A DNA stretch of 64,000 nucleotides, from positions 186,001 to 250,000 of the forward strand of contig JAJRSE010000002.1 in NCBI GenBank assembly GCA_024278955.1, written 5' to 3'. This DNA comes from Planctomycetota bacterium. GTDB lineage: Bacteria; Planctomycetota; Planctomycetia; Pirellulales; Lacipirellulaceae. The notes under the pieces were generated by a model that was not told the DNA's origin, searched no databases, and was given only the letters and a program-made list of their open reading frames with translations. Shown piece by piece: positions 1 to 64,000 of the stretch. The stretch's first letter is position 1; each line of letters opens with the position of its first letter. Position numbers and translations under genes: made by a program.

Positions 1-57
1 GTCGGCGTCCAGTGTAAAGGCAGGGGCCTTCTGGCCCGGCTCAATCCAGTCGTTCAT
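1..57 (-). CDS. Peroxiredoxin (BCP/AhpC-TSA type), N-terminal fragment
   Basis: Only the first 19 codons lie inside the window; the gene runs off its left edge. The peptide starts MNDWIEPGQKAPAFTL, which fits the N-terminus of thioredoxin-dependent bacterioferritin-comigratory-protein peroxiredoxins (a short lead-in, then G-x-KAP-x-FTL). These enzymes reduce peroxides with a cysteine that would lie beyond the window. An in-frame ATG five codons upstream (at 72) is an alternative start. The call rests on a short match and is tentative. Confidence 0.55.
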   Translation of the reverse strand, partial: MNDWIEPGQKAPAFTLDAD

Positions 58-160
58 TGCGTCTACCTGCATGGTAAAAGGGTGTAAGTGGCTACCATTG
101 TATTGCGGACCTGCCGTGGGGGAAGCACTCGCGTTTCGACAACTTCAACTTTTGGCAAGG

Positions 161-172
161 ACAAAGCACTAG
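161..172 (+). repeat. Solo 12-mer shared with the flank of the dispersed palindromic element
   Basis: The 12-mer ACAAAGCACTAG occurs here and again at 12670-12681 and 51442-51453, where it marks the left edge of a palindromic repeat. No palindrome follows it at this site. It may be a remnant or insertion-site scar, or a chance match. Confidence 0.4.
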
Positions 173-235
173 CGAGTAGCGGTATGCCATGGGTAGAATA
201 GTAGGCTTTCACAGCCCTTTCACCGAAGAAACCCC

Positions 236-676
236 GTGAGCCCTGTTATTACCGAATCGACGTCCACTCCTGAACAGACCGCCGACCGCAGCTTGCAGCT
301 GGCGCTTGCCGCCGCGCGCACCGCCGAAGAAAACCGAGGCCAGGATGTCGTCGTGCTCGACATGCGCGGTATCACCCCGATTTTTGATTACTTCGTTCTC
401 ACGACGGGCAACAGTCGCCGGCAGCTTCATGCCATCAGCGAAGAAATTGACCATTGCCTGGAAGACGATCTCGGCGATAGCCGAATGGGCATCGAAGGCT
501 ACAACGAAAGCCGCTGGATCTTGCTCGACTACGGCACGGTTGTTATCCATATCTTCGATGAGGAAATGCGAGAGTACTACGCACTCGAAGACTTTTGGAG
601 CGGAGCCCAACGAGTCGCGTTGCCTTGGAAGAGCGACCAAGAGCTCGCGACCGATCAAGAACCCGCGACCGAATAG
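236..676 (+). CDS. rsfS: Ribosome silencing factor RsfS (Iojap family)
   Basis: This 146-residue protein matches the RsfS/Iojap family, which binds ribosomal protein uL14 and blocks subunit joining when nutrients run low. The core is recognisable: QDVVVLDMRGITPIFDYFVL, then TGNSRRQLHAISEEI, then SRWILLDYGTVVIHIF near the C-terminus. The length is slightly above the usual 105-140 because of a polar N-terminus of about 20 residues and an acidic tail. The start is GTG; the next ATG lies inside the conserved core, so GTG at 236 is preferred. argS follows 78 bases downstream on the same strand and may be cotranscribed. Confidence 0.9.
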   Translation: MSPVITESTSTPEQTADRSLQLALAAARTAEENRGQDVVVLDMRGITPIFDYFVLTTGNSRRQLHAISEEIDHCLEDDLGDSRMGIEGYNESRWILLDYGTVVIHIFDEEMREYYALEDFWSGAQRVALPWKSDQELATDQEPATE

Positions 677-754
677 GAACGAGCCAACCTTTTCGCAATT
701 TTCGCGTTCTTTCGCGAGCACTATTCCCTTCTCAACGCTCTTTGTTGACTTTCC

Positions 755-2731
755 ATGAACTTACTTGCAGACCTTCGTCGCCGTTTTCGTATCGCACTCG
801 AATTGCTTGACACGGGCGCTGGCGAAGTAGCAGACATGGTGCTGCCCAGCAAAGATCCCAAATTTGGCGACTACCAAGCCAACTGCGCCATGCCGCTTGG
901 CAAACGTCTTGGTCGTCCTCCGCGAGAAATTGCTCAGGAAATTGTCGATCGACTCGACGTTGCCGATTTGTGCGATCCGCCCGAGATTGCAGGCCCTGGC
1001 TTCATCAACTTGCGTATCAAAGACGATTGGCTGCTCAAAAATCTTTCGCAGAAGGTCCCCGATCAAACCCAGCTCGGCGTGGTGCCGACCGAGCAGCCGC
1101 GGACTTTTGTGATCGATTTTTCTTCGCCCAATGTTGCCAAGCCGATGCACGTCGGCCATATCCGATCGACCGTCATCGGCGACGCCCTTTGTCGCATCTT
1201 GCGACAGTTGGGGCATCGCGTGATCAGCGACAACCACATTGGCGACTGGGGCACTCAGTTCGGCATGATTATTTACGGCTATAAAAATTTTGCCGACGAC
1301 CAGGCATTTGAAAAAGACACGGTTGGAGAGCTGAGCCGGCTCTACAAGCTGGTCAACCAACTGGTCGAGTATCACGTGATCCGCGAGAAAAAAATTCCCG
1401 CTATTGAGCAACAAATCGTTGAACTGGCTGCTCGGCTTGAGCAAATGCACGATGCGACCGAGCTTGAGGATCCCAAAGATCGCAAGAAAGCCGACAAGCG
1501 TCATCGGCAAGCCGAAGGACAATTGGTCGAATTAAGAGCTACCCTCGACAGCTTGCGAAACCATCTTTCCGCTGTCGAAAACGATTCGCTGCTTGGCCCC
1601 TTGGCCAGCGAACACGCCCAAATTGGTTCTGCTGTCTTGGCCGAGACCGCCGCCTTGCATGCAGGCGACCAAACCAATCAATCGCTTTGGGATCGCTTCC
1701 TACCCGCTTGCCTAGAAAGCATTGACGAAACTTATCAGCGTTTGAACGTAACCTTCGACCACGCCCTCGGCGAAAGCTTCTATCACGACCGGTTGGCCGG
1801 CGTCGTCGAAGACCTGACCGAGCGTGGCCTGGTTCGCGAAAGCGAAGGGGCGAAGTGCGTTTTTCTGAAAGACGACGACGCCCCGTTTATCGTTCAAAAA
1901 AAGGACGGTGCATTTCTCTACGCCACTACCGATTTGGCGACCGTCGAGTACCGGATGAGCGAGTGGACGCCCGACGCAATGATTTATGTCGTCGACCATC
2001 GGCAATCGTTTCACTTCAAGCAACTTTTCGAGACCGTTAAACTTTGGGGCTACGGGGACGTTCAGCTTGAGCACGTCAGCTTTGGCACGGTGCTTGGCGA
2101 AGATGGACGGCCCTACAAAACACGTTCTGGCACAGCCGTCGGCTTGGGCGGGTTGTTGGACGAAGCCGTCGAGCGAGCGCTAAAAATCGTCTGCGAAAAC
2201 GACGATGCCCGCGACACCCCCTTGCTCTCCCAAGAACAGCGTCAGACGAATGCCGAACGAATCGGAATCGGCGCGATCAAGTATGCCGACTTAGCTCACA
2301 ATCGCACGAGCGATTACGTCTTTAGCTACGACAAAATGCTCGCCATGAATGGCAACACGGCAGCCTACATGCAGTACAGCTATGCCCGTGTGCGAAGCAT
2401 TTTTGGTAAAGGCGACATCGACATCGACTCCCTGCGAAGCAGTGGCTCGCCTTTGCAACTCACCCACCCGTCCGAACGGGCGCTTGCCCTGGCACTTTTG
2501 CAATTGAGCGAGACTCTTCAGCGAGTTGCCACCGATTTTCGCCCCAACCATCTCACGGCCTATCTTTTCGAGCTGGCAAGCGCCTACTCAAGCTTCTTCG
2601 AGCACTGCCCTGTCCTCAAAGCCGAAGACGCTGGGCTGCGTAACAGCCGGCTACTTCTCTGCGACCTGACCGCCCGCACAATTGCCCGAGGGCTGAACTT
2701 GCTTGGCATCGAAGTGGTAGAGCGGATGTAG
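755..2731 (+). CDS. argS: Arginine--tRNA ligase
   Basis: Class I aminoacyl-tRNA synthetase that charges tRNA-Arg in the cytoplasm. The N-terminal additive domain (about 1-110) is followed by the Rossmann core with the HIGH-type motif HVGH at residues 132-135 and SDNHIGDWGTQFG. The segment GEDGRPYKTRSG stands in for KMSKS, and the helical anticodon-binding domain contains YMQYSYARVRSIF and ends GIEVVERM. At 658 residues it is about 80-100 longer than typical ArgRS. The extra length is a charged, probably coiled-coil insertion at about residues 205-300. The stop codon lies inside a tandem duplication. Identification is secure. Confidence 0.97.
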   Translation: MNLLADLRRRFRIALELLDTGAGEVADMVLPSKDPKFGDYQANCAMPLGKRLGRPPREIAQEIVDRLDVADLCDPPEIAGPGFINLRIKDDWLLKNLSQKVPDQTQLGVVPTEQPRTFVIDFSSPNVAKPMHVGHIRSTVIGDALCRILRQLGHRVISDNHIGDWGTQFGMIIYGYKNFADDQAFEKDTVGELSRLYKLVNQLVEYHVIREKKIPAIEQQIVELAARLEQMHDATELEDPKDRKKADKRHRQAEGQLVELRATLDSLRNHLSAVENDSLLGPLASEHAQIGSAVLAETAALHAGDQTNQSLWDRFLPACLESIDETYQRLNVTFDHALGESFYHDRLAGVVEDLTERGLVRESEGAKCVFLKDDDAPFIVQKKDGAFLYATTDLATVEYRMSEWTPDAMIYVVDHRQSFHFKQLFETVKLWGYGDVQLEHVSFGTVLGEDGRPYKTRSGTAVGLGGLLDEAVERALKIVCENDDARDTPLLSQEQRQTNAERIGIGAIKYADLAHNRTSDYVFSYDKMLAMNGNTAAYMQYSYARVRSIFGKGDIDIDSLRSSGSPLQLTHPSERALALALLQLSETLQRVATDFRPNHLTAYLFELASAYSSFFEHCPVLKAEDAGLRNSRLLLCDLTARTIARGLNLLGIEVVERM

Positions 2732-2760
2732 CGAGGATGTGGTAGAGCGGATGTAGCGAG
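2711..2760 (+). repeat. Two-copy 25-bp tandem duplication across the argS stop codon
   Basis: Two adjacent 25-base units (2711-2735 and 2736-2760) differ only at their third base. The first unit encodes the last argS codons and the stop; the second repeats the same bases downstream of the stop. It looks like a recent slippage duplication with no effect on the protein. Confidence 0.85.
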
Positions 2761-2780
2761 TTGAACCCACCGACTCGTAC

Positions 2781-3824
2781 CTACGCGTTTTGGCCATTCT
2801 CGCCAGGGGTTTCGGCCGCAAACTTTCCAAACACCATGCGTCCGGCGCTGGTTTGCAGGACGCTTGTTACGTCGGCCAAGATGGTCTGGTTGACATAGTC
2901 GCGACCGCCTTCGATGACGACCATGGTGCCGTCTTCCAAGTATCCGACTCCTTGTCGCGCCTCTTCGCCGACTTTGACGATCTGTACTTCAAACGATTCG
3001 CCAGGAAGAAAAACAGGTTTCAGCGAATTGGAAAGATCGTTGAGGTTGATTACCCCAACGTCATGGAGCTTGGCCACTTTGTTCAGGTTGTAATCGTTGG
3101 TTACGACCTTGCCTTCCAAATGCTTGGCCAGCAGAACCAGCTTCTGATCGACCGGTTGGCCTGCGAATTCAGGAAGTTCCCGGTCGTAGACTTGCATGTC
3201 GACTTTAGGATCTGCCCGAAGCCGATTCAGGATATCTAGCCCGCGGCGTCCACGGCTGCGCCGCAAGCGATCGTTCGAGTCGGCAATGGCTTGCAGTTCG
3301 GCAATGACAAACTGGGGCATGATCAGCTGGTTGTCGATGACTCGTGTCTCGATCACATCGGCGATCCGCCCGTCAATCACGACGCTCGTATCCAGCACAT
3401 AAGGCTTGAGGCCTTTAATTTCTTTGGCGAATTCGACATAGGGAATGATAAACCGGAAGTCGTCCTTCGTTTGCAAAAGCACGCTCACGCACGAGTAGCA
3501 AACTACCGTTGCCATGGCGAGCAACAACCAGTCGGCAAGCCATTTTGGCTCGGTGGGCAAAATCGGAGAAATCGCAGTCTTTAAGACGTAGGTTAGAAAC
3601 AAACCGATGATCAGACCGAAGTAAAAGGCCGTAATCGTGCCGAGCTGTTTTTGCCGAGTGAATATGTCGGCCGCCAGGACGCCCCCCGCGACGACAAGGA
3701 CGCCCACAAACGCTACCCAGGGCAGCCAAGCCCGATCGCTAGCAAGTTCATCTGCCTGCACAAACTGGAAGCCCAGAGTGATGGCCATCATCGCGAAAAC
3801 ACAGCGGAGAATTACTAGAGCCAC
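2781..3824 (-). CDS. PIN-TRAM domain membrane protein (YacL-like)
   Basis: A 347-residue protein with about four N-terminal hydrophobic segments (residues 1-130). A PIN nuclease domain follows, starting at YVLDTSVVIDGRIADV, with further acidic residues at AELQAIADS and VVTNDYNLNKVA. The C-terminal TRAM-like domain reads GESFEVQIVKVGEEARQGVG to DGTMVVIEGG. The order of TM segments, PIN and TRAM is that of the YacL family, which is probably a membrane-anchored RNase; its substrates are not known to me. The gene converges on argS and ends just after the argS duplication. Confidence 0.85.
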   Translation of the reverse strand: MALVILRCVFAMMAITLGFQFVQADELASDRAWLPWVAFVGVLVVAGGVLAADIFTRQKQLGTITAFYFGLIIGLFLTYVLKTAISPILPTEPKWLADWLLLAMATVVCYSCVSVLLQTKDDFRFIIPYVEFAKEIKGLKPYVLDTSVVIDGRIADVIETRVIDNQLIMPQFVIAELQAIADSNDRLRRSRGRRGLDILNRLRADPKVDMQVYDRELPEFAGQPVDQKLVLLAKHLEGKVVTNDYNLNKVAKLHDVGVINLNDLSNSLKPVFLPGESFEVQIVKVGEEARQGVGYLEDGTMVVIEGGRDYVNQTILADVTSVLQTSAGRMVFGKFAAETPGENGQNA

Positions 3825-4215
3825 GGTTTCAGTACAATCTCAAGAAATAAACGGAAAGCCGCAGCTGCGGCTAAGCCCCAGCAGCAAATAAGAACAAATC
3901 CCCCAAACAACCATTCTAACATCGACGCAAGCCAAAGTCAGCCCTCGACTTGGGGAGAATCTCGATAACCCAGGGGCATGGGGATTCTCGAAGGACAGGG
4001 GGAATCTGTCCTGGTATTGAGGGCTGGGGGACTTTTCTCGAAGCTTTTTGGCCGAAGGCCATATTCCCACCTCCTCGGCAGCGCCATTGAGGCGGTGATG
4101 ACCTTCGGCCAAAAGTGGAAGATATCTATCGCTTCTTTTTCCCCCTTGTTTTTGGAACTACTGAGACTTAAATATGGATACCAACAATCCACCTTCCTTT
4201 CGAGCGACTACGTAA
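3825..4215. other. Non-coding interval with one inverted repeat
   Basis: No convincing gene is visible in these 390 bases. An imperfect inverted repeat of about 17 bases pairs 4046-4062 (TTTTGGCCGAAGGCCAT) with 4098-4114 across a loop of about 35 bases. It lies between two divergently transcribed genes, so the promoters of both probably lie here. A 109-codon ORF crossing the interval overlaps the next real gene and has no recognisable composition. Confidence 0.55.
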
Positions 4216-5052
4216 ATGAAATACGCGATCTGCAACGAGACTTTTCAAAATCAACCCTTCGATCAGGCATGGGCTCTCTCGCGAGAGATTGGCTATACCG
4301 GCATTGAGATTGCTCCGTTTACTTTGCTGCCTGAAGCAGACAGGTTTGACGTGCGGGAAGTTTCGGCCGACAAACGAGCAGAAGTCAAACAGCAGGCCGC
4401 AGACGCAGGCCTTGAGGTTGTGGGCTTGCACTGGCTTCTCGCTAAATCTGAAGGGACTTACCTCACCAGTCCCGAGAAGGCCGTTCGAGACGAGACGGTC
4501 GAGTACTTCAAAGCCCTCTCGCAACTTTGCGCCGACTTGGCTGGCAAGGTGATGGTGTTGGGTTCGCCGCAACAACGCAACCTGCTACCAGGCATCACTT
4601 ACGACCAGGCCGAGCAATATGCTGCTGAAGTGCTTCGCCAAGTGATGCCAACGCTAGCCGATCTCGATCTTACGCTAGCGCTCGAGCCGCTCTCGCCCGC
4701 GGAAGGCGACTTCTTGCTCACTGCGGAATCGGCTATCCGGCTTGCCGAGATGATCGATTCTCCCCACTGCAAGCTGCACCTCGACGTAAAAGCGATGAGC
4801 AGCGAGCAGAAATCGATTCCCGATATCATTCGCGATAGCAAAGACTGGACCGTACACTTCCACGCCAACGACCCGAACCTCAGCGGCCCCGGGATGGGCG
4901 ACATGGACTTTGGTCCCATCTTTGCGGCTCTCAAAGAAACCGGTTACGACGATTGGGTCTCGGTCGAAGTTTTCAACTACAAACCGAGCCCTAAAGAAAT
5001 TGCCCAGCAAAGCATGGAGTACATGCAGAAAATCTGTGCCGACCTTGGGTAA
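4216..5052 (+). CDS. Sugar phosphate isomerase/epimerase family protein (xylose isomerase-like TIM barrel)
   Basis: A 278-residue AP-endonuclease-2-type TIM barrel. Typical strand ends are visible: GYTGIEIAPFTLL, GLEVVGLHWLL, LDLTLALEPLSPAEGDFLLT, CKLHLDVKAMSS, VHFHANDPNLSGPGMGDMDF and WVSVEVFNY. The Glu, Asp, His and Glu residues at these strand ends fit the divalent-metal site of the family. Substrate cannot be read from sequence; planctomycetes have many paralogues, often beside Gfo/Idh/MocA oxidoreductases, and one follows here convergently. A cytoplasmic protein is expected, since there is no signal peptide. Confidence 0.85.
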   Translation: MKYAICNETFQNQPFDQAWALSREIGYTGIEIAPFTLLPEADRFDVREVSADKRAEVKQQAADAGLEVVGLHWLLAKSEGTYLTSPEKAVRDETVEYFKALSQLCADLAGKVMVLGSPQQRNLLPGITYDQAEQYAAEVLRQVMPTLADLDLTLALEPLSPAEGDFLLTAESAIRLAEMIDSPHCKLHLDVKAMSSEQKSIPDIIRDSKDWTVHFHANDPNLSGPGMGDMDFGPIFAALKETGYDDWVSVEVFNYKPSPKEIAQQSMEYMQKICADLG

Positions 5053-5208
5053 AACGGAATAAAGAATAGAACGCGGATGGAATGTGGATTATCGCAGGTA
5101 CGAAAGAAAAAGTCGTACCGCGAGAAAGCTTCTTTCCCTTGTTTTTGAATCGGAGAAATCCGCTGAATCGGTGTTTATCCGCGTCCTATTTCTTAGGATT
5201 GTGGGCAA

Positions 5209-6591
5209 TCAAACCACCTTCGACTTGCCGGGCACGGGCACAGGGTACTTCCCTTTGGCGTTCGGCATTACTGGCGAATCAGCTGCGAAGTCGTACTTGG
5301 CTGGCGAAAGGTCGATCTGAGAATTGATGGCCTCGTCCCAGGCCACGATCTTACCTGAGTAAGTCGCCATTCGGCCGAGAATCGAAGTCATCGTGCTGCG
5401 GGCACCGTTATCGGCTTCGTTGTATTTATCTCCGCGCCGTATTGCGGCAAACATGTCGTGGTGTTCTTGCTGGTAAGGGTCAACCCGCTTTCCCTCGTAC
5501 TTCCAATTGCCACCAGTTTCTGGTGAAATTTCGTAATCTCCAATGTGAGATTTGCCAGCAGTTCCGATGGCATACTCGTCGACTTTGCTCGCACAGCCGG
5601 GGATGTGTCGGCATTGGCTCATCATGGTCGAACCATCGGCATAGGTGAATTCAACGAAGTGGTGGTCAAAAATTTGCCCATGATCTTTACCTTTGCGAAC
5701 CTGTCGTCCGCCCATTCCGCTTGCTGTCACAGGATAAGCATCTTTGAGCCAATTGCTGACATCCAGGTTGTGAATATGTTGCTCGTTAATATGATCGCCG
5801 CATAGCCAGTTGAAGTAGTACCAATTGTTCACTTGGTATTCCATTTCGGTAGGTTTATGGCCATAGGCCGAAGCGAAATCAGCTCGCGTACGAACCCAGA
5901 CTCCCGCACCATTCCAGTAAACCTTGGTCATCAGGATTTCGCCAATCGCACCATCCTTGAGACGTTTAATGGTATCGATATAACCCTGCTGGTGGTGCCG
6001 TTGCAAACCAACCCCCACGGCAAGCCCTTTTTTCTTTGCCTCTTCGTTAGCTGCCAACACGCGGCGCACGCCTGGGGCATCTACCGCAAGTGGCTTTTCC
6101 ATGAAAACGTGCTTGTCCGCTGCAATTGCTGCCTCGAACTGCAAGGGGCGAAACCCTGGAGGAGCCGCAAAGATTACCAAATCGACTCCGCTGTCGATTG
6201 CCTTTTGATAGGCATCGAAGCCCGCAAACTGGCGCTCCGGCGGTACGTCAATGGCCGCAGTCAAGGCGTTTGGTTGTTCTGCGGCTTGGTCTTCCTCAAG
6301 GTCTCGTTCTAACCTTTGTAGAGTATTGGTGACCTTGGGCAAGAATGCGTCTGCCATCGCCCAAAGTTTCACCTTGCCTTCGGTCCGCAAGGCTTGGGCC
6401 GCGGCACCCGTTCCGCGGCCTCCACAGCCGACGAGCGCTATCTTGATTTCATCATCGCCAGAAATATGGGCGGCACGAGCAAGGCTCGCCCCCGAGGCCA
6501 AGGCTGCGCTGCTGACAACCAGGGCCGAAGTCTTTACAAATTCTCTACGCGATGGATTTTCTTTCGTCTTTGAATTTTTTGGCAAGCTCAT
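5209..6591 (-). CDS. Tat-exported Gfo/Idh/MocA family oxidoreductase
   Basis: A 460-residue NAD(P)-dependent dehydrogenase-like protein. A twin-arginine signal (SRREFVKTSALVVSSAALA, about residues 14-33) predicts export in folded form. The Rossmann motif IALVGCGGRGTG follows at about residue 51, then the family EKP motif in HVFMEKPLAVDA, and a C-terminal domain with NWYYFNWLCGDHINEQHIHNLD and HHFVEFTYADG. Such exported oxidoreductases are abundant in planctomycetes and usually have unknown sugar substrates. The ATG start is preceded by GGAAG. A pairing with the adjacent TIM-barrel protein is inferred from position only. Confidence 0.9.
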   Translation of the reverse strand: MSLPKNSKTKENPSRREFVKTSALVVSSAALASGASLARAAHISGDDEIKIALVGCGGRGTGAAAQALRTEGKVKLWAMADAFLPKVTNTLQRLERDLEEDQAAEQPNALTAAIDVPPERQFAGFDAYQKAIDSGVDLVIFAAPPGFRPLQFEAAIAADKHVFMEKPLAVDAPGVRRVLAANEEAKKKGLAVGVGLQRHHQQGYIDTIKRLKDGAIGEILMTKVYWNGAGVWVRTRADFASAYGHKPTEMEYQVNNWYYFNWLCGDHINEQHIHNLDVSNWLKDAYPVTASGMGGRQVRKGKDHGQIFDHHFVEFTYADGSTMMSQCRHIPGCASKVDEYAIGTAGKSHIGDYEISPETGGNWKYEGKRVDPYQQEHHDMFAAIRRGDKYNEADNGARSTMTSILGRMATYSGKIVAWDEAINSQIDLSPAKYDFAADSPVMPNAKGKYPVPVPGKSKVV

Positions 6592-6764
6592 GTTTCTTCC
6601 AATCGTCGAGTCTATGGTCGAAGGAAAAGACAGCCTCTCAAAAATCCTCCTTGGGGCAACTCGGAGTAAAAGGCATGTTCGTTTGAATCGCTATCGTACT
6701 ACAAAACGTGGCAGCCATCAAATTCGATCGGTCCTGGCTTTGGGGGCTGCAAAAATTGCGTTTA

Positions 6765-8006
6765 CTATTCATCTAAGTCCTGGGAACGAAGCTCCTTGAT
6801 TGCAGCAGGCAACCGAGGGTCAGCCGGACTTTGCGACGCTCGACCTTCGGTCAACCGATCGGCCACGTCCTGGCGAATTCGGTCGATATCGGCTTCCCAG
6901 ACTTTTTTCTTAGTTTCTGCGTCGAGCGGCAGCAAAGGCCGGATGATCCGAAAGCCGACTCCCATTGAGGGCTCTTCCGTAAACCACCAGGGGCTTTTGG
7001 GCCGGTTTGGGTCTGACATATTCCAATCGGGATCGTCCGACTTATAGCGGGCAGCACTCCGGCAGCTTGTCGGCTCATCAAGCCAACTACCACCGCGGAT
7101 CGAACGGGGGAAAAGCCGCGTCGGCCATAAAATGGCCTCCTTGCTGTCGATCAACTTGCCCTTGAGCTGCTCGTAATGTTTCGCATCATATTGATCAAGC
7201 ACCCACTCCGACGCATTGCCATGCATGTCGTGCAAGCCCCAAGCATTTGGCCGCTTGCTACCCACGGTATGCGTTAGCTCATCCGAATTGCCTTCGTGCC
7301 AAGCATAGTTGTCGATCGCATCGGAGTCGCCGCTAAACGAGAATGGCGTGGTGGTCCCCGCTCGTGCGGCATATTCCCATTCCGCCTCGGTTGGCAATCG
7401 GTAATCGATTCCCGAAATCCCGCTAAGCCACTTTGTATACTGCTTGGCTGCAAATTGAGTCATCGTCACGGCCGGCTGATCCGGTTCATCGCCTGCTGTG
7501 TAAGTCGTATCGGAGTCGTAAATCGGCGTAGGCGATGTCACGGCATCGACCTCCATCGATTCTTGCGCCAGATATGCCTTTACTGCCGGCAAGTCTTTCG
7601 CTTCTTCTTGATCGAATCGCATTTCCTTCAATCGTTTGTAACCCAGATACATATCCATAAACTCCTGGTACTCTGCCCAAGTCACTTCGCAACGCCCCAT
7701 CCAAAAAGGCGCCACTCGGACACGTACCTGCGGCCCTTCGTCAGCCTGGCGTTCCGGCTCGTCGTTCGGACTTCCCAAAAGAAATTCGCCCCCGGCGATT
7801 GGCAGCATCGTAAACGAAACCTGAGTGCCTGGAATTTGTTCGGTATATTCCGTCATATAGCCTTCAGCAAAAGGAACCGAATGCCCCGCCTCGGGTTTTT
7901 GCTTGACGACTCCAATCGCAGGCGTAGGCTCAATCGCATTGGAAGGATCGAGAAAGAGTGTAAACGAACCAATGACAAACAGTGCTACAAAAAGTTGTTT
8001 CAACAT
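6765..8006 (-). CDS. Formylglycine-generating enzyme (SUMF1)-like secreted protein
   Basis: A 413-residue protein with an N-terminal signal peptide (MLKQLFVALFVIGSFTLFL) and one FGE-sulfatase domain. Landmarks are MLPIAGGEFLLGSPNDEP, FWMGRCEVTWAEYQEFM, YRLPTEAEWEYAARAG, HDMHGNASEWVLD, RGGSWLDEPTSCRSAARY and GVGFRIIRPL. Family members oxidise a sulfatase cysteine to formylglycine, but many bacterial relatives with this fold have other or unknown roles, and the active-site cysteine pair is not obvious. A TTG seven codons upstream (8027) is in frame; ATG at 8006 with AGGA ahead of it is preferred. A short acidic, charged C-terminus follows the domain. Confidence 0.85.
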   Translation of the reverse strand: MLKQLFVALFVIGSFTLFLDPSNAIEPTPAIGVVKQKPEAGHSVPFAEGYMTEYTEQIPGTQVSFTMLPIAGGEFLLGSPNDEPERQADEGPQVRVRVAPFWMGRCEVTWAEYQEFMDMYLGYKRLKEMRFDQEEAKDLPAVKAYLAQESMEVDAVTSPTPIYDSDTTYTAGDEPDQPAVTMTQFAAKQYTKWLSGISGIDYRLPTEAEWEYAARAGTTTPFSFSGDSDAIDNYAWHEGNSDELTHTVGSKRPNAWGLHDMHGNASEWVLDQYDAKHYEQLKGKLIDSKEAILWPTRLFPRSIRGGSWLDEPTSCRSAARYKSDDPDWNMSDPNRPKSPWWFTEEPSMGVGFRIIRPLLPLDAETKKKVWEADIDRIRQDVADRLTEGRASQSPADPRLPAAIKELRSQDLDE

Positions 8007-8083
8007 GTGATGCAAAGTCCTGTTCAAAATGATATTCTCATCTGCCAGCGGAAGCCGCCGGCTAACTTTTCGATGTAAAAACC

Positions 8084-9358
8084 CTATTTCCCTTCGAGCC
8101 TCGCCCCAATCGCTACCAACACCTCCTCATCACTAGGCAGTTGGCTTTGTAGTACCGGTCGCAAGGGAATCGGCACTTCATCCATACGGTACGCCGTTCC
8201 TGCTCGGTGGATACCATAGGTGGCCGTTTTTACGTACACGTTACTCTCAAGCCTATTTGAGGCTTTCTGGTTATCCAAGACAATCGTAGGCACCCGGCTC
8301 AAATGCCGCTGGGCAGCTTCCGAGAGATTCGACGCTCCCTCGCTTCCAACCAGCAGCACCGCGTCTACTTCGCCCTGCTCAAGCAGCTCGTTCGCGGTGT
8401 ACTCTCCGGGGTTATATCGCGGATAACCTCGAGAAAAGTTCACACTAAAAGGATATCCGGTCTGCCAGCACAACACGCTAGCAGTTCCTGCGACATCGCC
8501 GGGAATTTGCATCCGCCGGGCAATCCATCGCGTATGGCCGTTTAGGTCGGTCACCAGTCGTAGTAAAGCTTCGACACTGGCATGGGGCACCGAAGTTTCC
8601 GTCAACCCGAGGCCAAAAAAGACGGCCCCATATCGACAAGTTTTCATTACCTCGACCAATTCAAGCAACTGCTCGCGAGGCACTCCCCCAATCGAATCCG
8701 CTTCAAGCGGTTCTCCCTTCAAAATCATGCGCAGAGCACAAAGCACTTCGAAATCGGTTCCAGGTTCCACTTGAATGAAACGATCTGCAATCTCCGCAGT
8801 CGTGGTGCGATTGATGTCGACCACCACGACGTGCCGATCGCTACGTCCCCCTGGCACAAACATGCCGCTCGCCTCGACACAGCGTTCCATATGCCGTGGG
8901 TGGCTCTCTAGCGGATTGCTGCCCCAATAGAGGACCAGATCGGCTCGATTCTTCACCTCACCCAACGAAGCGGTACTTTCGCCAACTGACTGGACCGCGA
9001 TAATCGACGGTGCGTGGCCCGTCGATGCTGTCGTGTCGAGGGTCGAACCCAGCTGGTCAGCCAACCGACATGCCGCTCGCAGGCCGGGAGTGCTGCTCGT
9101 CGACAATCCATAAATAAGAGGAGCACGGCTGTTTTGCAAAATGTCGGATGCTGCGGCGACCGCTTCTTCCATCGCCGCCGAAGCACCCTCGACCACGATC
9201 TCACCGTCTTCGTCAGCCGATTGATCGAGCAACCACGATTCGCTCAAAAAGCAGGCACGCTCGACCGCCGTAACATGTCCGTCGTCGACCTGTAATGAGA
9301 GGTCGTCACAGACGCAACCACAGACGGTGCAAGCAACATTTTCAAACAGTTGAGTCAC
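8084..9358 (-). CDS. fhcB: Formylmethanofuran dehydrogenase/formyltransferase-hydrolase subunit B
   Basis: A 424-residue homologue of archaeal FwdB/FmdB and bacterial FhcB, part of the tetrahydromethanopterin C1 pathway in which formyl groups are released as formate. Near the N-terminus CTVCGCVCDD gives Cys10, Cys13 and Cys17, with Cys36 further on, a plausible 4Fe-4S ligand set. LGEVKNRADLVLYWGSNP and HPRHMERC are characteristic of the family. Where archaeal FwdB, as I recall it, has a metal-binding Cys (a C-H-G-P-S motif), this protein reads TGHAPS, with Gly114 in place of Cys. GTG at 9358 directly precedes the conserved region; the reading frame is open to 9436, but the added 26 residues look non-coding. 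fhcC and fhcA lie nearby on the same strand. Confidence 0.85.
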   Translation of the reverse strand: MTQLFENVACTVCGCVCDDLSLQVDDGHVTAVERACFLSESWLLDQSADEDGEIVVEGASAAMEEAVAAASDILQNSRAPLIYGLSTSSTPGLRAACRLADQLGSTLDTTASTGHAPSIIAVQSVGESTASLGEVKNRADLVLYWGSNPLESHPRHMERCVEASGMFVPGGRSDRHVVVVDINRTTTAEIADRFIQVEPGTDFEVLCALRMILKGEPLEADSIGGVPREQLLELVEVMKTCRYGAVFFGLGLTETSVPHASVEALLRLVTDLNGHTRWIARRMQIPGDVAGTASVLCWQTGYPFSVNFSRGYPRYNPGEYTANELLEQGEVDAVLLVGSEGASNLSEAAQRHLSRVPTIVLDNQKASNRLESNVYVKTATYGIHRAGTAYRMDEVPIPLRPVLQSQLPSDEEVLVAIGARLEGK

Positions 9359-9859
9359 AAAAAATCGAACCACGCAAGGGCAGGGGAGGGTAGGAGGGGA
9401 AACCGCATTGTACCTCACTCTGATCGTGTTGCCCACCGACTTCGCTCTACAGCGCTAAGCCATTGGAACCACAACGGCACGACGAACACTACGCCCTCGT
9501 GAAAAATACAGGACAAACGAATTATGCAACGGCGTTTTGTAGAGTCGGAATTTTCAGAAAACAACAGGCCAATTTGTTGATCGAGGAAAAGTTATTGCAA
9601 CCGTTCATGAAAAAAAACAGGAAAAATAAACACAGAGGACGGAGAACACTGAGAAAGAAGTGGATGTTTTGTCATGCTTCGGTATTCCAAGGGGTGTCGA
9701 AGCATGAGTTAAGTGAACCCCCAGTATTCCTAGCTCTATTTCGTTCTGCCCGTCAAGTCTGGGCCACCTCAGTTTGAGGTGGCGTTGTAGAATTAGGCTT
9801 TGTTTCAAAACCCCTATTCCTCGCTAGAGATTCACTTACGCATGTCGTAATATAGTGGA
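9359..9859. other. Divergent intergenic region between fhcB and moeA
   Basis: No supported gene. The interval contains a perfect hairpin at 9763-9783 (GCCACCTCA, loop GTT, TGAGGTGGC) without a T-run, and an A-rich stretch with CACAGAGGACGGAGAACACT, a type of low-complexity repeat that recurs in degenerate form around 14500. Promoters for both flanking genes presumably lie here. Confidence 0.5.
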
Positions 9860-11131
9860 ATGTCAACTCCGCCTTGCCCACATCCAAATGCTGACGTCCG
9901 CATGCGCGGGTTTTCTGAACGTGCTTCTGTCGAGCAAGCTCTCGCCTGGCTCGATAACGAACTCGACAAGCTGGGCCAGCTCTCAAGCGAATCGGTTGCG
10001 CTCAGCCAAGCGGCTGGTCGAGTCCTTTTCGAAGACGTTACGAGCAAGGTCAACGTCCCCGACTTCAACCGAGCCATGATGGACGGATTCGGCGTGCTTG
10101 CCTCAGACCTTCAAGGCGCCTCTCCCGAGAATCCCCTCGCGCTGAATGTTGTCGGCGAATGCCTGCCGGGGCAAATCTTTCCCGAAGCAATTTCTGCTGG
10201 GCAAGCAGTGAAAATCATGACAGGCGCTCCCCTTCCGCTGGGAGTTGATGCCGTGTTGCCTGTCGAAAAAACGATGTCCCGTGGCTCTACGCTATTTGCC
10301 CTTGCTGAACTAGAACAGGGCAAAAATTTTGGTACCGTCGCCGAGGATATTTGCAGCGGAGAGGTCGTCCTTCATGCCGGTCGCATTTTGCGACCTCAAG
10401 ATCTAGGCGTTCTTTCGTCTATTGGCCATGGGAGCGTTTCGGTCATACGCCAGCCCAAAGTTCGCATCGTCGTTACGGGTGACGAACTCCTGCCTGCTGG
10501 GGCGGTGCCTGCTGGCTGCCAGATTGTCGACGCCAACGGGCCGATGCTTGCGGCGCTTGTCCATCGCGACTCGGGCATCGCCAACCACCCTGGCATCGTT
10601 GCCGACAATCGCGAAGCAATTCTCGAGGCGTTGCGCGACGAAGTTGATGTGGTGCTGGTCTCTGGCGGATCGAGCGTCGGACAAGAAGATCATGTTCCCA
10701 CCTTGTTGGCAGAGCACGGCGACCTCGCGATTCATGGTATCGCGATGCGGCCGGCCGGACCACTCGGAATGGGACGGCTCGACGGTCGACTCGTTTTTCT
10801 GCTTCCCGGTAACCCCGTTGCTTGCCTATGGGGCTACGATCTTTTTGCAGGCCGCGCCATTCGTCGGCTTGGCGGCAAGTCGCCTGAATGGCCTTATCGG
10901 AAAATTTCAGCGTGTTTGTCGTCCGGCATAAAATCGCCTACGGGTCGGCTCGACTACGTTCGCATAAAGTATGTTTGCAGAAAGCTCGAAGACAAACAGG
11001 TCGAACCTCTTGCCCGTAGCGGAGCCTCCGTGCTTAGCTCCACGACTCGCGCCGCAGGATTTATTGTTGTCCCTGCCGAGAGCCCTGGCTTAGATGCGGG
11101 CTCGGAAGTCGACGTTTTTCTTTACGACTAA
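9860..11131 (+). CDS. moeA: Molybdopterin molybdenumtransferase
   Basis: A 423-residue MoeA, which inserts molybdate into adenylylated molybdopterin in the cytoplasm. Diagnostic segments in order are NRAMMDGFGV, KIMTGAPLPLGVDAVLPVE, PKVRIVVTGDELLPAG, VDVVLVSGGSSVGQEDHV and RLVFLLPGNPVACLWGYDLF, followed by the C-terminal MoeA domain IV. The length is normal. It is convergent with fhcC, whose stop lies only 8 bases away. Its position between fhcB and fhcC suggests a link between Mo-cofactor supply and the C1 pathway, which is inference from neighbourhood only. Confidence 0.95.
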   Translation: MSTPPCPHPNADVRMRGFSERASVEQALAWLDNELDKLGQLSSESVALSQAAGRVLFEDVTSKVNVPDFNRAMMDGFGVLASDLQGASPENPLALNVVGECLPGQIFPEAISAGQAVKIMTGAPLPLGVDAVLPVEKTMSRGSTLFALAELEQGKNFGTVAEDICSGEVVLHAGRILRPQDLGVLSSIGHGSVSVIRQPKVRIVVTGDELLPAGAVPAGCQIVDANGPMLAALVHRDSGIANHPGIVADNREAILEALRDEVDVVLVSGGSSVGQEDHVPTLLAEHGDLAIHGIAMRPAGPLGMGRLDGRLVFLLPGNPVACLWGYDLFAGRAIRRLGGKSPEWPYRKISACLSSGIKSPTGRLDYVRIKYVCRKLEDKQVEPLARSGASVLSSTTRAAGFIVVPAESPGLDAGSEVDVFLYD

Positions 11132-11139
11132 GAATCGTG

Positions 11140-11967
11140 TTACGCCCCGCCGGTCCTTCGGACAAAGATTTCTCCCTTGCCCAGCGCTACCAAGTCGCCA
11201 CTGAATACCTCGAAGGCCTCATCCAAACCGCTCGTGTCGGCTGCGAACCCCTGGTTACGCAAATGTTTCAACATCAATGGCAACACTTGCAATCGCGACG
11301 TGCAAGCATAGCGAAAAGATGGCAACATGGCTGGTGGGTTAGGTCCCAGTAGCCCCAACGTGCCCCGACGCATTCCAGCGCCTGGCCGAATGCCACACTC
11401 GCCAAACACGAGCACCGTGCCGGCAATCATGTTGAATCCCAGCATGTCTCCTGCTCGCCCGCCAATCGCAATCATTCCGCGTCGCATCGTTAGTCCGATC
11501 TCGTTGCCCGCATCGCCCTCAATCAAAATCGTCCCGCCCGTCATTCCTTTTGGCGAGCCTCGATAGGCCGAGCCAACCAGATGTCCGGCATTGCCCTGCA
11601 CATGAATCAAGCCGTCACGCATCTCGGCGCCAACCCAACCGCCCGCATCGCCCTCAACACGAATCTCGCCACCGCACATCTCGGCGCCAATATGTCGCCC
11701 GCCAGAACCGTGAATATAAATCTCTCCTTCACGCATCTGGGCGCCAATCCAATGAACCCCCGATAAATTTCCCTCAAAGTCAAACCGCAAGTCACTCGGA
11801 TCGCCCTTTATCTGAAACATCTTGGCCAGGGGCAACTTTTCGTTGCCATGAAAAATTTCAAACTGTTCGATCTCAGCAAGCGATTTTCCTTGGGCCCAGC
11901 TAGGCGTGAATCCTTCGATTTCAACAGGAACCGAAGTTTGGCCGGTGTAAGTAAGTGTAAGAGCCAT
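11140..11967 (-). CDS. fhcC: Formylmethanofuran dehydrogenase/formyltransferase-hydrolase subunit C
   Basis: A 275-residue protein made largely of a GXXGXXXG beta-helix shared with FwdC/FhcC and the C-terminal domain of glutamate synthase. The repeats are plain: GVHWIGAQMREGEIYIHG, RHIGAEMCGGEIRVEG, GWVGAEMRDGLIHVQG and NEIGLTMRRGMIAIGG. Subunit C scaffolds the complex and holds the A and D subunits in FwdABCD/FhcABCD. The N-terminal about 60 residues and a C-terminal tail of about 50 complete the normal architecture. The ATG start is divergent from mobA across 91 bases. The formyltransferase subunit gene fhcD is not in this window. Confidence 0.9.
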   Translation of the reverse strand: MALTLTYTGQTSVPVEIEGFTPSWAQGKSLAEIEQFEIFHGNEKLPLAKMFQIKGDPSDLRFDFEGNLSGVHWIGAQMREGEIYIHGSGGRHIGAEMCGGEIRVEGDAGGWVGAEMRDGLIHVQGNAGHLVGSAYRGSPKGMTGGTILIEGDAGNEIGLTMRRGMIAIGGRAGDMLGFNMIAGTVLVFGECGIRPGAGMRRGTLGLLGPNPPAMLPSFRYACTSRLQVLPLMLKHLRNQGFAADTSGLDEAFEVFSGDLVALGKGEIFVRRTGGA

Positions 11968-12058
11968 GCTATGATGAGAATTGCAAAAAAGAACCGAAGA
12001 CAGTCGCGACCTAACAGGTCGCCGGAGCTAACAACAGTTTACCGGGAGTCGAAGCCCT

Positions 12059-12667
12059 ATGCGAGGTGCGATTATTCTATGTGGAGGCAAATCTTCGCGT
12101 ATGGGGCTGCCGAAAACCAAGTTGCCTTTCGGCGACGAACTCATGCTGCAACGCGTCGTACGTCTTGTGAGCGAAGTCCCGCGTCTAGAGCACCTCGTTG
12201 TCGTAGCTGCTGAAGAACAAGAGCTGCCTCCGCTGCCTGCCGACGTACAAATTGCCCGCGACGCCCAACCAGACCGTGGCCCGCTTGAAGGCCTCGCAGC
12301 AGGCCTCGCCGCGTTGGCAACAACTTGCGAAGCCGTCTACGCCACCGGTTGCGATGTTCCGCTGCTCGTCCCCGCGTTTGTCGAACAGATGTTCGAGTTT
12401 CTCGGCGATCACAAAATTGTCGTCCCGAAAGAGGGGGGATTCTATCATCCGCTCGCAGCCGTTTACCGAACCTCGGTGCTCGCCAAAGTCCAGCAACTCC
12501 TCAATGCCGATCGAAGGCAGCTTTTTTCCCTGTTCGAGCAAGTCGACACTCGCGAAGTCTCGATCGACGAGTTACGAACCGTTGATCCCCGCCTTCTTTC
12601 GCTGACCAACCTCAACACGCCAGACGATTACCACAACGCGCTGCGCAGTCAGAGCCTCGGCCGCTAG
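12059..12667 (+). CDS. mobA: Molybdenum cofactor guanylyltransferase
   Basis: A 202-residue nucleotidyltransferase that adds GMP to Mo-molybdopterin to make the MGD cofactor. The N-terminal signature MRGAIILCGGKSSRMGLPKT is typical, followed by DAQPDRGPLEGLAAGL and the metal-site region VYATGCDVPLLVPAFVEQM. A GGGAG sequence precedes the ATG. The length fits the family (about 190-210). It stands between fhcC and fhcA on the opposite strand. It implies that the cell makes a guanylylated Mo cofactor, but which enzyme uses it cannot be told from this window. Confidence 0.93.
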   Translation: MRGAIILCGGKSSRMGLPKTKLPFGDELMLQRVVRLVSEVPRLEHLVVVAAEEQELPPLPADVQIARDAQPDRGPLEGLAAGLAALATTCEAVYATGCDVPLLVPAFVEQMFEFLGDHKIVVPKEGGFYHPLAAVYRTSVLAKVQQLLNADRRQLFSLFEQVDTREVSIDELRTVDPRLLSLTNLNTPDDYHNALRSQSLGR

Positions 12668-12669
12668 AG

Positions 12670-12814
12670 ACAAAGCACTAGTAGTCTACCGTAGCTCAAT
12701 TTTCGAGTTGGGTGCCACTGCTGGCTTGTCCAGCAGTGCGAAGCGGGTACCAGGCGTCCACTGCTGGACAAGCCAGCAGTGGCACCCGAAAACCAAGCAG
12801 CTGTGGAATACTAG
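12670..12814 (+). repeat. Dispersed palindromic element, copy A
   Basis: A perfect 29-base inverted repeat (12710-12738 with 12759-12787) encloses the 20-base loop CGAAGCGGGTACCAGGCGTC. Each arm is itself a palindrome (CACTGCTGG, CTTGT, CCAGCAGTG), so a cruciform is possible. Outer flanks run to CTAGTA at 12678 and TACTAG at 12809. The 12-mer ACAAAGCACTAG marks the left edge. Compared with copies B and C, the sequence between CTAGTA and TACTAG is inverted. It lies between the convergent genes mobA and fhcA. Confidence 0.9.
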
Positions 12815-12823
12815 AAAACGGTG

Positions 12824-14485
12824 TTATACGGTTTCGATGATCTCGGGGTCGTGTAAATAGCTCGCATCTACCGGGTAGTTTTGCCATTGGATTGAGTAAT
12901 ACTTCTCAAACCACTCTTGGATATCTGTTTCAACTTCGACATCGTACGACGGCGCTACGTGCAGCGTTTTGCCAATTCGCGAGTCTCGTACTTCACCTTG
13001 CTCAACAATTACTTCGCCCGACTTGATGACCAATCGTGGCATCTCGAACATGGTCTCTTTGTTCTCGTGTGGCGTGTAAACCGTGATGTCGGCATCTGCG
13101 CCAGGGCCAAGGTGGCCCTTGTTCAACAGGCTTAGAATTCGAGCCGGGCCAGCCCGTGTGATAATTGCAATTTCGTTGAGCGTGTATTCTCGTTGCAAAT
13201 CGACAAGGGTCGAGCGTTTGCCAATTAACGGGTGGCAAGTTTTGAGCACATCTTGCCGATAGGTTCGGTCCATCAGAAAGCGAATGATCTGCGGATAAGC
13301 CAAGAACGATCCTCCGTTGGGATGATCGGTACTCATCACCACTTGCCAGGGATTTTCGACCAGCAAATACCATTCGAGCCCAATCGCCCACTGCAACGCA
13401 TGTACTAGCGACTTGTTTTTGTACTTGATGGGCGTGATGCCGCAGCCGGCTTCCATTTCGGTATCGCAACTAAACCATTTCGCGCCGTAGATATTGGAGA
13501 GGAAGTAGCCGAGCGGCCCATCGCCGGTCATGCTCGTCGTCTCGCCAAAGAGCACTTGGCCTACGTCGACGGTGATATTTGGGTGCGAATTCACATAGTC
13601 GGATAGTTCGACGACTTTGCTATTAAAAGTATTCTCATCTCCTTCGCCGCCCCCATAGCTATGAAACTGAATATGCGTCAAATGTCCTCGGCGTCCTTCG
13701 AGCGATCGCATCGTCTCGAGCGTGGTTTCCCAATTGCCGGGCATCCCCAAATTGTTGCAGTGAATATGAACCGGGTGCGGTAGCCCAAGCTCCTGTGCCG
13801 CTTGGGCCACCTGGCTAATAATCTGTCGCGGTGTGACCTCAAAGTGGTCGATCACCGTATCAAGTCCCGAAACGTTTCCTGCCTGCTGGTGCTTCCAAAC
13901 TTCAACTCCGCCCGGATTGACCAACTTCGGTGCGTACCCTTTGGTCGCGGTCAAAAGCCAAGCGATAAAGGCTTTTAGTTTTTGCGGCTCATTCTTCTGA
14001 ATCGATTGCATCACATAGTGATTGTTGCCCATCAGCACATAAAAACCCTTGTCTAAACAGGGCGTGTCATCGAACTCTTCATGTGCATGTCGAGCACCGA
14101 GCGGCGGAATTGCCGCGTCGAAGGCGGTTGTGTAACCCATGCCGGCATACTTGTAACCGGTGGCAAACGTGCTGGGCACACTGCCCATCGTGCCGCTACG
14201 TGTTACGTCGGTACGATGGATCACTTCGGACTTTCGTTTTTCCTCCGGCCGCATTTTCCGGGCCGTGTTGACTTTTGGCCCTGCAATATGGCAATGCATA
14301 TCAATGCCGCCGGGCATCACAACCAACCCCTCTGCGTCGATTGTCCGCGTGGGCTTGGTGCTCAGATCTTTCGGGGCAGCAATAATTCGCCCGCCCTCGA
14401 TCCAAATGTCACGCACCTCGCCGTCGATTCCATTGGCCGGATCGTGGAGGGTGCCGTTCGAGATTTTGATCAAATCGTCGGTCAT
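12824..14485 (-). CDS. fhcA: Formylmethanofuran dehydrogenase/formyltransferase-hydrolase subunit A
   Basis: A 553-residue amidohydrolase-fold subunit. It starts MTDDLIKISNGTLHDPANGI, followed by the metal-binding strand VVMPGGIDMHCHIAGPKVNT with its HxH pair. Further metal-site histidines are likely in PVHIHCNNLGMPGN and HLTHIQFHSYGG, and STDHPNGGSFLAYPQIIRFL supplies the catalytic Asp region. In FwdA/FhcA this site interconverts formylmethanofuran with formate. In bacteria the complex works as a formyl hydrolase in formaldehyde oxidation. The length is normal. It is separated from fhcC by mobA on the other strand and by repeat copy A, so it is not in one operon with fhcC. Confidence 0.92.
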   Translation of the reverse strand: MTDDLIKISNGTLHDPANGIDGEVRDIWIEGGRIIAAPKDLSTKPTRTIDAEGLVVMPGGIDMHCHIAGPKVNTARKMRPEEKRKSEVIHRTDVTRSGTMGSVPSTFATGYKYAGMGYTTAFDAAIPPLGARHAHEEFDDTPCLDKGFYVLMGNNHYVMQSIQKNEPQKLKAFIAWLLTATKGYAPKLVNPGGVEVWKHQQAGNVSGLDTVIDHFEVTPRQIISQVAQAAQELGLPHPVHIHCNNLGMPGNWETTLETMRSLEGRRGHLTHIQFHSYGGGEGDENTFNSKVVELSDYVNSHPNITVDVGQVLFGETTSMTGDGPLGYFLSNIYGAKWFSCDTEMEAGCGITPIKYKNKSLVHALQWAIGLEWYLLVENPWQVVMSTDHPNGGSFLAYPQIIRFLMDRTYRQDVLKTCHPLIGKRSTLVDLQREYTLNEIAIITRAGPARILSLLNKGHLGPGADADITVYTPHENKETMFEMPRLVIKSGEVIVEQGEVRDSRIGKTLHVAPSYDVEVETDIQEWFEKYYSIQWQNYPVDASYLHDPEIIETV

Positions 14486-14928
14486 AAAAAATTCTCAGCA
14501 GAGAGATCGAGGACGCAGAGTCGTTGAAAGGTAACAGAAAAAAACGTTCCTTAGAACTTTATTTTTTCGGCGTCGCTGCGAGATTTATTCAATGGAAAAC
14601 TAGTTGGAAGGTGCCGTGAATTGCCTTTACCGATTGTCTGGAATCGCTAGCACTTCAGAATCACACGAAAGCGGGGATCCAAAGGCTGGCCATGGCAAGA
14701 TACCCAGGGCACGAAAAAAGAGAAAATCTCGCTCGTTGCTGTTGTACCGCAGCAACGGACGACGGGAGCCGAGGCTCCAGTTTTATTGGCAGGAAATCGC
14801 CAAGCTTCTATTATGTCGGCTAACAGCCCTGCGCTCAACCTTCTAAGCGGAGCTAGCAGGGCGATTGCCTCGTCGTTTTCTTTGAACCACCAAGGGGCCG
14901 CCAAAAGGAATGAAAAACAAGAAGGTTC
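14486..14928. other. Intergenic region without a supported gene
   Basis: About 440 bases between two minus-strand genes. Short ORFs here have no family resemblance. The segment near 14495-14520 (AGAGATCGAGGACGCAGAG) resembles the low-complexity repeat seen near 9640. The fhcA promoter should lie in the left part. I see no terminator or RNA gene. Confidence 0.45.
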
Positions 14929-16203
14929 TTACCTTCGTCGGCGAAAAGCGGTTCCATACAGGGCCGCACAACTCACAAGCAACAGCAGCGTGCTAGGCTC
15001 TGGCACCGCCTGCATTGCGACGTCAAGCTGGTAAAACTGCGCCGCATTTTGTGCTCCAGTGATTCTAACAAAGTAATCTCCGGGCGAAGCGATTGCAAAA
15101 TTGCTGATTTGCTCGGTTGCCCCGATTGGCTGGCCACCGGCTGCCTGCAAGACCGAAGTTCCGTCGGTGTCATAGAGAGTCAGCGTCAGATCGCTCAACG
15201 CAGAAGTGACCAACGGCGACTGAGTCCCCCCCTGGGCACCTTCTTGATAGGTAGGGCCAAGCGGGGTGAGTGTCAAATCCACGAGTCCAGCGGCCGATAC
15301 GGTGAAGCGAAAAAAGTCGGTGTCGGAGTTGTCGTCGATACTTAAAAAATCGATTTGGTCCGGGGCTATGGCCGTGCTTACCGCGTCCACGCCCCTGGAA
15401 ATCGAGTTCCCTGGCAAGAGGCTCCCAAGCAAAGTTGCGTTAAGAAAACTATCGTTTCCCCCATTTTCTTCGTTTGCATCTCCATACAAACGATGGGCTC
15501 CCAAGATATCATCAAGCTGCGGTCCGTCGAAGCTGCTTGCCAAGAAAGGCTCCAACAAAAAGTTTGCGTTGGAGGAATCTACGTGGTTGAGCCCAAAACC
15601 GTGCGCTATTTCATGCATCATCATGTTGCGAAAGAGACGAAAATTGTTGGTTGAGTTACTCCAGCGATTTACTTCGTCGGTGTCGATGACCATATCTCCA
15701 CCCGGTGGGAAAAAATTGAAAGCCAGGAATGTCGGACTCGTCTGTCCATCAATCGAGTAACCACCAATTCGTTGATCGCCACGAACACCTAGTATGCCCC
15801 GAGCATTGAACGACGAAGAGACGGGAGCGCCATCGTCATTGGGCTCGTATTGGTAGTCGATGCCCGAGACCGCATCCCAACGCTCGAAAGCCGACTCCAT
15901 CAAAGAAAACCAAGTCCGCTGCGTCAGGTCGGAGCCCCCAGGGCTTGCACCAGAGTGGTGAACACCGTCTAGAAATGTAATTAAATTGCTGGGAGCCGAA
16001 GGAGCACCTAGCCCCGCAGGAAGAATCGTCCCATCTGGTGGCACACTCCAGGTAAGCTGGACCGGGGCACCCAAACTCGAACTTCCCGAAGCAGTATTAG
16101 ACCAGCCAGAACCGAATAGCCGATACGCGTATAAATCCCCGACCTCAGTCGTTGCCAACAGCAACACTGCTAGAAGAAGAGAAACCAGATTTTTCTTGGG
16201 CAT
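14929..16203 (-). CDS. PEP-CTERM matrixin-type zinc metalloprotease
   Basis: A 424-residue secreted protein. It has a signal peptide (NLVSLLLAVLLLATTEVGD) and a metzincin catalytic motif HEIAHGFGLNH at about residues 197-207, which fits HExxHxxGxxH. After it come a beta-rich pre-peptidase-like domain (DTDFFRFTVSAAGLVDLTL to PGDYFVRITG) and a PEP-CTERM tail VPEPSTLLLLV followed by RRRR. PEP-CTERM proteins are cut by an exosortase and sent to the surface or extracellular matrix. An in-frame GTG at 16212 is possible; ATG at 16203 with AGGTGAAG just upstream is preferred. Substrate unknown. Confidence 0.87.
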   Translation of the reverse strand: MPKKNLVSLLLAVLLLATTEVGDLYAYRLFGSGWSNTASGSSSLGAPVQLTWSVPPDGTILPAGLGAPSAPSNLITFLDGVHHSGASPGGSDLTQRTWFSLMESAFERWDAVSGIDYQYEPNDDGAPVSSSFNARGILGVRGDQRIGGYSIDGQTSPTFLAFNFFPPGGDMVIDTDEVNRWSNSTNNFRLFRNMMMHEIAHGFGLNHVDSSNANFLLEPFLASSFDGPQLDDILGAHRLYGDANEENGGNDSFLNATLLGSLLPGNSISRGVDAVSTAIAPDQIDFLSIDDNSDTDFFRFTVSAAGLVDLTLTPLGPTYQEGAQGGTQSPLVTSALSDLTLTLYDTDGTSVLQAAGGQPIGATEQISNFAIASPGDYFVRITGAQNAAQFYQLDVAMQAVPEPSTLLLLVSCAALYGTAFRRRR

Positions 16204-16465
16204 TAGCTTCACCTATGTCAAAAGCCGACTGAGTCGGTATGCCTCGCCTGCAAACACCACCTTTTGCTTGCAGCCGAATGAATCTTCGAGGAGAGCAACG
16301 AGATCTTTTCGCAGCTAATTTGAACTAGGAGCACCTTCGCCCCGAGGGACACTGCCCTTATACTAGAGTAATCTGAGGTACCAAGCGGGGCAAGTCTCTG
16401 GCAAGGGCTCCGCTCTATATTTCGGAATGTGCTGAAAAAACAAGCTTTACGGATAACCACGATCA

Positions 16466-17560
16466 ATGGCAAAGACGCCCACAAATACCGTTCCCGCCTT
16501 GAAATTCCTGACAGCGCCCAAAAAACATCCCGCCGGGCCTCTTTGCGCAATCGCAGGCGACGACGCTTTTCTTCGCCACGAATCGCGCATGGCCCTCGTC
16601 CGTACCCTGAATAGCGAGGACCAACCCGACGCCGACGCCCTTTGTTGGCAGTCGTTTGATGGACGTGTCGCCGAGATCGCCGAGATCATGGACGCGTTAC
16701 GCGAACGCTCGCTCTTTGGCGCCGAACGACGAATCGTTGTCGTCGAAGAGGCCGATCCCTTTGTCAAGCGTTACCGCGATCGTCTCGAACAGTATCTAGA
16801 AAAGCCGATGGCGGATGCCGTCTTGGTGCTCGAAGTCAAAACATGGCCTGCCAACACGCGACTCGCCAAAGCAACCGCCCGATGCGGGCTCACCATTCGC
16901 TGTCAAGTACCGCAACAGGGTCGCGAGCTCACCGAGTTTACTAAGCAACTGAAAGACTGGTTAATTCACATTGCGCGGTCAGAGCACGAAGCCGAGCTCC
17001 AGCGTCCAGCCGTCGACCTGTTGCTTGAGCAGCTGCCCACCGAGGTTGGTGTCCTTTGCCAAGAGGTCGCCAAGCTTTCGCTCCTAACCGAAAAAAACGG
17101 CGTCATCAAGGCGGAGCTGGTTAGCAAGCATGTTGGCAATTGGCGCACACGCAAAACCTGGGACATGATCGACGCTGCTGCCGAAGGCCGCGCTGCCGAA
17201 GCTCTCGATCAGCTCGACCGTCTTCTTGCCGCCGGCGAAGAACCTCACGCTTTGCTACCTCAAATGGCTTCGACTTTTCGCCGCTTTGCTGCTGCCGCTC
17301 GCGCTTTCGAGCAGGCTGAAAAACAACGCCGCCCAATTTCGCTGCGTGCTGCCCTCCAGCAAAGCGGTATGCCCCCTTTCAAACTTTCTGCGGCCGAGGG
17401 GCAGCTCAAGCAAATCGGCAGGCCGCGGGCCAAGCAGCTTTATCGCTGGTTGCTAGCAGCCGACCTTCAGCTCAAAGGGTACAATTCTACCAAAGAACGG
17501 GCCCGCCGGGTTTTAGAAACCCTTATCGTGCGGCTGGCTAAACAAACCGCCTCGGCCTGA
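16466..17560 (+). CDS. holA: DNA polymerase III delta subunit
   Basis: A 364-residue HolA, the clamp-loader subunit that opens the beta sliding clamp. Recognisable are LCAIAGDDAFLRHESRMALV at the start, IAEIMDALRERSLFGAERRI and VVVEEADPFVKRYRDRLEQY in the AAA-like domain I, and the C-terminal DLQLKGYNSTKERARRVLE helical domain that packs in the pentameric collar. Family sequence conservation is low, but the length (about 340-360) and domain order fit. It stands alone on the plus strand, 166 bases before the next gene. Confidence 0.87.
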   Translation: MAKTPTNTVPALKFLTAPKKHPAGPLCAIAGDDAFLRHESRMALVRTLNSEDQPDADALCWQSFDGRVAEIAEIMDALRERSLFGAERRIVVVEEADPFVKRYRDRLEQYLEKPMADAVLVLEVKTWPANTRLAKATARCGLTIRCQVPQQGRELTEFTKQLKDWLIHIARSEHEAELQRPAVDLLLEQLPTEVGVLCQEVAKLSLLTEKNGVIKAELVSKHVGNWRTRKTWDMIDAAAEGRAAEALDQLDRLLAAGEEPHALLPQMASTFRRFAAAARAFEQAEKQRRPISLRAALQQSGMPPFKLSAAEGQLKQIGRPRAKQLYRWLLAADLQLKGYNSTKERARRVLETLIVRLAKQTASA

Positions 17561-17726
17561 TGCCTCTGGTCGTTCTTGAGAGTCTGATAGCACTCATCTA
17601 CCTCGACCGGTTTTTGCCAGCAATGAGCTTGCCGGCCTCTATCCTATTTTCTACCATTCGCCCGCAACAGAAACGTCTCTGTGCGCCTGTTCGATCTCAC
17701 TACGATCTCCCTGCGACGCGACGATT

Positions 17727-19127
17727 ATGCGGAAGATATCTATTTTCAATTGTGTGTTGACCCTCGTGGCAATCGCCACGACCGGTGGGTGCATGTCGCC
17801 TTGGGGCATGGGAAGCTTCCAGCAGCCTAGTTCCAACTCGGTTACCGTTGTTCCGGACGCTCCCGCAGAGGCCTCGATCGCCTCAGCAGCACAACTAGAA
17901 TCAAAATCACTCGAACCCAATGCCGCAGACGCTCCGAAAAATTCAGAAGAAGCCATGGCTGAGGTGCTCAAGGAGCTACAGCAAATCGGAGCGATCGACC
18001 ACGCCGCCCAACAGCAGCTCATGACGGATCTTCGAGAAGCGAAGCCCGAAAATTGGTCGTTGATTGTCAAGCAATTCCAATCGGCATTAGCCTATCGAGA
18101 GCAAGTCGCGGCCAAAGAGTCGCAGAGTCTAGCTGAGCAGTCGAATTCAACAAACATGGCTCAAGTCTCTAGCTCGGTCTACACCCCCCAAAAAACTTTG
18201 CCATCCAGTTCTTCTACGGCTCCCGAAGAACCCAAGGGAACCGCTGCTTTAATCAGCGATACCGCGCCTCTCGCACAAATGCTTCTCAAAGAGCTCTCGC
18301 CTGAGTCAACCTATCTGCCGCCTCCACCTTTCGCCTCTTCAGACAGTCGCCAACCGACGGCAATCGCAATTCCTAAACGTCGTTCCATCGAACAAGCAAA
18401 CTACACGCCTCCCGCGGTTACTTCAAAAACGAGCCAGCAACAACTTCTCGATGCGGTCGAGTCGCTCGAACAATCGGCCCAAGATTCGCCCTCTAGCGTC
18501 GAAGACGTCCAGCAGCACATGCGGCTACGGCTGCTGCACTTGCTTGCTGGGCAAGAAAGCAAGGCCCTCAGCCCGATTCCCGGAGCCTCTGGTGCACAGC
18601 AAGACTACTGGTCGAAACAGCTCTTCGCGATTTCGACTTATCTCGACAACAAGCAACAGCCCGATGTCAAACGTCGTGCCGCCGGCAGCCTGATGCATCT
18701 GGATGGGGCCCGAGCCAGTCTCGCCGAAATCGCCACTTTACACGTTCGCAATCTCTTGTTTGTCGACTCGGTCGACGGATTTGGTGCGTACCAACCCCAT
18801 GAAGAAACTCAATTCAAACCTGGCGAACAAGTTATTCTCTACACCGAAGTCGAAAATTTTCGTAGTGAATCGACCAAAGAAGGCTACCGTACTCTGCTTA
18901 GCACCAGTTACGAAGTGATTGACCAAAATGGCCAACGTGTCGACGGCGCTCAATTTCCCGACGTCGAAGATCTCTGCAAAAACCAACGCCGCGACTTCCA
19001 CATGCAGTATGGCGTCGCCTTGCCAACACGCATTTATCCCGGCCTCTACAAGCTGCAACTGACGATTACCGACCAGCAAAGCCACAAAATTGGCCAAACT
19101 AGCATTCCATTCGAGATCGTCGAATAG
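17727..19127 (+). CDS. Putative lipoprotein, planctomycete-type, unknown function
   Basis: A 466-residue protein of a family I cannot name. The N-terminus (MRKISIFNCVLTLVAIATTG then GC) looks like a lipoprotein signal with a weak lipobox. Residues about 30-270 are low-complexity, rich in Ser, Ala, Glu and Gln, with no clear domain. The C-terminal about 130 residues look folded: LFVDSVDGFGAYQ, FKPGEQVILYTEVENF, GYRTLLSTSYEVIDQNGQ, YPGLYKLQLTITDQQSHKIG. This suggests a beta-sandwich, as in envelope proteins. A periplasmic or outer-membrane location is inferred. The next gene lies about 150 bases downstream on the same strand. Confidence 0.7.
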   Translation: MRKISIFNCVLTLVAIATTGGCMSPWGMGSFQQPSSNSVTVVPDAPAEASIASAAQLESKSLEPNAADAPKNSEEAMAEVLKELQQIGAIDHAAQQQLMTDLREAKPENWSLIVKQFQSALAYREQVAAKESQSLAEQSNSTNMAQVSSSVYTPQKTLPSSSSTAPEEPKGTAALISDTAPLAQMLLKELSPESTYLPPPPFASSDSRQPTAIAIPKRRSIEQANYTPPAVTSKTSQQQLLDAVESLEQSAQDSPSSVEDVQQHMRLRLLHLLAGQESKALSPIPGASGAQQDYWSKQLFAISTYLDNKQQPDVKRRAAGSLMHLDGARASLAEIATLHVRNLLFVDSVDGFGAYQPHEETQFKPGEQVILYTEVENFRSESTKEGYRTLLSTSYEVIDQNGQRVDGAQFPDVEDLCKNQRRDFHMQYGVALPTRIYPGLYKLQLTITDQQSHKIGQTSIPFEIVE

Positions 19128-19277
19128 CTTTTTGGCGGGGCGTTTTTTTTGACTTTGCAGTCGTCCTGGAGCTTTTGATTGCCTCTTTGACACGGCACTG
19201 CTGCATTTAGTAAAATGTCGGCTTGCGGTCCAGCGACCTTCGGACGAGACAATCCCTACCTACCGGAGCAAATTTAC

Positions 19278-19994
19278 ATGCGGTATGCCTCTTTACGTCA
19301 GCTTTTTACGGCAATGTTCTTCCTCTGCGCACTTGTGTTTGCCAACTTAAGCTCTGCCGCCGAACCTTTACCGCTGCTTCTCTCCGAAGACTTCTCCCAA
19401 GGCTTCGATCGCTGGCAAACCACGGATCCAGAGGCAAGTCAATCTTTCTGGGAAATCATCGACGTAGAAGCCGGCAGCCAAGCCAATCCCGCGTTGCGTG
19501 TTACGGGCAAAAGCAACTACGAACCGCCGTATCGCAGCCCCCATAGCATCGCGTTACTACGGGATACTCTCGTCGGCAATTTCGAGTTGACCCTCCGGAT
19601 GCAAAGCACCGACCAGGTCTCTGGCAATCATCGCGATCTGTGCCTCTTCTGGGGCTACCAAGATCCCGCGAATTTTTATTACGTCCATTTTGGTGCCAAG
19701 GCCGACCCTCGCGCCTGCCAGATTTTCCTCGTCAACGATGCGGACCGCACGAAAATCACGGTCGACGAAGCAACCGGCACTCCTTGGACCAACGACTGGC
19801 ACAACGTAAAAATCGTTCGCAACGTCGAAGATGGCAGTATCGAAGTTTACTTCGACGACATGGACACCCCGCTGATGACCGCTTGCGACAAAACCTTTAC
19901 TTGGGGACAAATCGGTGTTGGCACCTTCGATAACCACGGCAACTTCGACGACCTCAAACTCTACGGCGTCGAAGTCGAAAAGAAAGAAAAATAA
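19278..19994 (+). CDS. Secreted LamG/concanavalin-like domain protein
   Basis: A 238-residue protein with a clear signal peptide (MRYASLRQLFTAMFFLCALV, cleavage near SSAAEP). A single beta-jellyroll domain follows, with DFSQGFDRWQTTDPEASQSF, FELTLRMQSTDQVSGNHRDL, DWHNVKIVRNVEDGSIEVYF and GQIGVGTFDNHGNFDDLKLY. This pattern is common to the DUF1080 (3-keto-disaccharide hydrolase-like) and LamG groups that planctomycetes encode in large numbers. No catalytic residue can be assigned. The frame stays open 21 codons upstream, but ATG at 19278 begins exactly at the signal peptide. Confidence 0.75.
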   Translation: MRYASLRQLFTAMFFLCALVFANLSSAAEPLPLLLSEDFSQGFDRWQTTDPEASQSFWEIIDVEAGSQANPALRVTGKSNYEPPYRSPHSIALLRDTLVGNFELTLRMQSTDQVSGNHRDLCLFWGYQDPANFYYVHFGAKADPRACQIFLVNDADRTKITVDEATGTPWTNDWHNVKIVRNVEDGSIEVYFDDMDTPLMTACDKTFTWGQIGVGTFDNHGNFDDLKLYGVEVEKKEK

Positions 19995-20022
19995 GCTCGC
20001 GACGAACCGAAGAATAAACCTC

Positions 20023-21006
20023 TCAATCTCCCACCTCAATCAGCACCTTTCCCACAGCTCCGTTTTCAACGGCCTCGTGTGCTGCCGCGGTTTGTTCGAT
20101 CGCAAACCGTGGCCCCAGATGATGGGTTAACAGGGCCTCTTCTAGCCATTGTGAAATCTTCGCGATCGCTGCCTGCTTTGCATCCTCCGCCATCAGCAGC
20201 ACCAGAATGTGCCGAACGACGACATTCTTATAGAGAAGCGTGTAAAACGGGATCTTTGGCTCTGGCACCGCCTGTGAGGCATAGGTCGCGATCACGCCCC
20301 CCGGCTTGAGAACTTCTAGACTCACGTCCAGGTTGCCACCAAATTCGACTTCAACAATCTGGTCGACGCCTTCCCCGCTGGTGAACGCACGCACACGAGG
20401 AACCACCTCCTCGCTGCGGTAGTTCACAACCTCGTCTGCCCCGGCAGACGCCGCCAACTGGCCCTTCTCGTCGGAACTTACCGTAGCAATCACTTGAGCA
20501 CCGCCCAGCTTAGCAAACTGAATCGCATATCGGCCAACGGCCCCTGCTCCGCCCGTTACCAGTAGGGTTTTCCCTCGTAGGTCGCCCCCGGTAAAAACGC
20601 TGGCGTAGGCCGTCAGCGCAGGCACGCCCAAGCAGGCGCCCTCTTCAAACGAAGTCGTCCCTGGTAGGCATACCGCACGAGCATCTGGCACGGTTACCCA
20701 TTCAGCTGCCGTACCCATGGGACGATCTCCCTGGGCTTCATAAACCCAAACCGGCTGTCCCAAGCGACTTTTGTCTACTCCTTCGCCGATTCGATCGATC
20801 ACCCCAGCGCCGTCCAGATGGGGAACAACTCGCGAGGCAGGCATTTCGCCTCTGCCTCCCAATCGCCGCTTCGTATCCACCGGATTAACTCCCGAAACCG
20901 CAATCCGCACACGCACTTCACCTACAGACGGCTCCGGGGTTTCCATCTCTCCCAACTGCAAAACCTCGCTCGCCGGGCCTTGCCTCTCATACCAAACCGC
21001 TTTCAT
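20023..21006 (-). CDS. NADPH:quinone oxidoreductase (zeta-crystallin-like, MDR family)
   Basis: A 327-residue zinc-independent medium-chain reductase. The N-terminus MKAVWYERQGPASEVLQLG is typical of the quinone-oxidoreductase branch. The GroES-like domain is followed by the nucleotide-binding motif LLVTGGAGAVGRYAIQFAKL. No zinc-ligand cysteine cluster is present. The ATG at 21006 has GAGGAG upstream; the frame is open further to 21117, but that would overlap serS, so the shorter form is chosen. serS lies 71 bases upstream on the same strand. The reaction (NADPH-dependent quinone or enone reduction) is inferred from family. Confidence 0.88.
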   Translation of the reverse strand: MKAVWYERQGPASEVLQLGEMETPEPSVGEVRVRIAVSGVNPVDTKRRLGGRGEMPASRVVPHLDGAGVIDRIGEGVDKSRLGQPVWVYEAQGDRPMGTAAEWVTVPDARAVCLPGTTSFEEGACLGVPALTAYASVFTGGDLRGKTLLVTGGAGAVGRYAIQFAKLGGAQVIATVSSDEKGQLAASAGADEVVNYRSEEVVPRVRAFTSGEGVDQIVEVEFGGNLDVSLEVLKPGGVIATYASQAVPEPKIPFYTLLYKNVVVRHILVLLMAEDAKQAAIAKISQWLEEALLTHHLGPRFAIEQTAAAHEAVENGAVGKVLIEVGD

Positions 21007-21077
21007 AATTGCTCCTCGTCGAATTTCAGCTCGACTGGCATCGGTCAATCTTGGGCTTCCGCACTTGAAGTTTTTGT

Positions 21078-22364
21078 CTATTCGTCCGCAGCACCGATAC
21101 GGTCTTTCCCCACCCATTTGCGTAGTGCTTCGGGGATGAGGATGGTGCCATCGGGTTGCTGGCCGTTTTCGAGAATTGCGATTAGCACTCGGCTAATGGC
21201 GATCGCCGTACCGTTGAGGGTGTGGGCAAAGCGGGTGCCTTTTTCGCCTTTAACTTTGTAGCGAATGTTGAGTCTTCGGGCTTGGTAGTCGGTGCAATTG
21301 CTGGCACTGGTGACTTCGCCAAACTCGCCACTCTTGCCGCGGCCGGGCATCCAGGCTTCGAGATCGAACTTGCGGTAGGCAGGTCCGCCCAGGTCGCCGG
21401 TGGCGGTGTCGATTACCCGGTAGGGGATGTCGAGTCCATCAAAAATCTTGCATTCCAAATCGCAGAAATAATTGTGCATGTCTTCGCTCTGCTCAGGCAG
21501 TGTGAAGGCGAACATTTCGATTTTGGTAAACTGATGGACGCGGTAGAGTCCTCGGGATGCGCGTCCTGCGGCGCCGGCTTCGGTGCGAAAACAATGGCTG
21601 ATTCCGCACAGTTTCAGCGGCATTTTCTCGGCTTCGAGCGTTTGCCCCGAGTAGAGCCCGCCGAGGGTAATCTCGGCGGTTGCGACCAGGTTGAGATCTT
21701 GATTCTCGATGCTGTAGATTTGAGTTTCGGGGCCACGAGGAATAAAGCCGATGCCCTGCAGAATCTCGCTTCGCGCCACGTCGGGCGTAATCATGGGCGT
21801 GAAACCTTCGCCGACGAGCAGTTGCATTGCGTATTGTTGCAACGCCAATTCTAAAAGCACCGCTTCGTTCTTCAGGAAATAAAACCCATTGCCAGCGATG
21901 CGAGCGCCGCCTTCAAAGTCGATAAGGTCGTGCTGTTGTGCCAACTCGACGTGGTCTTGCACGGGAAAGCCCATCGACTTGATCTCGGTTGCCCCGCGCC
22001 GAAGCTCGTTGCTGCAATCCTCGTCGCCGACAGGGACTTCGGGATGCGTCAGGTTGGGCATGCTGCGATAGATGGCTCCTGCCTCGGCGGCAATTCGATC
22101 GAGCTCGGTTTGTTGAGTGTCCTTTTCCTCGCGAAGGCGGCGACCTTCGTCCTTGCGCTGTTCACGTTCGGCATCGTCTTTGGCTTTGCCGATCGACTTG
22201 CTCACCAAATTGGCCTGTCGCGAGATCTCTTCGACGCTTTGAAGCAATTGCCGATGTTCGGTTTACAGGGCGACGTAACGCTCGAGGTCGACCTGCACTC
22301 CCCGATCGGTGCAGTTTTTCTGAACCAAGGCAGCGTTTTCGAGAATGAATTTTTTGTCCAACAT
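21078..22364 (-). pseudogene. serS: Seryl-tRNA synthetase with one in-frame TAA codon
   Basis: From ATG at 22364 the reading frame encodes a normal SerRS N-terminus (MLDKKFILENAALVQKNCTD and on to ERYVAL). It meets TAA at 22263-22265 (codon 34) and continues in the same frame with TEHRQLLQSVEEISRQANL to a normal end at 21078, 428 codons in all. Class II motifs are intact: FRTEAGAAGRASRGLYRVHQ (motif 2) and, near the C-terminus, NGTAIAISRVLIAILENGQQ (motif 3). The enzyme charges tRNA-Ser and is essential. A TTG at 22247 could restart translation but would lose about 39 residues, including the first part of the tRNA-binding arm. One base change (for example GAA to TAA) explains the break; sequencing error, true mutation or readthrough cannot be separated from sequence alone. 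Confidence 0.9.
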
Positions 22365-22383
22365 TGTTTTGCTCTAGCCTATG

Positions 22384-23775
22384 TTATTTAGTTTGAGACA
22401 CGGTCGCGAGGTGAGCCCAAAGGGCGGCACTTGCAGCAATTCCATGATGGAAATCAGCAAGCGAAAATTTTTCGTTCGGACTGTGTAAATTATCGTCGTT
22501 TTGCCCCCACCCTAGCAAGAGAACCTCTGCTTTCAGTTGTTCAGCAAAAGTGCTGACAATGGGAATCGAGCCCCCTTCTCGAATAAAGACGGGCCGGCGG
22601 CCAAAACCTTGTTCGACCGCATCGGCTGCGGCTTGCAGGTACTCGCCATCGAACGGGAAGACAATTCCTGGGGCGCCGTGTGACTCGATTAATTCCATTT
22701 TGATCCCCGGCGGCAGTCGCTGCTGGAGCATTGCCCGAAGGCTGGCGGTGATTTTTTTAGGATCTTGTCCTGGCACGAGTCGGAAGCTGAACTTCGCAGC
22801 CGCTTTGCCGGGGAGTACCGTTTTTTCGCCTTCGCCTTGGTAGCCGCCCCAGATTCCGTTGACGTCCATGGCTGGGCGGCCCCAGCGGCGTTCTAGGGTA
22901 CTGAATCCCTTTTCGCCAGTGAGACCGTCGACGTCTAAATCTTTCATGAAGGCGGCTTCGTCGAACGGTAGCGAGCGAAACTCGGCTCGCTCTTCTTCGG
23001 TTAGGGGAATCACGTCCTCGTAGAAACCCGGGACTTGGATGCGTCCGTCGTCGTCGACCAGTGCAGCGAGGATCTTACTAAGCGCATTGGCCGGATTGGT
23101 CACGGCTCCCCCGAAAACGCCTGAGTGTAAGTCGCGGTTGGGGCCGGTCAGGCGAAGTTCGTAATAGGCGATGCCTCGCAAACCATAGGTAATGGCAGGC
23201 ACTCCGCGAGCAAATTGGCTTGTATCGCTTACGACGACACAATCGCATGCCAGCTTTTCGGTGTTTTCTTTGAGGAAAACTTCCAGGTGTTCGCTGCCAA
23301 CTTCCTCTTCGCCTTCGATTAAAAACTTGACCTGCAACGGCAGTTGTCCTTCGGTCTCAAGCCAAGACTGGACGCTTTTCACATGCGTGAGCATTTGGCC
23401 TTTGTCGTCGGTCGCGCCACGGGCATAGAGATTGCCGTCTCGGACGGTAGGCTCGAAGGGCGGGCTGATCCAAAGGTCAAGCGGATCGGGGGGTTGGACG
23501 TCGTAGTGGCCATAGACGAGTACGACCGGCGCACCTTCGACGGCGGGCGACTCGGCGTAAACGATCGGGTGGCCAGCGGTCTCGATAAGTTCAGCCTGAA
23601 GGCCGATTTCGCCCAAGTGCCCGAGAAGCCAATCGGCTGCCCGGCGGATCTCGGCTTGGAATTTTGAATCGGCACTGATGCTTGGGATTCGCAGCAACTC
23701 GACCAAATCGGCCTCAAACTGCTCTCGGTGCTGTTCCGCAAAGGCAAGTGCTTTGTCGACTGGGGAAGATGTCAC
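22384..23775 (-). CDS. M20 family metallopeptidase (dipeptidase)
   Basis: A 463-residue zinc peptidase. The metal-binding segments are in order: VLVYGHYDVQPPDPLDLW (His and Asp), YARGATDDKGQMLTHVK, FLIEGEEEVGSEHLEVFLKE (catalytic Glu pair) and CVVVSDTSQFARG. The dimerisation insert follows after RDLHSGVFGGAVTNPA, and a last histidine lies in LHSPNEKFSLADFHHGI. This order is that of cytosolic non-specific dipeptidases and related deacylases (ArgE/DapE/CNDP). No signal peptide is present. The start is GTG. serS lies just upstream of its 3' end on the same strand, with a 19-base gap. Confidence 0.9.
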   Translation of the reverse strand: MTSSPVDKALAFAEQHREQFEADLVELLRIPSISADSKFQAEIRRAADWLLGHLGEIGLQAELIETAGHPIVYAESPAVEGAPVVLVYGHYDVQPPDPLDLWISPPFEPTVRDGNLYARGATDDKGQMLTHVKSVQSWLETEGQLPLQVKFLIEGEEEVGSEHLEVFLKENTEKLACDCVVVSDTSQFARGVPAITYGLRGIAYYELRLTGPNRDLHSGVFGGAVTNPANALSKILAALVDDDGRIQVPGFYEDVIPLTEEERAEFRSLPFDEAAFMKDLDVDGLTGEKGFSTLERRWGRPAMDVNGIWGGYQGEGEKTVLPGKAAAKFSFRLVPGQDPKKITASLRAMLQQRLPPGIKMELIESHGAPGIVFPFDGEYLQAAADAVEQGFGRRPVFIREGGSIPIVSTFAEQLKAEVLLLGWGQNDDNLHSPNEKFSLADFHHGIAASAALWAHLATVSQTK

Positions 23776-23915
23776 GGTGGTGCGGTGGGAAAAGAGGGCA
23801 GGAAGTAGGCAAAGGAGTTTCCCCTTGCCGGGGGCGTCTAATATAATGTCCGCTTGAGGATAACACCACCTGGGAACCCAAGGGAGGTGCCCAGGAACTT
23901 GCTGAGGAAACGTGC

Positions 23916-24266
23916 ATGATTGAATTTCAAGATTCGGAGGGCGAGGGCGTTACGACCCTCGTGCCTGAGAAAGAGCAGCGTCTGGAGCGCCAGAGCCGTC
24001 GACAACCTCGCTATAACGTCCTGCTCTGGGATAGCGACGACCATACGTTCGATTACGTCGAAAAGATGCTTCGCGAGCTGTTTGGGCACAAGAAGGAGCA
24101 GTGCCAAAAAATCGCGGAAGGGGTCGACCGGGATGGACGGGCGATTGTTTTGACGACCACCAAAGAACACGCCGAGCTAAAACGCGACCAAATCCATGCC
24201 TTTGGCAAAGATCACCTAGAAGCAACCAAGGGATCGATGTGGAGCACGATCGAGGCGACGGAATGA
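23916..24266 (+). CDS. clpS: ATP-dependent Clp protease adaptor ClpS
   Basis: A 116-residue ClpS-like adaptor, which binds ClpA/ClpC and delivers N-degron substrates. The core reads RYNVLLWDSDDHTFDYVEKM, corresponding to the P-x-Y-x-V-x-L-x-N-D-D segment of the family, then a helix FGHKKEQCQKIAEGVDRDGR and HAELKRDQIHAFG. The canonical NDD is WDSDD here, so the N-degron pocket may differ slightly. A flexible acidic N-terminus of about 30 residues is normal. The start ATG has GAGGAAA 7 bases upstream. It stands alone between minus-strand genes. Confidence 0.85.
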   Translation: MIEFQDSEGEGVTTLVPEKEQRLERQSRRQPRYNVLLWDSDDHTFDYVEKMLRELFGHKKEQCQKIAEGVDRDGRAIVLTTTKEHAELKRDQIHAFGKDHLEATKGSMWSTIEATE

Positions 24267-24438
24267 GCGAATAGGCTAGGGTCGGTTACCTCTTGTGCTT
24301 CGCACACAGACACGTGTTCGGGTTGGCTGGTGAGGTGGCGAGGTCTTTTGCGAACGAAGTGTCTGTGCTACCCGCTCTACGATAGTTTGTCATGCCTTCA
24401 CAGTCGCTACGATTTCTTTCTTTCGTGCCGTTTCCGTT

Positions 24439-25356
24439 TTAGCTTTGCATTCCGAGGAGCCAGGCGAGGATTCCTTTTTGGACGTGCATTCGGTTGCCGG
24501 CTTGCTGGACGACAACGCTGTTGGGGCAGTCGAGGACTTGGCTGGTAACCTCTTCGCCGCGGTGGGCCGGCAAGCAGTGCATGAAGAGGGCATCGGCGGG
24601 GGCGGAGGCCATGACTTGTTCGTTGACTTGGAAGTCGGCGAAGTCTTGTTCGCGTTTTAGTTTCTCATTTTCTTGCCCCATGCTGGTCCAGACGTCGGTG
24701 TAGACGGCCGAGGCGTTTTGCACGGCGCTGTGAGGGTCGCTGGTCGCAGTGAACTTAATTTCGGGGCACGTTTTGTGGAGCGATTCGAGGAACTCGGCGG
24801 GAAACTCGTAACCCTTGGGAGCAGCGATCGAAAACTCGACGCCGAGCAGGCCGCAGGCGAGTGCGAGGCTGGCGGCAACATTGTTGGAGTCGCCTACCCA
24901 GGCAAGTTTCGCCGATTTGAGCGAGCCCGTGTGTTCTTGAATCGTAAACAGGTCGGCGAGGGCTTGGCAGGGGTGGGCGGTGTCGGTGAGGCCGTTGATG
25001 ACTGAACAGGTGGCGAATTTGGCGACTTGTTCGACGGTTTCGTGCTGCTTGCATCGCATGACGATGACGTCGACAAATTCGCAGAGCACACGGGTGAAGT
25101 CGTCGATGCGTTCTCGTTTGCCAAAGCCGACATCGTCGCCGAGCATCATGCTGCTACCGCCCAGGTGGGCCATGCCTGCCTGAAAGCTAACACGGGTGCG
25201 AAGCGAGGGCTTCTCAAAGAGTAGGGCCATGACTCGGCCAGGGAATAAGGGTTCGCGGATGCCGTCGGCCAGCTTGGCTTTGATGTCGCGGGTGAGCGCA
25301 AAGATCCGTTGAATTTCTTCGGCTGTGACATCGTTGAGAGTGAGTAAGTGTCGCAT
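24439..25356 (-). CDS. argF: Ornithine carbamoyltransferase
   Basis: A 305-residue transcarbamylase that makes citrulline from ornithine and carbamoyl phosphate in arginine synthesis. The carbamoyl-phosphate motif is FEKPSLRTRVSFQAGMAHLG, followed by VDVIVMRCKQHETVEQVA, NGLTDTAHPCQALADLFT and the ornithine-binding MHCLPAHRGEEV near the C-terminus. The ATG start lies 49 bases downstream of the argD stop, so argB-argD-argF probably form one transcript. The size is normal and there are no oddities. Confidence 0.95.
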   Translation of the reverse strand: MRHLLTLNDVTAEEIQRIFALTRDIKAKLADGIREPLFPGRVMALLFEKPSLRTRVSFQAGMAHLGGSSMMLGDDVGFGKRERIDDFTRVLCEFVDVIVMRCKQHETVEQVAKFATCSVINGLTDTAHPCQALADLFTIQEHTGSLKSAKLAWVGDSNNVAASLALACGLLGVEFSIAAPKGYEFPAEFLESLHKTCPEIKFTATSDPHSAVQNASAVYTDVWTSMGQENEKLKREQDFADFQVNEQVMASAPADALFMHCLPAHRGEEVTSQVLDCPNSVVVQQAGNRMHVQKGILAWLLGMQS

Positions 25357-25405
25357 GGCGGTGGAGTAGGAAAGCGGATGAAAAGGAAAGGGGAAAATCG
25401 AATTT

Positions 25406-26617
25406 TCAGGTTTTGCTTTCAGTGAAATCTTTGAGGACTTGGACGAGGATGTCGCAGCCGGCGGCCAGCTCTTTGTCGGTGAGGTTCATCGCGGGTAGCA
25501 AGCGGATGACGTTGCCTTGGGTGCAGTTGACGAGCAGGCCGCGGTCCATACATTGCTGGACAACCGGGGTTGCGTCGATGCTTAGCTCGATGCCGATCAT
25601 GAGTCCGCAGATGCGAATTTCAGTGATGGTGGCCAGCTCTTCTAAGGGGGCAAACCGTTTGCGGAAGGCTTCGCCGAGTAGGGTGGCTCGTTCGAGCAGG
25701 CCGTCTTGTTCGATCATTTTGATGGCGGCGATGCCAGCTCGTGCGGCGATAGGATTTCCGCCAAAGGTAGCGGCATGCATTCCAGGCCGCAGGCTGAGGG
25801 CGACTTCTTTGGTCGCGAGCATGGCAGCGCCGGCGATGCCGCCACAGATACTTTTTGCGAGGGTCATAATGTCGGGCTCGACGCCGAAGTGTTGGTGGGC
25901 GAACCACTTGCCAGTTCGTCCGCACCCGGCTTGAACTTCGTCGAAAATGAGGAGCAAGTCGTGGTCGTCGGCCAGTTTGCGAAGGCCCTGGAGGAAGCCC
26001 TCGGGAGGGAGCCGGATGCCGCCTTCGCCTTGGATGGGTTCGACCAGGATGGCTGCGGTTTCGTCGTCGATTTTTGCTTGGACGGCTTCGAGGTCGCCGA
26101 AGGGGGCGTAGCTAAAACCGGGGAGCAGGGGGCCGATGTCTTCGTGGTATTTTGGCTGTGCGGTGGCGGTGACAGCGGCAAAGGTACGGCCATGAAAGCC
26201 GCCGGTGAAGGTGATGATTTTGTAACGTCCGTTGGGCGAGTGAAGCCGGGCCAGTTTGATCGCCGCTTCGTTGGCTTCGGCTCCTGAGTTGCAGAAGAAG
26301 GCTTGCCCGCCGAAGCTTCGCTCGCTGAGCAACTTGGCCCATTGGCCTTGGGCTTCGGTGTGCCAAGTGTTGGGGACGTGAATCAGCTTGGCGACTTGAT
26401 CTTGAACTGCTTCGACAATCGGGGCAGGGCAGTGGCCGAGCAGATTGCAGCCCCAACCGGGGAAGAAGTCGAGGTAGCGATTTCCTTGATCGTCCCAAAC
26501 GTAGGAGCCTTCGCCCCGCTCGAGGGCGAGGGGATATCGCCCGTAATTGGGGATGACATAGTCGTCGAAGAGCTGAGCAGTTTCGGGCGACATTTTTGGG
26601 GCAGTTGTGGTGGACAC
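25406..26617 (-). CDS. argD: Acetylornithine aminotransferase
   Basis: A 403-residue class III PLP aminotransferase that converts N-acetylglutamate semialdehyde to N-acetylornithine, and often acts in lysine synthesis too. Key segments are YLDFFPGWGCNLLGHCP, FFCNSGAEANEAAIKLAR, TFTGGFHGRTFAAVTATAQP, LLIFDEVQAGCGRTGKWF and the PLP-lysine segment DIMTLAKSICGGIAGAAM. The GTG start lies 80 bases after the end of argB. The context in an arginine cluster supports the ArgD assignment over related ornithine or GABA aminotransferases. Confidence 0.94.
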   Translation of the reverse strand: MSTTTAPKMSPETAQLFDDYVIPNYGRYPLALERGEGSYVWDDQGNRYLDFFPGWGCNLLGHCPAPIVEAVQDQVAKLIHVPNTWHTEAQGQWAKLLSERSFGGQAFFCNSGAEANEAAIKLARLHSPNGRYKIITFTGGFHGRTFAAVTATAQPKYHEDIGPLLPGFSYAPFGDLEAVQAKIDDETAAILVEPIQGEGGIRLPPEGFLQGLRKLADDHDLLLIFDEVQAGCGRTGKWFAHQHFGVEPDIMTLAKSICGGIAGAAMLATKEVALSLRPGMHAATFGGNPIAARAGIAAIKMIEQDGLLERATLLGEAFRKRFAPLEELATITEIRICGLMIGIELSIDATPVVQQCMDRGLLVNCTQGNVIRLLPAMNLTDKELAAGCDILVQVLKDFTESKT

Positions 26618-26697
26618 GGGTACGCTCCGGATAGGTTGTTTTGCTAGATCGGGACAGCCATGCGAGAATTGACAGGATTTGGATCAGCGAGGTTCGG

Positions 26698-27657
26698 CTA
26701 ACGGGGTTCGGCGAGGATTTCGGTTCCCACGCCCTGGTTGGTATAGATTTCTAGTAGGAGCGAGTGCCGGAGTCGGCCATCGATGATGTGAATTTTGCTG
26801 ACGCCTTTGCTTAGCGTATCGAGGCAAGCCTCGACTTTGGGGATCATGCCAGCGTCGATGAGTCCATCTTCGATGAGCTGGCGTGACTCGGCGGCGGTGA
26901 GGGTGTGGATAAGGGAGTCAGGGTCGTTTTTGTCTCGACGCACTCCGTTGACATCGCTTAGGAAGATGAGCTTCTCGGCTCCGACTGCTTGGGCGACTGC
27001 CGTAGCAGCGGTGTCGGCGTTGACGTTGAGGCGTTGTCCCGCTTCGGTTTCACACATGGATGGGATGACGGGTACCTGCCCAGCATAGGTGAGGTTGTCG
27101 AGCGTGGCGCGATCGACGCGAGTGACTTCGCCTACTAAGCCGAGGTCAATATCTTTCCCGTGGTTGTCTTTGAGTTTGAGTTGTTTGCCGAAGAGGACGT
27201 TGCTATTGGCGTCCGAAAAATTGAGCGGCATTGCTCGGCCGCCAAACGATTCGATACGAGCGGCCAGTGCCTCGTTGACTTAACCGGCAAGAATGCGTTC
27301 GACAATTGCGAGCGTGGGCTCGTCGGTGTAGCGCCGTCCGTGGATGAATCGGGGTTCGATTTTGGCTTCGGCACATGCGCGGCTGATGGCAGCGCCGCCG
27401 CCGTGGACCACGATCGGCCTCATGCCGACCGATTCCATGAAGACGATATCGACCAGCAGGTGGCCAAGAGCCTCGGGGTCTTCCATGACGCTGCCGCCGA
27501 GTTTGATGACGGTGATTTTATCGCGGAACTGGCGAATCCATCCCATGGCTTCGATCAGCACATCAGCCTTTTGGATCGCGTCTTGCAAGACGGGGTTCCT
27601 TTGTTGTGAGAGGCCCCGGCAGGGGGCAGGTAGTTTTTCGAGAGTGGAAACGCTCAA
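26698..27657 (-). pseudogene. argB: Acetylglutamate kinase with one in-frame TAA codon
   Basis: From a TTG start at 27657 the frame encodes [35 protein letters not shown] and [13 protein letters not shown]. It hits TAA at 27280-27282 and continues in frame as [19 protein letters not shown] to ARGB-type [39 protein letters not shown] and a normal end at 26698. The whole is 319 codons, a standard ArgB, which phosphorylates N-acetylglutamate. The stop most simply derives from GAA (Glu in ILAGEVN). If translation stops there, the 125-residue product lacks the ATP-binding half. Next in the cluster are argD and argF. Confidence 0.9.
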
Positions 27658-27862
27658 TGTCGGTCCCCCAAGAATAAAAATAATAGAACCAGGGGAGTTT
27701 TAGCGAATTTCGCATTTTAGCGCCTTGGGGCGACGGGCGAAAGATGTAATGGGGGGCGAAAGTGAGGCGAATTGTGGGCTACCCCCCGGGGGCTACTTGG
27801 GGTCGGGTTTTGTGGGGTGCGGGCCCTGGCGAGGTACCTGTGTTCATGGCAAGATACCCGGA

Positions 27863-28615
27863 ATGATGAGCCCAACGACTTCTGCATTGGCGATTGTGCT
27901 TGCTGCTGGCAAGGGAACACGCATGGAATCGGACCTTCCTAAGGTCCTCGTCCCGGTTTGTGGGCGGCCGATGCTACGCTATGTACTCGACTCGCTGCAA
28001 GCGGCCGGAATCAACCAGACCGTGGTTGTGGTTGGGTATCGGGCGGAGTTGGTTCGGGAGGAATTGGCCGATCGGTCGGACGTTGAATTTGCGGAACAGC
28101 TTGAGCAGTTGGGGACGGGTCATGCGGTGATGATGTGTCGAGAGCAGTTGAAGGAGCACCAGGGACCCGTATTTGTCGTGGCCGGCGATTCGCCGATGTT
28201 GCAGGCGAGCTCGGTTCGCAAATTGCTAGAGATCGCTCATCGCGAGGGCACAGCTTGCCTAATCGGAACGGTCGATAAGCAAAACCCGACCGGTTATGGC
28301 CGAGTGGTTCGCGACCGCCAAGGCGACTTTCAGGAGATTGTTGAGGAGAAAGACGCGACTGACGAGCAGCGGGCAATCCGGGAAGTGAATGTGAGCACCT
28401 ATGTCTTCGATTCCGAGCAGTTGCTGGCGGCTCTTGACCAATTAACCGATAAGAATGCTCAGAAAGAGTATTACATCACCGATTGCCCTGCTTTGCTGCA
28501 AGCGGCGGGTAAGAAGGTAAGTGCCCATAACGTACTTCAGCCTTGCGAGTCGATGAGTATCAACAATATGGAAGAGTTGCGTGCTGTGGAAAAGGAGATG
28601 GAAGCTGGGCGCTAG
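27863..28615 (+). CDS. GlmU-like UDP-N-acetylglucosamine pyrophosphorylase, single domain
   Basis: A 250-residue sugar-nucleotide transferase. The signature LAIVLAAGKGTRMESDLPKV begins at about residue 9. QLGTGHAVMMCREQL, VFVVAGDSPML and YYITDCPALLQAAGKKVSAH follow the GlmU N-terminal domain. The left-handed beta-helix acetyltransferase domain of full GlmU (about 200 more residues) is absent, so this protein would only make UDP-GlcNAc from GlcNAc-1-P, with the acetylation done elsewhere. The frame is open to 27725, but ATG at 27863 (MMSPTTSAL) begins at the domain. prs follows 85 bases downstream. Confidence 0.82.
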   Translation: MMSPTTSALAIVLAAGKGTRMESDLPKVLVPVCGRPMLRYVLDSLQAAGINQTVVVVGYRAELVREELADRSDVEFAEQLEQLGTGHAVMMCREQLKEHQGPVFVVAGDSPMLQASSVRKLLEIAHREGTACLIGTVDKQNPTGYGRVVRDRQGDFQEIVEEKDATDEQRAIREVNVSTYVFDSEQLLAALDQLTDKNAQKEYYITDCPALLQAAGKKVSAHNVLQPCESMSINNMEELRAVEKEMEAGR

Positions 28616-28700
28616 TTGTTAGACGCTGGGTGCTAGTTTTTGGGATTTTCTGCGAACTAGCGTCTTGCGCCTCCTAACTTGCGCCTATCCAAGGATTGCT

Positions 28701-29645
28701 ATGAGTGATTTGAAGCTGTTTAGCGGTAATGCCAATCCGGCTCTTAGCCAGAAAATTGCGGATTACCTGGGGGTCTCGCTTGGCGAGATTTCGTTGGGAG
28801 CTTTTCCCGATGGCGAGACGTCTTGCAAAATCGACGAAGACATTCGCGGGCGAGATGTCTATCTGATTCAGCCGACTTGCCCGCCAGCAAACGAGCATTT
28901 GATGCAACTGCTCGTGATGATCGACAACTGCAAGCGGGCTAGCGCCGAGCGGGTGACGACCGTGATTCCGTACTTTGGCTATGCTCGTCAAGACCGCAAA
29001 GACGAAGGCCGGGTGCCGATTACGGCAAAGCTCGTGGCAAATTTGATTGCCCGTGCGGGTGCCGACCGGGTGCTGACGATGGACCTTCATGCGGCCCAGA
29101 TTCAAGGGTTTTTTGACGTACCGGTCGACCATTTGTATGCGGCACCCGTGTTAAACGAGCATTTTTTGGCCAAAAACATTCCGAGTGCCGATTTGGTGAT
29201 TGCGAGCCCCGACGAGGGGAGTATCAAGCGGGCACTTGGGCATGTGAAGCGTTTAGGCGGCGAATTGGCAATTATCGACAAACGGCGGACGAGTGCCGAA
29301 GAGACAGTGCAGGCCAATATTATTGGCGACTCGGTGGATGGAAAGATCGTGCTGATGTTTGACGACATGATCAGCACGGCAGGGTCGATTTGTGGGGCTG
29401 CGAAGGTGCTACGAGAGCATGGGGCGCGAGAAATCCACGTGGCGGCGACCCATGCGGTATTGTGTGGCCCCGCGGTAGAGCGGCTCGAGGCGGCTAATTT
29501 GTCGAGTCTCGTCTGCACCGACTCGATTCCCTTGCGGGAAGACCAAATTCTTCCCCAGAGCGAGGTTTTGACGGTTGCGCCGCTTCTGGGCGAGGCCATC
29601 AAGCGAATCCATCGAAACGAATCGGTAAGCCGGCTGTTTGGCTAG
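28701..29645 (+). CDS. prs: Ribose-phosphate pyrophosphokinase
   Basis: A 314-residue class I PRPP synthase, which makes PRPP for nucleotide, His and Trp synthesis. The family order is complete: MSDLKLFSGNANPALSQKIA, FPDGETSCKIDEDIRGRDVY, RVTTVIPYFGYARQDRKDEG, DRVLTMDLHAAQIQGFFDVP and the PRPP loop KIVLMFDDMISTAGSICGAA. An ATG upstream at 28665 is in frame, but ATG at 28701, preceded by AAGGA, matches the family start. Between it and the previous gene lie imperfect repeats of GACGCTGGGTGCTAG type. Confidence 0.96.
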   Translation: MSDLKLFSGNANPALSQKIADYLGVSLGEISLGAFPDGETSCKIDEDIRGRDVYLIQPTCPPANEHLMQLLVMIDNCKRASAERVTTVIPYFGYARQDRKDEGRVPITAKLVANLIARAGADRVLTMDLHAAQIQGFFDVPVDHLYAAPVLNEHFLAKNIPSADLVIASPDEGSIKRALGHVKRLGGELAIIDKRRTSAEETVQANIIGDSVDGKIVLMFDDMISTAGSICGAAKVLREHGAREIHVAATHAVLCGPAVERLEAANLSSLVCTDSIPLREDQILPQSEVLTVAPLLGEAIKRIHRNESVSRLFG

Positions 29646-29817
29646 GAATGTTGTTTGGTGGAAGAATTTTGGAAAATCTTGACCAAGCTGGCGAGTTCTT
29701 GTATTCCTGGGGTTGAATTCCAGGGAGAATCGGGGAGAATCAGTAGTTTGCCATTTTCCGTAGGATTAAAGCTACTACCCGGCTAGGGTGGCGAGCCGAA
29801 GGTCGAGGATTAGATAG

Positions 29818-30453
29818 ATGTCGGAAGTACTTGAAGTTGCTGCTCGTACAGAGCACGGGAAATTGAGAAATCGTCGCTTGCGAGATAGCGGCAAGCTGCC
29901 TGCTGTTCTGTATGGCCATGGTGGCGAATCGGTAAGCTTGTCGGTCTGTTCCGATCAGCTGAACGCTTCGTTGCGCCACGGGGCGAAGGTCGTGGATCTT
30001 CAGGGGGCTGCCCAAGGGCAAGCTTTGTTGCAGGAGATTCAGTGGGATACCTTCCACCAGTATATTTTGCATGTAGATTTGCTGCGTGTTGATGAGAAGG
30101 ATCGCGTGAAAATCGAGGTCGATATCGTGCTTCGTGGCGACGCAGCGGGAACTCACGAAGGTGGGGTCGTCGAACAGATGGTTCGTAAAATCGAGATTGA
30201 AACCTCGCCAGGGAGTATCCCTGAGAATCTCGTGGCAAAAGTCAATGAGCTTCATGTGGGCGATTCGCTCAAGGCATCGCAGCTCGAAGGCTTGCCTGCG
30301 GGAGCAACCTACGTCAAGGACGACGAGATGGTAATTGTCCATTGCATCAAACCGACAACGTCGGATTCTTCGGACGAAGAGGAAGCGGCCGAAGGCGGAA
30401 GTAGCGAGCCTGAGGTAATTGGTCAAAAGACCGAAGAGAAGGAAACCAAGTAG
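29818..30453 (+). CDS. rplY: Large ribosomal subunit protein bL25 (Ctc form)
   Basis: A 211-residue bL25 with the two-domain Ctc/TL5 layout. The N-terminal 5S-rRNA-binding barrel includes EHGKLRNRRLRDSGKLPAVL and HQYILHVDLLRVDEKDRV. The C-terminal beta domain runs from EVDIVLRGDAAGTHEGGVVE through DSLKASQLEGLPAGATYV. A charged tail of Glu, Ser and Lys about 35 residues long closes it. An SD-like GAGG lies about 8 bases before the ATG. pth follows 95 bases downstream, a pairing seen in many bacteria. Confidence 0.93.
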   Translation: MSEVLEVAARTEHGKLRNRRLRDSGKLPAVLYGHGGESVSLSVCSDQLNASLRHGAKVVDLQGAAQGQALLQEIQWDTFHQYILHVDLLRVDEKDRVKIEVDIVLRGDAAGTHEGGVVEQMVRKIEIETSPGSIPENLVAKVNELHVGDSLKASQLEGLPAGATYVKDDEMVIVHCIKPTTSDSSDEEEAAEGGSSEPEVIGQKTEEKETK

Positions 30454-30548
30454 AATCGCCTCGAACCGAGGTGTTGAGATGTTGTTTGCGTAGAGGAATT
30501 GACGAGTGAGGGATTTGCGACAGAGAAATCGATGAGGCTGGGGAATCG

Positions 30549-31124
30549 ATGAAACTGGTGGTTGGTTTAGGAAACCCCGGAAAGAAGTACGAATCAACTC
30601 GGCATAACATCGGTTTCGACGTGATCCGCAGGTTGGCCGAGCGTCATGGAGCGGGGCCTGCGAGGAGCAAATTCGACGGTTTATTGCAGGAATGCCCGAT
30701 CCAAGGCGAGCGGACGTTGCTGCTGATGCCGTTGACGTTCATGAACCTTAGCGGGAGAAGCGTTCGTCAGGTGGTCGACTTTTACAAGTTGGACCTCGAC
30801 GGGTTGTTGTTGGTATGCGACGATTTTAACATAGATTTAGGTGCGTTAAGGATGCGGTCCAGCGGATCGGCAGGCGGGCAAAAAGGGTTGGCAGATACCA
30901 TCCAGCAGCTTGCGTCGGACGCGTTCCCGCGGTTGCGAGTTGGCATTGGCCCGGTGCCGGAGCGTTGGAACGCTGCGGATTTTGTACTTGGCAAGCTTGC
31001 CGGAGAAGACGAGAAATTGGCGAAGCTGCAGGTCGAACGGGCCTCGGACGCAGTCGAAACTTGGATTGGCGAGGGCGTCGATCGAGCGATGAATCGATAC
31101 AACGGAAGCCAGCAAGCGAATTAG
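30549..31124 (+). CDS. pth: Peptidyl-tRNA hydrolase
   Basis: A 191-residue Pth, which frees tRNA from stalled peptidyl-tRNA. Catalytic and binding motifs are present: LVVGLGNPGKKYESTRHNIG (with the catalytic His), LLLMPLTFMNLSGRSVRQVV (with Asn), LLVCDDFNIDLGALRMRSSG and SAGGQKGLADTIQQLASDAF. The length is standard. It lies between rplY and rpsF on the plus strand, consistent with a translation-related transcription unit. Confidence 0.95.
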   Translation: MKLVVGLGNPGKKYESTRHNIGFDVIRRLAERHGAGPARSKFDGLLQECPIQGERTLLLMPLTFMNLSGRSVRQVVDFYKLDLDGLLLVCDDFNIDLGALRMRSSGSAGGQKGLADTIQQLASDAFPRLRVGIGPVPERWNAADFVLGKLAGEDEKLAKLQVERASDAVETWIGEGVDRAMNRYNGSQQAN

Positions 31125-31200
31125 CGAGCGGCGAAAAACTGAAAATCGGACGGTAGTAGCTGTCCCCCATATTTGAGAACATTTTTTTGGAGGTAAGGTT

Positions 31201-31653
31201 TTGGCAGACAACACCCCAGGCACGAAGAAGATAGCCTACGAAGGCATGTTTATCTTCGATGCCAATCGTTTGGCCCGCGATCCGCAAGGCTTGCCGGGCG
31301 AGGTTGCCAAGATGATTGAAGAGGCAGGTGGAGATCTCGAAGTGAGCCGTTTGTGGGAGGAGCGTCGTCTGGCCTATCCCATCAAGGGCCAGCGCAAGGG
31401 CGCCTACTGGATTACGTATTTCCATCTTCCCCCCGAGCAGGTGGCTTCGCTTACGAAGCAGTTCGAGATCAAGGACGGGATTCTTCGGCAGCTATTTGTG
31501 CGATTGCCTGAGAGCTTGGTCCAGCCGATTATCGAACATGCAAAGGGAACGACGGTCGTCGAAGAACCTGAGGCAACTGAAGCTGAGGCAACTAAAGCGG
31601 CAGAGGATGAAAAGCCAGCAGAGCCAGCCAAAGAGGAAGCGACTGCTAGCTAG
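31201..31653 (+). CDS. rpsF: Small ribosomal subunit protein bS6
   Basis: A 150-residue bS6. The core is YEGMFIFDANRLARDPQGLP, GDLEVSRLWEERRLAYPIKG and GAYWITYFHLPPEQVASLTK, with a C-terminal acidic, Ala-rich tail of about 40 residues beyond the S6 fold. The start is TTG at 31201, supported by a strong TGGAGGTAAGG sequence about 7 bases upstream and the lack of another start before the conserved fold. The usual partner rpsR (bS18) does not follow; ssb does. Confidence 0.93.
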   Translation: MADNTPGTKKIAYEGMFIFDANRLARDPQGLPGEVAKMIEEAGGDLEVSRLWEERRLAYPIKGQRKGAYWITYFHLPPEQVASLTKQFEIKDGILRQLFVRLPESLVQPIIEHAKGTTVVEEPEATEAEATKAAEDEKPAEPAKEEATAS

Positions 31654-31800
31654 TTAAGTGTTGCTATTGAGCGGTTCTTAAGATGGTTTGTAATTTTTCG
31701 TCGCGATTTGCTAGATTGATATCAGAGATAGGCGTTCGGTAGGAGAGCAGCGGCTTTAGTCGATTGTATCCAGGACGATTGCGTCAAGGGAGAAAAGGGA

Positions 31801-32277
31801 ATGGCTAGTTTCAATCGTGTTGTGCTTCTGGGCAACCTTACCCGAGATCCCGAATTGCGTTACATCCCGAGCGGGATGGCCGTTTCGGATATTGGGTTGG
31901 CGATCAACGATCGGGTCAAGCGAAATAACGAATGGGTCGAGGAAACGACCTTTGTCGACGTTACGCTCTGGGGTCGAACTGCGGAAGTCGCGAACGAGTA
32001 TTTGAGCAAAGGCTCTTCGGTACTAATCGAGGGGCGACTCAAGCTTGAAAGCTGGGAAAAAGACGGCCAAAAGCGATCGAAGCTCAAGGTCGTTGGCGAA
32101 AAAATGCAAATGGTTGGTGCTAAGGGAGGCGGCGGTCAACGCAGCGGCGGTGGTGGCGGCGGTTCCTACCAACAACAACAGCAGCAGCAGCAGCAGCAGC
32201 AGCCTGAATACACCGAATCGGCGCCTAGTCAACCGCCGGCCCCCACGATGCCCCCTAGTGACGAGATCCCTTTTTAA
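31801..32277 (+). CDS. ssb: Single-stranded DNA-binding protein
   Basis: A 158-residue SSB that coats ssDNA in replication and repair. The OB fold starts [20 protein letters not shown] and includes [19 protein letters not shown] and [18 protein letters not shown]. The linker is Gly-rich followed by an 11-residue polyglutamine run encoded by CAA/CAG triplets. The acidic tip PPSDEIPF, for partner binding, is intact. AAGGGAGAAAAGGGA precedes the ATG. The rpsF-ssb-rplI order is common, with rpsR missing here. Confidence 0.95.
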
Positions 32278-32438
32278 GTTATCTACGGGCTTTTCCTGGC
32301 AGGTAATCTCCTGAGCAGGCAATCGCGGACAAGCAAGTAACACCGACTCAACCGACCAATGCGGTACGATCGAGGCCAATAGCCACGACGGTTACCGCCT
32401 GAAAAATCCATTACTCATAAAAACATTTGGTTTGTGCT

Positions 32439-32978
32439 ATGAAAACAAAAGCTCAAAAGAAGATTAAGCGTACTGCGAGTCGTGTCAAAAGATTGCCCCG
32501 AGGGCCGCAGGGGGGGATCGAACTGCTTCTGATCCATTCGGTCGAAGACCTTGGTGCTCAGGGCGATGTGGTCGAAGTCCGTCCTGGCCATGCTTACAAT
32601 TATCTCCTGCCGCAAGGCTTGGCAACGATTGCCTCGGATCATCATAAAAGGATGGTTGAAAAACATCGCTCGAAGCTTCAGGCACTTGAGAAAGCCCATG
32701 AGGCCACACTCCGGAAGCACGCTGTCGAGATTGCAAAGCAGAGCATCACGATCGAAGCAAACGCAACCGAGGACGGCCATCTCTACGGTAGCGTGGGTGC
32801 TGTCGAAATTGTGGAGGCTCTCAAGAAGAACAATATCATTCTGAAGACCGACCAGATTCGTTTGGAAGGGGTTCTGAAAGAGCTTGGTCTCTACACAGTA
32901 AAGTTCCGTCTTTCGAGTCATGTCGAAGGCGAGCTCAAGGTTTGGGTTGTGCCGATGGTAGGTGTCGATCAGTCGTAG
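32439..32978 (+). CDS. rplI: Large ribosomal subunit protein bL9 with N-terminal extension
   Basis: A 179-residue bL9. The core begins at about residue 30 with IELLLIHSVEDLGAQGDVVE and VRPGHAYNYLLPQGLATIA, followed by the long connecting helix and the C-terminal rRNA-binding domain (DGHLYGSVGAVEIVEALKKN, GVLKELGLYTVKFRLSSHVE). bL9 normally starts at the first strand, so the basic leader (MKTKAQKKIKRTASRVKRLP) of about 30 residues is extra. ATG at 32439 is preferred to an upstream TTG. dnaB follows 66 bases downstream. Confidence 0.93.
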   Translation: MKTKAQKKIKRTASRVKRLPRGPQGGIELLLIHSVEDLGAQGDVVEVRPGHAYNYLLPQGLATIASDHHKRMVEKHRSKLQALEKAHEATLRKHAVEIAKQSITIEANATEDGHLYGSVGAVEIVEALKKNNIILKTDQIRLEGVLKELGLYTVKFRLSSHVEGELKVWVVPMVGVDQS

Positions 32979-33044
32979 CAGGGGTGCTGCGGAAGATTGC
33001 CTAGTTAATCGCAGACGCGGTGTTCGAGAGGGAGCGATTGTCAC

Positions 33045-34451
33045 GTGGCTACGGTTGAAGGGAATCAAGCTTCAGGGTCGGTTTTCGAGCGGCAACTGCC
33101 GCGTAGCCTAGATGCTGAAAAAGCGGTTTTGGGTAGCATCCTCTTGCTACCGCAAGTGTTTGATGAAGTGGCGCTGATCATTCGCCCAGCCGATTTTTAC
33201 GACGATGCCAACCGCATTCTCTTTGAGCATCTTTTGCAGATGCACGATGGTGGGCAGCAAATCGACCTGATGCTGTTGGTCGAGCGGTTGCGCTCGGCAG
33301 ATCAATTCGAGAAAATCGGCGGAGCGGCGTACCTGGCCGAAGTCGGTCGCCAAGTACCGACAGCCGCCCATGCCGAACACTATGCACGAATTGTTGGCGA
33401 CAAATCGGTGTTGCGTTCGCTGATTCATGTCGGAACCGACATCGTTCACAATGCTTACGATCCGACCGCCGAGACGCGGCAGATGCTGAGCAAGGCAGAA
33501 GAAAGCGTCTTTGGGATTCTCGAATCGCGTGGCACGGGCGACCTTGCGGCGATCAGCGAAGTGTTGGCCAAGTCGCTCGATCGAATTGATGCGAGGATGG
33601 ATCAGCAGCACGCCTTCGGTGGGTTGGAAACTGGTTTCGACGATTTCGATCAGATGACCGGCGGCTTGCAGAACTCCGAGTTGGTGATTCTTGCGGCTCG
33701 CCCCAGTATGGGAAAGACCGCTCTGGCGATGAATATTGCTGAGCATGTTGTGCTCCGAGGAGGAGTTCCAGTTCTGTTTGTGAGCCTCGAAATGGCGGCT
33801 CTGGAATTGGCCGATCGCCTGCTATGCTCGGTCGCCGAGGTGAACGGCCACCGGCTGCGGAACGGCTCGATCACACAGGATGAACGTCGTAAATTGGTAC
33901 AGACGGCAGCCGAAATTAGCCAGGCCCCGCTTTATATCGACGACTCTCCTAGTCGGACAATGACCGAAATTGCTGCCAATGCCCGACGGCTAAAACGACG
34001 CGAGAATCTTGGGTTAATCGTGATTGATTATCTCCAGTTGATCGACCCAGACGATCCGAGAGACCCGCGGCAGGAGCAAGTCGCTAAGATTGCGCGTCGC
34101 TTGAAGGGTTTGGCCCGCGAGCTTGAAGTGCCTGTGCTTTGTTTGGCACAGCTCAACCGCCAGGTCGAATCGACCAAAGACAACAAGCCGCAGCTGAGTC
34201 ACCTTCGCGAGTCGGGGGCGATCGAGCAAGATGCCGATGTGGTGATGTTTGTTCACCGCGATGAATACTACATGAGTAGCGAAGAAGAGCGAGAAGAAGT
34301 GCGAGGAGAAGCCGATTTGCTGATCCGCAAACAGCGTAATGGCCCGACGGGCGAGATCAAACTAGCGTGGATTCACGATTTCACCCGCTTCCGCAATTTT
34401 TCTCAAAAGCCCTACGCGGAGTTTGAGGCTTACAGCACGGCGGAATTTTAG
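33045..34451 (+). CDS. dnaB: Replicative DNA helicase DnaB
   Basis: A 468-residue hexameric helicase. The N-terminal primase-interacting domain (RSLDAEKAVLGSILLLPQVF) leads into the RecA-type motor. The Walker A loop is ARPSMGKTALAMN at about residues 216-228, followed by VLFVSLEMAALELADRLLCS, the Walker B-type LIVIDYLQLI and LSHLRESGAIEQDADVVMFV. The length is normal and no intein is seen. The GTG start follows GGGAGCGATTGTCAC. It closes the rpsF-ssb-rplI-dnaB cluster, after which repeat copy B follows. Confidence 0.96.
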   Translation: MATVEGNQASGSVFERQLPRSLDAEKAVLGSILLLPQVFDEVALIIRPADFYDDANRILFEHLLQMHDGGQQIDLMLLVERLRSADQFEKIGGAAYLAEVGRQVPTAAHAEHYARIVGDKSVLRSLIHVGTDIVHNAYDPTAETRQMLSKAEESVFGILESRGTGDLAAISEVLAKSLDRIDARMDQQHAFGGLETGFDDFDQMTGGLQNSELVILAARPSMGKTALAMNIAEHVVLRGGVPVLFVSLEMAALELADRLLCSVAEVNGHRLRNGSITQDERRKLVQTAAEISQAPLYIDDSPSRTMTEIAANARRLKRRENLGLIVIDYLQLIDPDDPRDPRQEQVAKIARRLKGLARELEVPVLCLAQLNRQVESTKDNKPQLSHLRESGAIEQDADVVMFVHRDEYYMSSEEEREEVRGEADLLIRKQRNGPTGEIKLAWIHDFTRFRNFSQKPYAEFEAYSTAEF

Positions 34452-34496
34452 GCTTTGTCATGGCCAAAAATTTGGGTAGCCGAAAATTGAATGTTG

Positions 34497-34636
34497 ACGA
34501 AGCTCTAGGTTTCCATCGCGGCTCAGTTTTCGGGTGCCACTGCTGGCTCGTCCAGTAGTGCGAAGCGGGTATCCGGCGTCCACTGCTGGACGAGCCAGCA
34601 GTGGCACCCAACTCGAATGTTGAGCTGTGATAGAAC
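34497..34636 (+). repeat. Dispersed palindromic element, copy B
   Basis: Arms 34532-34560 and 34581-34609 (29 bases, one G-U pair) enclose the loop CGAAGCGGGTATCCGGCGTC, nearly identical to and in the same orientation as the loop of copy A. The flanks, however, are in the orientation of copy C: the left flank ends GTTTTCGGGTGCC and the right begins GGCACCCAACTCG. The left edge ACGAAGCTCTAG is a degenerate version of the shared 12-mer. It sits between the convergent genes dnaB and frr. Confidence 0.88.
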
Positions 34637-34652
34637 ACCCTGGGGACTTGCT

Positions 34653-35213
34653 CTAATCCTCCATAACCTCGGCTTCTTTTGTCTTGGCAAGGTTGGTGAC
34701 CTGGCCTTCGAGTTTTTTGGTTAGCTCTTGGATTTCTTTTTTCGAGTCGTCGCGGTCGTCCTCGGTCATGTCGTTGTCTTTTTCTGCCTGGTCGGCATGC
34801 TTGTTGCTATCGCGTCGGATGTTGCGGATCGCGACTTTGGTTTCCTCGGCAAGTTCTTTGGTGCGTGAAACCATCGATCGGCGGGCTTCGGTCGAGAGGG
34901 CAGGGATGTTGAGTCGTATGACTTTGCCGTCGCTTTGCGGGGCGATTCCCAGGTTGGCAGCGAGGATACCTTTTTCGATGTCTTTGATGGTCGAGGGATC
35001 GAACGGGCGAATGACCAGTTGGCTTGGCTCGGGGGCGCTGACCGAAGCGATTTGCTTGATCGGCGTCGGCGAACCGTAAACGTCGATGCGCAAGGAATCG
35101 ACCAATCCTGGATTAGCTCGACCGGTGCGGATGCCGGTTAGGTCTTTTTTGAGCTTGGAAACTGCTTTTTCCATTCGCTCTTCTGCATCAAGTTGAATTT
35201 CGTCGGCGTTCAT
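34653..35213 (-). CDS. frr: Ribosome-recycling factor
   Basis: A 186-residue RRF, which with EF-G splits post-termination ribosomes. Recognisable parts are DAEERMEKAVSKLKKDLTGI, RTGRANPGLVDSLRIDVYGS, IKQIASVSAPEPSQLVIRPF and the C-terminal helix EARRSMVSRTKELAEETKVA. The ATG at 35213 begins MNADEIQLD; an in-frame upstream start at 35237 is less likely. It is the last gene of the rpsB-tsf-pyrH-frr group, 47 bases after pyrH. Confidence 0.95.
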   Translation of the reverse strand: MNADEIQLDAEERMEKAVSKLKKDLTGIRTGRANPGLVDSLRIDVYGSPTPIKQIASVSAPEPSQLVIRPFDPSTIKDIEKGILAANLGIAPQSDGKVIRLNIPALSTEARRSMVSRTKELAEETKVAIRNIRRDSNKHADQAEKDNDMTEDDRDDSKKEIQELTKKLEGQVTNLAKTKEAEVMED

Positions 35214-35260
35214 GAGGGTTACCTTTTTTTGAACCACGGAGCGGCTGTGTTATTAAAACG

Positions 35261-36016
35261 TTAAGACGCGGGGGCACTACTCGTGATCGAGGTGCCGATT
35301 TTTTCGCCGCGGACGGCTTTGACGATGTTGCCATCATGGCGGTAATTGAAAATAAGGATCGGCAGGTCGTGTTCCATGCAGTGTGCAATTGCGGTCGTGT
35401 CCATGACGCGGAGGTTTTTCTCGCGTACCTGGGTGTATGTGAGATCGCGATAGAGTACCGCATGGGGATTCTTTTCGGGATCTTCGCTGTAGACGCCTTC
35501 GACTCGGGTGGCCTTCATGAGAATGTCGGCATCGAGTTCCAACGCTTTCTGCGCGGCCGCGGTATCGGTGGTGACAAACGGTGCGCCGGTGCCGCCTGCG
35601 AGGATCACGATACGACCTTTTTCGAGATGCCGTCGAGCACGGCGGCGAATGTAAGGTTCGGCTACGCCGTCCATTTTGACGGTGCTCAACAGTCGGGTAT
35701 CGCACCCTAGCGATTCGAGGGCGTCCTGCAAGGCAAGGCCATTGATTACCGTTGCCAACATGCCCATGTAGTGGGCGGTCGCTTCTTGAATGCTCGAGTT
35801 GCCCGAGGTGAATTGGCCGCCACGAAGGATGTTGCCGCCGCCGATGACAATCGCGACCTCAACGCCTTGCTGCTGCGCTTCGTAAGTCTGTTTCGCAATA
35901 TGCACCACCTCCTGCATGCTAATGCCTCGCTCGCCGGGAGGGGCAAAGCTTTCGCCCGAAAGTTTTAAGATGATGCGGCGATACGGGCCGCTGGCTTGCG
36001 ATTCGCCGGAGGGCAT
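35261..36016 (-). CDS. pyrH: UMP kinase
   Basis: A 251-residue uridylate kinase of the amino-acid-kinase fold. The core starts [20 protein letters not shown], followed by [20 protein letters not shown] and [40 protein letters not shown] is the nucleotide-binding part and [20 protein letters not shown] follows. The frame is open to 36151, but ATG at 36016 with GGAG upstream begins just before the conserved core. It lies downstream of tsf across a bidirectional terminator-like hairpin. Confidence 0.95.
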
Positions 36017-36053
36017 GACGGGAACTCCAGGGGAGTGGTGAATTTGATGGTGT

Positions 36054-36088
36054 AAAAAAAGCCTGAAGGTTTGAACCTTCAGGCTTTT
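36054..36088 (-). terminator. Bidirectional terminator-like hairpin between tsf and pyrH
   Basis: AAAAGCCTGAAGG and CCTTCAGGCTTTT form a stem of about 13 bp with a short loop, with a run of T on each strand (AAAAAAA at 36054-36060 on the plus strand reads as T on the minus strand). For the leftward transcript it lies directly after tsf and would end or attenuate transcription before pyrH. Confidence 0.85.
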
Positions 36089-36101
36089 GTTGGAGACCTC
36101 A

Positions 36102-36950
36102 TTAGGCCGCTGTGGCGTCGGGGCTCGTTTCGCCGAGCTGCCAGCGGACAAACTTTTTAAGTTTCATGCCGCCTGCCTTGGCGACATTGCCGACGGTTTG
36201 TTTATCGTCTTTGACAAAAGGCTGCTCTTCGAGCACGTGCTCGGCGTAGTAGTTTCGCATACGGCCTTCGATCATTTTCTCGATGATATTCTCGGGCTTG
36301 CCTTCTTTGCGGGCACGTTCTTTCTGTAGCTCGCGTTCTTCTTCGACCTTGGCCAAATCCAAATCGTCTTTGGTCAGGGCAAGCGGATTCATGGCCGCGA
36401 TGTGCAGACAGACTTCCTTGGCAAGTTCGTCGTTTCCGCCTTCGACTTCGAGTAAGACGCCGATTTTTGACATGTGGACAAAACCGCCTGAGGGGGCGTC
36501 GAAACGCTCGATACGTGCCAGTCGAAATACCTCGCGAATCTTGTTCTGAATCTCATCGCGTTGTTCTTCGAGTGTCGCACCTTCTTTGGAAGGCGAAGGC
36601 TGGGCCCAAAGGTCTTCGGGGCTCGAAGCCCCTGGGCCGGTGGCCAATTGCTTCGCCAAATCGTTGGCTAGTTGGATGAACTCTTCGTTGGAAGAGACCG
36701 GTGCCGACTCGCATTGCAATTCGACAATGGCTCCCACGCTTTCGCCCACGCTTGCGTAGATGCCAATGCGGCCTTCGTCGGTCGAGCGGTCTTGCCGCTT
36801 GCCCATGAATTTCTTACCAGATTCGCGTAGGGTTTGAACCGCGACTTCCATGTCTCCGTTTGCCTCGGAAAGCGCTTTTTTGCATTCCATCATTGGCAGC
36901 TGGGTGTCGTCGCGTAATTTCTTCACCATCGCGGCAGTGATTTCAGCCAT
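36102..36950 (-). CDS. tsf: Elongation factor Ts
   Basis: A 282-residue EF-Ts, the nucleotide-exchange factor of EF-Tu. The N-terminal UBA-like domain and EF-Tu contact are clear: [20 protein letters not shown] and [40 protein letters not shown] and [20 protein letters not shown] belong to the core; further on come [19 protein letters not shown] and [20 protein letters not shown]. The length matches the family. rpsB lies 157 bases upstream. Confidence 0.96.
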
Positions 36951-37107
36951 GGCGGGTTACTCCTCGTTTTTTCACGATGAAATTTGTTGTTTCGCTGGCA
37001 AGCAGGGAGCTGCCAAACATATAAGTTGCCTAAAAATTCGGTGAGCCAAAACGCTGGCCAGCCGGAAAGACGCACCGGCGGTCAACGCAACGGACAAAAC
37101 GCTTTTT

Positions 37108-37863
37108 CTAGGAAGCAACCGTGACGCCCTTGGCGGCTGGCTTTTCAGACCCTTCGGCTTTTTGTTGCTGCTGGGCAGCCGCGGTGGCTTTTCCTTCAGC
37201 AATTGCGTCGGCCAAGATGCTTAGGATCAGATCGATCGAACGCATGCTGTCGTCGTTGCCGGGGATCGGTAGGTCGACCACGTCGGGATCGCAATCGGTA
37301 TCGATCAGCGCCACGGTGGCGATGCCAAGTTTGCGGGCTTCTTTGACTGCGTTTTTCTCTTTTTTCGGATCGATGATGATCATGCACTCAGGCAGCCGGT
37401 TCATGGTTCGCATGCCGTTAAGGTTGCGAAACATCTTTCGGTATTCACGGTTGAGTGAAGACTGCATTTTTTTGGAGTACGAGTTGATCTCTTCGCTTTC
37501 ACGAATTTTTTCCAACTCTTCGAGTCGCGTAAGGCGGCTGCGAATCGTGCGGAAGTTGGTGAGCGTACCGCCCAACCAGCGGTCGTTGACATAAGGCATG
37601 CCACAACGCTCAGCCGACTTTTGAACCGTCTCGCCCGCTTGGCGTTTGGTGCCCACGATCAAGGCAAGGCTGCCGCGAGAGGAGACATCGGCGAGATATT
37701 TCTTGGCTCGAAGAAGGCCGCGAATAGTTTCGCGGACGTCGATGATATGGATTTTATTGCGGCGGGCGTAAATGTACGGCCGCATCTTGGGGTTCCAGCG
37801 ACTCGAGCGGTGGCCAAAATGCACACCCGACTCGACCAGTTTTTCTACCAAGGTTGAAGGCAT
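37108..37863 (-). CDS. rpsB: Small ribosomal subunit protein uS2
   Basis: A 251-residue uS2. The family sequence is plain: [80 protein letters not shown] and [21 protein letters not shown] Gln/Ala-rich C-terminal tail follows. ATG at 37863 (MPSTLVEKL) has GGAG 7 bases upstream; the frame remains open to 37917. It heads the rpsB-tsf-pyrH-frr cluster. Confidence 0.96.
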
Positions 37864-38177
37864 AAACAATACTCCTGCGGAAGGCACACCGGCGATGTCC
37901 CCCTTGGTTGGCAGCACTAGCGCTGCCGGGGCGTCCGGCGTTAGTCAACTCATCGGCCAGGAAACACAAACTTGCCACTGGTCTGGACCGTGCAGACCAA
38001 TTTAGCCCCTCAATATAGCGACTTTGGCAAAAGGGGTCAATCGCCTTGCCGCAACGACTTTGCCGTTGTCCGGGCCTTTCCCAGGCCAGTGGCTGAGGCC
38101 TTGAGTGCGAGCTTTGCACTCTGGGGATCTTCCGAGGTGTTCCTTGAAAAGTGCTGTTTCTTGAAGAGTTACGGCTG

Positions 38178-39197
38178 TCAGGCGTTGATTGCCTTGAGAC
38201 CATCGACAAGGTCGTCGTGGAGGAGGCCGTTTGTGGCTAGGACGCCGTGGTTTTTGGCCAGGGTTCGGCCTTGAGAGAAGTCGAGCGGTTTGCCCTTGAG
38301 GTCGGTAACGCGCCCGCCCGCTTCTTCGACGATAATCGAGCCAGCAGCTTGGTCCCAAATTTTTTCGCGGTAATCGGGCCGAAGATTCGAGAGCAACCGC
38401 AGGTTGACTTCGCCTCCGCCGGCAGCGAGTACCGCGTACTTGGCTTGGCTATCCATTGGCACAGGTTTGGCCAGGATGCCGAGCCTTGCCACAAGCTGGC
38501 CAATTCCACCGGTGTTGGTGTGAGATTTTTCGACGGATTGCATCAAACGAGCCTCTGAGATTTTTATGCACTCCGAAACACGAAGCTGCCGCCAGGCGGC
38601 TTGGTCGTCTTCTAGGCTGCGCACAAAAGTGCCGCTGGTGCGTCGGGCAACAAGCAGCGAACCGCTGCCTCCCTTCTCGGGCCGCATACCGCCGGCAAGC
38701 TCGGGACATCCCAAGGCTCCGACTCGCACGACGTTGTCGCGGATGTAAGCGAGTGCAACCGCGTACTGGTCGCCACGCAAAAAGCCCTTGGTGCCGTCAA
38801 CCGGGTCGAGGGTCCAGAAGTTTTCGGTCGGCTCGCCGTTGCCGCGGTCGATCCATTGGCAAATGTCGTCAGGCGTTGCGCCGGGAATGTTTGGCTGAAG
38901 CAGCTCGGTAATCTGCTTGAGCGTCTTGCGACCTTCGGCAGATTGCAAGGCCTCGGAGCTCTCTTCACCGACGAAACCCATTTCGGGGAAGGTCTCTTCG
39001 AGCCGCTTGCCGAGGAGTGCTTGGGCGGCAAAATCGGCGACCGTCACCGGCGATTTGTCGTCTTTTGCTAGGGTAGCGACAACCATCTCACGTTGAATTC
39101 GGCGTACAAGCTGGGCCGCTTCGGTTACCGCCGCGATGGCGAACCGGACTTTGGAGCATTCAATCGGAGAAGAGCATGAATGATTCGGAGAAGACAT
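38178..39197 (-). CDS. 3'(2'),5'-bisphosphate nucleotidase / inositol monophosphatase family (CysQ/HAL2-like)
   Basis: A 339-residue metal-dependent phosphatase. Typical segments are KSPVTVADFAAQALLGKRL, MGFVGEESSEAL (metal-site Glu pair), FWTLDPVDGTKGFLRGDQYA (the DPxDGT motif) and DQAAGSIIVEEAGGRVTDLKG near the end. The combination KGFLRGDQYAVALAYI is characteristic of PAP phosphatases, which remove the by-product of sulfation and sulfate assimilation, rather than inositol monophosphatases. ATG at 39197 is preferred; a longer frame would run into the tRNA gene just upstream. Confidence 0.87.
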   Translation of the reverse strand: MSSPNHSCSSPIECSKVRFAIAAVTEAAQLVRRIQREMVVATLAKDDKSPVTVADFAAQALLGKRLEETFPEMGFVGEESSEALQSAEGRKTLKQITELLQPNIPGATPDDICQWIDRGNGEPTENFWTLDPVDGTKGFLRGDQYAVALAYIRDNVVRVGALGCPELAGGMRPEKGGSGSLLVARRTSGTFVRSLEDDQAAWRQLRVSECIKISEARLMQSVEKSHTNTGGIGQLVARLGILAKPVPMDSQAKYAVLAAGGGEVNLRLLSNLRPDYREKIWDQAAGSIIVEEAGGRVTDLKGKPLDFSQGRTLAKNHGVLATNGLLHDDLVDGLKAINA

Positions 39198-39227
39198 GAA
39201 AAATACTACGTAGCTGCTAAAAAAAGC

Positions 39228-39298
39228 TACCCCGCCAGGACTTGAACCTGGAATGAGGGAATCAAAATCCCTAGTGTTACCAATTACACTACGGGGTA
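39228..39298 (-). tRNA. tRNA-Gln (TTG anticodon)
   Basis: The minus strand reads a full 71-base cloverleaf. The acceptor stem is TACCCCG paired with CGGGGTA, the D-arm is in GTGTAATTGGTAACAC, the anticodon stem is AGGGA/TCCCT around loop TTTTGAT with anticodon TTG, and the T-arm is CAGGTTCAAGTCCTG. The 3' CCA is not encoded. It reads codon CAA and, by wobble, CAG. Confidence 0.93.
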
Positions 39299-39407
39299 AA
39301 GGTGGCTTGGTGAGCCATGCCCACAGGCCCGGCCTGCATGGTAATCTACGCGATTTGAGACGATTCCGAAAGTGTGTTCCAAATAAAAAGGTGCCCAAGA
39401 CCGTCGG

Positions 39408-40097
39408 TTACGGGTCGGGGCTCGTGGGGGGGTTGTTCTCTTTTTCTCGCATCCGGCTGGCCACGGCGAAGGTAACCTGCTCTAGCTCTCGGGCCAGGTC
39501 GACGCCAACTTTGCTAATACCTTCGGGAACGGTAAGCGTGACGGGAGCAAAGTTGACAATTCCGCCCACACCAGCAGCAACCAACTGGTCTGCGACCGCT
39601 TGAGCATGAGAGGCGGGAACTGCGACCAAACCCAGTTCGATCTGCTTTTTGACGAGTACTTCGTCCATCTTGGCAATATCGTAGATTTCGACGCCTTCGA
39701 TTTGAGTGCCTATTTTTGCAGGGTCAGAGTCAAAGGCGGCTTCAAGTCGGAATCCCTGCCGCGCGAATCCACGGTAGCCCAGCAAGGCCCTTCCCAGGTT
39801 GCCGACGCCAATAAGGGCGACGCGCCATTCGCGGTCTGTGCCCAAGATGCTGCGTATAGCGGTCACTAGCTCGTCGCACCGATAACCGATGCCAGGGTGG
39901 CCAAAGTGCCCAAAATGGGCGAGGTCTTTGCGAACTTGGGCGTCGGTAAACCCGAGCCGGCGGCCGAGCTGGCTGCTGCTGGTTGTCTCGTGGCTATCGC
40001 TGATGAGGTGTTGAAGCTCGCGCAGGTAAAGGCTGAGCCGGTTGACGACCGCAGGCGGCACCGAGGTGGAATCAGAATTTGGTTTGGATGTGCTCAT
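39408..40097 (-). CDS. rex: Redox-sensing transcriptional repressor Rex
   Basis: A 229-residue Rex, a repressor that senses the NADH/NAD+ ratio. The winged-helix DNA-binding part is RLSLYLRELQHLISDSHETT to GFTDAQVRKDLAHFGHFGHP. The Rossmann domain begins VALIGVGNLGRALLGYRGFA, with LEAAFDSDPAKIGTQIEGVE and QIELGLVAVPASHAQAVADQ. The C-terminal domain-swap helix is EGISKVGVDLARELEQVTF. ATG at 40097 is preferred to 40157. Targets cannot be told here; no obvious Rex operator was noticed nearby. Confidence 0.94.
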   Translation of the reverse strand: MSTSKPNSDSTSVPPAVVNRLSLYLRELQHLISDSHETTSSSQLGRRLGFTDAQVRKDLAHFGHFGHPGIGYRCDELVTAIRSILGTDREWRVALIGVGNLGRALLGYRGFARQGFRLEAAFDSDPAKIGTQIEGVEIYDIAKMDEVLVKKQIELGLVAVPASHAQAVADQLVAAGVGGIVNFAPVTLTVPEGISKVGVDLARELEQVTFAVASRMREKENNPPTSPDP

Positions 40098-40573
40098 AAG
40101 AACGAGGCAAGTTCTTTGGGGGAAACAGCCTGGGCAAGGATTCCTTAGCCAGGCCACTCTATCAGTAGCTCTATTCTAACGACAAGACAAACAGGGTGCC
40201 AAAATTATGCCCGAGGGCCTTACAGGATAACGAGTTACGACAAAAATTACGTCCCAGATAACCGCTAGGAAACGCGAAACAGCATTTGTCGCTACGTCTC
40301 CCCCATTTTTTGTATGCCAGACGACCCGACAGTCGCCCTGATTGGCACGATCGCTACGGCGGAATTTATCGTCAGCGGGTTTTCAGGTCCGGCAATTTGC
40401 AACGTTTCGGTGGTAACGATTACGCATGGCAGGTTGCATAGGCAGTGTATGAAAAAAACAACATCTAGCTAAGGGAGGATGCTTGCACTGGTCGAAAAGT
40501 GCTATGGAAGGGGTCTTCCCCATTTTGACCAAGCTGTGTATGTCCCCCAGGCAAATCTTGAAGGAGAATTACG
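40098..40573. other. Divergent intergenic region between rex and the YTV-repeat gene
   Basis: About 475 bases without a supported gene. A short ORF at 40483-40791 overlaps the next gene in another frame and looks spurious. An SD-like GAAGGAG lies about 7 bases ahead of the ATG at 40574. Promoters for both flanking genes are presumably inside, but I see no clear -10/-35 pair or operator. Confidence 0.45.
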
Positions 40574-42004
40574 ATGAGCACGAAGTCTGTAGTGCAAGCT
40601 CTCGCGGTCCTCGCCTTAGTGGTGCTACCGTCGGTAGCAAAGGCGGGTTACTGTGGAGCAGCGCGATACAATGGTTGTACGCCTCGCTGTCATCAGCAGC
40701 GTTGCCATACCGTGATGAAGACCGTGAAGTGCGTAAAGTGGGAACGCCAATGCGAAACCCGCTATCGCACTGTTTACGACCGGGTTTGTGAAGATCGGGT
40801 TATCAATGTGAAACGCTATGTTCGCGAGCAACGCACCAAGCAAGTTTGCTATACCGTGTGCAAGCCCGTTTGGGAAACCAAGCAGCGTACTTACACCGTG
40901 TGCAAGCCTGTTTGGGAAACCAAGCAGCGTACTTACACCGTGTGCAAGCCCGTTTGGGAAACTCGCACTCGCAACGTTTGCTACACCGTGTGCAAGCCTG
41001 TTTGGGAAACCAAGCAGCGCACTTACACCGTGTGCAAGCCTGTTTGGGAAACCAAGCAACGGACTTACACGGTATGTAAGCCTGTTTGGGAAACTCGAAC
41101 TCGCGAAGTTCCTTACACCGTGTGCAAGCCTGTTTGGGAAACCAAGCAACGTAGCTACACCGTGCAACGACCTGTGTATGAGACGCGAACTCAAGAGTAC
41201 ACCTACTACGTACGTAAGAAAGTTCCTTACACCCGTACGGTTCAGGTAAAGAGCGGTCACTGGGAATCTCGTAGCTACGAGGTTGCTCGCCCTGCTTGCA
41301 CGAAAACTATTCGTGAGCCTGGAACATTCGAGTGGGATCCTAGCAAGTGTGCCTGTGTCTATCGCCCAGGTCCTTGCCGTAAGCTTGTGTGCCAGCCCCC
41401 ACCGCGAACTTGCTGCAAGCGAGTTTGGGTGCCTACCTGTCACACCAAAGAGATCCAGTGCTGCAAAACCGTATGCGAAGCCCGCACGGGTACTCGCTGC
41501 TACAAAGTTTGCAAAATGGTTCCTGAAACCAAAACTTGCAGCTACAAAGTTTGCCGCATGGTTTCCGAGCAGCGAACTAAGACGGTATGCTACAAAGTTT
41601 GCCGCATGGTTCCTGAAACCAAAACTTGCTGCTACAAGGTTTGCCGCATGGTCCCTGAGACCAAGACTTGCTGCTACAAGGTTTGCCGCATGGTGCCTGA
41701 GCAGCGAACCAAGACGGTATGCTACAAGGTTTGCAAGATGGTTCCTGAAACCAAGACTTGCTGCTACAAAGTTTGCCGCATGGTCCCTGAAACCAAGACT
41801 TGCTGCTACAAGGTTTGCCGCATGGTTCCTGAGAAGCGAACCAAGACGGTATGCTACTCGGTATGTGTGCCAGTCTGCGAGCAGAAGACCATCAAGGTAT
41901 CGAAGTGTGTTCCACGGAAAGTTGCTTATACCGTCACACGCTGCGTTCCTCGTGTCTACTGCAAGCAAGTCCCCGTATGCGTTCGCTGCCCTCGTTGCCG
42001 ATAG
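40574..42004 (+). CDS. Cys-rich YTV-repeat cell-surface protein
   Basis: A 476-residue exported protein typical of planctomycetes (YTV repeat family). A signal peptide (MSTKSVVQALAVLALVVLPS, cleavage near AKA) is followed by two repeat arrays. Array one (about residues 92-205) has seven copies of YTVCKPVWE and one of YTVQRPVYE. Array two (about 309-440) has eight copies of YKVC(K/R)MV(P/S)E and one of YSVCVPVCE. In both arrays the unit lengths are 14 or 16 residues, mostly in the order 14-14-16. A unique Cys/Pro-rich region (CVYRPGPCRKLVCQPPPRTC) separates them. Many cysteines suggest disulfide crosslinking in the cell wall, which is inference. An SD-like GAAGGAG precedes the ATG. A hairpin terminator follows. 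Confidence 0.85.
   Translation: MSTKSVVQALAVLALVVLPSVAKAGYCGAARYNGCTPRCHQQRCHTVMKTVKCVKWERQCETRYRTVYDRVCEDRVINVKRYVREQRTKQVCYTVCKPVWETKQRTYTVCKPVWETKQRTYTVCKPVWETRTRNVCYTVCKPVWETKQRTYTVCKPVWETKQRTYTVCKPVWETRTREVPYTVCKPVWETKQRSYTVQRPVYETRTQEYTYYVRKKVPYTRTVQVKSGHWESRSYEVARPACTKTIREPGTFEWDPSKCACVYRPGPCRKLVCQPPPRTCCKRVWVPTCHTKEIQCCKTVCEARTGTRCYKVCKMVPETKTCSYKVCRMVSEQRTKTVCYKVCRMVPETKTCCYKVCRMVPETKTCCYKVCRMVPEQRTKTVCYKVCKMVPETKTCCYKVCRMVPETKTCCYKVCRMVPEKRTKTVCYSVCVPVCEQKTIKVSKCVPRKVAYTVTRCVPRVYCKQVPVCVRCPRCR
40846..41200 (+). repeat. In-gene tandem repeat, array 1 (42-48 base units)
   Basis: Tandem units of 42 bases (14 codons) and 48 bases (16 codons) encode YTVCKPVWE-type repeats. Neighbouring units share most bases, for instance TACACCGTGTGCAAGCC recurs in most copies, which suggests recent amplification or gene conversion inside the gene. 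This is coding repeat, not a CRISPR array. Confidence 0.88.
41460..41880 (+). repeat. In-gene tandem repeat, array 2 (42-48 base units)
   Basis: Nine in-frame units encode (C/S)YKVCRMVPE-type repeats. TGCTACAAGGTTTGCCGCATG-like segments recur nearly unchanged. The order of 14- and 16-residue units (A, A, B) repeats at least twice in full and matches array 1. Confidence 0.88.
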
Positions 42005-42073
42005 TCGACAGTTTGGGAGAGTGAGCCTCTTTTCTTCATCGTAGGAAAGAGGGCTTGGTCAACGCTTTTGATC

Positions 42074-42115
42074 GGCGGCTCGATTCACCTCAGGTGAATC
42101 GGGTCGCCGTTTTTT
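42074..42115 (+). terminator. Intrinsic terminator after the YTV-repeat gene
   Basis: GGCGGCTCGATTCACCT and AGGTGAATCGGGTCGCC pair into a stem of about 15 bp with a short loop and a few mismatches, followed by TTTTTT. It lies about 70 bases after the stop. Confidence 0.85.
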
Positions 42116-42254
42116 CGTGGCATTGCACCTGATTGAATGAACATTACTGCCACAACCTCGCGTTGAAATCTGGGCCATTTCCGCATAGCGGTAGGTAGGC
42201 CCGCCGTTTACGGCGTGTCAACGCTCTAGGCACAAAGCAATCGGAACGAAAACC

Positions 42255-42941
42255 CTACGCCCGTTTTCGCCGACGGTTACCCATGCCCAACAGACTGAGT
42301 AGGGCCAGTGCAAACGTCGAGGGTTCGGGGATCGCCACTTGGCCGAACCGAATGTTGTCGATTCCGATATTGTCGCTAGAGGCCCCCAGATTGCGAGCGT
42401 CGATTTCTAGGATAAGCTGGGGTGCCGTGAGCGGAGACGCAGTGAAGTCGAAGGGCGTACTCGTTGCACCGGAGATAAAAACATCTGTCTGCAAAAAAAG
42501 ATCGCTGCCCCCGTCGCTGACACGCACGGCATCAATGGTGTAATCGGTATTAGGCCAACCTGCCGCGTCGAACTCGTAAAGCTGGACCAGAAAGCCTGGG
42601 TCGGCTGTAAGCGTAACGGTAAGCACGCCAGTACTACCGGTCGCCTCGTAGAGGACATTCACTAGGTCACCATACCCTGTGGTCCACAAGGTTGGATCGG
42701 AGTCTCCATAGGAAATCTGGACGTCCGGCGTAAAGCCTTCAGTACCCACGCCATACCCAAACATTCCCTCTGTGGTTGCTTCCACGTCGTCTCCGTACGC
42801 CTGGTCTACGTTATCGAAGTTCGCAACCGTGCCTTGGTCAAAGGTGAGGATGGTCGCGCTAGCAACTGCCGGCAAGAATGCAAAGGAGGTTGCAAAGAGA
42901 ATCGCTGCGAATACCGGGAGTCGGTTTTTCTTGGTGGTCAT
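42255..42941 (-). CDS. PEP-CTERM sorting domain protein
   Basis: A 228-residue secreted protein. It begins MTTKKNRLPVFAAILFATSF with a clear signal peptide. The body is a beta-rich domain of unknown function (FDNVDQAYGDDVEATTEGMF, ILEIDARNLGASSDNIGIDN). The C-terminus IPEPSTFALALLSLLGM and NRRRKRA is a PEP-CTERM anchor, removed by exosortase in the inner membrane. It is the second such protein in the window, so an exosortase (epsH/xrt) gene should exist elsewhere. ATG at 42941 with AAAGGAAG upstream is preferred to an earlier start. Confidence 0.82.
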   Translation of the reverse strand: MTTKKNRLPVFAAILFATSFAFLPAVASATILTFDQGTVANFDNVDQAYGDDVEATTEGMFGYGVGTEGFTPDVQISYGDSDPTLWTTGYGDLVNVLYEATGSTGVLTVTLTADPGFLVQLYEFDAAGWPNTDYTIDAVRVSDGGSDLFLQTDVFISGATSTPFDFTASPLTAPQLILEIDARNLGASSDNIGIDNIRFGQVAIPEPSTFALALLSLLGMGNRRRKRA

Positions 42942-43248
42942 GGAGTCTTCCTTTTTATCGAGGGTCACCGAACACATGCAACATAACTAGACGTTCGGCC
43001 AATTGCGGAACAGCAAAGACGAGCGAGAGCCCGACCCTACCCCTCCCTCCCCCGAAAGTCAAGGATTCCCCGTGTTTTTTCTGCTCGGCCTCGACCGTAT
43101 GTGTACGCCGTGCCCTTCGTTGAGGAGGGGGATGTCCGATTTCCTCAAAACGATCCTCCCGAGTGCGAAAGGTGCGTTCCGCTACGTTCTAGGAATCGTG
43201 GTACAATAAAGCGGGATAAGAGTTCAGGTGATACTCGAAGGCAAATCG

Positions 43249-43854
43249 ATGAGCATAGTTTCTTTTGACGACTCGATTCTAGATCGGATGGTGCTTGCCG
43301 TGGAAAAAGTGCGCGATCGTCTTAGACGAACCACAAAAACCCTAGATGCGGCAGGTATCCGTTACGCGGTTGTCGGTGGCAACGCCGTGGCTGCATGGGT
43401 TGCAAAAATTGATTCCGCAGCGGTACGAAATACCCAAGATGTCGACATCTTGATCGACCGTGAAGATCTTGATGCGGCAAAAAAAGCACTCGGAGCCGCA
43501 GGCTTCATCTATCGTCACGTCAAGAGCATCGACATGTTTCTTGATGGGCCAAAAGCCAAAGCACGCGATGCGGTGCATGTAATTTTTGCTAACGAAAAAG
43601 TTCGACCTGAGAGTCTTGCTCCTTCGCCGGGTATGTCGGAAACCGAAAGTGTCAAAACGGAATCGACTGGAAGTTTTTCGGTCGTGTCGCTCGAAGCCTT
43701 GGTGCGAATGAAGCTCACAGCATTTCGACGTAAGGATCAAGTTCACCTGCTCGACATGATCGACGTTGGGCTTATTGACGAAAGTTGGCCTGTGAAATAT
43801 GCCTCGGAGCTAGGGCAGCGGCTGCAACAATTGCTAGACGATCCCGACGGGTAA
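43249..43854 (+). CDS. Nucleotidyltransferase-like protein (DUF/AbiEii-type fold)
   Basis: A 201-residue protein with a polymerase-beta-like core: GIRYAVVGGNAVAAWVAKID (GG-x-A/S motif) then RNTQDVDILIDREDLDAAKK, giving an x-D-x-D metal pair. A charged C-terminal part includes LVRMKLTAFRRKDQVHLLDM. This matches nucleotidyltransferases of the AbiEii/orphan-antitoxin type found next to toxins, but no toxin gene sits beside it here. Its role is unknown. GTG at 43228 is an in-frame alternative start; ATG at 43249 has GAAGG 8 bases upstream. Confidence 0.75.
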   Translation: MSIVSFDDSILDRMVLAVEKVRDRLRRTTKTLDAAGIRYAVVGGNAVAAWVAKIDSAAVRNTQDVDILIDREDLDAAKKALGAAGFIYRHVKSIDMFLDGPKAKARDAVHVIFANEKVRPESLAPSPGMSETESVKTESTGSFSVVSLEALVRMKLTAFRRKDQVHLLDMIDVGLIDESWPVKYASELGQRLQQLLDDPDG

Positions 43855-43882
43855 GTCGCGCTCGCGGTGGTAACTGCCCGAA

Positions 43883-44449
43883 TTAGGCCCGCCTTGTGCG
43901 ATGTTGCATGTAGGTCAAAGCAATGAAATCGTAGAATCCGTGGGCAACCATCGGCGCGATGAGGTCGCCATAGGCCATCGCAAGCCACCCAAAGTAGAGC
44001 CCCACCGCCGTCGCGCCGAGGAAATAGAGGAGCGACATCGCGTGGACCAGGCCAAAGAGCAAGCTCACAACCCCGATCGCAATCAGCGGATGAAACCAAG
44101 AGGCGAGCAAGGGCTGTAATGCCCCTCGAAAGAGCAATTCTTCCCCTACCCCGGCCGCTAGCGAGATAAGTGCTAACTCGAGCCAGCTGCTTTTGGCGAA
44201 AAGCATTCGGACAATCGCCTCGGTTTGGTGCCTCAAGTCGACCAGGGGAGACCACCGGCTGAGCGTAAGCACCATAAGCATGGCCAGCAGCGGGAAAGTG
44301 GCGATCAAGCCCCGTTCGAGAGCAACGGGAGTCACCACTAATAGCGAAGAAAGCGGGACCCCTCCCCCCCATGCGAGAAAGACCCCGAGAAAACCGAGTC
44401 CTGTTTCAAAGAGTATAGCCAGCCCAAAAGTACGTGCGCTAGATTCCAT
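43883..44449 (-). CDS. CPBP family intramembrane metalloprotease
   Basis: A 188-residue multi-pass membrane protein with the CPBP (Abi/CAAX-protease) motifs. Motif 1 is GVGEELLFRGALQPLL, motif 2 is VVSLLFGLVHAMSLLYF and motif 3 is APMVAHGFYDFIAL. The Glu pair and the two His residues would form the metal site. Family members cleave substrates within the membrane, or act in bacteriocin immunity; the substrate here is unknown. About five hydrophobic segments are visible. The short gap to the nucleotidyltransferase-like gene (28 bases, convergent) is notable only as a tight fit. Confidence 0.85.
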   Translation of the reverse strand: MESSARTFGLAILFETGLGFLGVFLAWGGGVPLSSLLVVTPVALERGLIATFPLLAMLMVLTLSRWSPLVDLRHQTEAIVRMLFAKSSWLELALISLAAGVGEELLFRGALQPLLASWFHPLIAIGVVSLLFGLVHAMSLLYFLGATAVGLYFGWLAMAYGDLIAPMVAHGFYDFIALTYMQHRTRRA

Positions 44450-44583
44450 AAGAGGGCTTGTTTTTCACGAAATTCTAGGGTTTTAGCAAATCTTCGGGAG
44501 GACCATTCTCGGTCGCCACCTTGACGATAGCAAGAACAGCAATTAGATTATCTGGCTTCGATTTAGCTCGCTAAGACTATACC

Positions 44584-44734
44584 CCGGCGTCGCGTTCGTT
44601 GGAACAACGTCGGGGCCCGTTGAACTAACTTCCGCGGGTTTCTCCCCCTCTGCTCACTTGCCTGTCCAGCGGTCAGGCCCGGAAAGCAGCTTCGGGGCGA
44701 ATTTACGAAACACGTTGCCGTGTTTCGACGCCGG
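44584..44734 (+). ncRNA. Candidate structured RNA with an SRP-like motif
   Basis: The interval upstream of ppdK has no ORF but holds GGTCAGGCCCGGAAAGCAGC at 44671-44690, which resembles the SRP RNA apical motif (GGUCAGG, GGAA loop, AGCAGC). The bases that should close the GGAA loop are not complementary. Ends 44584-44592 and 44726-44734 are perfectly complementary over 9 bp. Internal hairpins CGTTG-GAA-CAACG (44597-44609) and CGAAACACG-TTGC-CGTGTTTCG (44706-44727) are also visible, the latter overlapping the end pairing. 4.5S RNA is one reading, not a firm call. Confidence 0.35.
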
Positions 44735-44788
44735 ACCGATATTCTCAACTCATAGCCGCAAATGTGTCGGCAGAAGGACTGATAAAGC

Positions 44789-47449
44789 ATGGCCAAAAAA
44801 GCCTCCCGCAAAACCAAGATGACCTACTACTTCGGCAAAACAAAAACCGAAGGCGACGGAAAAAAGAAACAGCTACTCGGCGGCAAAGGGGCAAATCTTG
44901 CCGAAATGACCAGCATCGGCCTGCCAGTCCCTCCCGGCTTCACCATCACGACCGAAGTTTGCGACCTCTACTACAAGAGCAAGAAGAAGCTGCCAAGCGG
45001 CTTAATGGAGGCAGTCAACAAAAATATCCGAATGCTCGAAAAGGAGCTGGGCAAAAAGTTTGGCGATATCAAATCGCCCCTGCTGCTCTCGGTTCGCTCC
45101 GGTGCAGCGGTTTCGATGCCCGGCATGATGAATACGATTCTCAACTTGGGCCTCAACGACGAATCGGTGGTGGGCCTCGCGAACGAAACAGGCAACGACC
45201 GCTTTGCCTACGATGCGTATCGCCGGCTGATCAACATGTACGGCGACGTCGTTTGCGAAGTCGACCATCATTTATTCGAGCAAGCTTTCGATAAAATCAA
45301 GAAAAAGTATCGTGCCGCTGAGGACAACGACGTGCCGGTAGAAGGCATGATTGAGCTTTGCGAAGCTTACAAGCGAGTCTTCCGTAAGCACTTCGGCAAG
45401 CCTTTCCCGCAAGACCCGCTCAAGCAGCTCGAAATGGCCGTCGAGGCCGTGTTCCGCAGCTGGATGCAATCGCGAGCGATTCGCTACCGCCAGGTAGAAA
45501 ATATTACGGGTTTGTTGGGTACCGCGGTCAATGTCCAGTCGATGGTTTTTGGCAACATGGGCGACGATTCGGGAACCGGCGTAGCGTTCACTCGCGATCC
45601 TTCGACGGGCCAGAACAAGTTTTATGGCGAGTTTCTTATCAACGCCCAGGGCGAAGACGTCGTGGCCGGCATCCGTACGCCGCAGCCTGTCGAGAAGATG
45701 CCCAAGTGGAATAAGAAGATCTACCAGCAGCTTTTGAAGATCAAAGACAAGCTCGAAAAACATTATCGCGACGTCCAGGACATCGAGTTCACGATCGAAC
45801 GCGGCAAACTCTACATGCTGCAAACACGCAACGGCAAGCGAACCGGTGCCGCCGCAGTGAAGATTGCTTGCGACATGGTCAAAGAAAAGCTGATCTCCGA
45901 AAAGCAGGCGATCTTGAGCATTCCTGCCGGCGACCTGACCCAGCTGCTGCTGCCTAGCTTTGCTCCATCCGCTAAAAAGTCGGCGACCGTGCTCACACGC
46001 GGCTTACCTGCTTCGCCAGGAGCTGCGTTCGGCAAGCCCGCTTTCACAGCAGCCGAAGCAGTCGAGCGTACGCTCGCGGGCGAGAAAGTATTGCTTGTTC
46101 GCAAAGAAACCAATCCTGAAGACATCGATGGAATGCACTCGGCTGCTGGTATTCTGACCAGCACAGGCGGAATGACGAGCCATGCAGCGGTGGTTGCCCG
46201 GGGTTGGGGACGCTGTTGTGTTGCAGGTGCTGGCGAGATTCATATCGACGCAAAGGCGCGAAAGCTCAAAGTGGGAGGTAAGACTTACACCCACAAAGAC
46301 GTGCTCTCGATCGATGGCTCAACCGGCGAGGTAATGCTCGGGGAGATTGCAACTCAATCGCCAAAACTTTCGAGCGATTTCAGTACGATCATGAAGCTCA
46401 GCGACAAGTTCCGAAAGATGCTTGTTCGCACCAATGCCGATACCCCCGAAGATGCCAAACGGGCCCGCGACTTTGGCGCCCAAGGCATCGGCCTTTGTCG
46501 TACCGAACACATGTTCTTCGAAGGCGATCGGATCATGGCCATGCGAGAAATGATTTTGGCCGAAAATCTCGAAGATCGTAAAGAAGCTCTCACCAAGTTG
46601 CTGCCGACTCAGCGAAAAGATTTCATCGGCATCTTTACCGCGATGAAAGGGTTGCCGGTAACGATTCGCCTGTTAGATCCGCCCCTGCACGAGTTCCTTC
46701 CGCATGACGACAAGAGCCAAGCCGAGATGGCAAGCCGGATGGGCGTCAAGCGTTCGGTGGTGAAAAACCGTGTGCAGTCGCTCCATGAAATGAACCCCAT
46801 GCTCGGCCATCGGGGCTGCCGACTGGCGGTCACCTATCCTGAGATTCTCGACATGCAGGTCACCGCGATTACCGAAGCGGTAATCGCCTGCAAGAAGAAA
46901 AAGGTCGACGCCCAAGCCGAAATTATGATCCCGTTGATCGGCACGGCTTCAGAGCTTCGATTGCTTGGCGACCGGGTACGAAAAGTGATGGACGAAGTCA
47001 AAGTGGCCAAGAAATTCTCTGGCAAGCTCAACATCCTTGTCGGAACCATGATCGAGATTCCTCGCGCTGCTCTTACGGCCAACGAAATTGGCGAGCTGGC
47101 CGATTTCTTCAGCTTTGGCACCAACGACCTAACGCAAATGACGTTTGGCTACAGCCGCGACGATATCAACACCTTTTTGCCCGACTACTTGAACGAAGAA
47201 ATCCTTCTTCGCGATCCCTTTGAATCACTCGACGTATCAGGCGTAGGCCAGCTCGTCGAGATGGGCGTGAAGAAAGGCCGTTCGGTGAAGAGCAAGCTCA
47301 AGTGTGGCATCTGCGGCGAACATGGCGGCGATCCCGATTCAATCGATTTCTGCCATCAAGTCGGACTCGACTACGTTTCGTGTAGCCCATTCCGAGTACC
47401 CATCGCTCGCCTCGCAGCAGCCCAGGCGGCTTTGAGAAACGGCAAGTAG
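44789..47449 (+). CDS. ppdK: Pyruvate, phosphate dikinase
   Basis: An 886-residue PPDK, interconverting pyruvate, ATP and phosphate with PEP, AMP and pyrophosphate. The N-terminal nucleotide-binding part has LLGGKGANLAEMTSIGLPVP, PPGFTITTEVC and the ATP-grasp region SVRSGAAVSMPGMMNTILNL. The swivelling phosphohistidine domain has the motif GGMTSHAAVVARGWGRCCVA. The C-terminal TIM barrel has GLCRTEHMFF and FFSFGTNDLTQMTFGYSRDD. The length is standard. A strong terminator follows. The gene is long, single and well-preserved. Central carbon metabolism (gluconeogenesis) is the likely role. Confidence 0.97.
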   Translation: MAKKASRKTKMTYYFGKTKTEGDGKKKQLLGGKGANLAEMTSIGLPVPPGFTITTEVCDLYYKSKKKLPSGLMEAVNKNIRMLEKELGKKFGDIKSPLLLSVRSGAAVSMPGMMNTILNLGLNDESVVGLANETGNDRFAYDAYRRLINMYGDVVCEVDHHLFEQAFDKIKKKYRAAEDNDVPVEGMIELCEAYKRVFRKHFGKPFPQDPLKQLEMAVEAVFRSWMQSRAIRYRQVENITGLLGTAVNVQSMVFGNMGDDSGTGVAFTRDPSTGQNKFYGEFLINAQGEDVVAGIRTPQPVEKMPKWNKKIYQQLLKIKDKLEKHYRDVQDIEFTIERGKLYMLQTRNGKRTGAAAVKIACDMVKEKLISEKQAILSIPAGDLTQLLLPSFAPSAKKSATVLTRGLPASPGAAFGKPAFTAAEAVERTLAGEKVLLVRKETNPEDIDGMHSAAGILTSTGGMTSHAAVVARGWGRCCVAGAGEIHIDAKARKLKVGGKTYTHKDVLSIDGSTGEVMLGEIATQSPKLSSDFSTIMKLSDKFRKMLVRTNADTPEDAKRARDFGAQGIGLCRTEHMFFEGDRIMAMREMILAENLEDRKEALTKLLPTQRKDFIGIFTAMKGLPVTIRLLDPPLHEFLPHDDKSQAEMASRMGVKRSVVKNRVQSLHEMNPMLGHRGCRLAVTYPEILDMQVTAITEAVIACKKKKVDAQAEIMIPLIGTASELRLLGDRVRKVMDEVKVAKKFSGKLNILVGTMIEIPRAALTANEIGELADFFSFGTNDLTQMTFGYSRDDINTFLPDYLNEEILLRDPFESLDVSGVGQLVEMGVKKGRSVKSKLKCGICGEHGGDPDSIDFCHQVGLDYVSCSPFRVPIARLAAAQAALRNGK

Positions 47450-47483
47450 TTTTTTGCCGACGCTCGAAAATTGCAATGACAAC

Positions 47484-47516
47484 AAAGCCCGGGGATTGCA
47501 TCCCCGGGCTTTTTTT
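47484..47516 (+). terminator. Intrinsic terminator after ppdK
   Basis: A perfect 13-bp stem (AAAGCCCGGGGAT paired with ATCCCCGGGCTTT, loop TGC) is followed by seven T. It resembles two further hairpins at 49081-49112 and 50375-50410. Confidence 0.95.
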
Positions 47517-47553
47517 GGGGAAGCGAGAGCAGCACCTGGCAACGGCTCTGAGT

Positions 47554-48420
47554 TTAACCGGCCATACGGCGGGTTTCTGTTTCGGAAGAAACTTTGTCTA
47601 GCTCGTCGACTGCCGGGTGCAGGCGTAGCTCGACACGTGGCGGGCTGCGGCGTTCCTGCACAAAGCCCCGTTGTCCGCCTTGGAAAAATTCGGCAAACTC
47701 AGTCGCGACGCCTTGGGTAAACTGCTCTTTCAGTGCAGCGATCGTTTCGCGAAACGTCGTTCCTTGGCGGTAGATTACCCGGTAGGCAGCTTTCAGGTCG
47801 AGAACTTCTTGTCGATCGAATCCGGCCCGGCGCAAGCCGACGCTGTTAAGCCCAACGATTAGTGCGGTAGCGCCATCGGTCAGCACGAAGGGCGGAATGT
47901 CTTGGACGACTTTCGTGCAGCCACCGACCATCGAAAGCCGCCCAATTCGGCAGAACTGATGCACAGCCGCGTTGCCACCCAAGCAAGCCCGGTCGCCCAC
48001 TTCCACATGCCCACCTAGCATGACGCCATTGGTGAGAACCACCCGATTGCCCACTCGGCAATCGTGAGCCACATGGGCACCGACCATCAAGAAGCAATCG
48101 TCGCCGATCGAGGTAATGGCATCCTGGTGCATGGCCCGGTGTACGGTCGTATGCTCGCGAAAAACGTTTCGCTCGCCAATCACGACCGTTCCCAACTCAG
48201 ACTGAGGGTTTGCGTGTTGCGGCAAGCCACCCAGCACAGCTCCCTCATACACAGTCGAGTCACATCCCAATGAGGTTCCCGAGCGGATGGTCACATGAGC
48301 CATCAAACGGCATCGGTCGGCGATTTGGGTATCTTCCTCAATAATTGCGTAGGGGCCGATTTCGACATCAGCACCAAGTTCTGCTTTTGAACTAACAATC
48401 GCTGTTGGGTGGATCTTCAC
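47554..48420 (-). CDS. lpxA: Acyl-ACP--UDP-N-acetylglucosamine O-acyltransferase
   Basis: A 288-residue LpxA, the first committed enzyme of lipid A synthesis. The left-handed beta-helix hexad repeats start KIHPTAIVSSKAELGADVEI and continue with IGPYAIIEEDTQIADRCRL. VFREHTTVHRAMHQDAITSI and CFLMVGAHVAHDCRVGNRVV include the catalytic His. FLSEIECR-like parts in FDRQEVLDLKAAYRVIYRQG form the C-terminal helical domain. The start is GTG. Presence of LpxA implies an outer membrane with lipid A, as in other planctomycetes. Confidence 0.94.
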   Translation of the reverse strand: MKIHPTAIVSSKAELGADVEIGPYAIIEEDTQIADRCRLMAHVTIRSGTSLGCDSTVYEGAVLGGLPQHANPQSELGTVVIGERNVFREHTTVHRAMHQDAITSIGDDCFLMVGAHVAHDCRVGNRVVLTNGVMLGGHVEVGDRACLGGNAAVHQFCRIGRLSMVGGCTKVVQDIPPFVLTDGATALIVGLNSVGLRRAGFDRQEVLDLKAAYRVIYRQGTTFRETIAALKEQFTQGVATEFAEFFQGGQRGFVQERRSPPRVELRLHPAVDELDKVSSETETRRMAG

Positions 48421-48707
48421 AGTGAGTCCTCAGTTATCGGCGGGGTCGCGTCGGCAGCATCAACAGCCGTCCACGCGGTGTGGGCCCAAGATACAAGATA
48501 GGGTCTCCCGTGGGCCGCTAGCGATGTTATCGGATAAACCTTTTGTGACGGCTTAGAGTTAGCTTGCGAGTCGCTCGATTTACCCGAGCTTGCCTAAACT
48601 TACATCGGATGCAATAGTGCTAGCACGGACGGTGCGGGTGGCTCTCGTATGCAGTAAAATCACAGGAATACCAAAGACAAATAGAAACCAAAAAGGAAAT
48701 TTCCGAG

Positions 48708-49046
48708 ATGTCTGACGTAGTAAAATTGTACGACGAAGCTGACAAATTGAAGGACGAGGGCAAGCTCGACGAAGCGGTTGCCAAGCTGGAAGAAGCACTC
48801 GAAGCCGATGCGAGTTACGCATTGGCTCATTCTGCACTGGCAGTCGTCCAACAACGACTTGGCAAGCACGAAGAAGCAGTCGCCCACGCACAGAAGGCGG
48901 CAGAGCTTGAGCCTAGCGATCCGTTTAGCTTTACCGCGCTGAGCGTCACCTTCCAGCGAGCTTACGCTGGAACCAACAACCAAGACTACATCCGACTAGC
49001 AGAAGATGCGATGGAACGTAGCCGCCAGCTAAGCCAGGGATTGTAG
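48708..49046 (+). CDS. Small TPR-repeat protein
   Basis: A 112-residue soluble protein made of about two and a half tetratricopeptide repeats: LYDEADKLKDEGKLDEAVAK, LEEALEADASYALAHSALAV and HEEAVAHAQKAAELEPSDPF, closing with LAEDAMERSRQLSQGL. TPR proteins are protein-binding scaffolds, so the partner is unknown. Its ATG follows GGAAATTTCCGAG. It is convergent with the DUF3467 gene, across a bidirectional terminator. Confidence 0.8.
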   Translation: MSDVVKLYDEADKLKDEGKLDEAVAKLEEALEADASYALAHSALAVVQQRLGKHEEAVAHAQKAAELEPSDPFSFTALSVTFQRAYAGTNNQDYIRLAEDAMERSRQLSQGL

Positions 49047-49080
49047 CAACGCAAATCGGCGAATCGCCATTGGAAACGAA

Positions 49081-49112
49081 AAAAGCCCTGGGATCGCAAT
49101 CCCAGGGCTTTT
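49081..49112 (+). terminator. Bidirectional terminator between convergent genes
   Basis: AAAAGCCCTGGGAT (49081-49094) pairs perfectly with ATCCCAGGGCTTTT (49099-49112) across loop CGCA. T-runs on both strands suit termination of both the TPR gene and the DUF3467 gene. Confidence 0.93.
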
Positions 49113-49148
49113 GCAGTATTCAGAGTACGCGTCGTTTCACAGCAAACA

Positions 49149-49514
49149 CTACGCTTGTGGTTTCGCAATAACTCGCTTTTGTACGTCGGTTTCCAGCGGG
49201 CCAAAAGCTTGCTCGTGGCGCTGAACCGAAAGGTGCAATGCGTGCAACATGCGTTTGGCCGTGTAGTAATTGGTGACGATTCGCTGAGAAACTTTCACAG
49301 GCTCGGTCGGGACGCCAAAGGGCTGGGAGTTGAGCCCGAAGTCGATGATCAACTCTTCCGGCGTGCCAGTAACCCGGCAAAAGTTCGCGTACGAGCAAAT
49401 TGCGTTGGAGTCGTCCACTTGCACGCGGTTCGCTTGCTGTTGGGCCGCATCACCACTTGCAGCTGCGCCTTCTTTTTTTGGTTGCTTAGGAGCTTCGGTC
49501 TTTTCGTCAGCCAT
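49149..49514 (-). CDS. DUF3467 domain protein
   Basis: A 121-residue protein. The charged, Ala/Gln-rich first 30 residues are followed by the DUF3467 core VQVDDSNAICSYANFCRVTG, TPEELIIDFGLNSQPFG and VSQRIVTNYYTAKRMLHALH. Family function is not known to me; members are common in planctomycetes and cyanobacteria. No membrane segment or catalytic motif is seen. The start ATG at 49514 has no strong SD, but it begins at the natural edge of the family. Confidence 0.78.
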   Translation of the reverse strand: MADEKTEAPKQPKKEGAAASGDAAQQQANRVQVDDSNAICSYANFCRVTGTPEELIIDFGLNSQPFGVPTEPVKVSQRIVTNYYTAKRMLHALHLSVQRHEQAFGPLETDVQKRVIAKPQA

Positions 49515-49657
49515 GGGGAATTCTCCGCTAGGATTGAATTTTCGTGAAAAAATAAGACCCCGACGGCGTCGGGAGTGAATCGTTTTTTTCCTGCGTTCCG
49601 AGCACTTAGCTTAGGCGAGAACCAGCTAGCACGCCACACTAACGCTAAATTCCTACG

Positions 49658-50326
49658 CTAAGTTCCTAAGTCGGAATCGGCAGGAACCACACTGAGAATG
49701 ACACTTTCTGCCTCGGTTCCGGGCGTGAGATAAGTGGCGGCCTTGCGCAATTGGCGGCCTTTGAGCAATCCACGGTGCCGGGCTTCGCCACGTTCCTCGG
49801 GCCAGCGTTGACCCTTAATCAGTAAGAGTCGGTCGAAGGCCGTCCAATGGGGTTCGACCCAAACTAAAATTTTTGACAACGAAGCCACTGCCCTGGCGAC
49901 CAAGGTGTCGAACGTCCGCAGCTCCAAGACTTCTTCTGATCGGCAGGCAAAGACTTCGACCGGCAGCTGCAACTCTTCGACAATCGCCTGGACCACCCGA
50001 GCCTTTTTCTGTGTCGATTCGCAAACCTTCACTTTAAGGTCGGGTCGGCAGATCGCCAGAATAAGCCCCGGCACTCCGCCCCCGGTGCCGATGTCGAGCA
50101 CCCGCTCGCCCTGTTCGAGTAGTTTGCCCAGTTCGAGGCTATCGACCACATCGCGGGCAACGAACTTCTCAAACGTCGTGTGCCGGGTGAGATTCAATTG
50201 CTCGTTCCAGCGCCAAAGCGCCGCTCGATAGCGGTCGAGCAATTCGAGACGCTCGGGTTCAAGCTCAATACCTGCTTGGAGTATTGCCTGCGACAAATTT
50301 TCGGGGGGTTGCGGATCGTGGTTCAA
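49658..50326 (-). CDS. rsmG: 16S rRNA (guanine(527)-N7)-methyltransferase RsmG
   Basis: A 222-residue SAM-dependent methyltransferase that modifies G527 of 16S rRNA. The SAM loop reads ERVLDIGTGGGVPGLILAIC, followed by VKVCESTQKKARVVQAIVEE and TFDTLVARAVASLSKILVWV. NLTRHTTFEKFVARDVVDSL upstream is typical RsmG. A TTG at 50326 is taken as start because the longer frame, to 50422, would translate a perfect hairpin and lies ahead of the domain. It is divergent from truB. Confidence 0.88.
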   Translation of the reverse strand: MNHDPQPPENLSQAILQAGIELEPERLELLDRYRAALWRWNEQLNLTRHTTFEKFVARDVVDSLELGKLLEQGERVLDIGTGGGVPGLILAICRPDLKVKVCESTQKKARVVQAIVEELQLPVEVFACRSEEVLELRTFDTLVARAVASLSKILVWVEPHWTAFDRLLLIKGQRWPEERGEARHRGLLKGRQLRKAATYLTPGTEAESVILSVVPADSDLGT

Positions 50327-50374
50327 AGTCGGTTGCTCAAGTGGGAAAGAGAAGGGAGAATCAGATATAAGACC

Positions 50375-50410
50375 GCCGAAGCCCGGGGGTTGCAACCCCG
50401 GGCCTTCGGC
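50375..50410. repeat. Long near-perfect palindrome between rsmG and truB
   Basis: GCCGAAGCCCGGGG is paired with CCCCGGGCCTTCGGC around GTTGCAAC, with single-base bulges only. On the plus strand A-runs follow it, so it is not a normal terminator for either gene. Its core is shared with the ppdK terminator (GCCCGGGG-x-TTGCA). It sits in the divergent promoter region. Confidence 0.85.
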
Positions 50411-50433
50411 AAAAAAACACAACAGGACGATTC

Positions 50434-51309
50434 ATGTTTGGCATCCTCAACATAAATAAACCACCAGGCTGGACTTCTCGCGATGCGGTTAATCGCGTCC
50501 AGCGGCTCGTTCGCCCCGCCAAGGCGGGCCACGCAGGCACTCTCGACCCTTTAGCCACCGGCGTGCTCGTGGTGTGCCTCGGTCCCGCGACGCGCCTCAT
50601 TTCGTATGTTCAACAGATGCCGAAGTCGTACCAAGCAACTTTTTTGCTTGGTCGTAGTAGCGATAGCGAAGATACCGAAACCGAGGTGCGGGCACTCGCC
50701 TCGCCGCCCATTCCCTCGCTCGCAGAAATCGAATTGAAGCTCCCCGATTTTCTGGGGAAAATACAGCAGCGTCCGCCGGCCTACTCCGCCCTCAAAGTCG
50801 ACGGCAAACGGGCCTATCAGCTCGCCCGTGAAGGCCAAGACGTGCAGCTCACGCCGCGTCCCGTAGAAATCTACGAACTCGACGTCCTCGACTACAACTA
50901 TCCTGAACTCCAAATAAATATTCGGTGCGGCAGCGGAACCTATGTGCGGAGCTTGGGCCGAGACCTTGCCGACTCGCTCGGCACCGCGGCAGTAATGTCA
51001 GCCCTTGTCCGCACAGCAATCGGCGATTTCTCCTGCGACCATGCCCTCGATGCCGACGGTTTGACCTTGGAGAAAATCACACTCCGCCTGCAACCGGCAA
51101 GCTCCGCTGTGGTGCATCTGTCGCAAATCACGCTTGCATCAAAACAGATAGAAGAAATACGCCATGGCCGGCGCATCGCTGCGCCTGAGGAAATTGACAC
51201 CGATGCCGAAATCGCAGCATTCGACCATCAAGGAAACCTCGTGGCATTGCTCATAGAAAAAGAACCCGGTGTGCTAGGGCCATTTCGCAATTTCCCCTCG
51301 CCAGCATAA
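50434..51309 (+). CDS. truB: tRNA pseudouridine(55) synthase TruB
   Basis: A 291-residue TruB that makes pseudouridine 55 in the T-loop of tRNAs. The N-terminus MFGILNINKPPGWTSRDAVN and the catalytic motif KAGHAGTLDPLATGVLVV (Asp is the nucleophile) are decisive. RSSDSEDTETEV, RPPAYSALKVDGKRAYQLAR and CGSGTYVRSLGRDLADSLGT follow. A PUA-like C-terminal tail is present. The length is normal. Confidence 0.96.
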   Translation: MFGILNINKPPGWTSRDAVNRVQRLVRPAKAGHAGTLDPLATGVLVVCLGPATRLISYVQQMPKSYQATFLLGRSSDSEDTETEVRALASPPIPSLAEIELKLPDFLGKIQQRPPAYSALKVDGKRAYQLAREGQDVQLTPRPVEIYELDVLDYNYPELQINIRCGSGTYVRSLGRDLADSLGTAAVMSALVRTAIGDFSCDHALDADGLTLEKITLRLQPASSAVVHLSQITLASKQIEEIRHGRRIAAPEEIDTDAEIAAFDHQGNLVALLIEKEPGVLGPFRNFPSPA

Positions 51310-51832
51310 ACGTAGTTGCTTGGTTGCATTGGCTTTATAGCCGGACCGCTACGTGGTCCGAAAAAACTCGGAGGCAAGTGCACCACCGACTAATCTGGGA
51401 TGAACCAATGGGGCCTCTGCTACGTTGATAGAACTGTGTTGACAAAGCACTAGTATTCCATCGTGGCTTGGTTTTCGGGTGCCACTGCTGGGCAAGCCAG
51501 CAGTGGCACCCAACTCGAAATTTGAGCTGCGGTAGACTACTAGAGCCTAGCCAAAGTGGCATCCTGCGGATTGTGCTTACGCGCTAGGTCGTGCGAGTCG
51601 TCCGTTCCAGGTAAGGCTTTGCGCGAGTTGTCGGCAAGTTGAACTCACGGTAGGCATCGGGTCGATAACTGAGTCGGTGTCTCGACGTGCGCATCTTTTG
51701 CGCGATTTGACAGGCACTTGCCCGAGGACGGGCACCAACGGATAAACTTTGGGCACGGATGAGCCCCACGATCGGTCTGACGCATGCCATGAGGGCAAGC
51801 CCAGGCACACAACCGAGATCGTAACGGCCTCC
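51310..51832. other. Intergenic region before ftsK, containing repeat copy C
   Basis: Apart from the palindromic element at 51442-51543, I see no gene, RNA or terminator. The right half (51544-51832) is GC-rich with no ORF of recognisable composition. The ftsK promoter must lie here. Confidence 0.45.
51442..51543 (+). repeat. Dispersed palindromic element, copy C (short form)
   Basis: A single hairpin GGGTGCCACTGCTGG, loop GCAAG, CCAGCAGTGGCACCC (51478-51512) lies inside flanks matching copies A and B. The left edge is ACAAAGCACTAG (51442-51453) followed by TATTCCATCG. The right edge is GTAGACTACTAG ending at 51543. Flank order is the reverse of copy A, as in copy B, and the 20-base inner loop is missing. 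Confidence 0.9.
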
Positions 51833-54775
51833 ATGTTTGATAATCGAAACCTAAGATTCGATCTTTTTGCACTCCTGCTATTGGCCGCTACGGCCATGCT
51901 CGGAGTTGCGCTGGCTACTTACGATCCGGCCGATCCTCCCAGCACGCTCGTCTATCCGGCCCCTACCGAGTTCCATAATTCTTGTGGACCAATCGGCGCC
52001 TACATCGCCCACTTTTTCTTTGAAAGCGTTGGCATTGCCGCTTACTACTTCGTCGCTTCGCTTGGGGCCTTGGCTGTCACCCTGCTATGGCGAGGCGAGG
52101 TTAACCAACCCGTGCTGCGCGCCGTGGGGTGGACCGCTTCGTTGGTCGCGGTTGCGACCTTGGCAACCATGACGTTGCCCAATAGCACTCCAGGCCCGGT
52201 CATCGGCGCCGGGGGGTATCTTGGCGCGATGGGTCACGCGATGCTTGAGTCGCACTTTGCTACGACCGGCGCCTACATTCTGGCATTCAGCGTCTTGCTG
52301 GCAGGCATACTGCTGGCAACCGATTATCTTATCTTCCAGCTTGCCGCCATCACGACCGTTGTTTCGGGACGGGGGATCATGTCTCTCGGCCATTTCGGGC
52401 CTGTACGAACGGCTCGCCCCGAGACCGACCTTGAAGACGAATGGAAAGAAGAGGAATCTGACGAGTACGAAGAGGAAGAAGAACCCGAGACCGGCGAAGA
52501 CGAAGAGGAGTGGGAATATGAAGAAGAGGAGGAGGAAGTTGCACCACTAAAAGTGCGTACTCCTCAATCGAAACAAGAACAAGAAGAAGAGAAACAGGAA
52601 GCCAAGAAGCCGCCTCAAGCGCTCAAGTCGAAGCTTGCTTCAGCCTTGGGAATCAATAGTAAGAAGAAATCGGAGAAGAGCGAACGCGATGAAATCATCG
52701 ATCAGCTCGAAGCGGCCGACCAGTCGCACACGCCCGATGTCGACTACGAATTGCCTCCGCTCGATCTCTTGCTCCAGTCCGACGATGTCAACTTCCAGGA
52801 CCAAGAGGTAGAAGTTCGACGCAAAGCCAAGCTACTAGAAAAAACCTTCAAAAACTTTGGCTTCAACGTCAAAGTCGTCGAAATCGAGACCGGCCCGGTT
52901 ATCGCGCAGTACGAAATCGAGCTCGAAGCCGGCTTGCGTTTGGCAAAAATCACGAACTTGTCCGACGATATCGCAATCGCTCTGCGCGTGCCCAGCGTGC
53001 GAATCGTGGCACCGATCCCAGGCAAGAACACCGTCGGCATCGAAGTGCCAAACGAAAATCGCCAATTGGTCCGCATCCGCGATGTCATTGAAGAGACCAA
53101 TGGCCGAGCGAAACGGATGAAAATCCCGATCTACCTGGGCAAAGATGTTTCGGGGAATCCAATGGCAGTCGATTTGGCATCCCTTCCACATCTGCTTATC
53201 GCCGGTCGTACGGGTACGGGTAAGAGTGTTTGCTTGAACTCGATTATCGTCTCGATTCTGATGAGTCGTGGCCCCGACGAGGTGCGGATGCTGATGATCG
53301 ATCCGAAAATGGTCGAGCTAAGCGGCTACAGCAAGCTGCCCCATCTGATGCATCCGGTCGTGACGGACATGAAAAAGGCCGAGGCAATTCTCTCGTGGGC
53401 CGTCGACAAAATGGAAGAGCGGTATCAGTTGCTTGCCCGAGCCGGCGTCCGACATTTGTCGGTCTACAATCAGCTTAGCGACGAAGAGCTGCGCGATCGG
53501 ATCAAGCCGCGAAGCGAAGCCGAATGGGAAACTATTCCTAAGTCGCTGCCCTTTGTGGTAATCGTGGCCGACGAAATTGCCGACCTGATGATGACCGCCG
53601 GCAAAGACGTCGAGCAACACATCATTCGTCTGGCTCAAAAAAGTCGTGCGGTTGGCATCCATCTCATTCTCGCAACCCAAAAACCAACGGTCGACGTCAT
53701 CACCGGCCTCATCAAATCGAACCTGCCTGCCCGTATCGCATTCCAGGTAGCAAGCCGGACCGATAGCCGGGTTGTGTTGGACGAAAACGGAGCCGACAAG
53801 CTTCTCGGCAACGGCGATATGCTGTTCCTTTCGCCTGGCACGAGCACCCTTCTGCGAGGACAAGGCACGTATCTCTCAGACGACGAAATCACGAGTGTTG
53901 TCGACTATGTGGGAACCGATGTGCCTCAGTTCGCTCAAGAGCTTATCGAACTCAAAACCAAGGACGAGGAAGAAGAGACAACGCCCGGCAAGCTTAAAAA
54001 CCGCGACGAGCTGTACGAATCGGCTGTCGACATTGTGGTCCGAGAACGACGAGGCAGCGTCTCGCTATTGCAGCGTTGCATGGGCATCGGCTACGGCCGC
54101 GCCGCCCGCTTGGTCGACTTCATGGCCGAAGACGGAATCGTCGGAGAGTACAACGGTTCGCAAGCCCGCGAGGTGTTGATCTCAGTCGAAGACTGGGAGG
54201 CAATGAGCAACGAGACCGCCGAAGAGAGCAACGACAAGGGCCCCGTCACGGCAGTAACCGTCGAACCCAAGCCGCAGCGAACCAATAAGATTATTCCCGG
54301 CACCGACGAACCAAGCGATTTGGAAGACGACCAGCTACTCGCGATTGCCGAAGTCGAAGAAGAAGCCGCAGCCAACGCACCCTGGGAAGAAGATGAAGCC
54401 GCCGAGTCGGAAGAGGCAGAGATTAAGGAAGACGTTGAGTCGGAAGAAGAGGAAGAGCTAGCAGACGACGAGGAGTGGGAAGAAGACGAAGCAGACGACG
54501 AAGAAACCGCCGAAGGCGAAGAAGAGGAAGAATGGGAATACGAAGACGAGGAGGAAGAGGGAGAAACTGAGGGAGAAACTGCGGAAGAAACCGAAGGAGC
54601 GACAGCCGAGGGCGAAGACGAAGAATGGGAGTATGAAGACGAAGAAGAGGACGAAGTCGAAGAAGAAGCGGCAGAGGACGACCCCGATTGGGAGGACCCC
54701 AAACCGACGAAATGGGAATCGGACGAGCTCGAAGAGGAGGACGAAGAAGAGGAAGAATACGTCGACAGCGCATAA
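51833..54775 (+). CDS. ftsK: DNA translocase FtsK with acidic linker and C-terminal extension
   Basis: A 980-residue FtsK. Residues 1-190 hold four hydrophobic segments for inner-membrane anchoring at the division site. An acidic linker (Glu/Asp, with Trp-Glu-Tyr) runs about 197-245. The RecA-type motor has Walker A GRTGTGKS at 458-465 and Walker B VVIVADEIADLMM. The winged-helix gamma domain (SAVDIVVRERRGSVSLLQRC, GIGYGRAARLVDFMAEDGIV) directs translocation. It is normally the end of the protein, but here about 160 highly acidic residues follow, again with EEWEYEDEEE-type motifs. The frame is open to 51749, but ATG at 51833 begins just before the first membrane segment. Confidence 0.95.
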   Translation: MFDNRNLRFDLFALLLLAATAMLGVALATYDPADPPSTLVYPAPTEFHNSCGPIGAYIAHFFFESVGIAAYYFVASLGALAVTLLWRGEVNQPVLRAVGWTASLVAVATLATMTLPNSTPGPVIGAGGYLGAMGHAMLESHFATTGAYILAFSVLLAGILLATDYLIFQLAAITTVVSGRGIMSLGHFGPVRTARPETDLEDEWKEEESDEYEEEEEPETGEDEEEWEYEEEEEEVAPLKVRTPQSKQEQEEEKQEAKKPPQALKSKLASALGINSKKKSEKSERDEIIDQLEAADQSHTPDVDYELPPLDLLLQSDDVNFQDQEVEVRRKAKLLEKTFKNFGFNVKVVEIETGPVIAQYEIELEAGLRLAKITNLSDDIAIALRVPSVRIVAPIPGKNTVGIEVPNENRQLVRIRDVIEETNGRAKRMKIPIYLGKDVSGNPMAVDLASLPHLLIAGRTGTGKSVCLNSIIVSILMSRGPDEVRMLMIDPKMVELSGYSKLPHLMHPVVTDMKKAEAILSWAVDKMEERYQLLARAGVRHLSVYNQLSDEELRDRIKPRSEAEWETIPKSLPFVVIVADEIADLMMTAGKDVEQHIIRLAQKSRAVGIHLILATQKPTVDVITGLIKSNLPARIAFQVASRTDSRVVLDENGADKLLGNGDMLFLSPGTSTLLRGQGTYLSDDEITSVVDYVGTDVPQFAQELIELKTKDEEEETTPGKLKNRDELYESAVDIVVRERRGSVSLLQRCMGIGYGRAARLVDFMAEDGIVGEYNGSQAREVLISVEDWEAMSNETAEESNDKGPVTAVTVEPKPQRTNKIIPGTDEPSDLEDDQLLAIAEVEEEAAANAPWEEDEAAESEEAEIKEDVESEEEEELADDEEWEEDEADDEETAEGEEEEEWEYEDEEEEGETEGETAEETEGATAEGEDEEWEYEDEEEDEVEEEAAEDDPDWEDPKPTKWESDELEEEDEEEEEYVDSA

Positions 54776-54882
54776 GCGAGTTCAACCGGCGTTTGACACT
54801 TTGATTGAAGCTCAGGAACCAACCTGATAGAATACAGGAGTCCAATGAAACCCCCTACTACGCTTGCAAGTGAGCCGCGATC

Positions 54883-55356
54883 ATGAATTGGTCTGATGTT
54901 TTGGCCGACCCGTGCCTGCAGGATCTGCCGTATAAAATCGAACTCAACCAGTATGGGGCGATCGTCATGACACCCGCGTCGAATCGGCATGGACATCTGC
55001 AAATAGAAATCGGTTTTCTACTGAAGACCCAGCGCCCGGAGGGCAGGACCTTATCGGAGTGCTCAGTAGACACTCCGGGTGGCGTCAAAGTTGCAGACGT
55101 TGCCTGGCTGAGCGAATCGTTTGTCGCTCAACATCGCGAGACAACGCCCTACAGTAAAGCGCCCGACCTGTGCATCGAGATCCTTTCTCCCTCCAACTCG
55201 CGTCGCGAGATGGCAGAAAAAACGCAGCTCTACTTCGACCAAGGCGCTCAGGAAGTATGGCTCTGTAGCGAAGCCGGCAAGCTGGAATTCTACACGCCTG
55301 CCGGCCAAGTCGACGCTTCGCCGCTCTTCCCCGAGTTCCCTCAAGCAATCAAGTAA
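54883..55356 (+). CDS. Uma2 family (DUF820) putative endonuclease
   Basis: A 157-residue protein of the Uma2/DUF820 PD-(D/E)xK-like fold, common in cyanobacteria and planctomycetes. Visible are IVMTPASNRHGHLQIEIGFL, the central VKVADVAWLSESFVAQHRE and the catalytic-like PDLCIEILSPSNSRREMAEK, followed by YFDQGAQEVWLCSEAGKLEF. The E-x-L-S-P-S-x-S motif is characteristic. Function is not established for the family; it may be a restriction-type or defence-related nuclease. It stands alone, 107 bases after ftsK. Confidence 0.85.
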   Translation: MNWSDVLADPCLQDLPYKIELNQYGAIVMTPASNRHGHLQIEIGFLLKTQRPEGRTLSECSVDTPGGVKVADVAWLSESFVAQHRETTPYSKAPDLCIEILSPSNSRREMAEKTQLYFDQGAQEVWLCSEAGKLEFYTPAGQVDASPLFPEFPQAIK

Positions 55357-55372
55357 CGAACAAACGGCCGTG

Positions 55373-56989
55373 CTATTTGGCTGCGACTGCTTTCTTGGGC
55401 GGATCTTGCATCATCGAATCGAGCATCGTGCCAATAAGCGCAGTCGTCTCGCCGTTCTGCCCGGCCCCTTGCCCGACGACCATCACTCGCGGAGTAATCT
55501 CGATTCCCGAGTCCCCCACGATCCGCAGCAGTTCGATTAGCGCCGCGTTGCCTGGCCCAATCTGCGTCGCAATTTGCTCGTAAGCTTTTGCCTGAGCGGC
55601 AGCTCGCAGCTCAACCGCTTCGGCTTCCGCCTTCGCTTCGATGATAATCGTTTCGCGTTTTTGCTCCGCGATTTTCACTTCGTAAGCTGCGGTAGCAAGC
55701 CGTTTTTCCTCCTCGGCTTCTTGCTCGGTTTTCGTAAGCTGCTTCTTTTGCTCGGCTGCGCGTTGTTGCTCTTTGAAAGTTTCTTGCTCTTGAAGGGCAA
55801 TTTCGCGGTCGGTTTGAGTCTTTAGCAGTGCGCCGAGTGTGTTTTCGTCACCTACGTCACCAATCCGCACGCCGGTGATGGTCACGCCAATCTTTTCCAT
55901 CTCTAACTTCAGCATTTTAAGCGACGCCGACTCTTGCGTTGATCGCTGCTGCACATAATCGAGGGCTTTGACTCCTTCGGCATTGTTGCGAAAAATGGCT
56001 CGTACTGCGGAATTCATCACCGTACGTAACCCCTCCTGGTCGTCGCCTACGACGCCGACCAAAATTGGTGCATCGCCTGGACGAACTTCATACTCGATTC
56101 TCACATCGACCGGAAACGTGAATCCATCCGAAGTGCGGACCATGATCTCTCGCTCTTCCGCGTCAGAAAGACTCGACGTTTGGTTGCCAGCACCCGGAGT
56201 CGAAGCCGCGGTATACCGTACAATTTGTTTTTGCGTTGAAATTGGCGTTACCTGAAAGGCATCGGTGTTCAGGTAGTACTGCCCTTCCAAGAGCGGCTGA
56301 CGCCAAATGCCGCGCTCGCCTTGGCTGACGAGTCGACGTGTGCCCGAATCGTCTACTTCGTCCTCAGCGAAGGTCGGTCGCTCGCCAACATTCGATTTCA
56401 CCACGCCTACAGTTGCCTTTTTAACCGTCGTGACGTCGACCATCTTTACGGTAAACAAACGAGGGTTGATCCGATAAGACCCTGGCTTGAGCACCGAAGT
56501 CTGGGGTCCTTTGTAGCCGCCTCCTTCGGTGAGGAAGAACGTGGCATTGCTTGCCATTTGGCCCACTTTCTCGGGGCTCCACTCAGGCGCATACGTGGTA
56601 TCGGGTGGTAACGGCAGGCCATCCGAGGCATTGAGCAGCCCGATGCTACCGGCTGGTATGCTTTGAATTGCCGCATACTCGACATCGTAAATGAAGGGCC
56701 AGTAACCGGGATGCCAGCCGGGCGGCAAAATTTTGGCTTGCGGACCCTTCTCGCCATTGGTCGCGATGATTTTTCCTGACGGAAGCGATTGGAAGCCCAC
56801 ATTCTTAGTGACAACGCCGATCGAGTCTTCGCCTACAAAGCGGTACGACGCAAGACCGAAAAATATCACCATCACCACGACCGCCGCGCCGACCGCCGCA
56901 AGGCGAAGCTGCAACGAACGCACTTGCGAAGCGCTCGCAATAATCAAGCCCGCCAAAACAATTCCAATAAACAAAAACAAGCCAGACAT
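55373..56989 (-). CDS. SPFH/Band 7 domain membrane protein (flotillin-like)
   Basis: A 538-residue protein with two N-terminal hydrophobic segments (GLFLFIGIVLAGLIIASAS and LAAVGAAVVVMVIFFGLAS). A Band 7/SPFH domain runs from about residue 50 to 360, with SVGVVTKNVGFQSLP-type start, TSDGFTFPVDVRIEYEVRP and VMNSAVRAIFRNNAEG. A long Gln/Glu/Lys-rich coiled coil follows (EQETFKEQQRAAEQKKQLTK), and the end holds TALIGTMLDSMMQDPPKKA. SPFH proteins form ring assemblies in membranes and control proteases or lipid domains. The partner here is unknown. Confidence 0.83.
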   Translation of the reverse strand: MSGLFLFIGIVLAGLIIASASQVRSLQLRLAAVGAAVVVMVIFFGLASYRFVGEDSIGVVTKNVGFQSLPSGKIIATNGEKGPQAKILPPGWHPGYWPFIYDVEYAAIQSIPAGSIGLLNASDGLPLPPDTTYAPEWSPEKVGQMASNATFFLTEGGGYKGPQTSVLKPGSYRINPRLFTVKMVDVTTVKKATVGVVKSNVGERPTFAEDEVDDSGTRRLVSQGERGIWRQPLLEGQYYLNTDAFQVTPISTQKQIVRYTAASTPGAGNQTSSLSDAEEREIMVRTSDGFTFPVDVRIEYEVRPGDAPILVGVVGDDQEGLRTVMNSAVRAIFRNNAEGVKALDYVQQRSTQESASLKMLKLEMEKIGVTITGVRIGDVGDENTLGALLKTQTDREIALQEQETFKEQQRAAEQKKQLTKTEQEAEEEKRLATAAYEVKIAEQKRETIIIEAKAEAEAVELRAAAQAKAYEQIATQIGPGNAALIELLRIVGDSGIEITPRVMVVGQGAGQNGETTALIGTMLDSMMQDPPKKAVAAK

Positions 56990-57421
56990 CAGGTGATTTC
57001 TCCCTCAGGAAAGATAGTTGAACGTTTCGTAGTACCGCCGGCCAAATGCCAGCCGTCTGGGGGCCGCTCTCAAAAAAACCAGCCAGGCACGCCCCTAGCA
57101 GCTTAGCTTACGCTCAGCACCGGCGTTACAGTAGCCCCAGATTACCTATTATTTCTCTGCGAAATGTCCGATATTGCCGAAAAACAAGCTCCCCGCAGGA
57201 CAACGGCAAAGTCGTGTGAAGCAAGGGATTTTAGCCACCGAGATCACCGAGGACCCCTTGTTTCTAGCACTCTGTGTCCTCGGCGATCTCGGTGGCTAAT
57301 TCCTTTAAGTACTTGTAATTGTCCTATCTGGCCCCCCTTCTCCTCGGTTGCCGCCCTGGCAGCCTCGGGTTAAACTCAGAGGCTACGAACCTTTGTAGCA
57401 ATTTTGAGTCCTGAGCCTATC
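56990..57421. other. Intergenic region between the SPFH gene and the cimA leader
   Basis: About 430 bases without a protein gene. It contains the long hairpin at 57231-57299. A smaller one pairs AGCCTC (57361-57366) with GAGGCT (57379-57384) just upstream of the leader ORF. The cimA promoter must lie in the right part. Confidence 0.5.
57231..57299. repeat. Long imperfect inverted repeat (24-base arms)
   Basis: Arm 57231-57254 (TTAGCCACCGAGATCACCG and five more bases) pairs with 57276-57299 at 23 of 24 positions across a 21-base loop. A related single arm occurs at 59366-59387 (GTCCTTGGCGATCTTGGCGG and two more). No T-run follows, so it is not a plain terminator. Confidence 0.88.
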
Positions 57422-57538
57422 ATGTCGATCGCAATTTCAAACCGACTGCCCGTGCCGCTTGGCCTCGGGGCTGTTATTGATGACGTCATGAGTGGCGCGA
57501 TTGCTATTGCCGCCATTATCGAGGGCGATCGATCTTAG
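57422..57538 (+). CDS. Putative isoleucine leader peptide of cimA
   Basis: A 38-codon ORF reads MSIAISNRLPVPLGLGAVID, then DVMSGAIAIAAIIEGDRS. Seven of 38 residues are Ile, four of them within GAIAIAAII near the end, encoded by ATT or ATC. It is followed directly by an intrinsic terminator and, 200 bases on, by cimA, an isoleucine-pathway gene. It has no strong SD and is below usual size limits, so it is likely to be missed by gene finders. A regulatory leader whose ribosome stalls on isoleucine starvation is inferred. Confidence 0.6.
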   Translation: MSIAISNRLPVPLGLGAVIDDVMSGAIAIAAIIEGDRS

Positions 57539-57600
57539 GGTTCGGAAAAGACCGATACTAACCAAGCCCTGAGGCCGACCACGGCAGCAGGGCTTTTTTT
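57461..57600 (+). promoter_or_regulatory. Transcription attenuator (antiterminator and terminator) for cimA
   Basis: GGCCTCGGGGCT (57461-57472, inside the leader ORF) can pair with AGCCCTGAGGCC (57565-57576) over 12 bp with one G-U. That second segment is also the 5' arm of the terminator, so the two structures exclude each other. The layout fits ribosome-mediated attenuation. Which state the stalled ribosome favours cannot be settled by eye. Confidence 0.6.
57564..57600 (+). terminator. Intrinsic terminator between leader ORF and cimA
   Basis: AAGCCCTG (57564-57571) pairs with CAGGGCTT (57588-57595). An inner stem GCCG/CGGC (57574-57577 with 57582-57585) closes loop ACCA, and a run of seven T follows. 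It lies ahead of cimA, so it must be read through to express the gene. Confidence 0.88.
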
Positions 57601-57750
57601 GTTTGAAAAGAGCCTCTTCCAAATGACCAAGCCAAATATTCTGTGAAACCTACCTCCTGCGTTGTTCCCGCCGTTCCGCCGTGGTTCAAAGTAACACCGT
57701 CGCATCAAAATAAATTAAAACACACCTCCACCCCCTCACCTCTATTAGCC

Positions 57751-59322
57751 ATGTCCAAAATCCAAACCTACGACACGACCCTCCGCGACGGCGCCCAAGG
57801 CGAAGGCGTCAACTTCTCGCTCGAAGACAAGCTCCTAATCGCCCGACGACTCGACTCGCTCGGCTTCGATTTTGTCGAAGGCGGCTATCCGCTTTCTAAC
57901 CCCAAAGATGCCGAGTTCTTCCAGCGACTGGCCGAGAAACCGCTTCAGCACAGCAAGGCCTGTGCCTTTGGTATGACCCGTCGCCGGGGGATGAAAGCTG
58001 CCGACGACATCGGCATGAAGTCGCTGCTCGACTCCAAGGCTCCGGTTATCACCATCGTCGGTAAAACGTCCGACTTCCACGTTACCGAGGTCCTTGGTGT
58101 TTCGCTCGAAGAAAACCTCGCCATGATCCGCGACACGGTCGCCTATCTCTCGGGCGAAGGTCGCGAAGTCATCTACGATGCCGAACACTTTTTCGATGGA
58201 TGGAAAGCCGACCCCGAGTACGCCGCCAAGACGATCCAAGCCGCTGCCGAAGCCGGGGCGTCCATTATCGTGATGTGCGACACCAACGGCGGCAGCCTCC
58301 CAGAAGAAGTGGCCGCAATCACTCGCGAAGCCAGCAGCAAAGTCGACAAACCGCTCGGAATCCATACCCACAACGATGGCGAGCTAGCGATTGCCAACAC
58401 GCTGGCGTCGATCGATGCCGGGGCCGTCCACGTACAGGGCACCATCAACGGGCTGGGCGAACGCTGCGGCAACGCCGATCTGATTTCCGTAATCGCCAAC
58501 CTGGCGCTCAAGAAAAAAGGTTACGAAGTGCTGAATGGCCACGGTGTTGAACACCTCACCGAACTTTCGCGGTACGTCTACGAAATTGCAAACATGCACT
58601 TTCGTAACGGCCAAGCCTTTGTCGGCACCAGCGCTTTCGCCCACAAGGGCGGCATGCACGTCCACGCCGTCACAAAGGTATCGTCGAGCTACGAGCATAT
58701 CGAACCCGCGTCGGTTGGTAACGAACGCCGGATTTTGGTCAGCGAGCTTTCGGGCCGATCGAACATCCTCGCCATGGCAACCAAACACAATTTACAGAAC
58801 GACAAAGAGCTGATGGCCAGCATCTTGAAGCAAGTGGTCGATCTGGAAAACCGCGGTTACCAATTCGAGGCCGCCGAGGCTTCGTTCGATCTTCTCGTGC
58901 AACGTGCCGCCGGCACCTACAAACCCCATTTCGAGTTGGTCCAGTATCAAACCAGCGTCATCAGCCGAGGCGGCCAGCCCGTCACTGAGGCAACCGTGAA
59001 ATTGCTGGTCAACGACCAACTACGTCACGAAGTGGCCGAGGGCGATGGCCCCGTCAACGCACTCGATGCGGCACTACGCAAGGCGCTCAACGGGCATTTC
59101 CCCAGCCTGAACCAAATGCAGTTGGTCGACTACAAAGTACGGGTCATCAACTCCGATGCCGCCACCGCGGCGAGCGTACGAGTCGTCATTGAAAGTCGCG
59201 ACGAAAACGACTCCTGGGGTACCGTCGGCGTCCACGAAAACGTGATCGAAGCCAGTTGGAACGCCCTGGTCGATAGCATCGAATACAAACTTTGCAAAGA
59301 ATCCACAGAACCGCGATCGTAA
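57751..59322 (+). CDS. cimA: (R)-Citramalate synthase
   Basis: A 523-residue enzyme of the isopropylmalate-synthase superfamily. It condenses pyruvate and acetyl-CoA to citramalate, the first step of the threonine-independent route to isoleucine. The DTTLRDGAQGEGVNFSLEDK motif, with GEG in place of the PGV seen in LeuA, points to CimA. GIHTHNDGELAIANTLASID and GTINGLGERCGNADLISVIA carry the metal-binding HxH and cofactor residues. FVGTSAFAHKGGMHVHAVTK is typical of both. The C-terminal about 140 residues are the LeuA-type allosteric domain (isoleucine binding). ATG at 57751 is preferred to GTG at 57643. A leader and attenuator lie upstream. Confidence 0.93.
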   Translation: MSKIQTYDTTLRDGAQGEGVNFSLEDKLLIARRLDSLGFDFVEGGYPLSNPKDAEFFQRLAEKPLQHSKACAFGMTRRRGMKAADDIGMKSLLDSKAPVITIVGKTSDFHVTEVLGVSLEENLAMIRDTVAYLSGEGREVIYDAEHFFDGWKADPEYAAKTIQAAAEAGASIIVMCDTNGGSLPEEVAAITREASSKVDKPLGIHTHNDGELAIANTLASIDAGAVHVQGTINGLGERCGNADLISVIANLALKKKGYEVLNGHGVEHLTELSRYVYEIANMHFRNGQAFVGTSAFAHKGGMHVHAVTKVSSSYEHIEPASVGNERRILVSELSGRSNILAMATKHNLQNDKELMASILKQVVDLENRGYQFEAAEASFDLLVQRAAGTYKPHFELVQYQTSVISRGGQPVTEATVKLLVNDQLRHEVAEGDGPVNALDAALRKALNGHFPSLNQMQLVDYKVRVINSDAATAASVRVVIESRDENDSWGTVGVHENVIEASWNALVDSIEYKLCKESTEPRS

Positions 59323-59458
59323 GAAGGCACGTGCTAAAGTCTTTCTTTCCTTCCGTTTTCTTGCCGTCCTTGGCGATCTTGGCGGTTCCTCTTTTCAGTT
59401 TGAGTTACTAACATGCACGGCTCGGCCATCGTCGCAACTCACCAATAGAAAACCAATC

Positions 59459-62400
59459 ATGCCCTCCGACCTCCAACCTCCGACCTCCGACTTCACCACC
59501 CTCCCCTCCCACTACGACCACGCCGCGGCACAGCAAAAGTGGTATCCGATTTGGGAAGAGCGAGGCTATTTCCATGCTGACACCAAGTCGGAGAAGCCGC
59601 CCTTTACGATCGTTATCCCGCCGCCCAACGTCACCGGCGCCTTGCACCTGGGCCACGCCCTCAACAATACCCTGCAAGATATCCTCTGCCGCATGAAACG
59701 CATGCAGGGATACAACGTCCTCTGGATGCCCGGGACCGACCACGCGGGCATCGCCACCCAGGCGGTGGTCGAACGCCGGTTGCTGGAAGAAGAAAAACTT
59801 TCGCGGCACGATCTGGGCCGAGAAGAATTGGTCAAACGTATTTGGGCTTGGAAAGAACAATACGAAAAGCGCATTCTCGGCCAACTCAAGCAGCTAGGGG
59901 CCAGTTGCGATTGGCGTCGGCTACGATTCACGCTCGACGAACAGTGCGCAGGCGCCGTGCGCGAAACCTTCTTCAAACTTTTCAAAGACGACAAAATCTA
60001 TCGCGGCAAGCGGCTGGTGAATTGGGACACCTTTTTGCAAACCGCCGTCAGCGATGACGAAGTTTTTCATGAAACCAAAAAAGGCCACTTCTGGCACTTC
60101 AAGTATCCGGTAGTTGAGCTCGACCTAGAACCCGGCGAGCCGACTCACGTCACGATCGCGACCACACGCCCCGAAACCATGCTCGGCGACACCGCCGTGG
60201 CCGTGCATCCCGACCCCGAACGGCAGCTCGACAAGGTCGAATCCGAACTCAAAGAAAAACTGGGCGCCGCGCTCGAAAAAGAAAAAGCCGACATCCAATC
60301 GCAAATCGAAGCCCTTAGCGATCGACGCAAAACAATTCTCCCGGGCTTGATCCAGCTGCGCGACATGGCCATCCGAGGCGTAAAACTAGAACTCCCGCTC
60401 ACCGCTCGCACGATTCCGCTCATCACCGACACCTGGGCCAAGCCCGAACTAGGCTCCGGCTGCGTAAAAATCACGCCAGGCCATGATCAGAACGATTACG
60501 AAGTTTGGCAGAGGAACCTGGAAATCGGCGAAATCAGTATTATGAACCCCGATGGTACGCTCAATGACAGAGTCCCCGAGAAGTACCGCGGCCTCACCAT
60601 GAAAAAGGCGAGAGCCGCCGTCGTCGAAGATATGGAAGTGGCCGAGCTGCTCGTCAAAATCGAGGACCGCGAAATCGACCTCGCCTATAGCGACCGTAGC
60701 AAAACCCCCATCGAGCCGTTCTTAGCCGACCAGTGGTTCGTAAAAATGGACGAGTTGGCGCAATCGGCCATGGATGCGGTTAGCGAGGACCGCGTTAAAA
60801 TTATTCCCGATCGCTATGCCAAAGGCTACCAAGACTGGCTCAGCGAAAAACGCGATTGGCCGATTGGCCGGCAGTTGTGGTGGGGACATCGGATTCCTGT
60901 TTGGAAATTGACTTTGCAAAATCTAAGTCCATCCAAGGATATTGAGCAGACTAGAAAGGAATTCTTAGTTGCTTGGGATGAATTTTCCGAGTCGTTTAAT
61001 ATCGAGAATGAGATCTCTTTGTCACCAACTGCTGACGATTCGATCTCGTACTATTTATGCGCTGGCACCGATAAAGCAAAGGCAGCCCTCAGTTATCTGT
61101 ATGGCACTGCTGAAAATGCTGGCTCGAAAGATGAAAAACCTAATCCTGGACCGCCTATTCCGACAAACGACCCAAAACATACTGCTTTTCGCAAAGTCAT
61201 GCAGTTAGCAATTCTTGGAAAACAAGAAGACGACGTCCTCGATACCTGGTTCAGCTCCGCCCTCTGGCCCCACTCCACCCTCGGCTGGCCCGAAGAAACC
61301 GAAGAACTCAAAAAATTCTATCCCACCAGCACGCTTATCACCTCGCGCGATATCATCACCCTCTGGGTCGCCCGCATGGTGCTGATGGGCGAGTACAACC
61401 TAGGCGAAGTGCCGTTCTCCGAGGTTTTCATTCACCCGAAAATCCTCGACGGCTACGGCGAAACCATGTCGAAGTCGAAAGGAAACGGCGTCGATCCGCT
61501 CGATGTGATCGAAAAATTCGGAGCCGACGCCCTAAGATTTGGCATCGCGTATCTTACGACCGAAACGCAAGACGTCCGTATGCCGGTCGAGTTTGAATGC
61601 CCCCATTGCCAGAAGCAAATTAAACAAACGAAGAAAAACCGGGTCCTACCGCGCATCGAATGCGAGAAGTGCAAAAAACCGTTTAGCACCCAATGGGCGC
61701 GAACCGACGAAGACCTCGCCCTTCCGCGCGGGGCAGTCGTAAGCGAGCGATTCGAGCTAGGCCGCAACTTCTGCAACAAGCTCTGGAACGCCTCACGCTT
61801 CGCACTAATGAACCTCGAAGGTTACGAACCGACGCCGCTTGCTGCCAGCGACCTGCTCCTAGAAGATTGCTGGCTCCTCTCACGCCTAGCCACCGTCACG
61901 GCCGAGGTGACCAGCGCGCTGGCAGAATACCGCTACGCCGACGCAGCCCGCGAGCTGTACCGTTTTGCTTGGGACGACTTCTGCAGTTTTTACGTTGAGA
62001 TGGTTAAGGCTCGCTTCGCCGTGCCCGAGCAGCGAGCCGTAGCCCAGCAGGTAATGGCCCACACGCTTGACTCGCTCTTGCGACTCCTCCACCCCATGAT
62101 TCCATTTCTCACCGAAGAAGTTTGGCAATTGCTCGGAAGCGTCGCCAGCAAACGAGGGTTAGCGTCGCCAGAGACGACAGCAGAATCGGTTTGCATTGCC
62201 CCTTGGCCTGAATCCAGGGCCGCCGATATCGACCTCGAAATCGAAAGCCAGTTCGCGACCTTCCAAGCCGTGCTCGGCGCGGTTCGCGAAACCCGCATGG
62301 GACAAAACATTCCGCCCAAAGAGTCGCTCAAGTTCAGTGTTCACTGCGATGCGAAAACGGCCGAGCTGCTCAAGCCAATGCAGCCCTACTTCGAGTCGAT

Positions 62401-62707
62401 GGCCCGCGCCACTCCAACAGCCATCGGCCCCGACGCCACGGCACCCGAGCAGTGCATCAGCAAGCCGCTCACCGGCATGGAAGTGCATGTCGACATCAGC
62501 GACTTCTTCGACGCCGAGGCTGAGAAAAATCGGCTGGCCGCTGAAAAACAGAATCTCGCAAAATTCACCAAATCGATCGCCGGCAAACTGTCCAACGAAA
62601 ACTTCACCAGCCGAGCCCCCGCCGAGGTCGTCCAGGCCGAACGCGAGAAGCTCGCCGAAGCAGAAGAACAATTAGCCGCAATCGAAGCAGCATTGGCAAA
62701 ACTGTAA
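59459..62707 (+). CDS. valS: Valine--tRNA ligase
   Basis: A 1082-residue ValRS of class I. The HIGH-type motif lies in IVIPPPNVTGALHLGHALNN and the KMSKS-type motif in LDGYGETMSKSKGNGVDPLD. The CP1 editing domain is between them, and the C-terminal coiled coil (LAAEKQNLAKFTKSIAGKL) closes the protein. It is longer than the usual 880-950. Two insertions explain this. One is at about residues 483-585, between HRIPVW and DVLDTWFSSALWP, with AT-rich codons. The other, at about 712-740, carries CPHC and CEKC and looks like a zinc ribbon. ATG at 59459 leads into a Pro/Ser-rich short leader. Identification is secure. Confidence 0.96.
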   Translation: MPSDLQPPTSDFTTLPSHYDHAAAQQKWYPIWEERGYFHADTKSEKPPFTIVIPPPNVTGALHLGHALNNTLQDILCRMKRMQGYNVLWMPGTDHAGIATQAVVERRLLEEEKLSRHDLGREELVKRIWAWKEQYEKRILGQLKQLGASCDWRRLRFTLDEQCAGAVRETFFKLFKDDKIYRGKRLVNWDTFLQTAVSDDEVFHETKKGHFWHFKYPVVELDLEPGEPTHVTIATTRPETMLGDTAVAVHPDPERQLDKVESELKEKLGAALEKEKADIQSQIEALSDRRKTILPGLIQLRDMAIRGVKLELPLTARTIPLITDTWAKPELGSGCVKITPGHDQNDYEVWQRNLEIGEISIMNPDGTLNDRVPEKYRGLTMKKARAAVVEDMEVAELLVKIEDREIDLAYSDRSKTPIEPFLADQWFVKMDELAQSAMDAVSEDRVKIIPDRYAKGYQDWLSEKRDWPIGRQLWWGHRIPVWKLTLQNLSPSKDIEQTRKEFLVAWDEFSESFNIENEISLSPTADDSISYYLCAGTDKAKAALSYLYGTAENAGSKDEKPNPGPPIPTNDPKHTAFRKVMQLAILGKQEDDVLDTWFSSALWPHSTLGWPEETEELKKFYPTSTLITSRDIITLWVARMVLMGEYNLGEVPFSEVFIHPKILDGYGETMSKSKGNGVDPLDVIEKFGADALRFGIAYLTTETQDVRMPVEFECPHCQKQIKQTKKNRVLPRIECEKCKKPFSTQWARTDEDLALPRGAVVSERFELGRNFCNKLWNASRFALMNLEGYEPTPLAASDLLLEDCWLLSRLATVTAEVTSALAEYRYADAARELYRFAWDDFCSFYVEMVKARFAVPEQRAVAQQVMAHTLDSLLRLLHPMIPFLTEEVWQLLGSVASKRGLASPETTAESVCIAPWPESRAADIDLEIESQFATFQAVLGAVRETRMGQNIPPKESLKFSVHCDAKTAELLKPMQPYFESMARATPTAIGPDATAPEQCISKPLTGMEVHVDISDFFDAEAEKNRLAAEKQNLAKFTKSIAGKLSNENFTSRAPAEVVQAEREKLAEAEEQLAAIEAALAKL

Positions 62708-62785
62708 GCCGGCCCTAGCCCTCGCGGTGTGTTCGATTCTATAATGGAACGGACTAGAGAAAACCTATTTTTGAAGAACGGCAAA

Positions 62786-63088
62786 ATGGTTGCAATCGAA
62801 ACGAAAATGCCTGAAATCAGCGAAGCCTGCAAGGTCTGCGGTGTCAAACGACTCGAAATCTTCGGCTCTTATGCCCGGGACGAAAACACCCCCGAGAGCG
62901 ACATCGACTTTGTTGTTGAATTTGTCGATCCTCTGCGTGCTGGGGTTTTCGATCGGTACTTAGCCCTGCACGAGGCCTTACGGACTATTTTTGGTTGCCC
63001 CATTGATCTTGTCGAGTGCTCCGCGATACAGAATCGATTTTTCCGAGAGAGGATCTCCGAAGACCGAAAGCTCGTATATGCAGCATGA
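62786..63088 (+). CDS. MntA-like minimal nucleotidyltransferase antitoxin
   Basis: A 100-residue minimal nucleotidyltransferase (MNT). The active-site motif is GSYARDENTPESDIDF at residues 27-42, giving GS and the D-x-D pair (Asp39, Asp41), followed by VVEFVDPLRAG. In MntA-HepT systems this antitoxin adds AMP units to a tyrosine of the HEPN toxin. The stop overlaps the toxin ORF start by 11 bases, so translation is probably coupled. An upstream ATG at 62729 is in frame; ATG at 62786 begins closer to the domain. Confidence 0.85.
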   Translation: MVAIETKMPEISEACKVCGVKRLEIFGSYARDENTPESDIDFVVEFVDPLRAGVFDRYLALHEALRTIFGCPIDLVECSAIQNRFFRERISEDRKLVYAA

Positions 63089-63416
63089 AGCCGAAAAACG
63101 TCTTCTCGATATTCTCGACGCTGCACGCGACATCGCCGTGTTTGTTGGCCAGATGTCGTTCGATGAATATCATGAGAACCGATTGGTCAAGGCTGCCGTG
63201 GAACGAAAATTTGAAATCATCGGCGAAGCCATTAGCCGACTGCGAAAAGAGTCTCCTGAAACGGCGGAACAAATCCAGGAATACGAAAAAATCATCGCCT
63301 TTCGGAATTTGGTAATTCACGGATACGATGTCGTTTCCGACCCGATCGTTTGGGACGTAATACAACATAAGCTACCCCGCCTAACAAGCGACGTTGCCAA
63401 TCTAATCAAAACCTAA
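63078..63416 (+). CDS. HepT-like HEPN ribonuclease toxin (DUF86)
   Basis: A 112-residue all-helical HEPN protein. The catalytic motif is RNLVIHGY: Arg76, His81 and Tyr83. Arg-x4-His is the RNase signature, and the Tyr is the site modified by MntA in studied systems. ERKFEIIGEAISRLRKESPE is the typical DUF86 helix. It overlaps the MntA gene by 11 bases, so the pair is a complete toxin-antitoxin unit. An upstream frame to 62991 is open, but ATG at 63078 is the natural family start. Confidence 0.86.
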   Translation: MQHEAEKRLLDILDAARDIAVFVGQMSFDEYHENRLVKAAVERKFEIIGEAISRLRKESPETAEQIQEYEKIIAFRNLVIHGYDVVSDPIVWDVIQHKLPRLTSDVANLIKT

Positions 63417-63448
63417 TCCCTCGTTTAGCTCACTACCAAGAGGCCCCT

Positions 63449-63865
63449 ATGCCAGTGGCAATGGAACTAGCTCGAATTATCATCAGCGAGATCAACCAAG
63501 AGCAGGTGATCTATCTGAAGGAAATCGAGGGCGATCGTACCTTCCCGATCTTAATCGGTATCTTCGAGGCGACCAGCATCGATCGCCGCGTGAAACAACT
63601 CGAGGCCCAGCGCCCTCTGACGCACGATCTGCTCGTGAGCGCAGTCGAAACCATGGGCGGCGAATTTCAGGATGTCGTGATCAGCGAACTGCGAGACCAC
63701 ACCTACTACGCCGTCCTTCGGGTCCGGTTCGAGGGCGAGCTACTCGAAATCGACTCCCGCCCAAGCGACGCCATCGCGGTAGCCGTAACCTGCGACCCAA
63801 CACTACCAATTTTCGTCAGCGAAGACGTACTCAACGACGTCATGGGAAGCAGCGAGGAAATGTGA
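63449..63865 (+). CDS. Bifunctional nuclease (BFN, DUF151) domain protein
   Basis: A 138-residue protein made of one BFN domain. Landmarks are ARIIISEINQEQVIYLKEIE, FPILIGIFEATSIDRRVKQL, PLTHDLLVSAVETMGGEFQD and LLEIDSRPSDAIAVAVTCDP. The SRPSDA motif is a hallmark of the family. Plant and bacterial members have reported DNase and RNase activity, but the physiological role in bacteria is not settled. It follows HepT by 32 bases on the same strand. Confidence 0.87.
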   Translation: MPVAMELARIIISEINQEQVIYLKEIEGDRTFPILIGIFEATSIDRRVKQLEAQRPLTHDLLVSAVETMGGEFQDVVISELRDHTYYAVLRVRFEGELLEIDSRPSDAIAVAVTCDPTLPIFVSEDVLNDVMGSSEEM

Positions 63866-63922
63866 GATGTCGGATGTTTGATTGTTGATGTGCAAAGAGG
63901 GGAAGGGTCTTCACTTCTATCA

Positions 63923-63986
63923 TAACTCGACGCATAAGCGAGGGATGAACTGCGAGCGAGGCATCCCTTGCTTATGCGTCGAGTTA
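63923..63986. repeat. Long inverted repeat (25-base arms)
   Basis: Arm 63923-63947 (TAACTCGACGCATAAGCGAG and five more) pairs with 63962-63986 at 24 Watson-Crick positions and one G-U, around a 14-base loop (AACTGCGAGCGAGG). There is no gene in 63866-64000 apart from this. Confidence 0.9.
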
Positions 63987-64000
63987 CGAAAGATTCAATC

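Follow-up and report, generated by a model that had tools for sequence, protein, structure and literature searches.

The window, a stretch of 64,000 nucleotides of planctomycete DNA, carries on its plus strand a short open reading frame, MSIAISNRLPVPLGLGAVIDDVMSGAIAIAAIIEGDRS, that runs from an ATG at 57422 to a TAG stop at 57536–57538. This ORF (57422–57538) has 38 codons, seven of them for Ile, and four of these fall in the stretch GAIAIAAII, as the sequence-only reading had reported. The four codons (ATT, ATT, ATT and ATC; 57500–57520) lie at codon positions −12, −10, −7 and −6 relative to the stop, so that codons for the product of the pathway are clustered as four within seven. Ile-rich ORFs occupy the same place in relatives. 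Downstream of the stop a terminator hairpin is predicted at 57564–57595 (−22.1 kcal/mol), with its 5′ arm at 57564–57577, and its 3′ arm together with a run of seven T residues (57594–57600) at 57582–57600. The segment 57536–57605 gave a fold z-score of −4.44 against dinucleotide shuffles. The hairpin had earlier been placed 26 bases past the stop; it is there, at a distance of 25 nt.

The gene that follows is cimA, encoding citramalate synthase (57751–59322, plus strand, start assigned by homology). Its protein matched NCBIfam TIGR00977 with 664.7 bits (cut-off 450). The ATG at 57751 is 150 bases past the T-run, the distance given earlier, and 212 nt past the leader stop; the predicted intrinsic terminator thus stands between the leader and the structural gene. 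Because the neighboring long ORF on the opposite side (55373–56989) is on the minus strand, the plus-strand terminator ends no upstream gene. The arrangement of ORF, terminator and cimA was confirmed. A short repeat, with four further matches in the genome at 90–94% identity, is located at 57655–57694, between the terminator and cimA. When the genome (93% complete) was searched with the ilvA model TIGR01127, no match exceeded the cut-off, the best being 80 bits. It is possible that cimA provides the only Ile route in this genome.

Ile-rich leaders upstream of cimA in relatives

A protein search in 43 genomes of the family gave 38 cimA loci, 37 of which made up the family sample. Two at or near a contig edge (L008 and L016) were left out, and 35 loci were assessable. 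Same-family relatives include Lacipirellula limnantheis (G033), Adhaeretor mobilis (G014) and Botrimarina hoheduenensis (G021). By eye, an Ile-rich leader and a terminator were present upstream of cimA in 22 of the 35, placed directly before cimA in 20 and before the gene preceding cimA in two (G026 and G028). Three loci were partial or divergent (L009, L038 and L042), and at 10 the leader was absent by eye (L012, L013, L015, L018, L021, L027, L028, L031, L040 and L041). The window's own genus had the arrangement at 6 of 11 cimA loci, with four absent and one partial, which counts against an attenuator. Since Bythopirellula polymerisocia itself (G002, a member of the window's genus) has no leader at its cimA (L015), loss of the leader is frequent.

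The loci of the genus without a full leader are L009 (G005), L012, L013, L015 and L018. By eye, L009 retains the terminator and L013 the promoter, remnants that suggest a recent loss of control. At L038 and L042 (G023 and G020) a divergent, longer ORF ending in ...GGAKIIYLAG or ...GGAIVIYAG, followed by a GC-rich terminator, lies upstream of cimA; this is perhaps a degenerate Ile leader. It may also be noted that at L064, L068 and L193 the Ile leader is followed by a gene that contains hydrophobic stretches (VPWVFDD/VPFIFDD/SPFVFDD). This gene is itself followed by cimA in the L064 and L068 genomes, and at L193 it sits after a cimA-like start.

The leaders were also sought without a covariance model: the 600 nt upstream of cimA were scanned for ORFs that end 8–70 nt short of a predicted intrinsic terminator. 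Of 80 named cimA loci, 76 were used, the other four having less than 250 nt upstream. At least three Ile in the last 18 codons were found in 24 cases on the forward strand against one on the reverse strand, at least four in 18 against none, and at least five in eight against none, the reverse-strand control being lean with three ORF–terminator pairs in all. A looser scan gave similar ORFs in Rubripirellula and Rhodopirellula. When 469 kb of cimA loci were searched by covariance model, all 24 matches at E ≤ 0.01 were on the coding strand and upstream of cimA.

Related leaders at leuA and DAHP synthase genes

The covariance model R1, for which 20 cimA leaders were the sole training set, matched in 38 of the 43 family genomes (E ≤ 0.1) and, across the order (Pirellulales), in 124 of 296 genomes (E ≤ 0.01). 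From the order-wide list, 129 matches, not the full list, were oriented and read (lower-ranked ones and a contig-edge match, G115:C69, stayed unread). By tblastn, 78 of the 129 stood before cimA and 40 before leuA. The other 11 comprised seven before a DAHP synthase gene, two Ile leaders before the gene preceding cimA, one Ile leader before a cimA-like start that is run together with a gene of this kind, and one match that stops at a contig edge. The leuA of L073 matched NCBIfam TIGR00973 with 725.5 bits (cut-off 598.7) and the DAHP synthase of L087 matched TIGR01361 with 364.1 (cut-off 267.75); one member of each group was named in this way, and the remaining members by resemblance.

The codons ahead of the stop followed the gene downstream. 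Within the 18 codons before the stop, cimA leaders had on average 4.02 Ile, and at least three Ile occurred in 61 of 65 leaders but in none of the 65 in other frames. For leuA leaders the corresponding figure was 7.51 Leu (at least three in 37 of 37), and for DAHP synthase leaders 5.86 Phe, Tyr or Trp (at least three aromatic in 7 of 7). Sixteen of the 129 leaders (13 cimA and three leuA) were dropped from this count, because the expected place held no stop preceded by 16 or more open codons. The model that recovered the Leu and aromatic leaders had seen Ile leaders alone.

Within the family the same was examined from the side of the genes, by protein search. The leuA set held 30 of the 36 family genomes with a match, and the DAHP synthase set covered 37 of 40, each by its best copy; second copies of lower similarity (about 50% identity) were left out. 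At least five Leu in 10 codons before a terminator were present at 29 of 30 leuA loci (one on the reverse strand), and at least four aromatic residues in 10 codons at 35 of 37 DAHP synthase loci (none on the reverse strand; 34 of 37 in a slightly different scan). For cimA, at least three Ile were seen at 18 of 36 loci (reverse strand, one) and at least four at 14 of 36 (reverse strand, none). Off-target runs of at least four in 10 codons, which come partly from other frames of the same leaders, were Leu at 4 of 36 cimA and 9 of 37 DAHP synthase loci, aromatic at 3 of 30 leuA and 0 of 36 cimA loci, and Ile at 0 of 30 leuA and 0 of 37 DAHP synthase loci.

The genome of the window itself carries all three kinds of leader. 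Its leuA leader, MNAKSLLPLLLLELAMSGT (L073, G000:C81:2386–2484, minus strand), shows a Leu run and an antiterminator arm that overlaps the stop, and its DAHP synthase leader, MASASSYFFWFTLTRSFYFRSLGGAGEFV (L308, G000:C125), is rich in Phe, Tyr and Trp with a T-run after it. The pattern TAGGG..CCCTGAG was considered as a leader signature and rejected as too short to be specific. It occurred six times in this genome against four for the reversed control; two of the six are the cimA and leuA leaders.

The predicted antiterminator

Where the layout is conserved, the leader closes with ...GGCCTTAGGG..., and the stop codon lies inside a segment that pairs with the terminator 5′ arm, CCCTGAGGCC. In the window this segment is 57530–57541, which overlaps the leader stop and is predicted to pair with 57566–57577 over 11 bp with one mismatch. 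A small hairpin (UCGG/CCGA, 57542–57555) is predicted inside the antiterminator. The fold of 57530–57578, before the 3′ arm of the terminator is made, has −17.3 kcal/mol. As the terminator 5′ arm is common to both structures, antiterminator and terminator are predicted to be mutually exclusive.

The sequence-only reading had taken another segment, 57461–57472, as the functional arm. The 12-bp pairing it described does exist, between 57461–57472 and 57565–57576, and the duplex of 57459–57474 with 57560–57580 reaches −29.3 kcal/mol. The window's conserved antiterminator (−17.3) is weaker than both this non-conserved upstream pairing and the terminator (−22.1), which counts against an attenuator. 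The role assigned to 57461–57472 did not survive comparison. For 62 of 65 cimA and 35 of 37 leuA leaders, the best partner of the terminator 5′ arm starts at most 12 nt from the stop. These counts are not independent, the leaders having been found by a model that contains the arm. In the three cimA exceptions the best partner lies before the stop, by 78 nt in the window (L058) and by only 16 nt in L228 and 15 nt in L250, and 57461–57472 was accordingly rejected as a general arm. It was rejected as a general switch as well. The segment ends 64 nt ahead of the stop and precedes the control codons. Both a stalled ribosome and one at the stop would leave it free, so that ribosome position could not gate it in the usual manner. 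It forms a strong duplex in the window and is probably incidental. By this comparison of leaders, the conserved antiterminator arm is 57530–57541 and not 57461–57472, and of the two it is the only one that a ribosome advancing from the Ile codons to the stop would cover or free. The geometry expected of such a switch, in which stalling frees the arm and arrival at the stop covers it, is thus present; the window's conserved arm fits it, yet is not the strongest pairing.

In the DAHP synthase leaders the segment overlapping the stop paired with the terminator better than controls in 0 of 7, which counts against an identical layout. In all seven the best arm was 21–34 nt before the stop, between the aromatic codons and the stop, with a duplex of −20.2 to −28.3 kcal/mol. 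We take the DAHP synthase class, on these predicted duplexes, to be a variant layout.

Covariation in the antiterminator was scored in two alignments. The 20 family sequences (A1) gave 0.164 against 0.153 for shuffled alignments (91 of 500), that is, no excess. The order-wide alignment (A2), which was fitted to the antiterminator structure, gave 0.237 against 0.124 (0 of 500), and at most 0.095 when slid by 1–3 columns. Moreover, 94 cells were changed on both sides, compared with 31.3 after shuffling, and all three pairs of the inner hairpin showed changes on both sides. A2 was built from 94 of the 129 loci (all seven DAHP synthase loci and 28 others were left out) and has 99 rows, the 94 loci in place and five extra low-scoring matches on the opposite strand. 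The covarying stems that had been proposed as a check were therefore found across the order, in the 94 loci of A2, but not within the 20 family sequences; Ile codons and alternative pairing were both conserved in relatives. By eye, a conserved hairpin had been suspected immediately before the Ile codons; it was dropped (mean z −0.56; 7 of 65 below −2).

Control codons and putative promoters

Most control codons are found between 13 and 6 codons ahead of the stop, the profile of the cimA leaders peaking at −11 to −6, and the last five codons contain few, if any. The Ile codons of the window fall inside this profile. Rare synonyms at control codons are a hallmark of attenuators. In cimA leaders ATT accounted for 187 of 261 Ile codons. 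The downstream genes, over their first 900 nt, favor ATC (1403 of 1771), with ATT at 348 of 1771. In leuA leaders 110 of 278 Leu codons were CTA or TTA, compared with 110 of 2391 over the same span of the downstream genes. Part of the preference for ATT comes from the training of the model on cimA leaders; the Leu codons are exempt from this.

A sigma-70-like match of at least 9/12 was found upstream of 49 of 64 cimA leaders, compared with 3% of shuffles (one of the 65 leaders had too little upstream DNA and was dropped), and upstream of 23 of 37 leuA leaders, compared with 4%. For the window, a putative sigma-70-type promoter at 57348–57376 consists of TTGCCG (57348–57353), a 17-nt spacer and TAAACT (57371–57376). 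It agrees with the consensus at only 8 of 12 positions, is under the scan threshold and was unlisted by the standard scan, which counts against an attenuator. The same promoter layout was seen by eye in the genus relatives L009, L013 and L017. The position of the promoter had been named in the sequence-only reading as a point to check; the promoter-like elements predicted here are upstream of the leader, and a promoter downstream of the terminator may exist as well. By eye, no obvious Shine–Dalgarno sequence was seen ahead of the leader ATG in the window, and this also counts against an attenuator. Upstream of the putative promoter, at 57231–57299, there is a 24-nt inverted repeat (96% complementary), whose match to an animal microRNA family was below the gathering score and is presumably due to chance.

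Occurrence in the phylum

In a phylum sample of 392 genomes, R1 matched in 19 at E ≤ 0.001. When 17 matched stretches were read (15 from the phylum sample and two from the order search), 16 preceded leuA, a DAHP synthase gene or cimA, in agreement with the kind of leader; among these the Ile run of L265 was weak. L262 (G424:C87:19323–19424, minus strand; 44.7 bits) has a TTAGGG stop and a terminator, and showed no clear run of control codons and no amino-acid gene downstream. In 14 named genomes, scanned permissively with no hairpin test or control, an aromatic leader with a T-run was found at 6 of 17 DAHP synthase loci and a Leu leader with a T-run at 5 of 14 leuA loci. The positives were in Thermoguttaceae, Isosphaeraceae, Paludisphaera, one Gemmatales genome and others. 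In this permissive scan, no leader with a T-run was found at the leuA and DAHP synthase loci of Brocadiaceae, Scalindua and Rubripirellula.

Discussion

We consider it highly probable that the element upstream of cimA is a ribosome-mediated leader-peptide transcription attenuator that senses charged isoleucyl-tRNA. The anatomy of the leaders, their conservation, the order-wide covariation and a codon type matched to the gene over three pathways were all observed. By its anatomy, the window's element would belong with the ribosome-mediated attenuators. The sequence-only reading, an Ile-sensing attenuator at cimA, is thus supported by the conserved Ile codons and alternative pairing, and its scope has become wider, with leuA and DAHP synthase genes included. 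Neither the different layout of the DAHP synthase leaders nor the lean reverse-strand control touches the main evidence from cimA and leuA.

For the start site, the stalling, the termination and the response to Ile we infer the following course. Transcription would start about 40 nt before the leader ORF. With ample Ile, the ribosome would pass the Ile codons, reach the stop and cover 57530–57541; the terminator at 57564–57600 would then form, and cimA would not be transcribed. With scarce Ile, the ribosome would stall at the Ile codons (57500–57520) and leave 57530–57541 free to pair with 57566–57577, and RNA polymerase would continue into cimA. Whether the arm is covered or free in each case would depend on the size of the ribosome footprint.

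The leader might instead control translation of cimA, or reinitiation on it, with the terminator as a mere boundary. Short leader ORFs near genes are frequent in Planctomycetes, where they have been counted and proposed as an aid to reinitiation (PMC4833913), and a few loci do have a Leu- or Ile-rich ORF with no detected T-run. Against control at the level of translation or reinitiation, which we regard as very unlikely, stand the gap of 212 nt from the leader stop to cimA, the extra gene that lies between them in L064 and L068, and the order-wide covariation of the pairing between antiterminator arm and terminator arm.

A structured 5′ region with a terminator could also be expected if Ile were sensed by an untranslated RNA structure, such as a riboswitch, a T-box or a protein-binding RNA. 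In eight representative loci, however, Rfam gave no match at the gathering score, leader, T-box and riboswitch families included, and the window region gave only sub-gathering matches to unrelated families. Moreover, what is conserved is the identity of the codons in a single frame, for which an untranslated RNA would have no need, and we give sensing of this kind hardly any credence. Finally, the ORF and its terminator form a complete small transcription unit with cimA 150 nt off, and could be read as a free-standing gene for a small protein or sRNA, cimA having a separate promoter. Distant members share an amino-acid class that matches the pathway, but not a protein sequence, and a free-standing gene is an exceedingly improbable explanation. 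Ribosome-mediated attenuation of cimA is the reading that we retain.

The attenuators of the enterobacterial trp, leu, ilv and his operons have a leader ORF with control codons, an intrinsic terminator and a competing antiterminator, and the position of the ribosome is the switch. The first three are alike in the cimA leader, where ribosome position would be the switch as well. The cimA leader differs from them in its target, in the overlap of the arm with the leader stop, and in having no Rfam match (eight loci). Among other systems, the ilvB-II motif, or Corynebacterium ilvB uORF, has Ile, Leu and Val codons ahead of an acetolactate synthase gene and is reported only from Corynebacterium (PMC11109978, PMC10272879). 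It resembles the cimA leader in having branched-chain codons in a uORF and an antiterminator opposed to a terminator, and differs in its mixed codons, its target gene and its host. The LEU element of actinobacterial leuA is described as a pseudoknot or alternative hairpin in which the Leu codon run forms the base stem with the leuA Shine–Dalgarno box (PMC1262725). The planctomycete leuA leaders share with it a leader ORF with a Leu codon run before leuA; unlike it, they end before an intrinsic terminator. Leader-peptide systems had, to the knowledge of the authors of one report, been shown only in Proteobacteria and Actinobacteria before their own addition of Firmicutes (PMC2965389). In the literature that our search reached, subscription papers being mostly beyond it, no description of attenuation at cimA or in any planctomycete was found; Lopatovskaya et al. 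2010 (Mol Bio 44:128) might contain planctomycete cases. Within that literature, the mechanism is known, and the phylum and the target cimA are without a published example.

Attenuation is likely, in our estimate, to be a general layer of control in Planctomycetota, with one kind of leader and interchangeable codons at the committed steps of Ile, Leu and aromatic synthesis, reaching to Gemmatales and Isosphaeraceae, where it is represented by single loci or genomes. The leaders described here offer a complete and testable account of a possible control of amino-acid synthesis in planctomycetes, with a new target gene, cimA, from the Ile pathway that is independent of threonine, and a set of sister attenuators distinguished by their control codons. 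The nucleoid compartments of planctomycetes are debated, and coupling of transcription and translation there is an old question. If the general layer is true, such coupling would be required in Planctomycetota; because attenuation needs ribosomes close behind RNA polymerase, these leaders make it testable.
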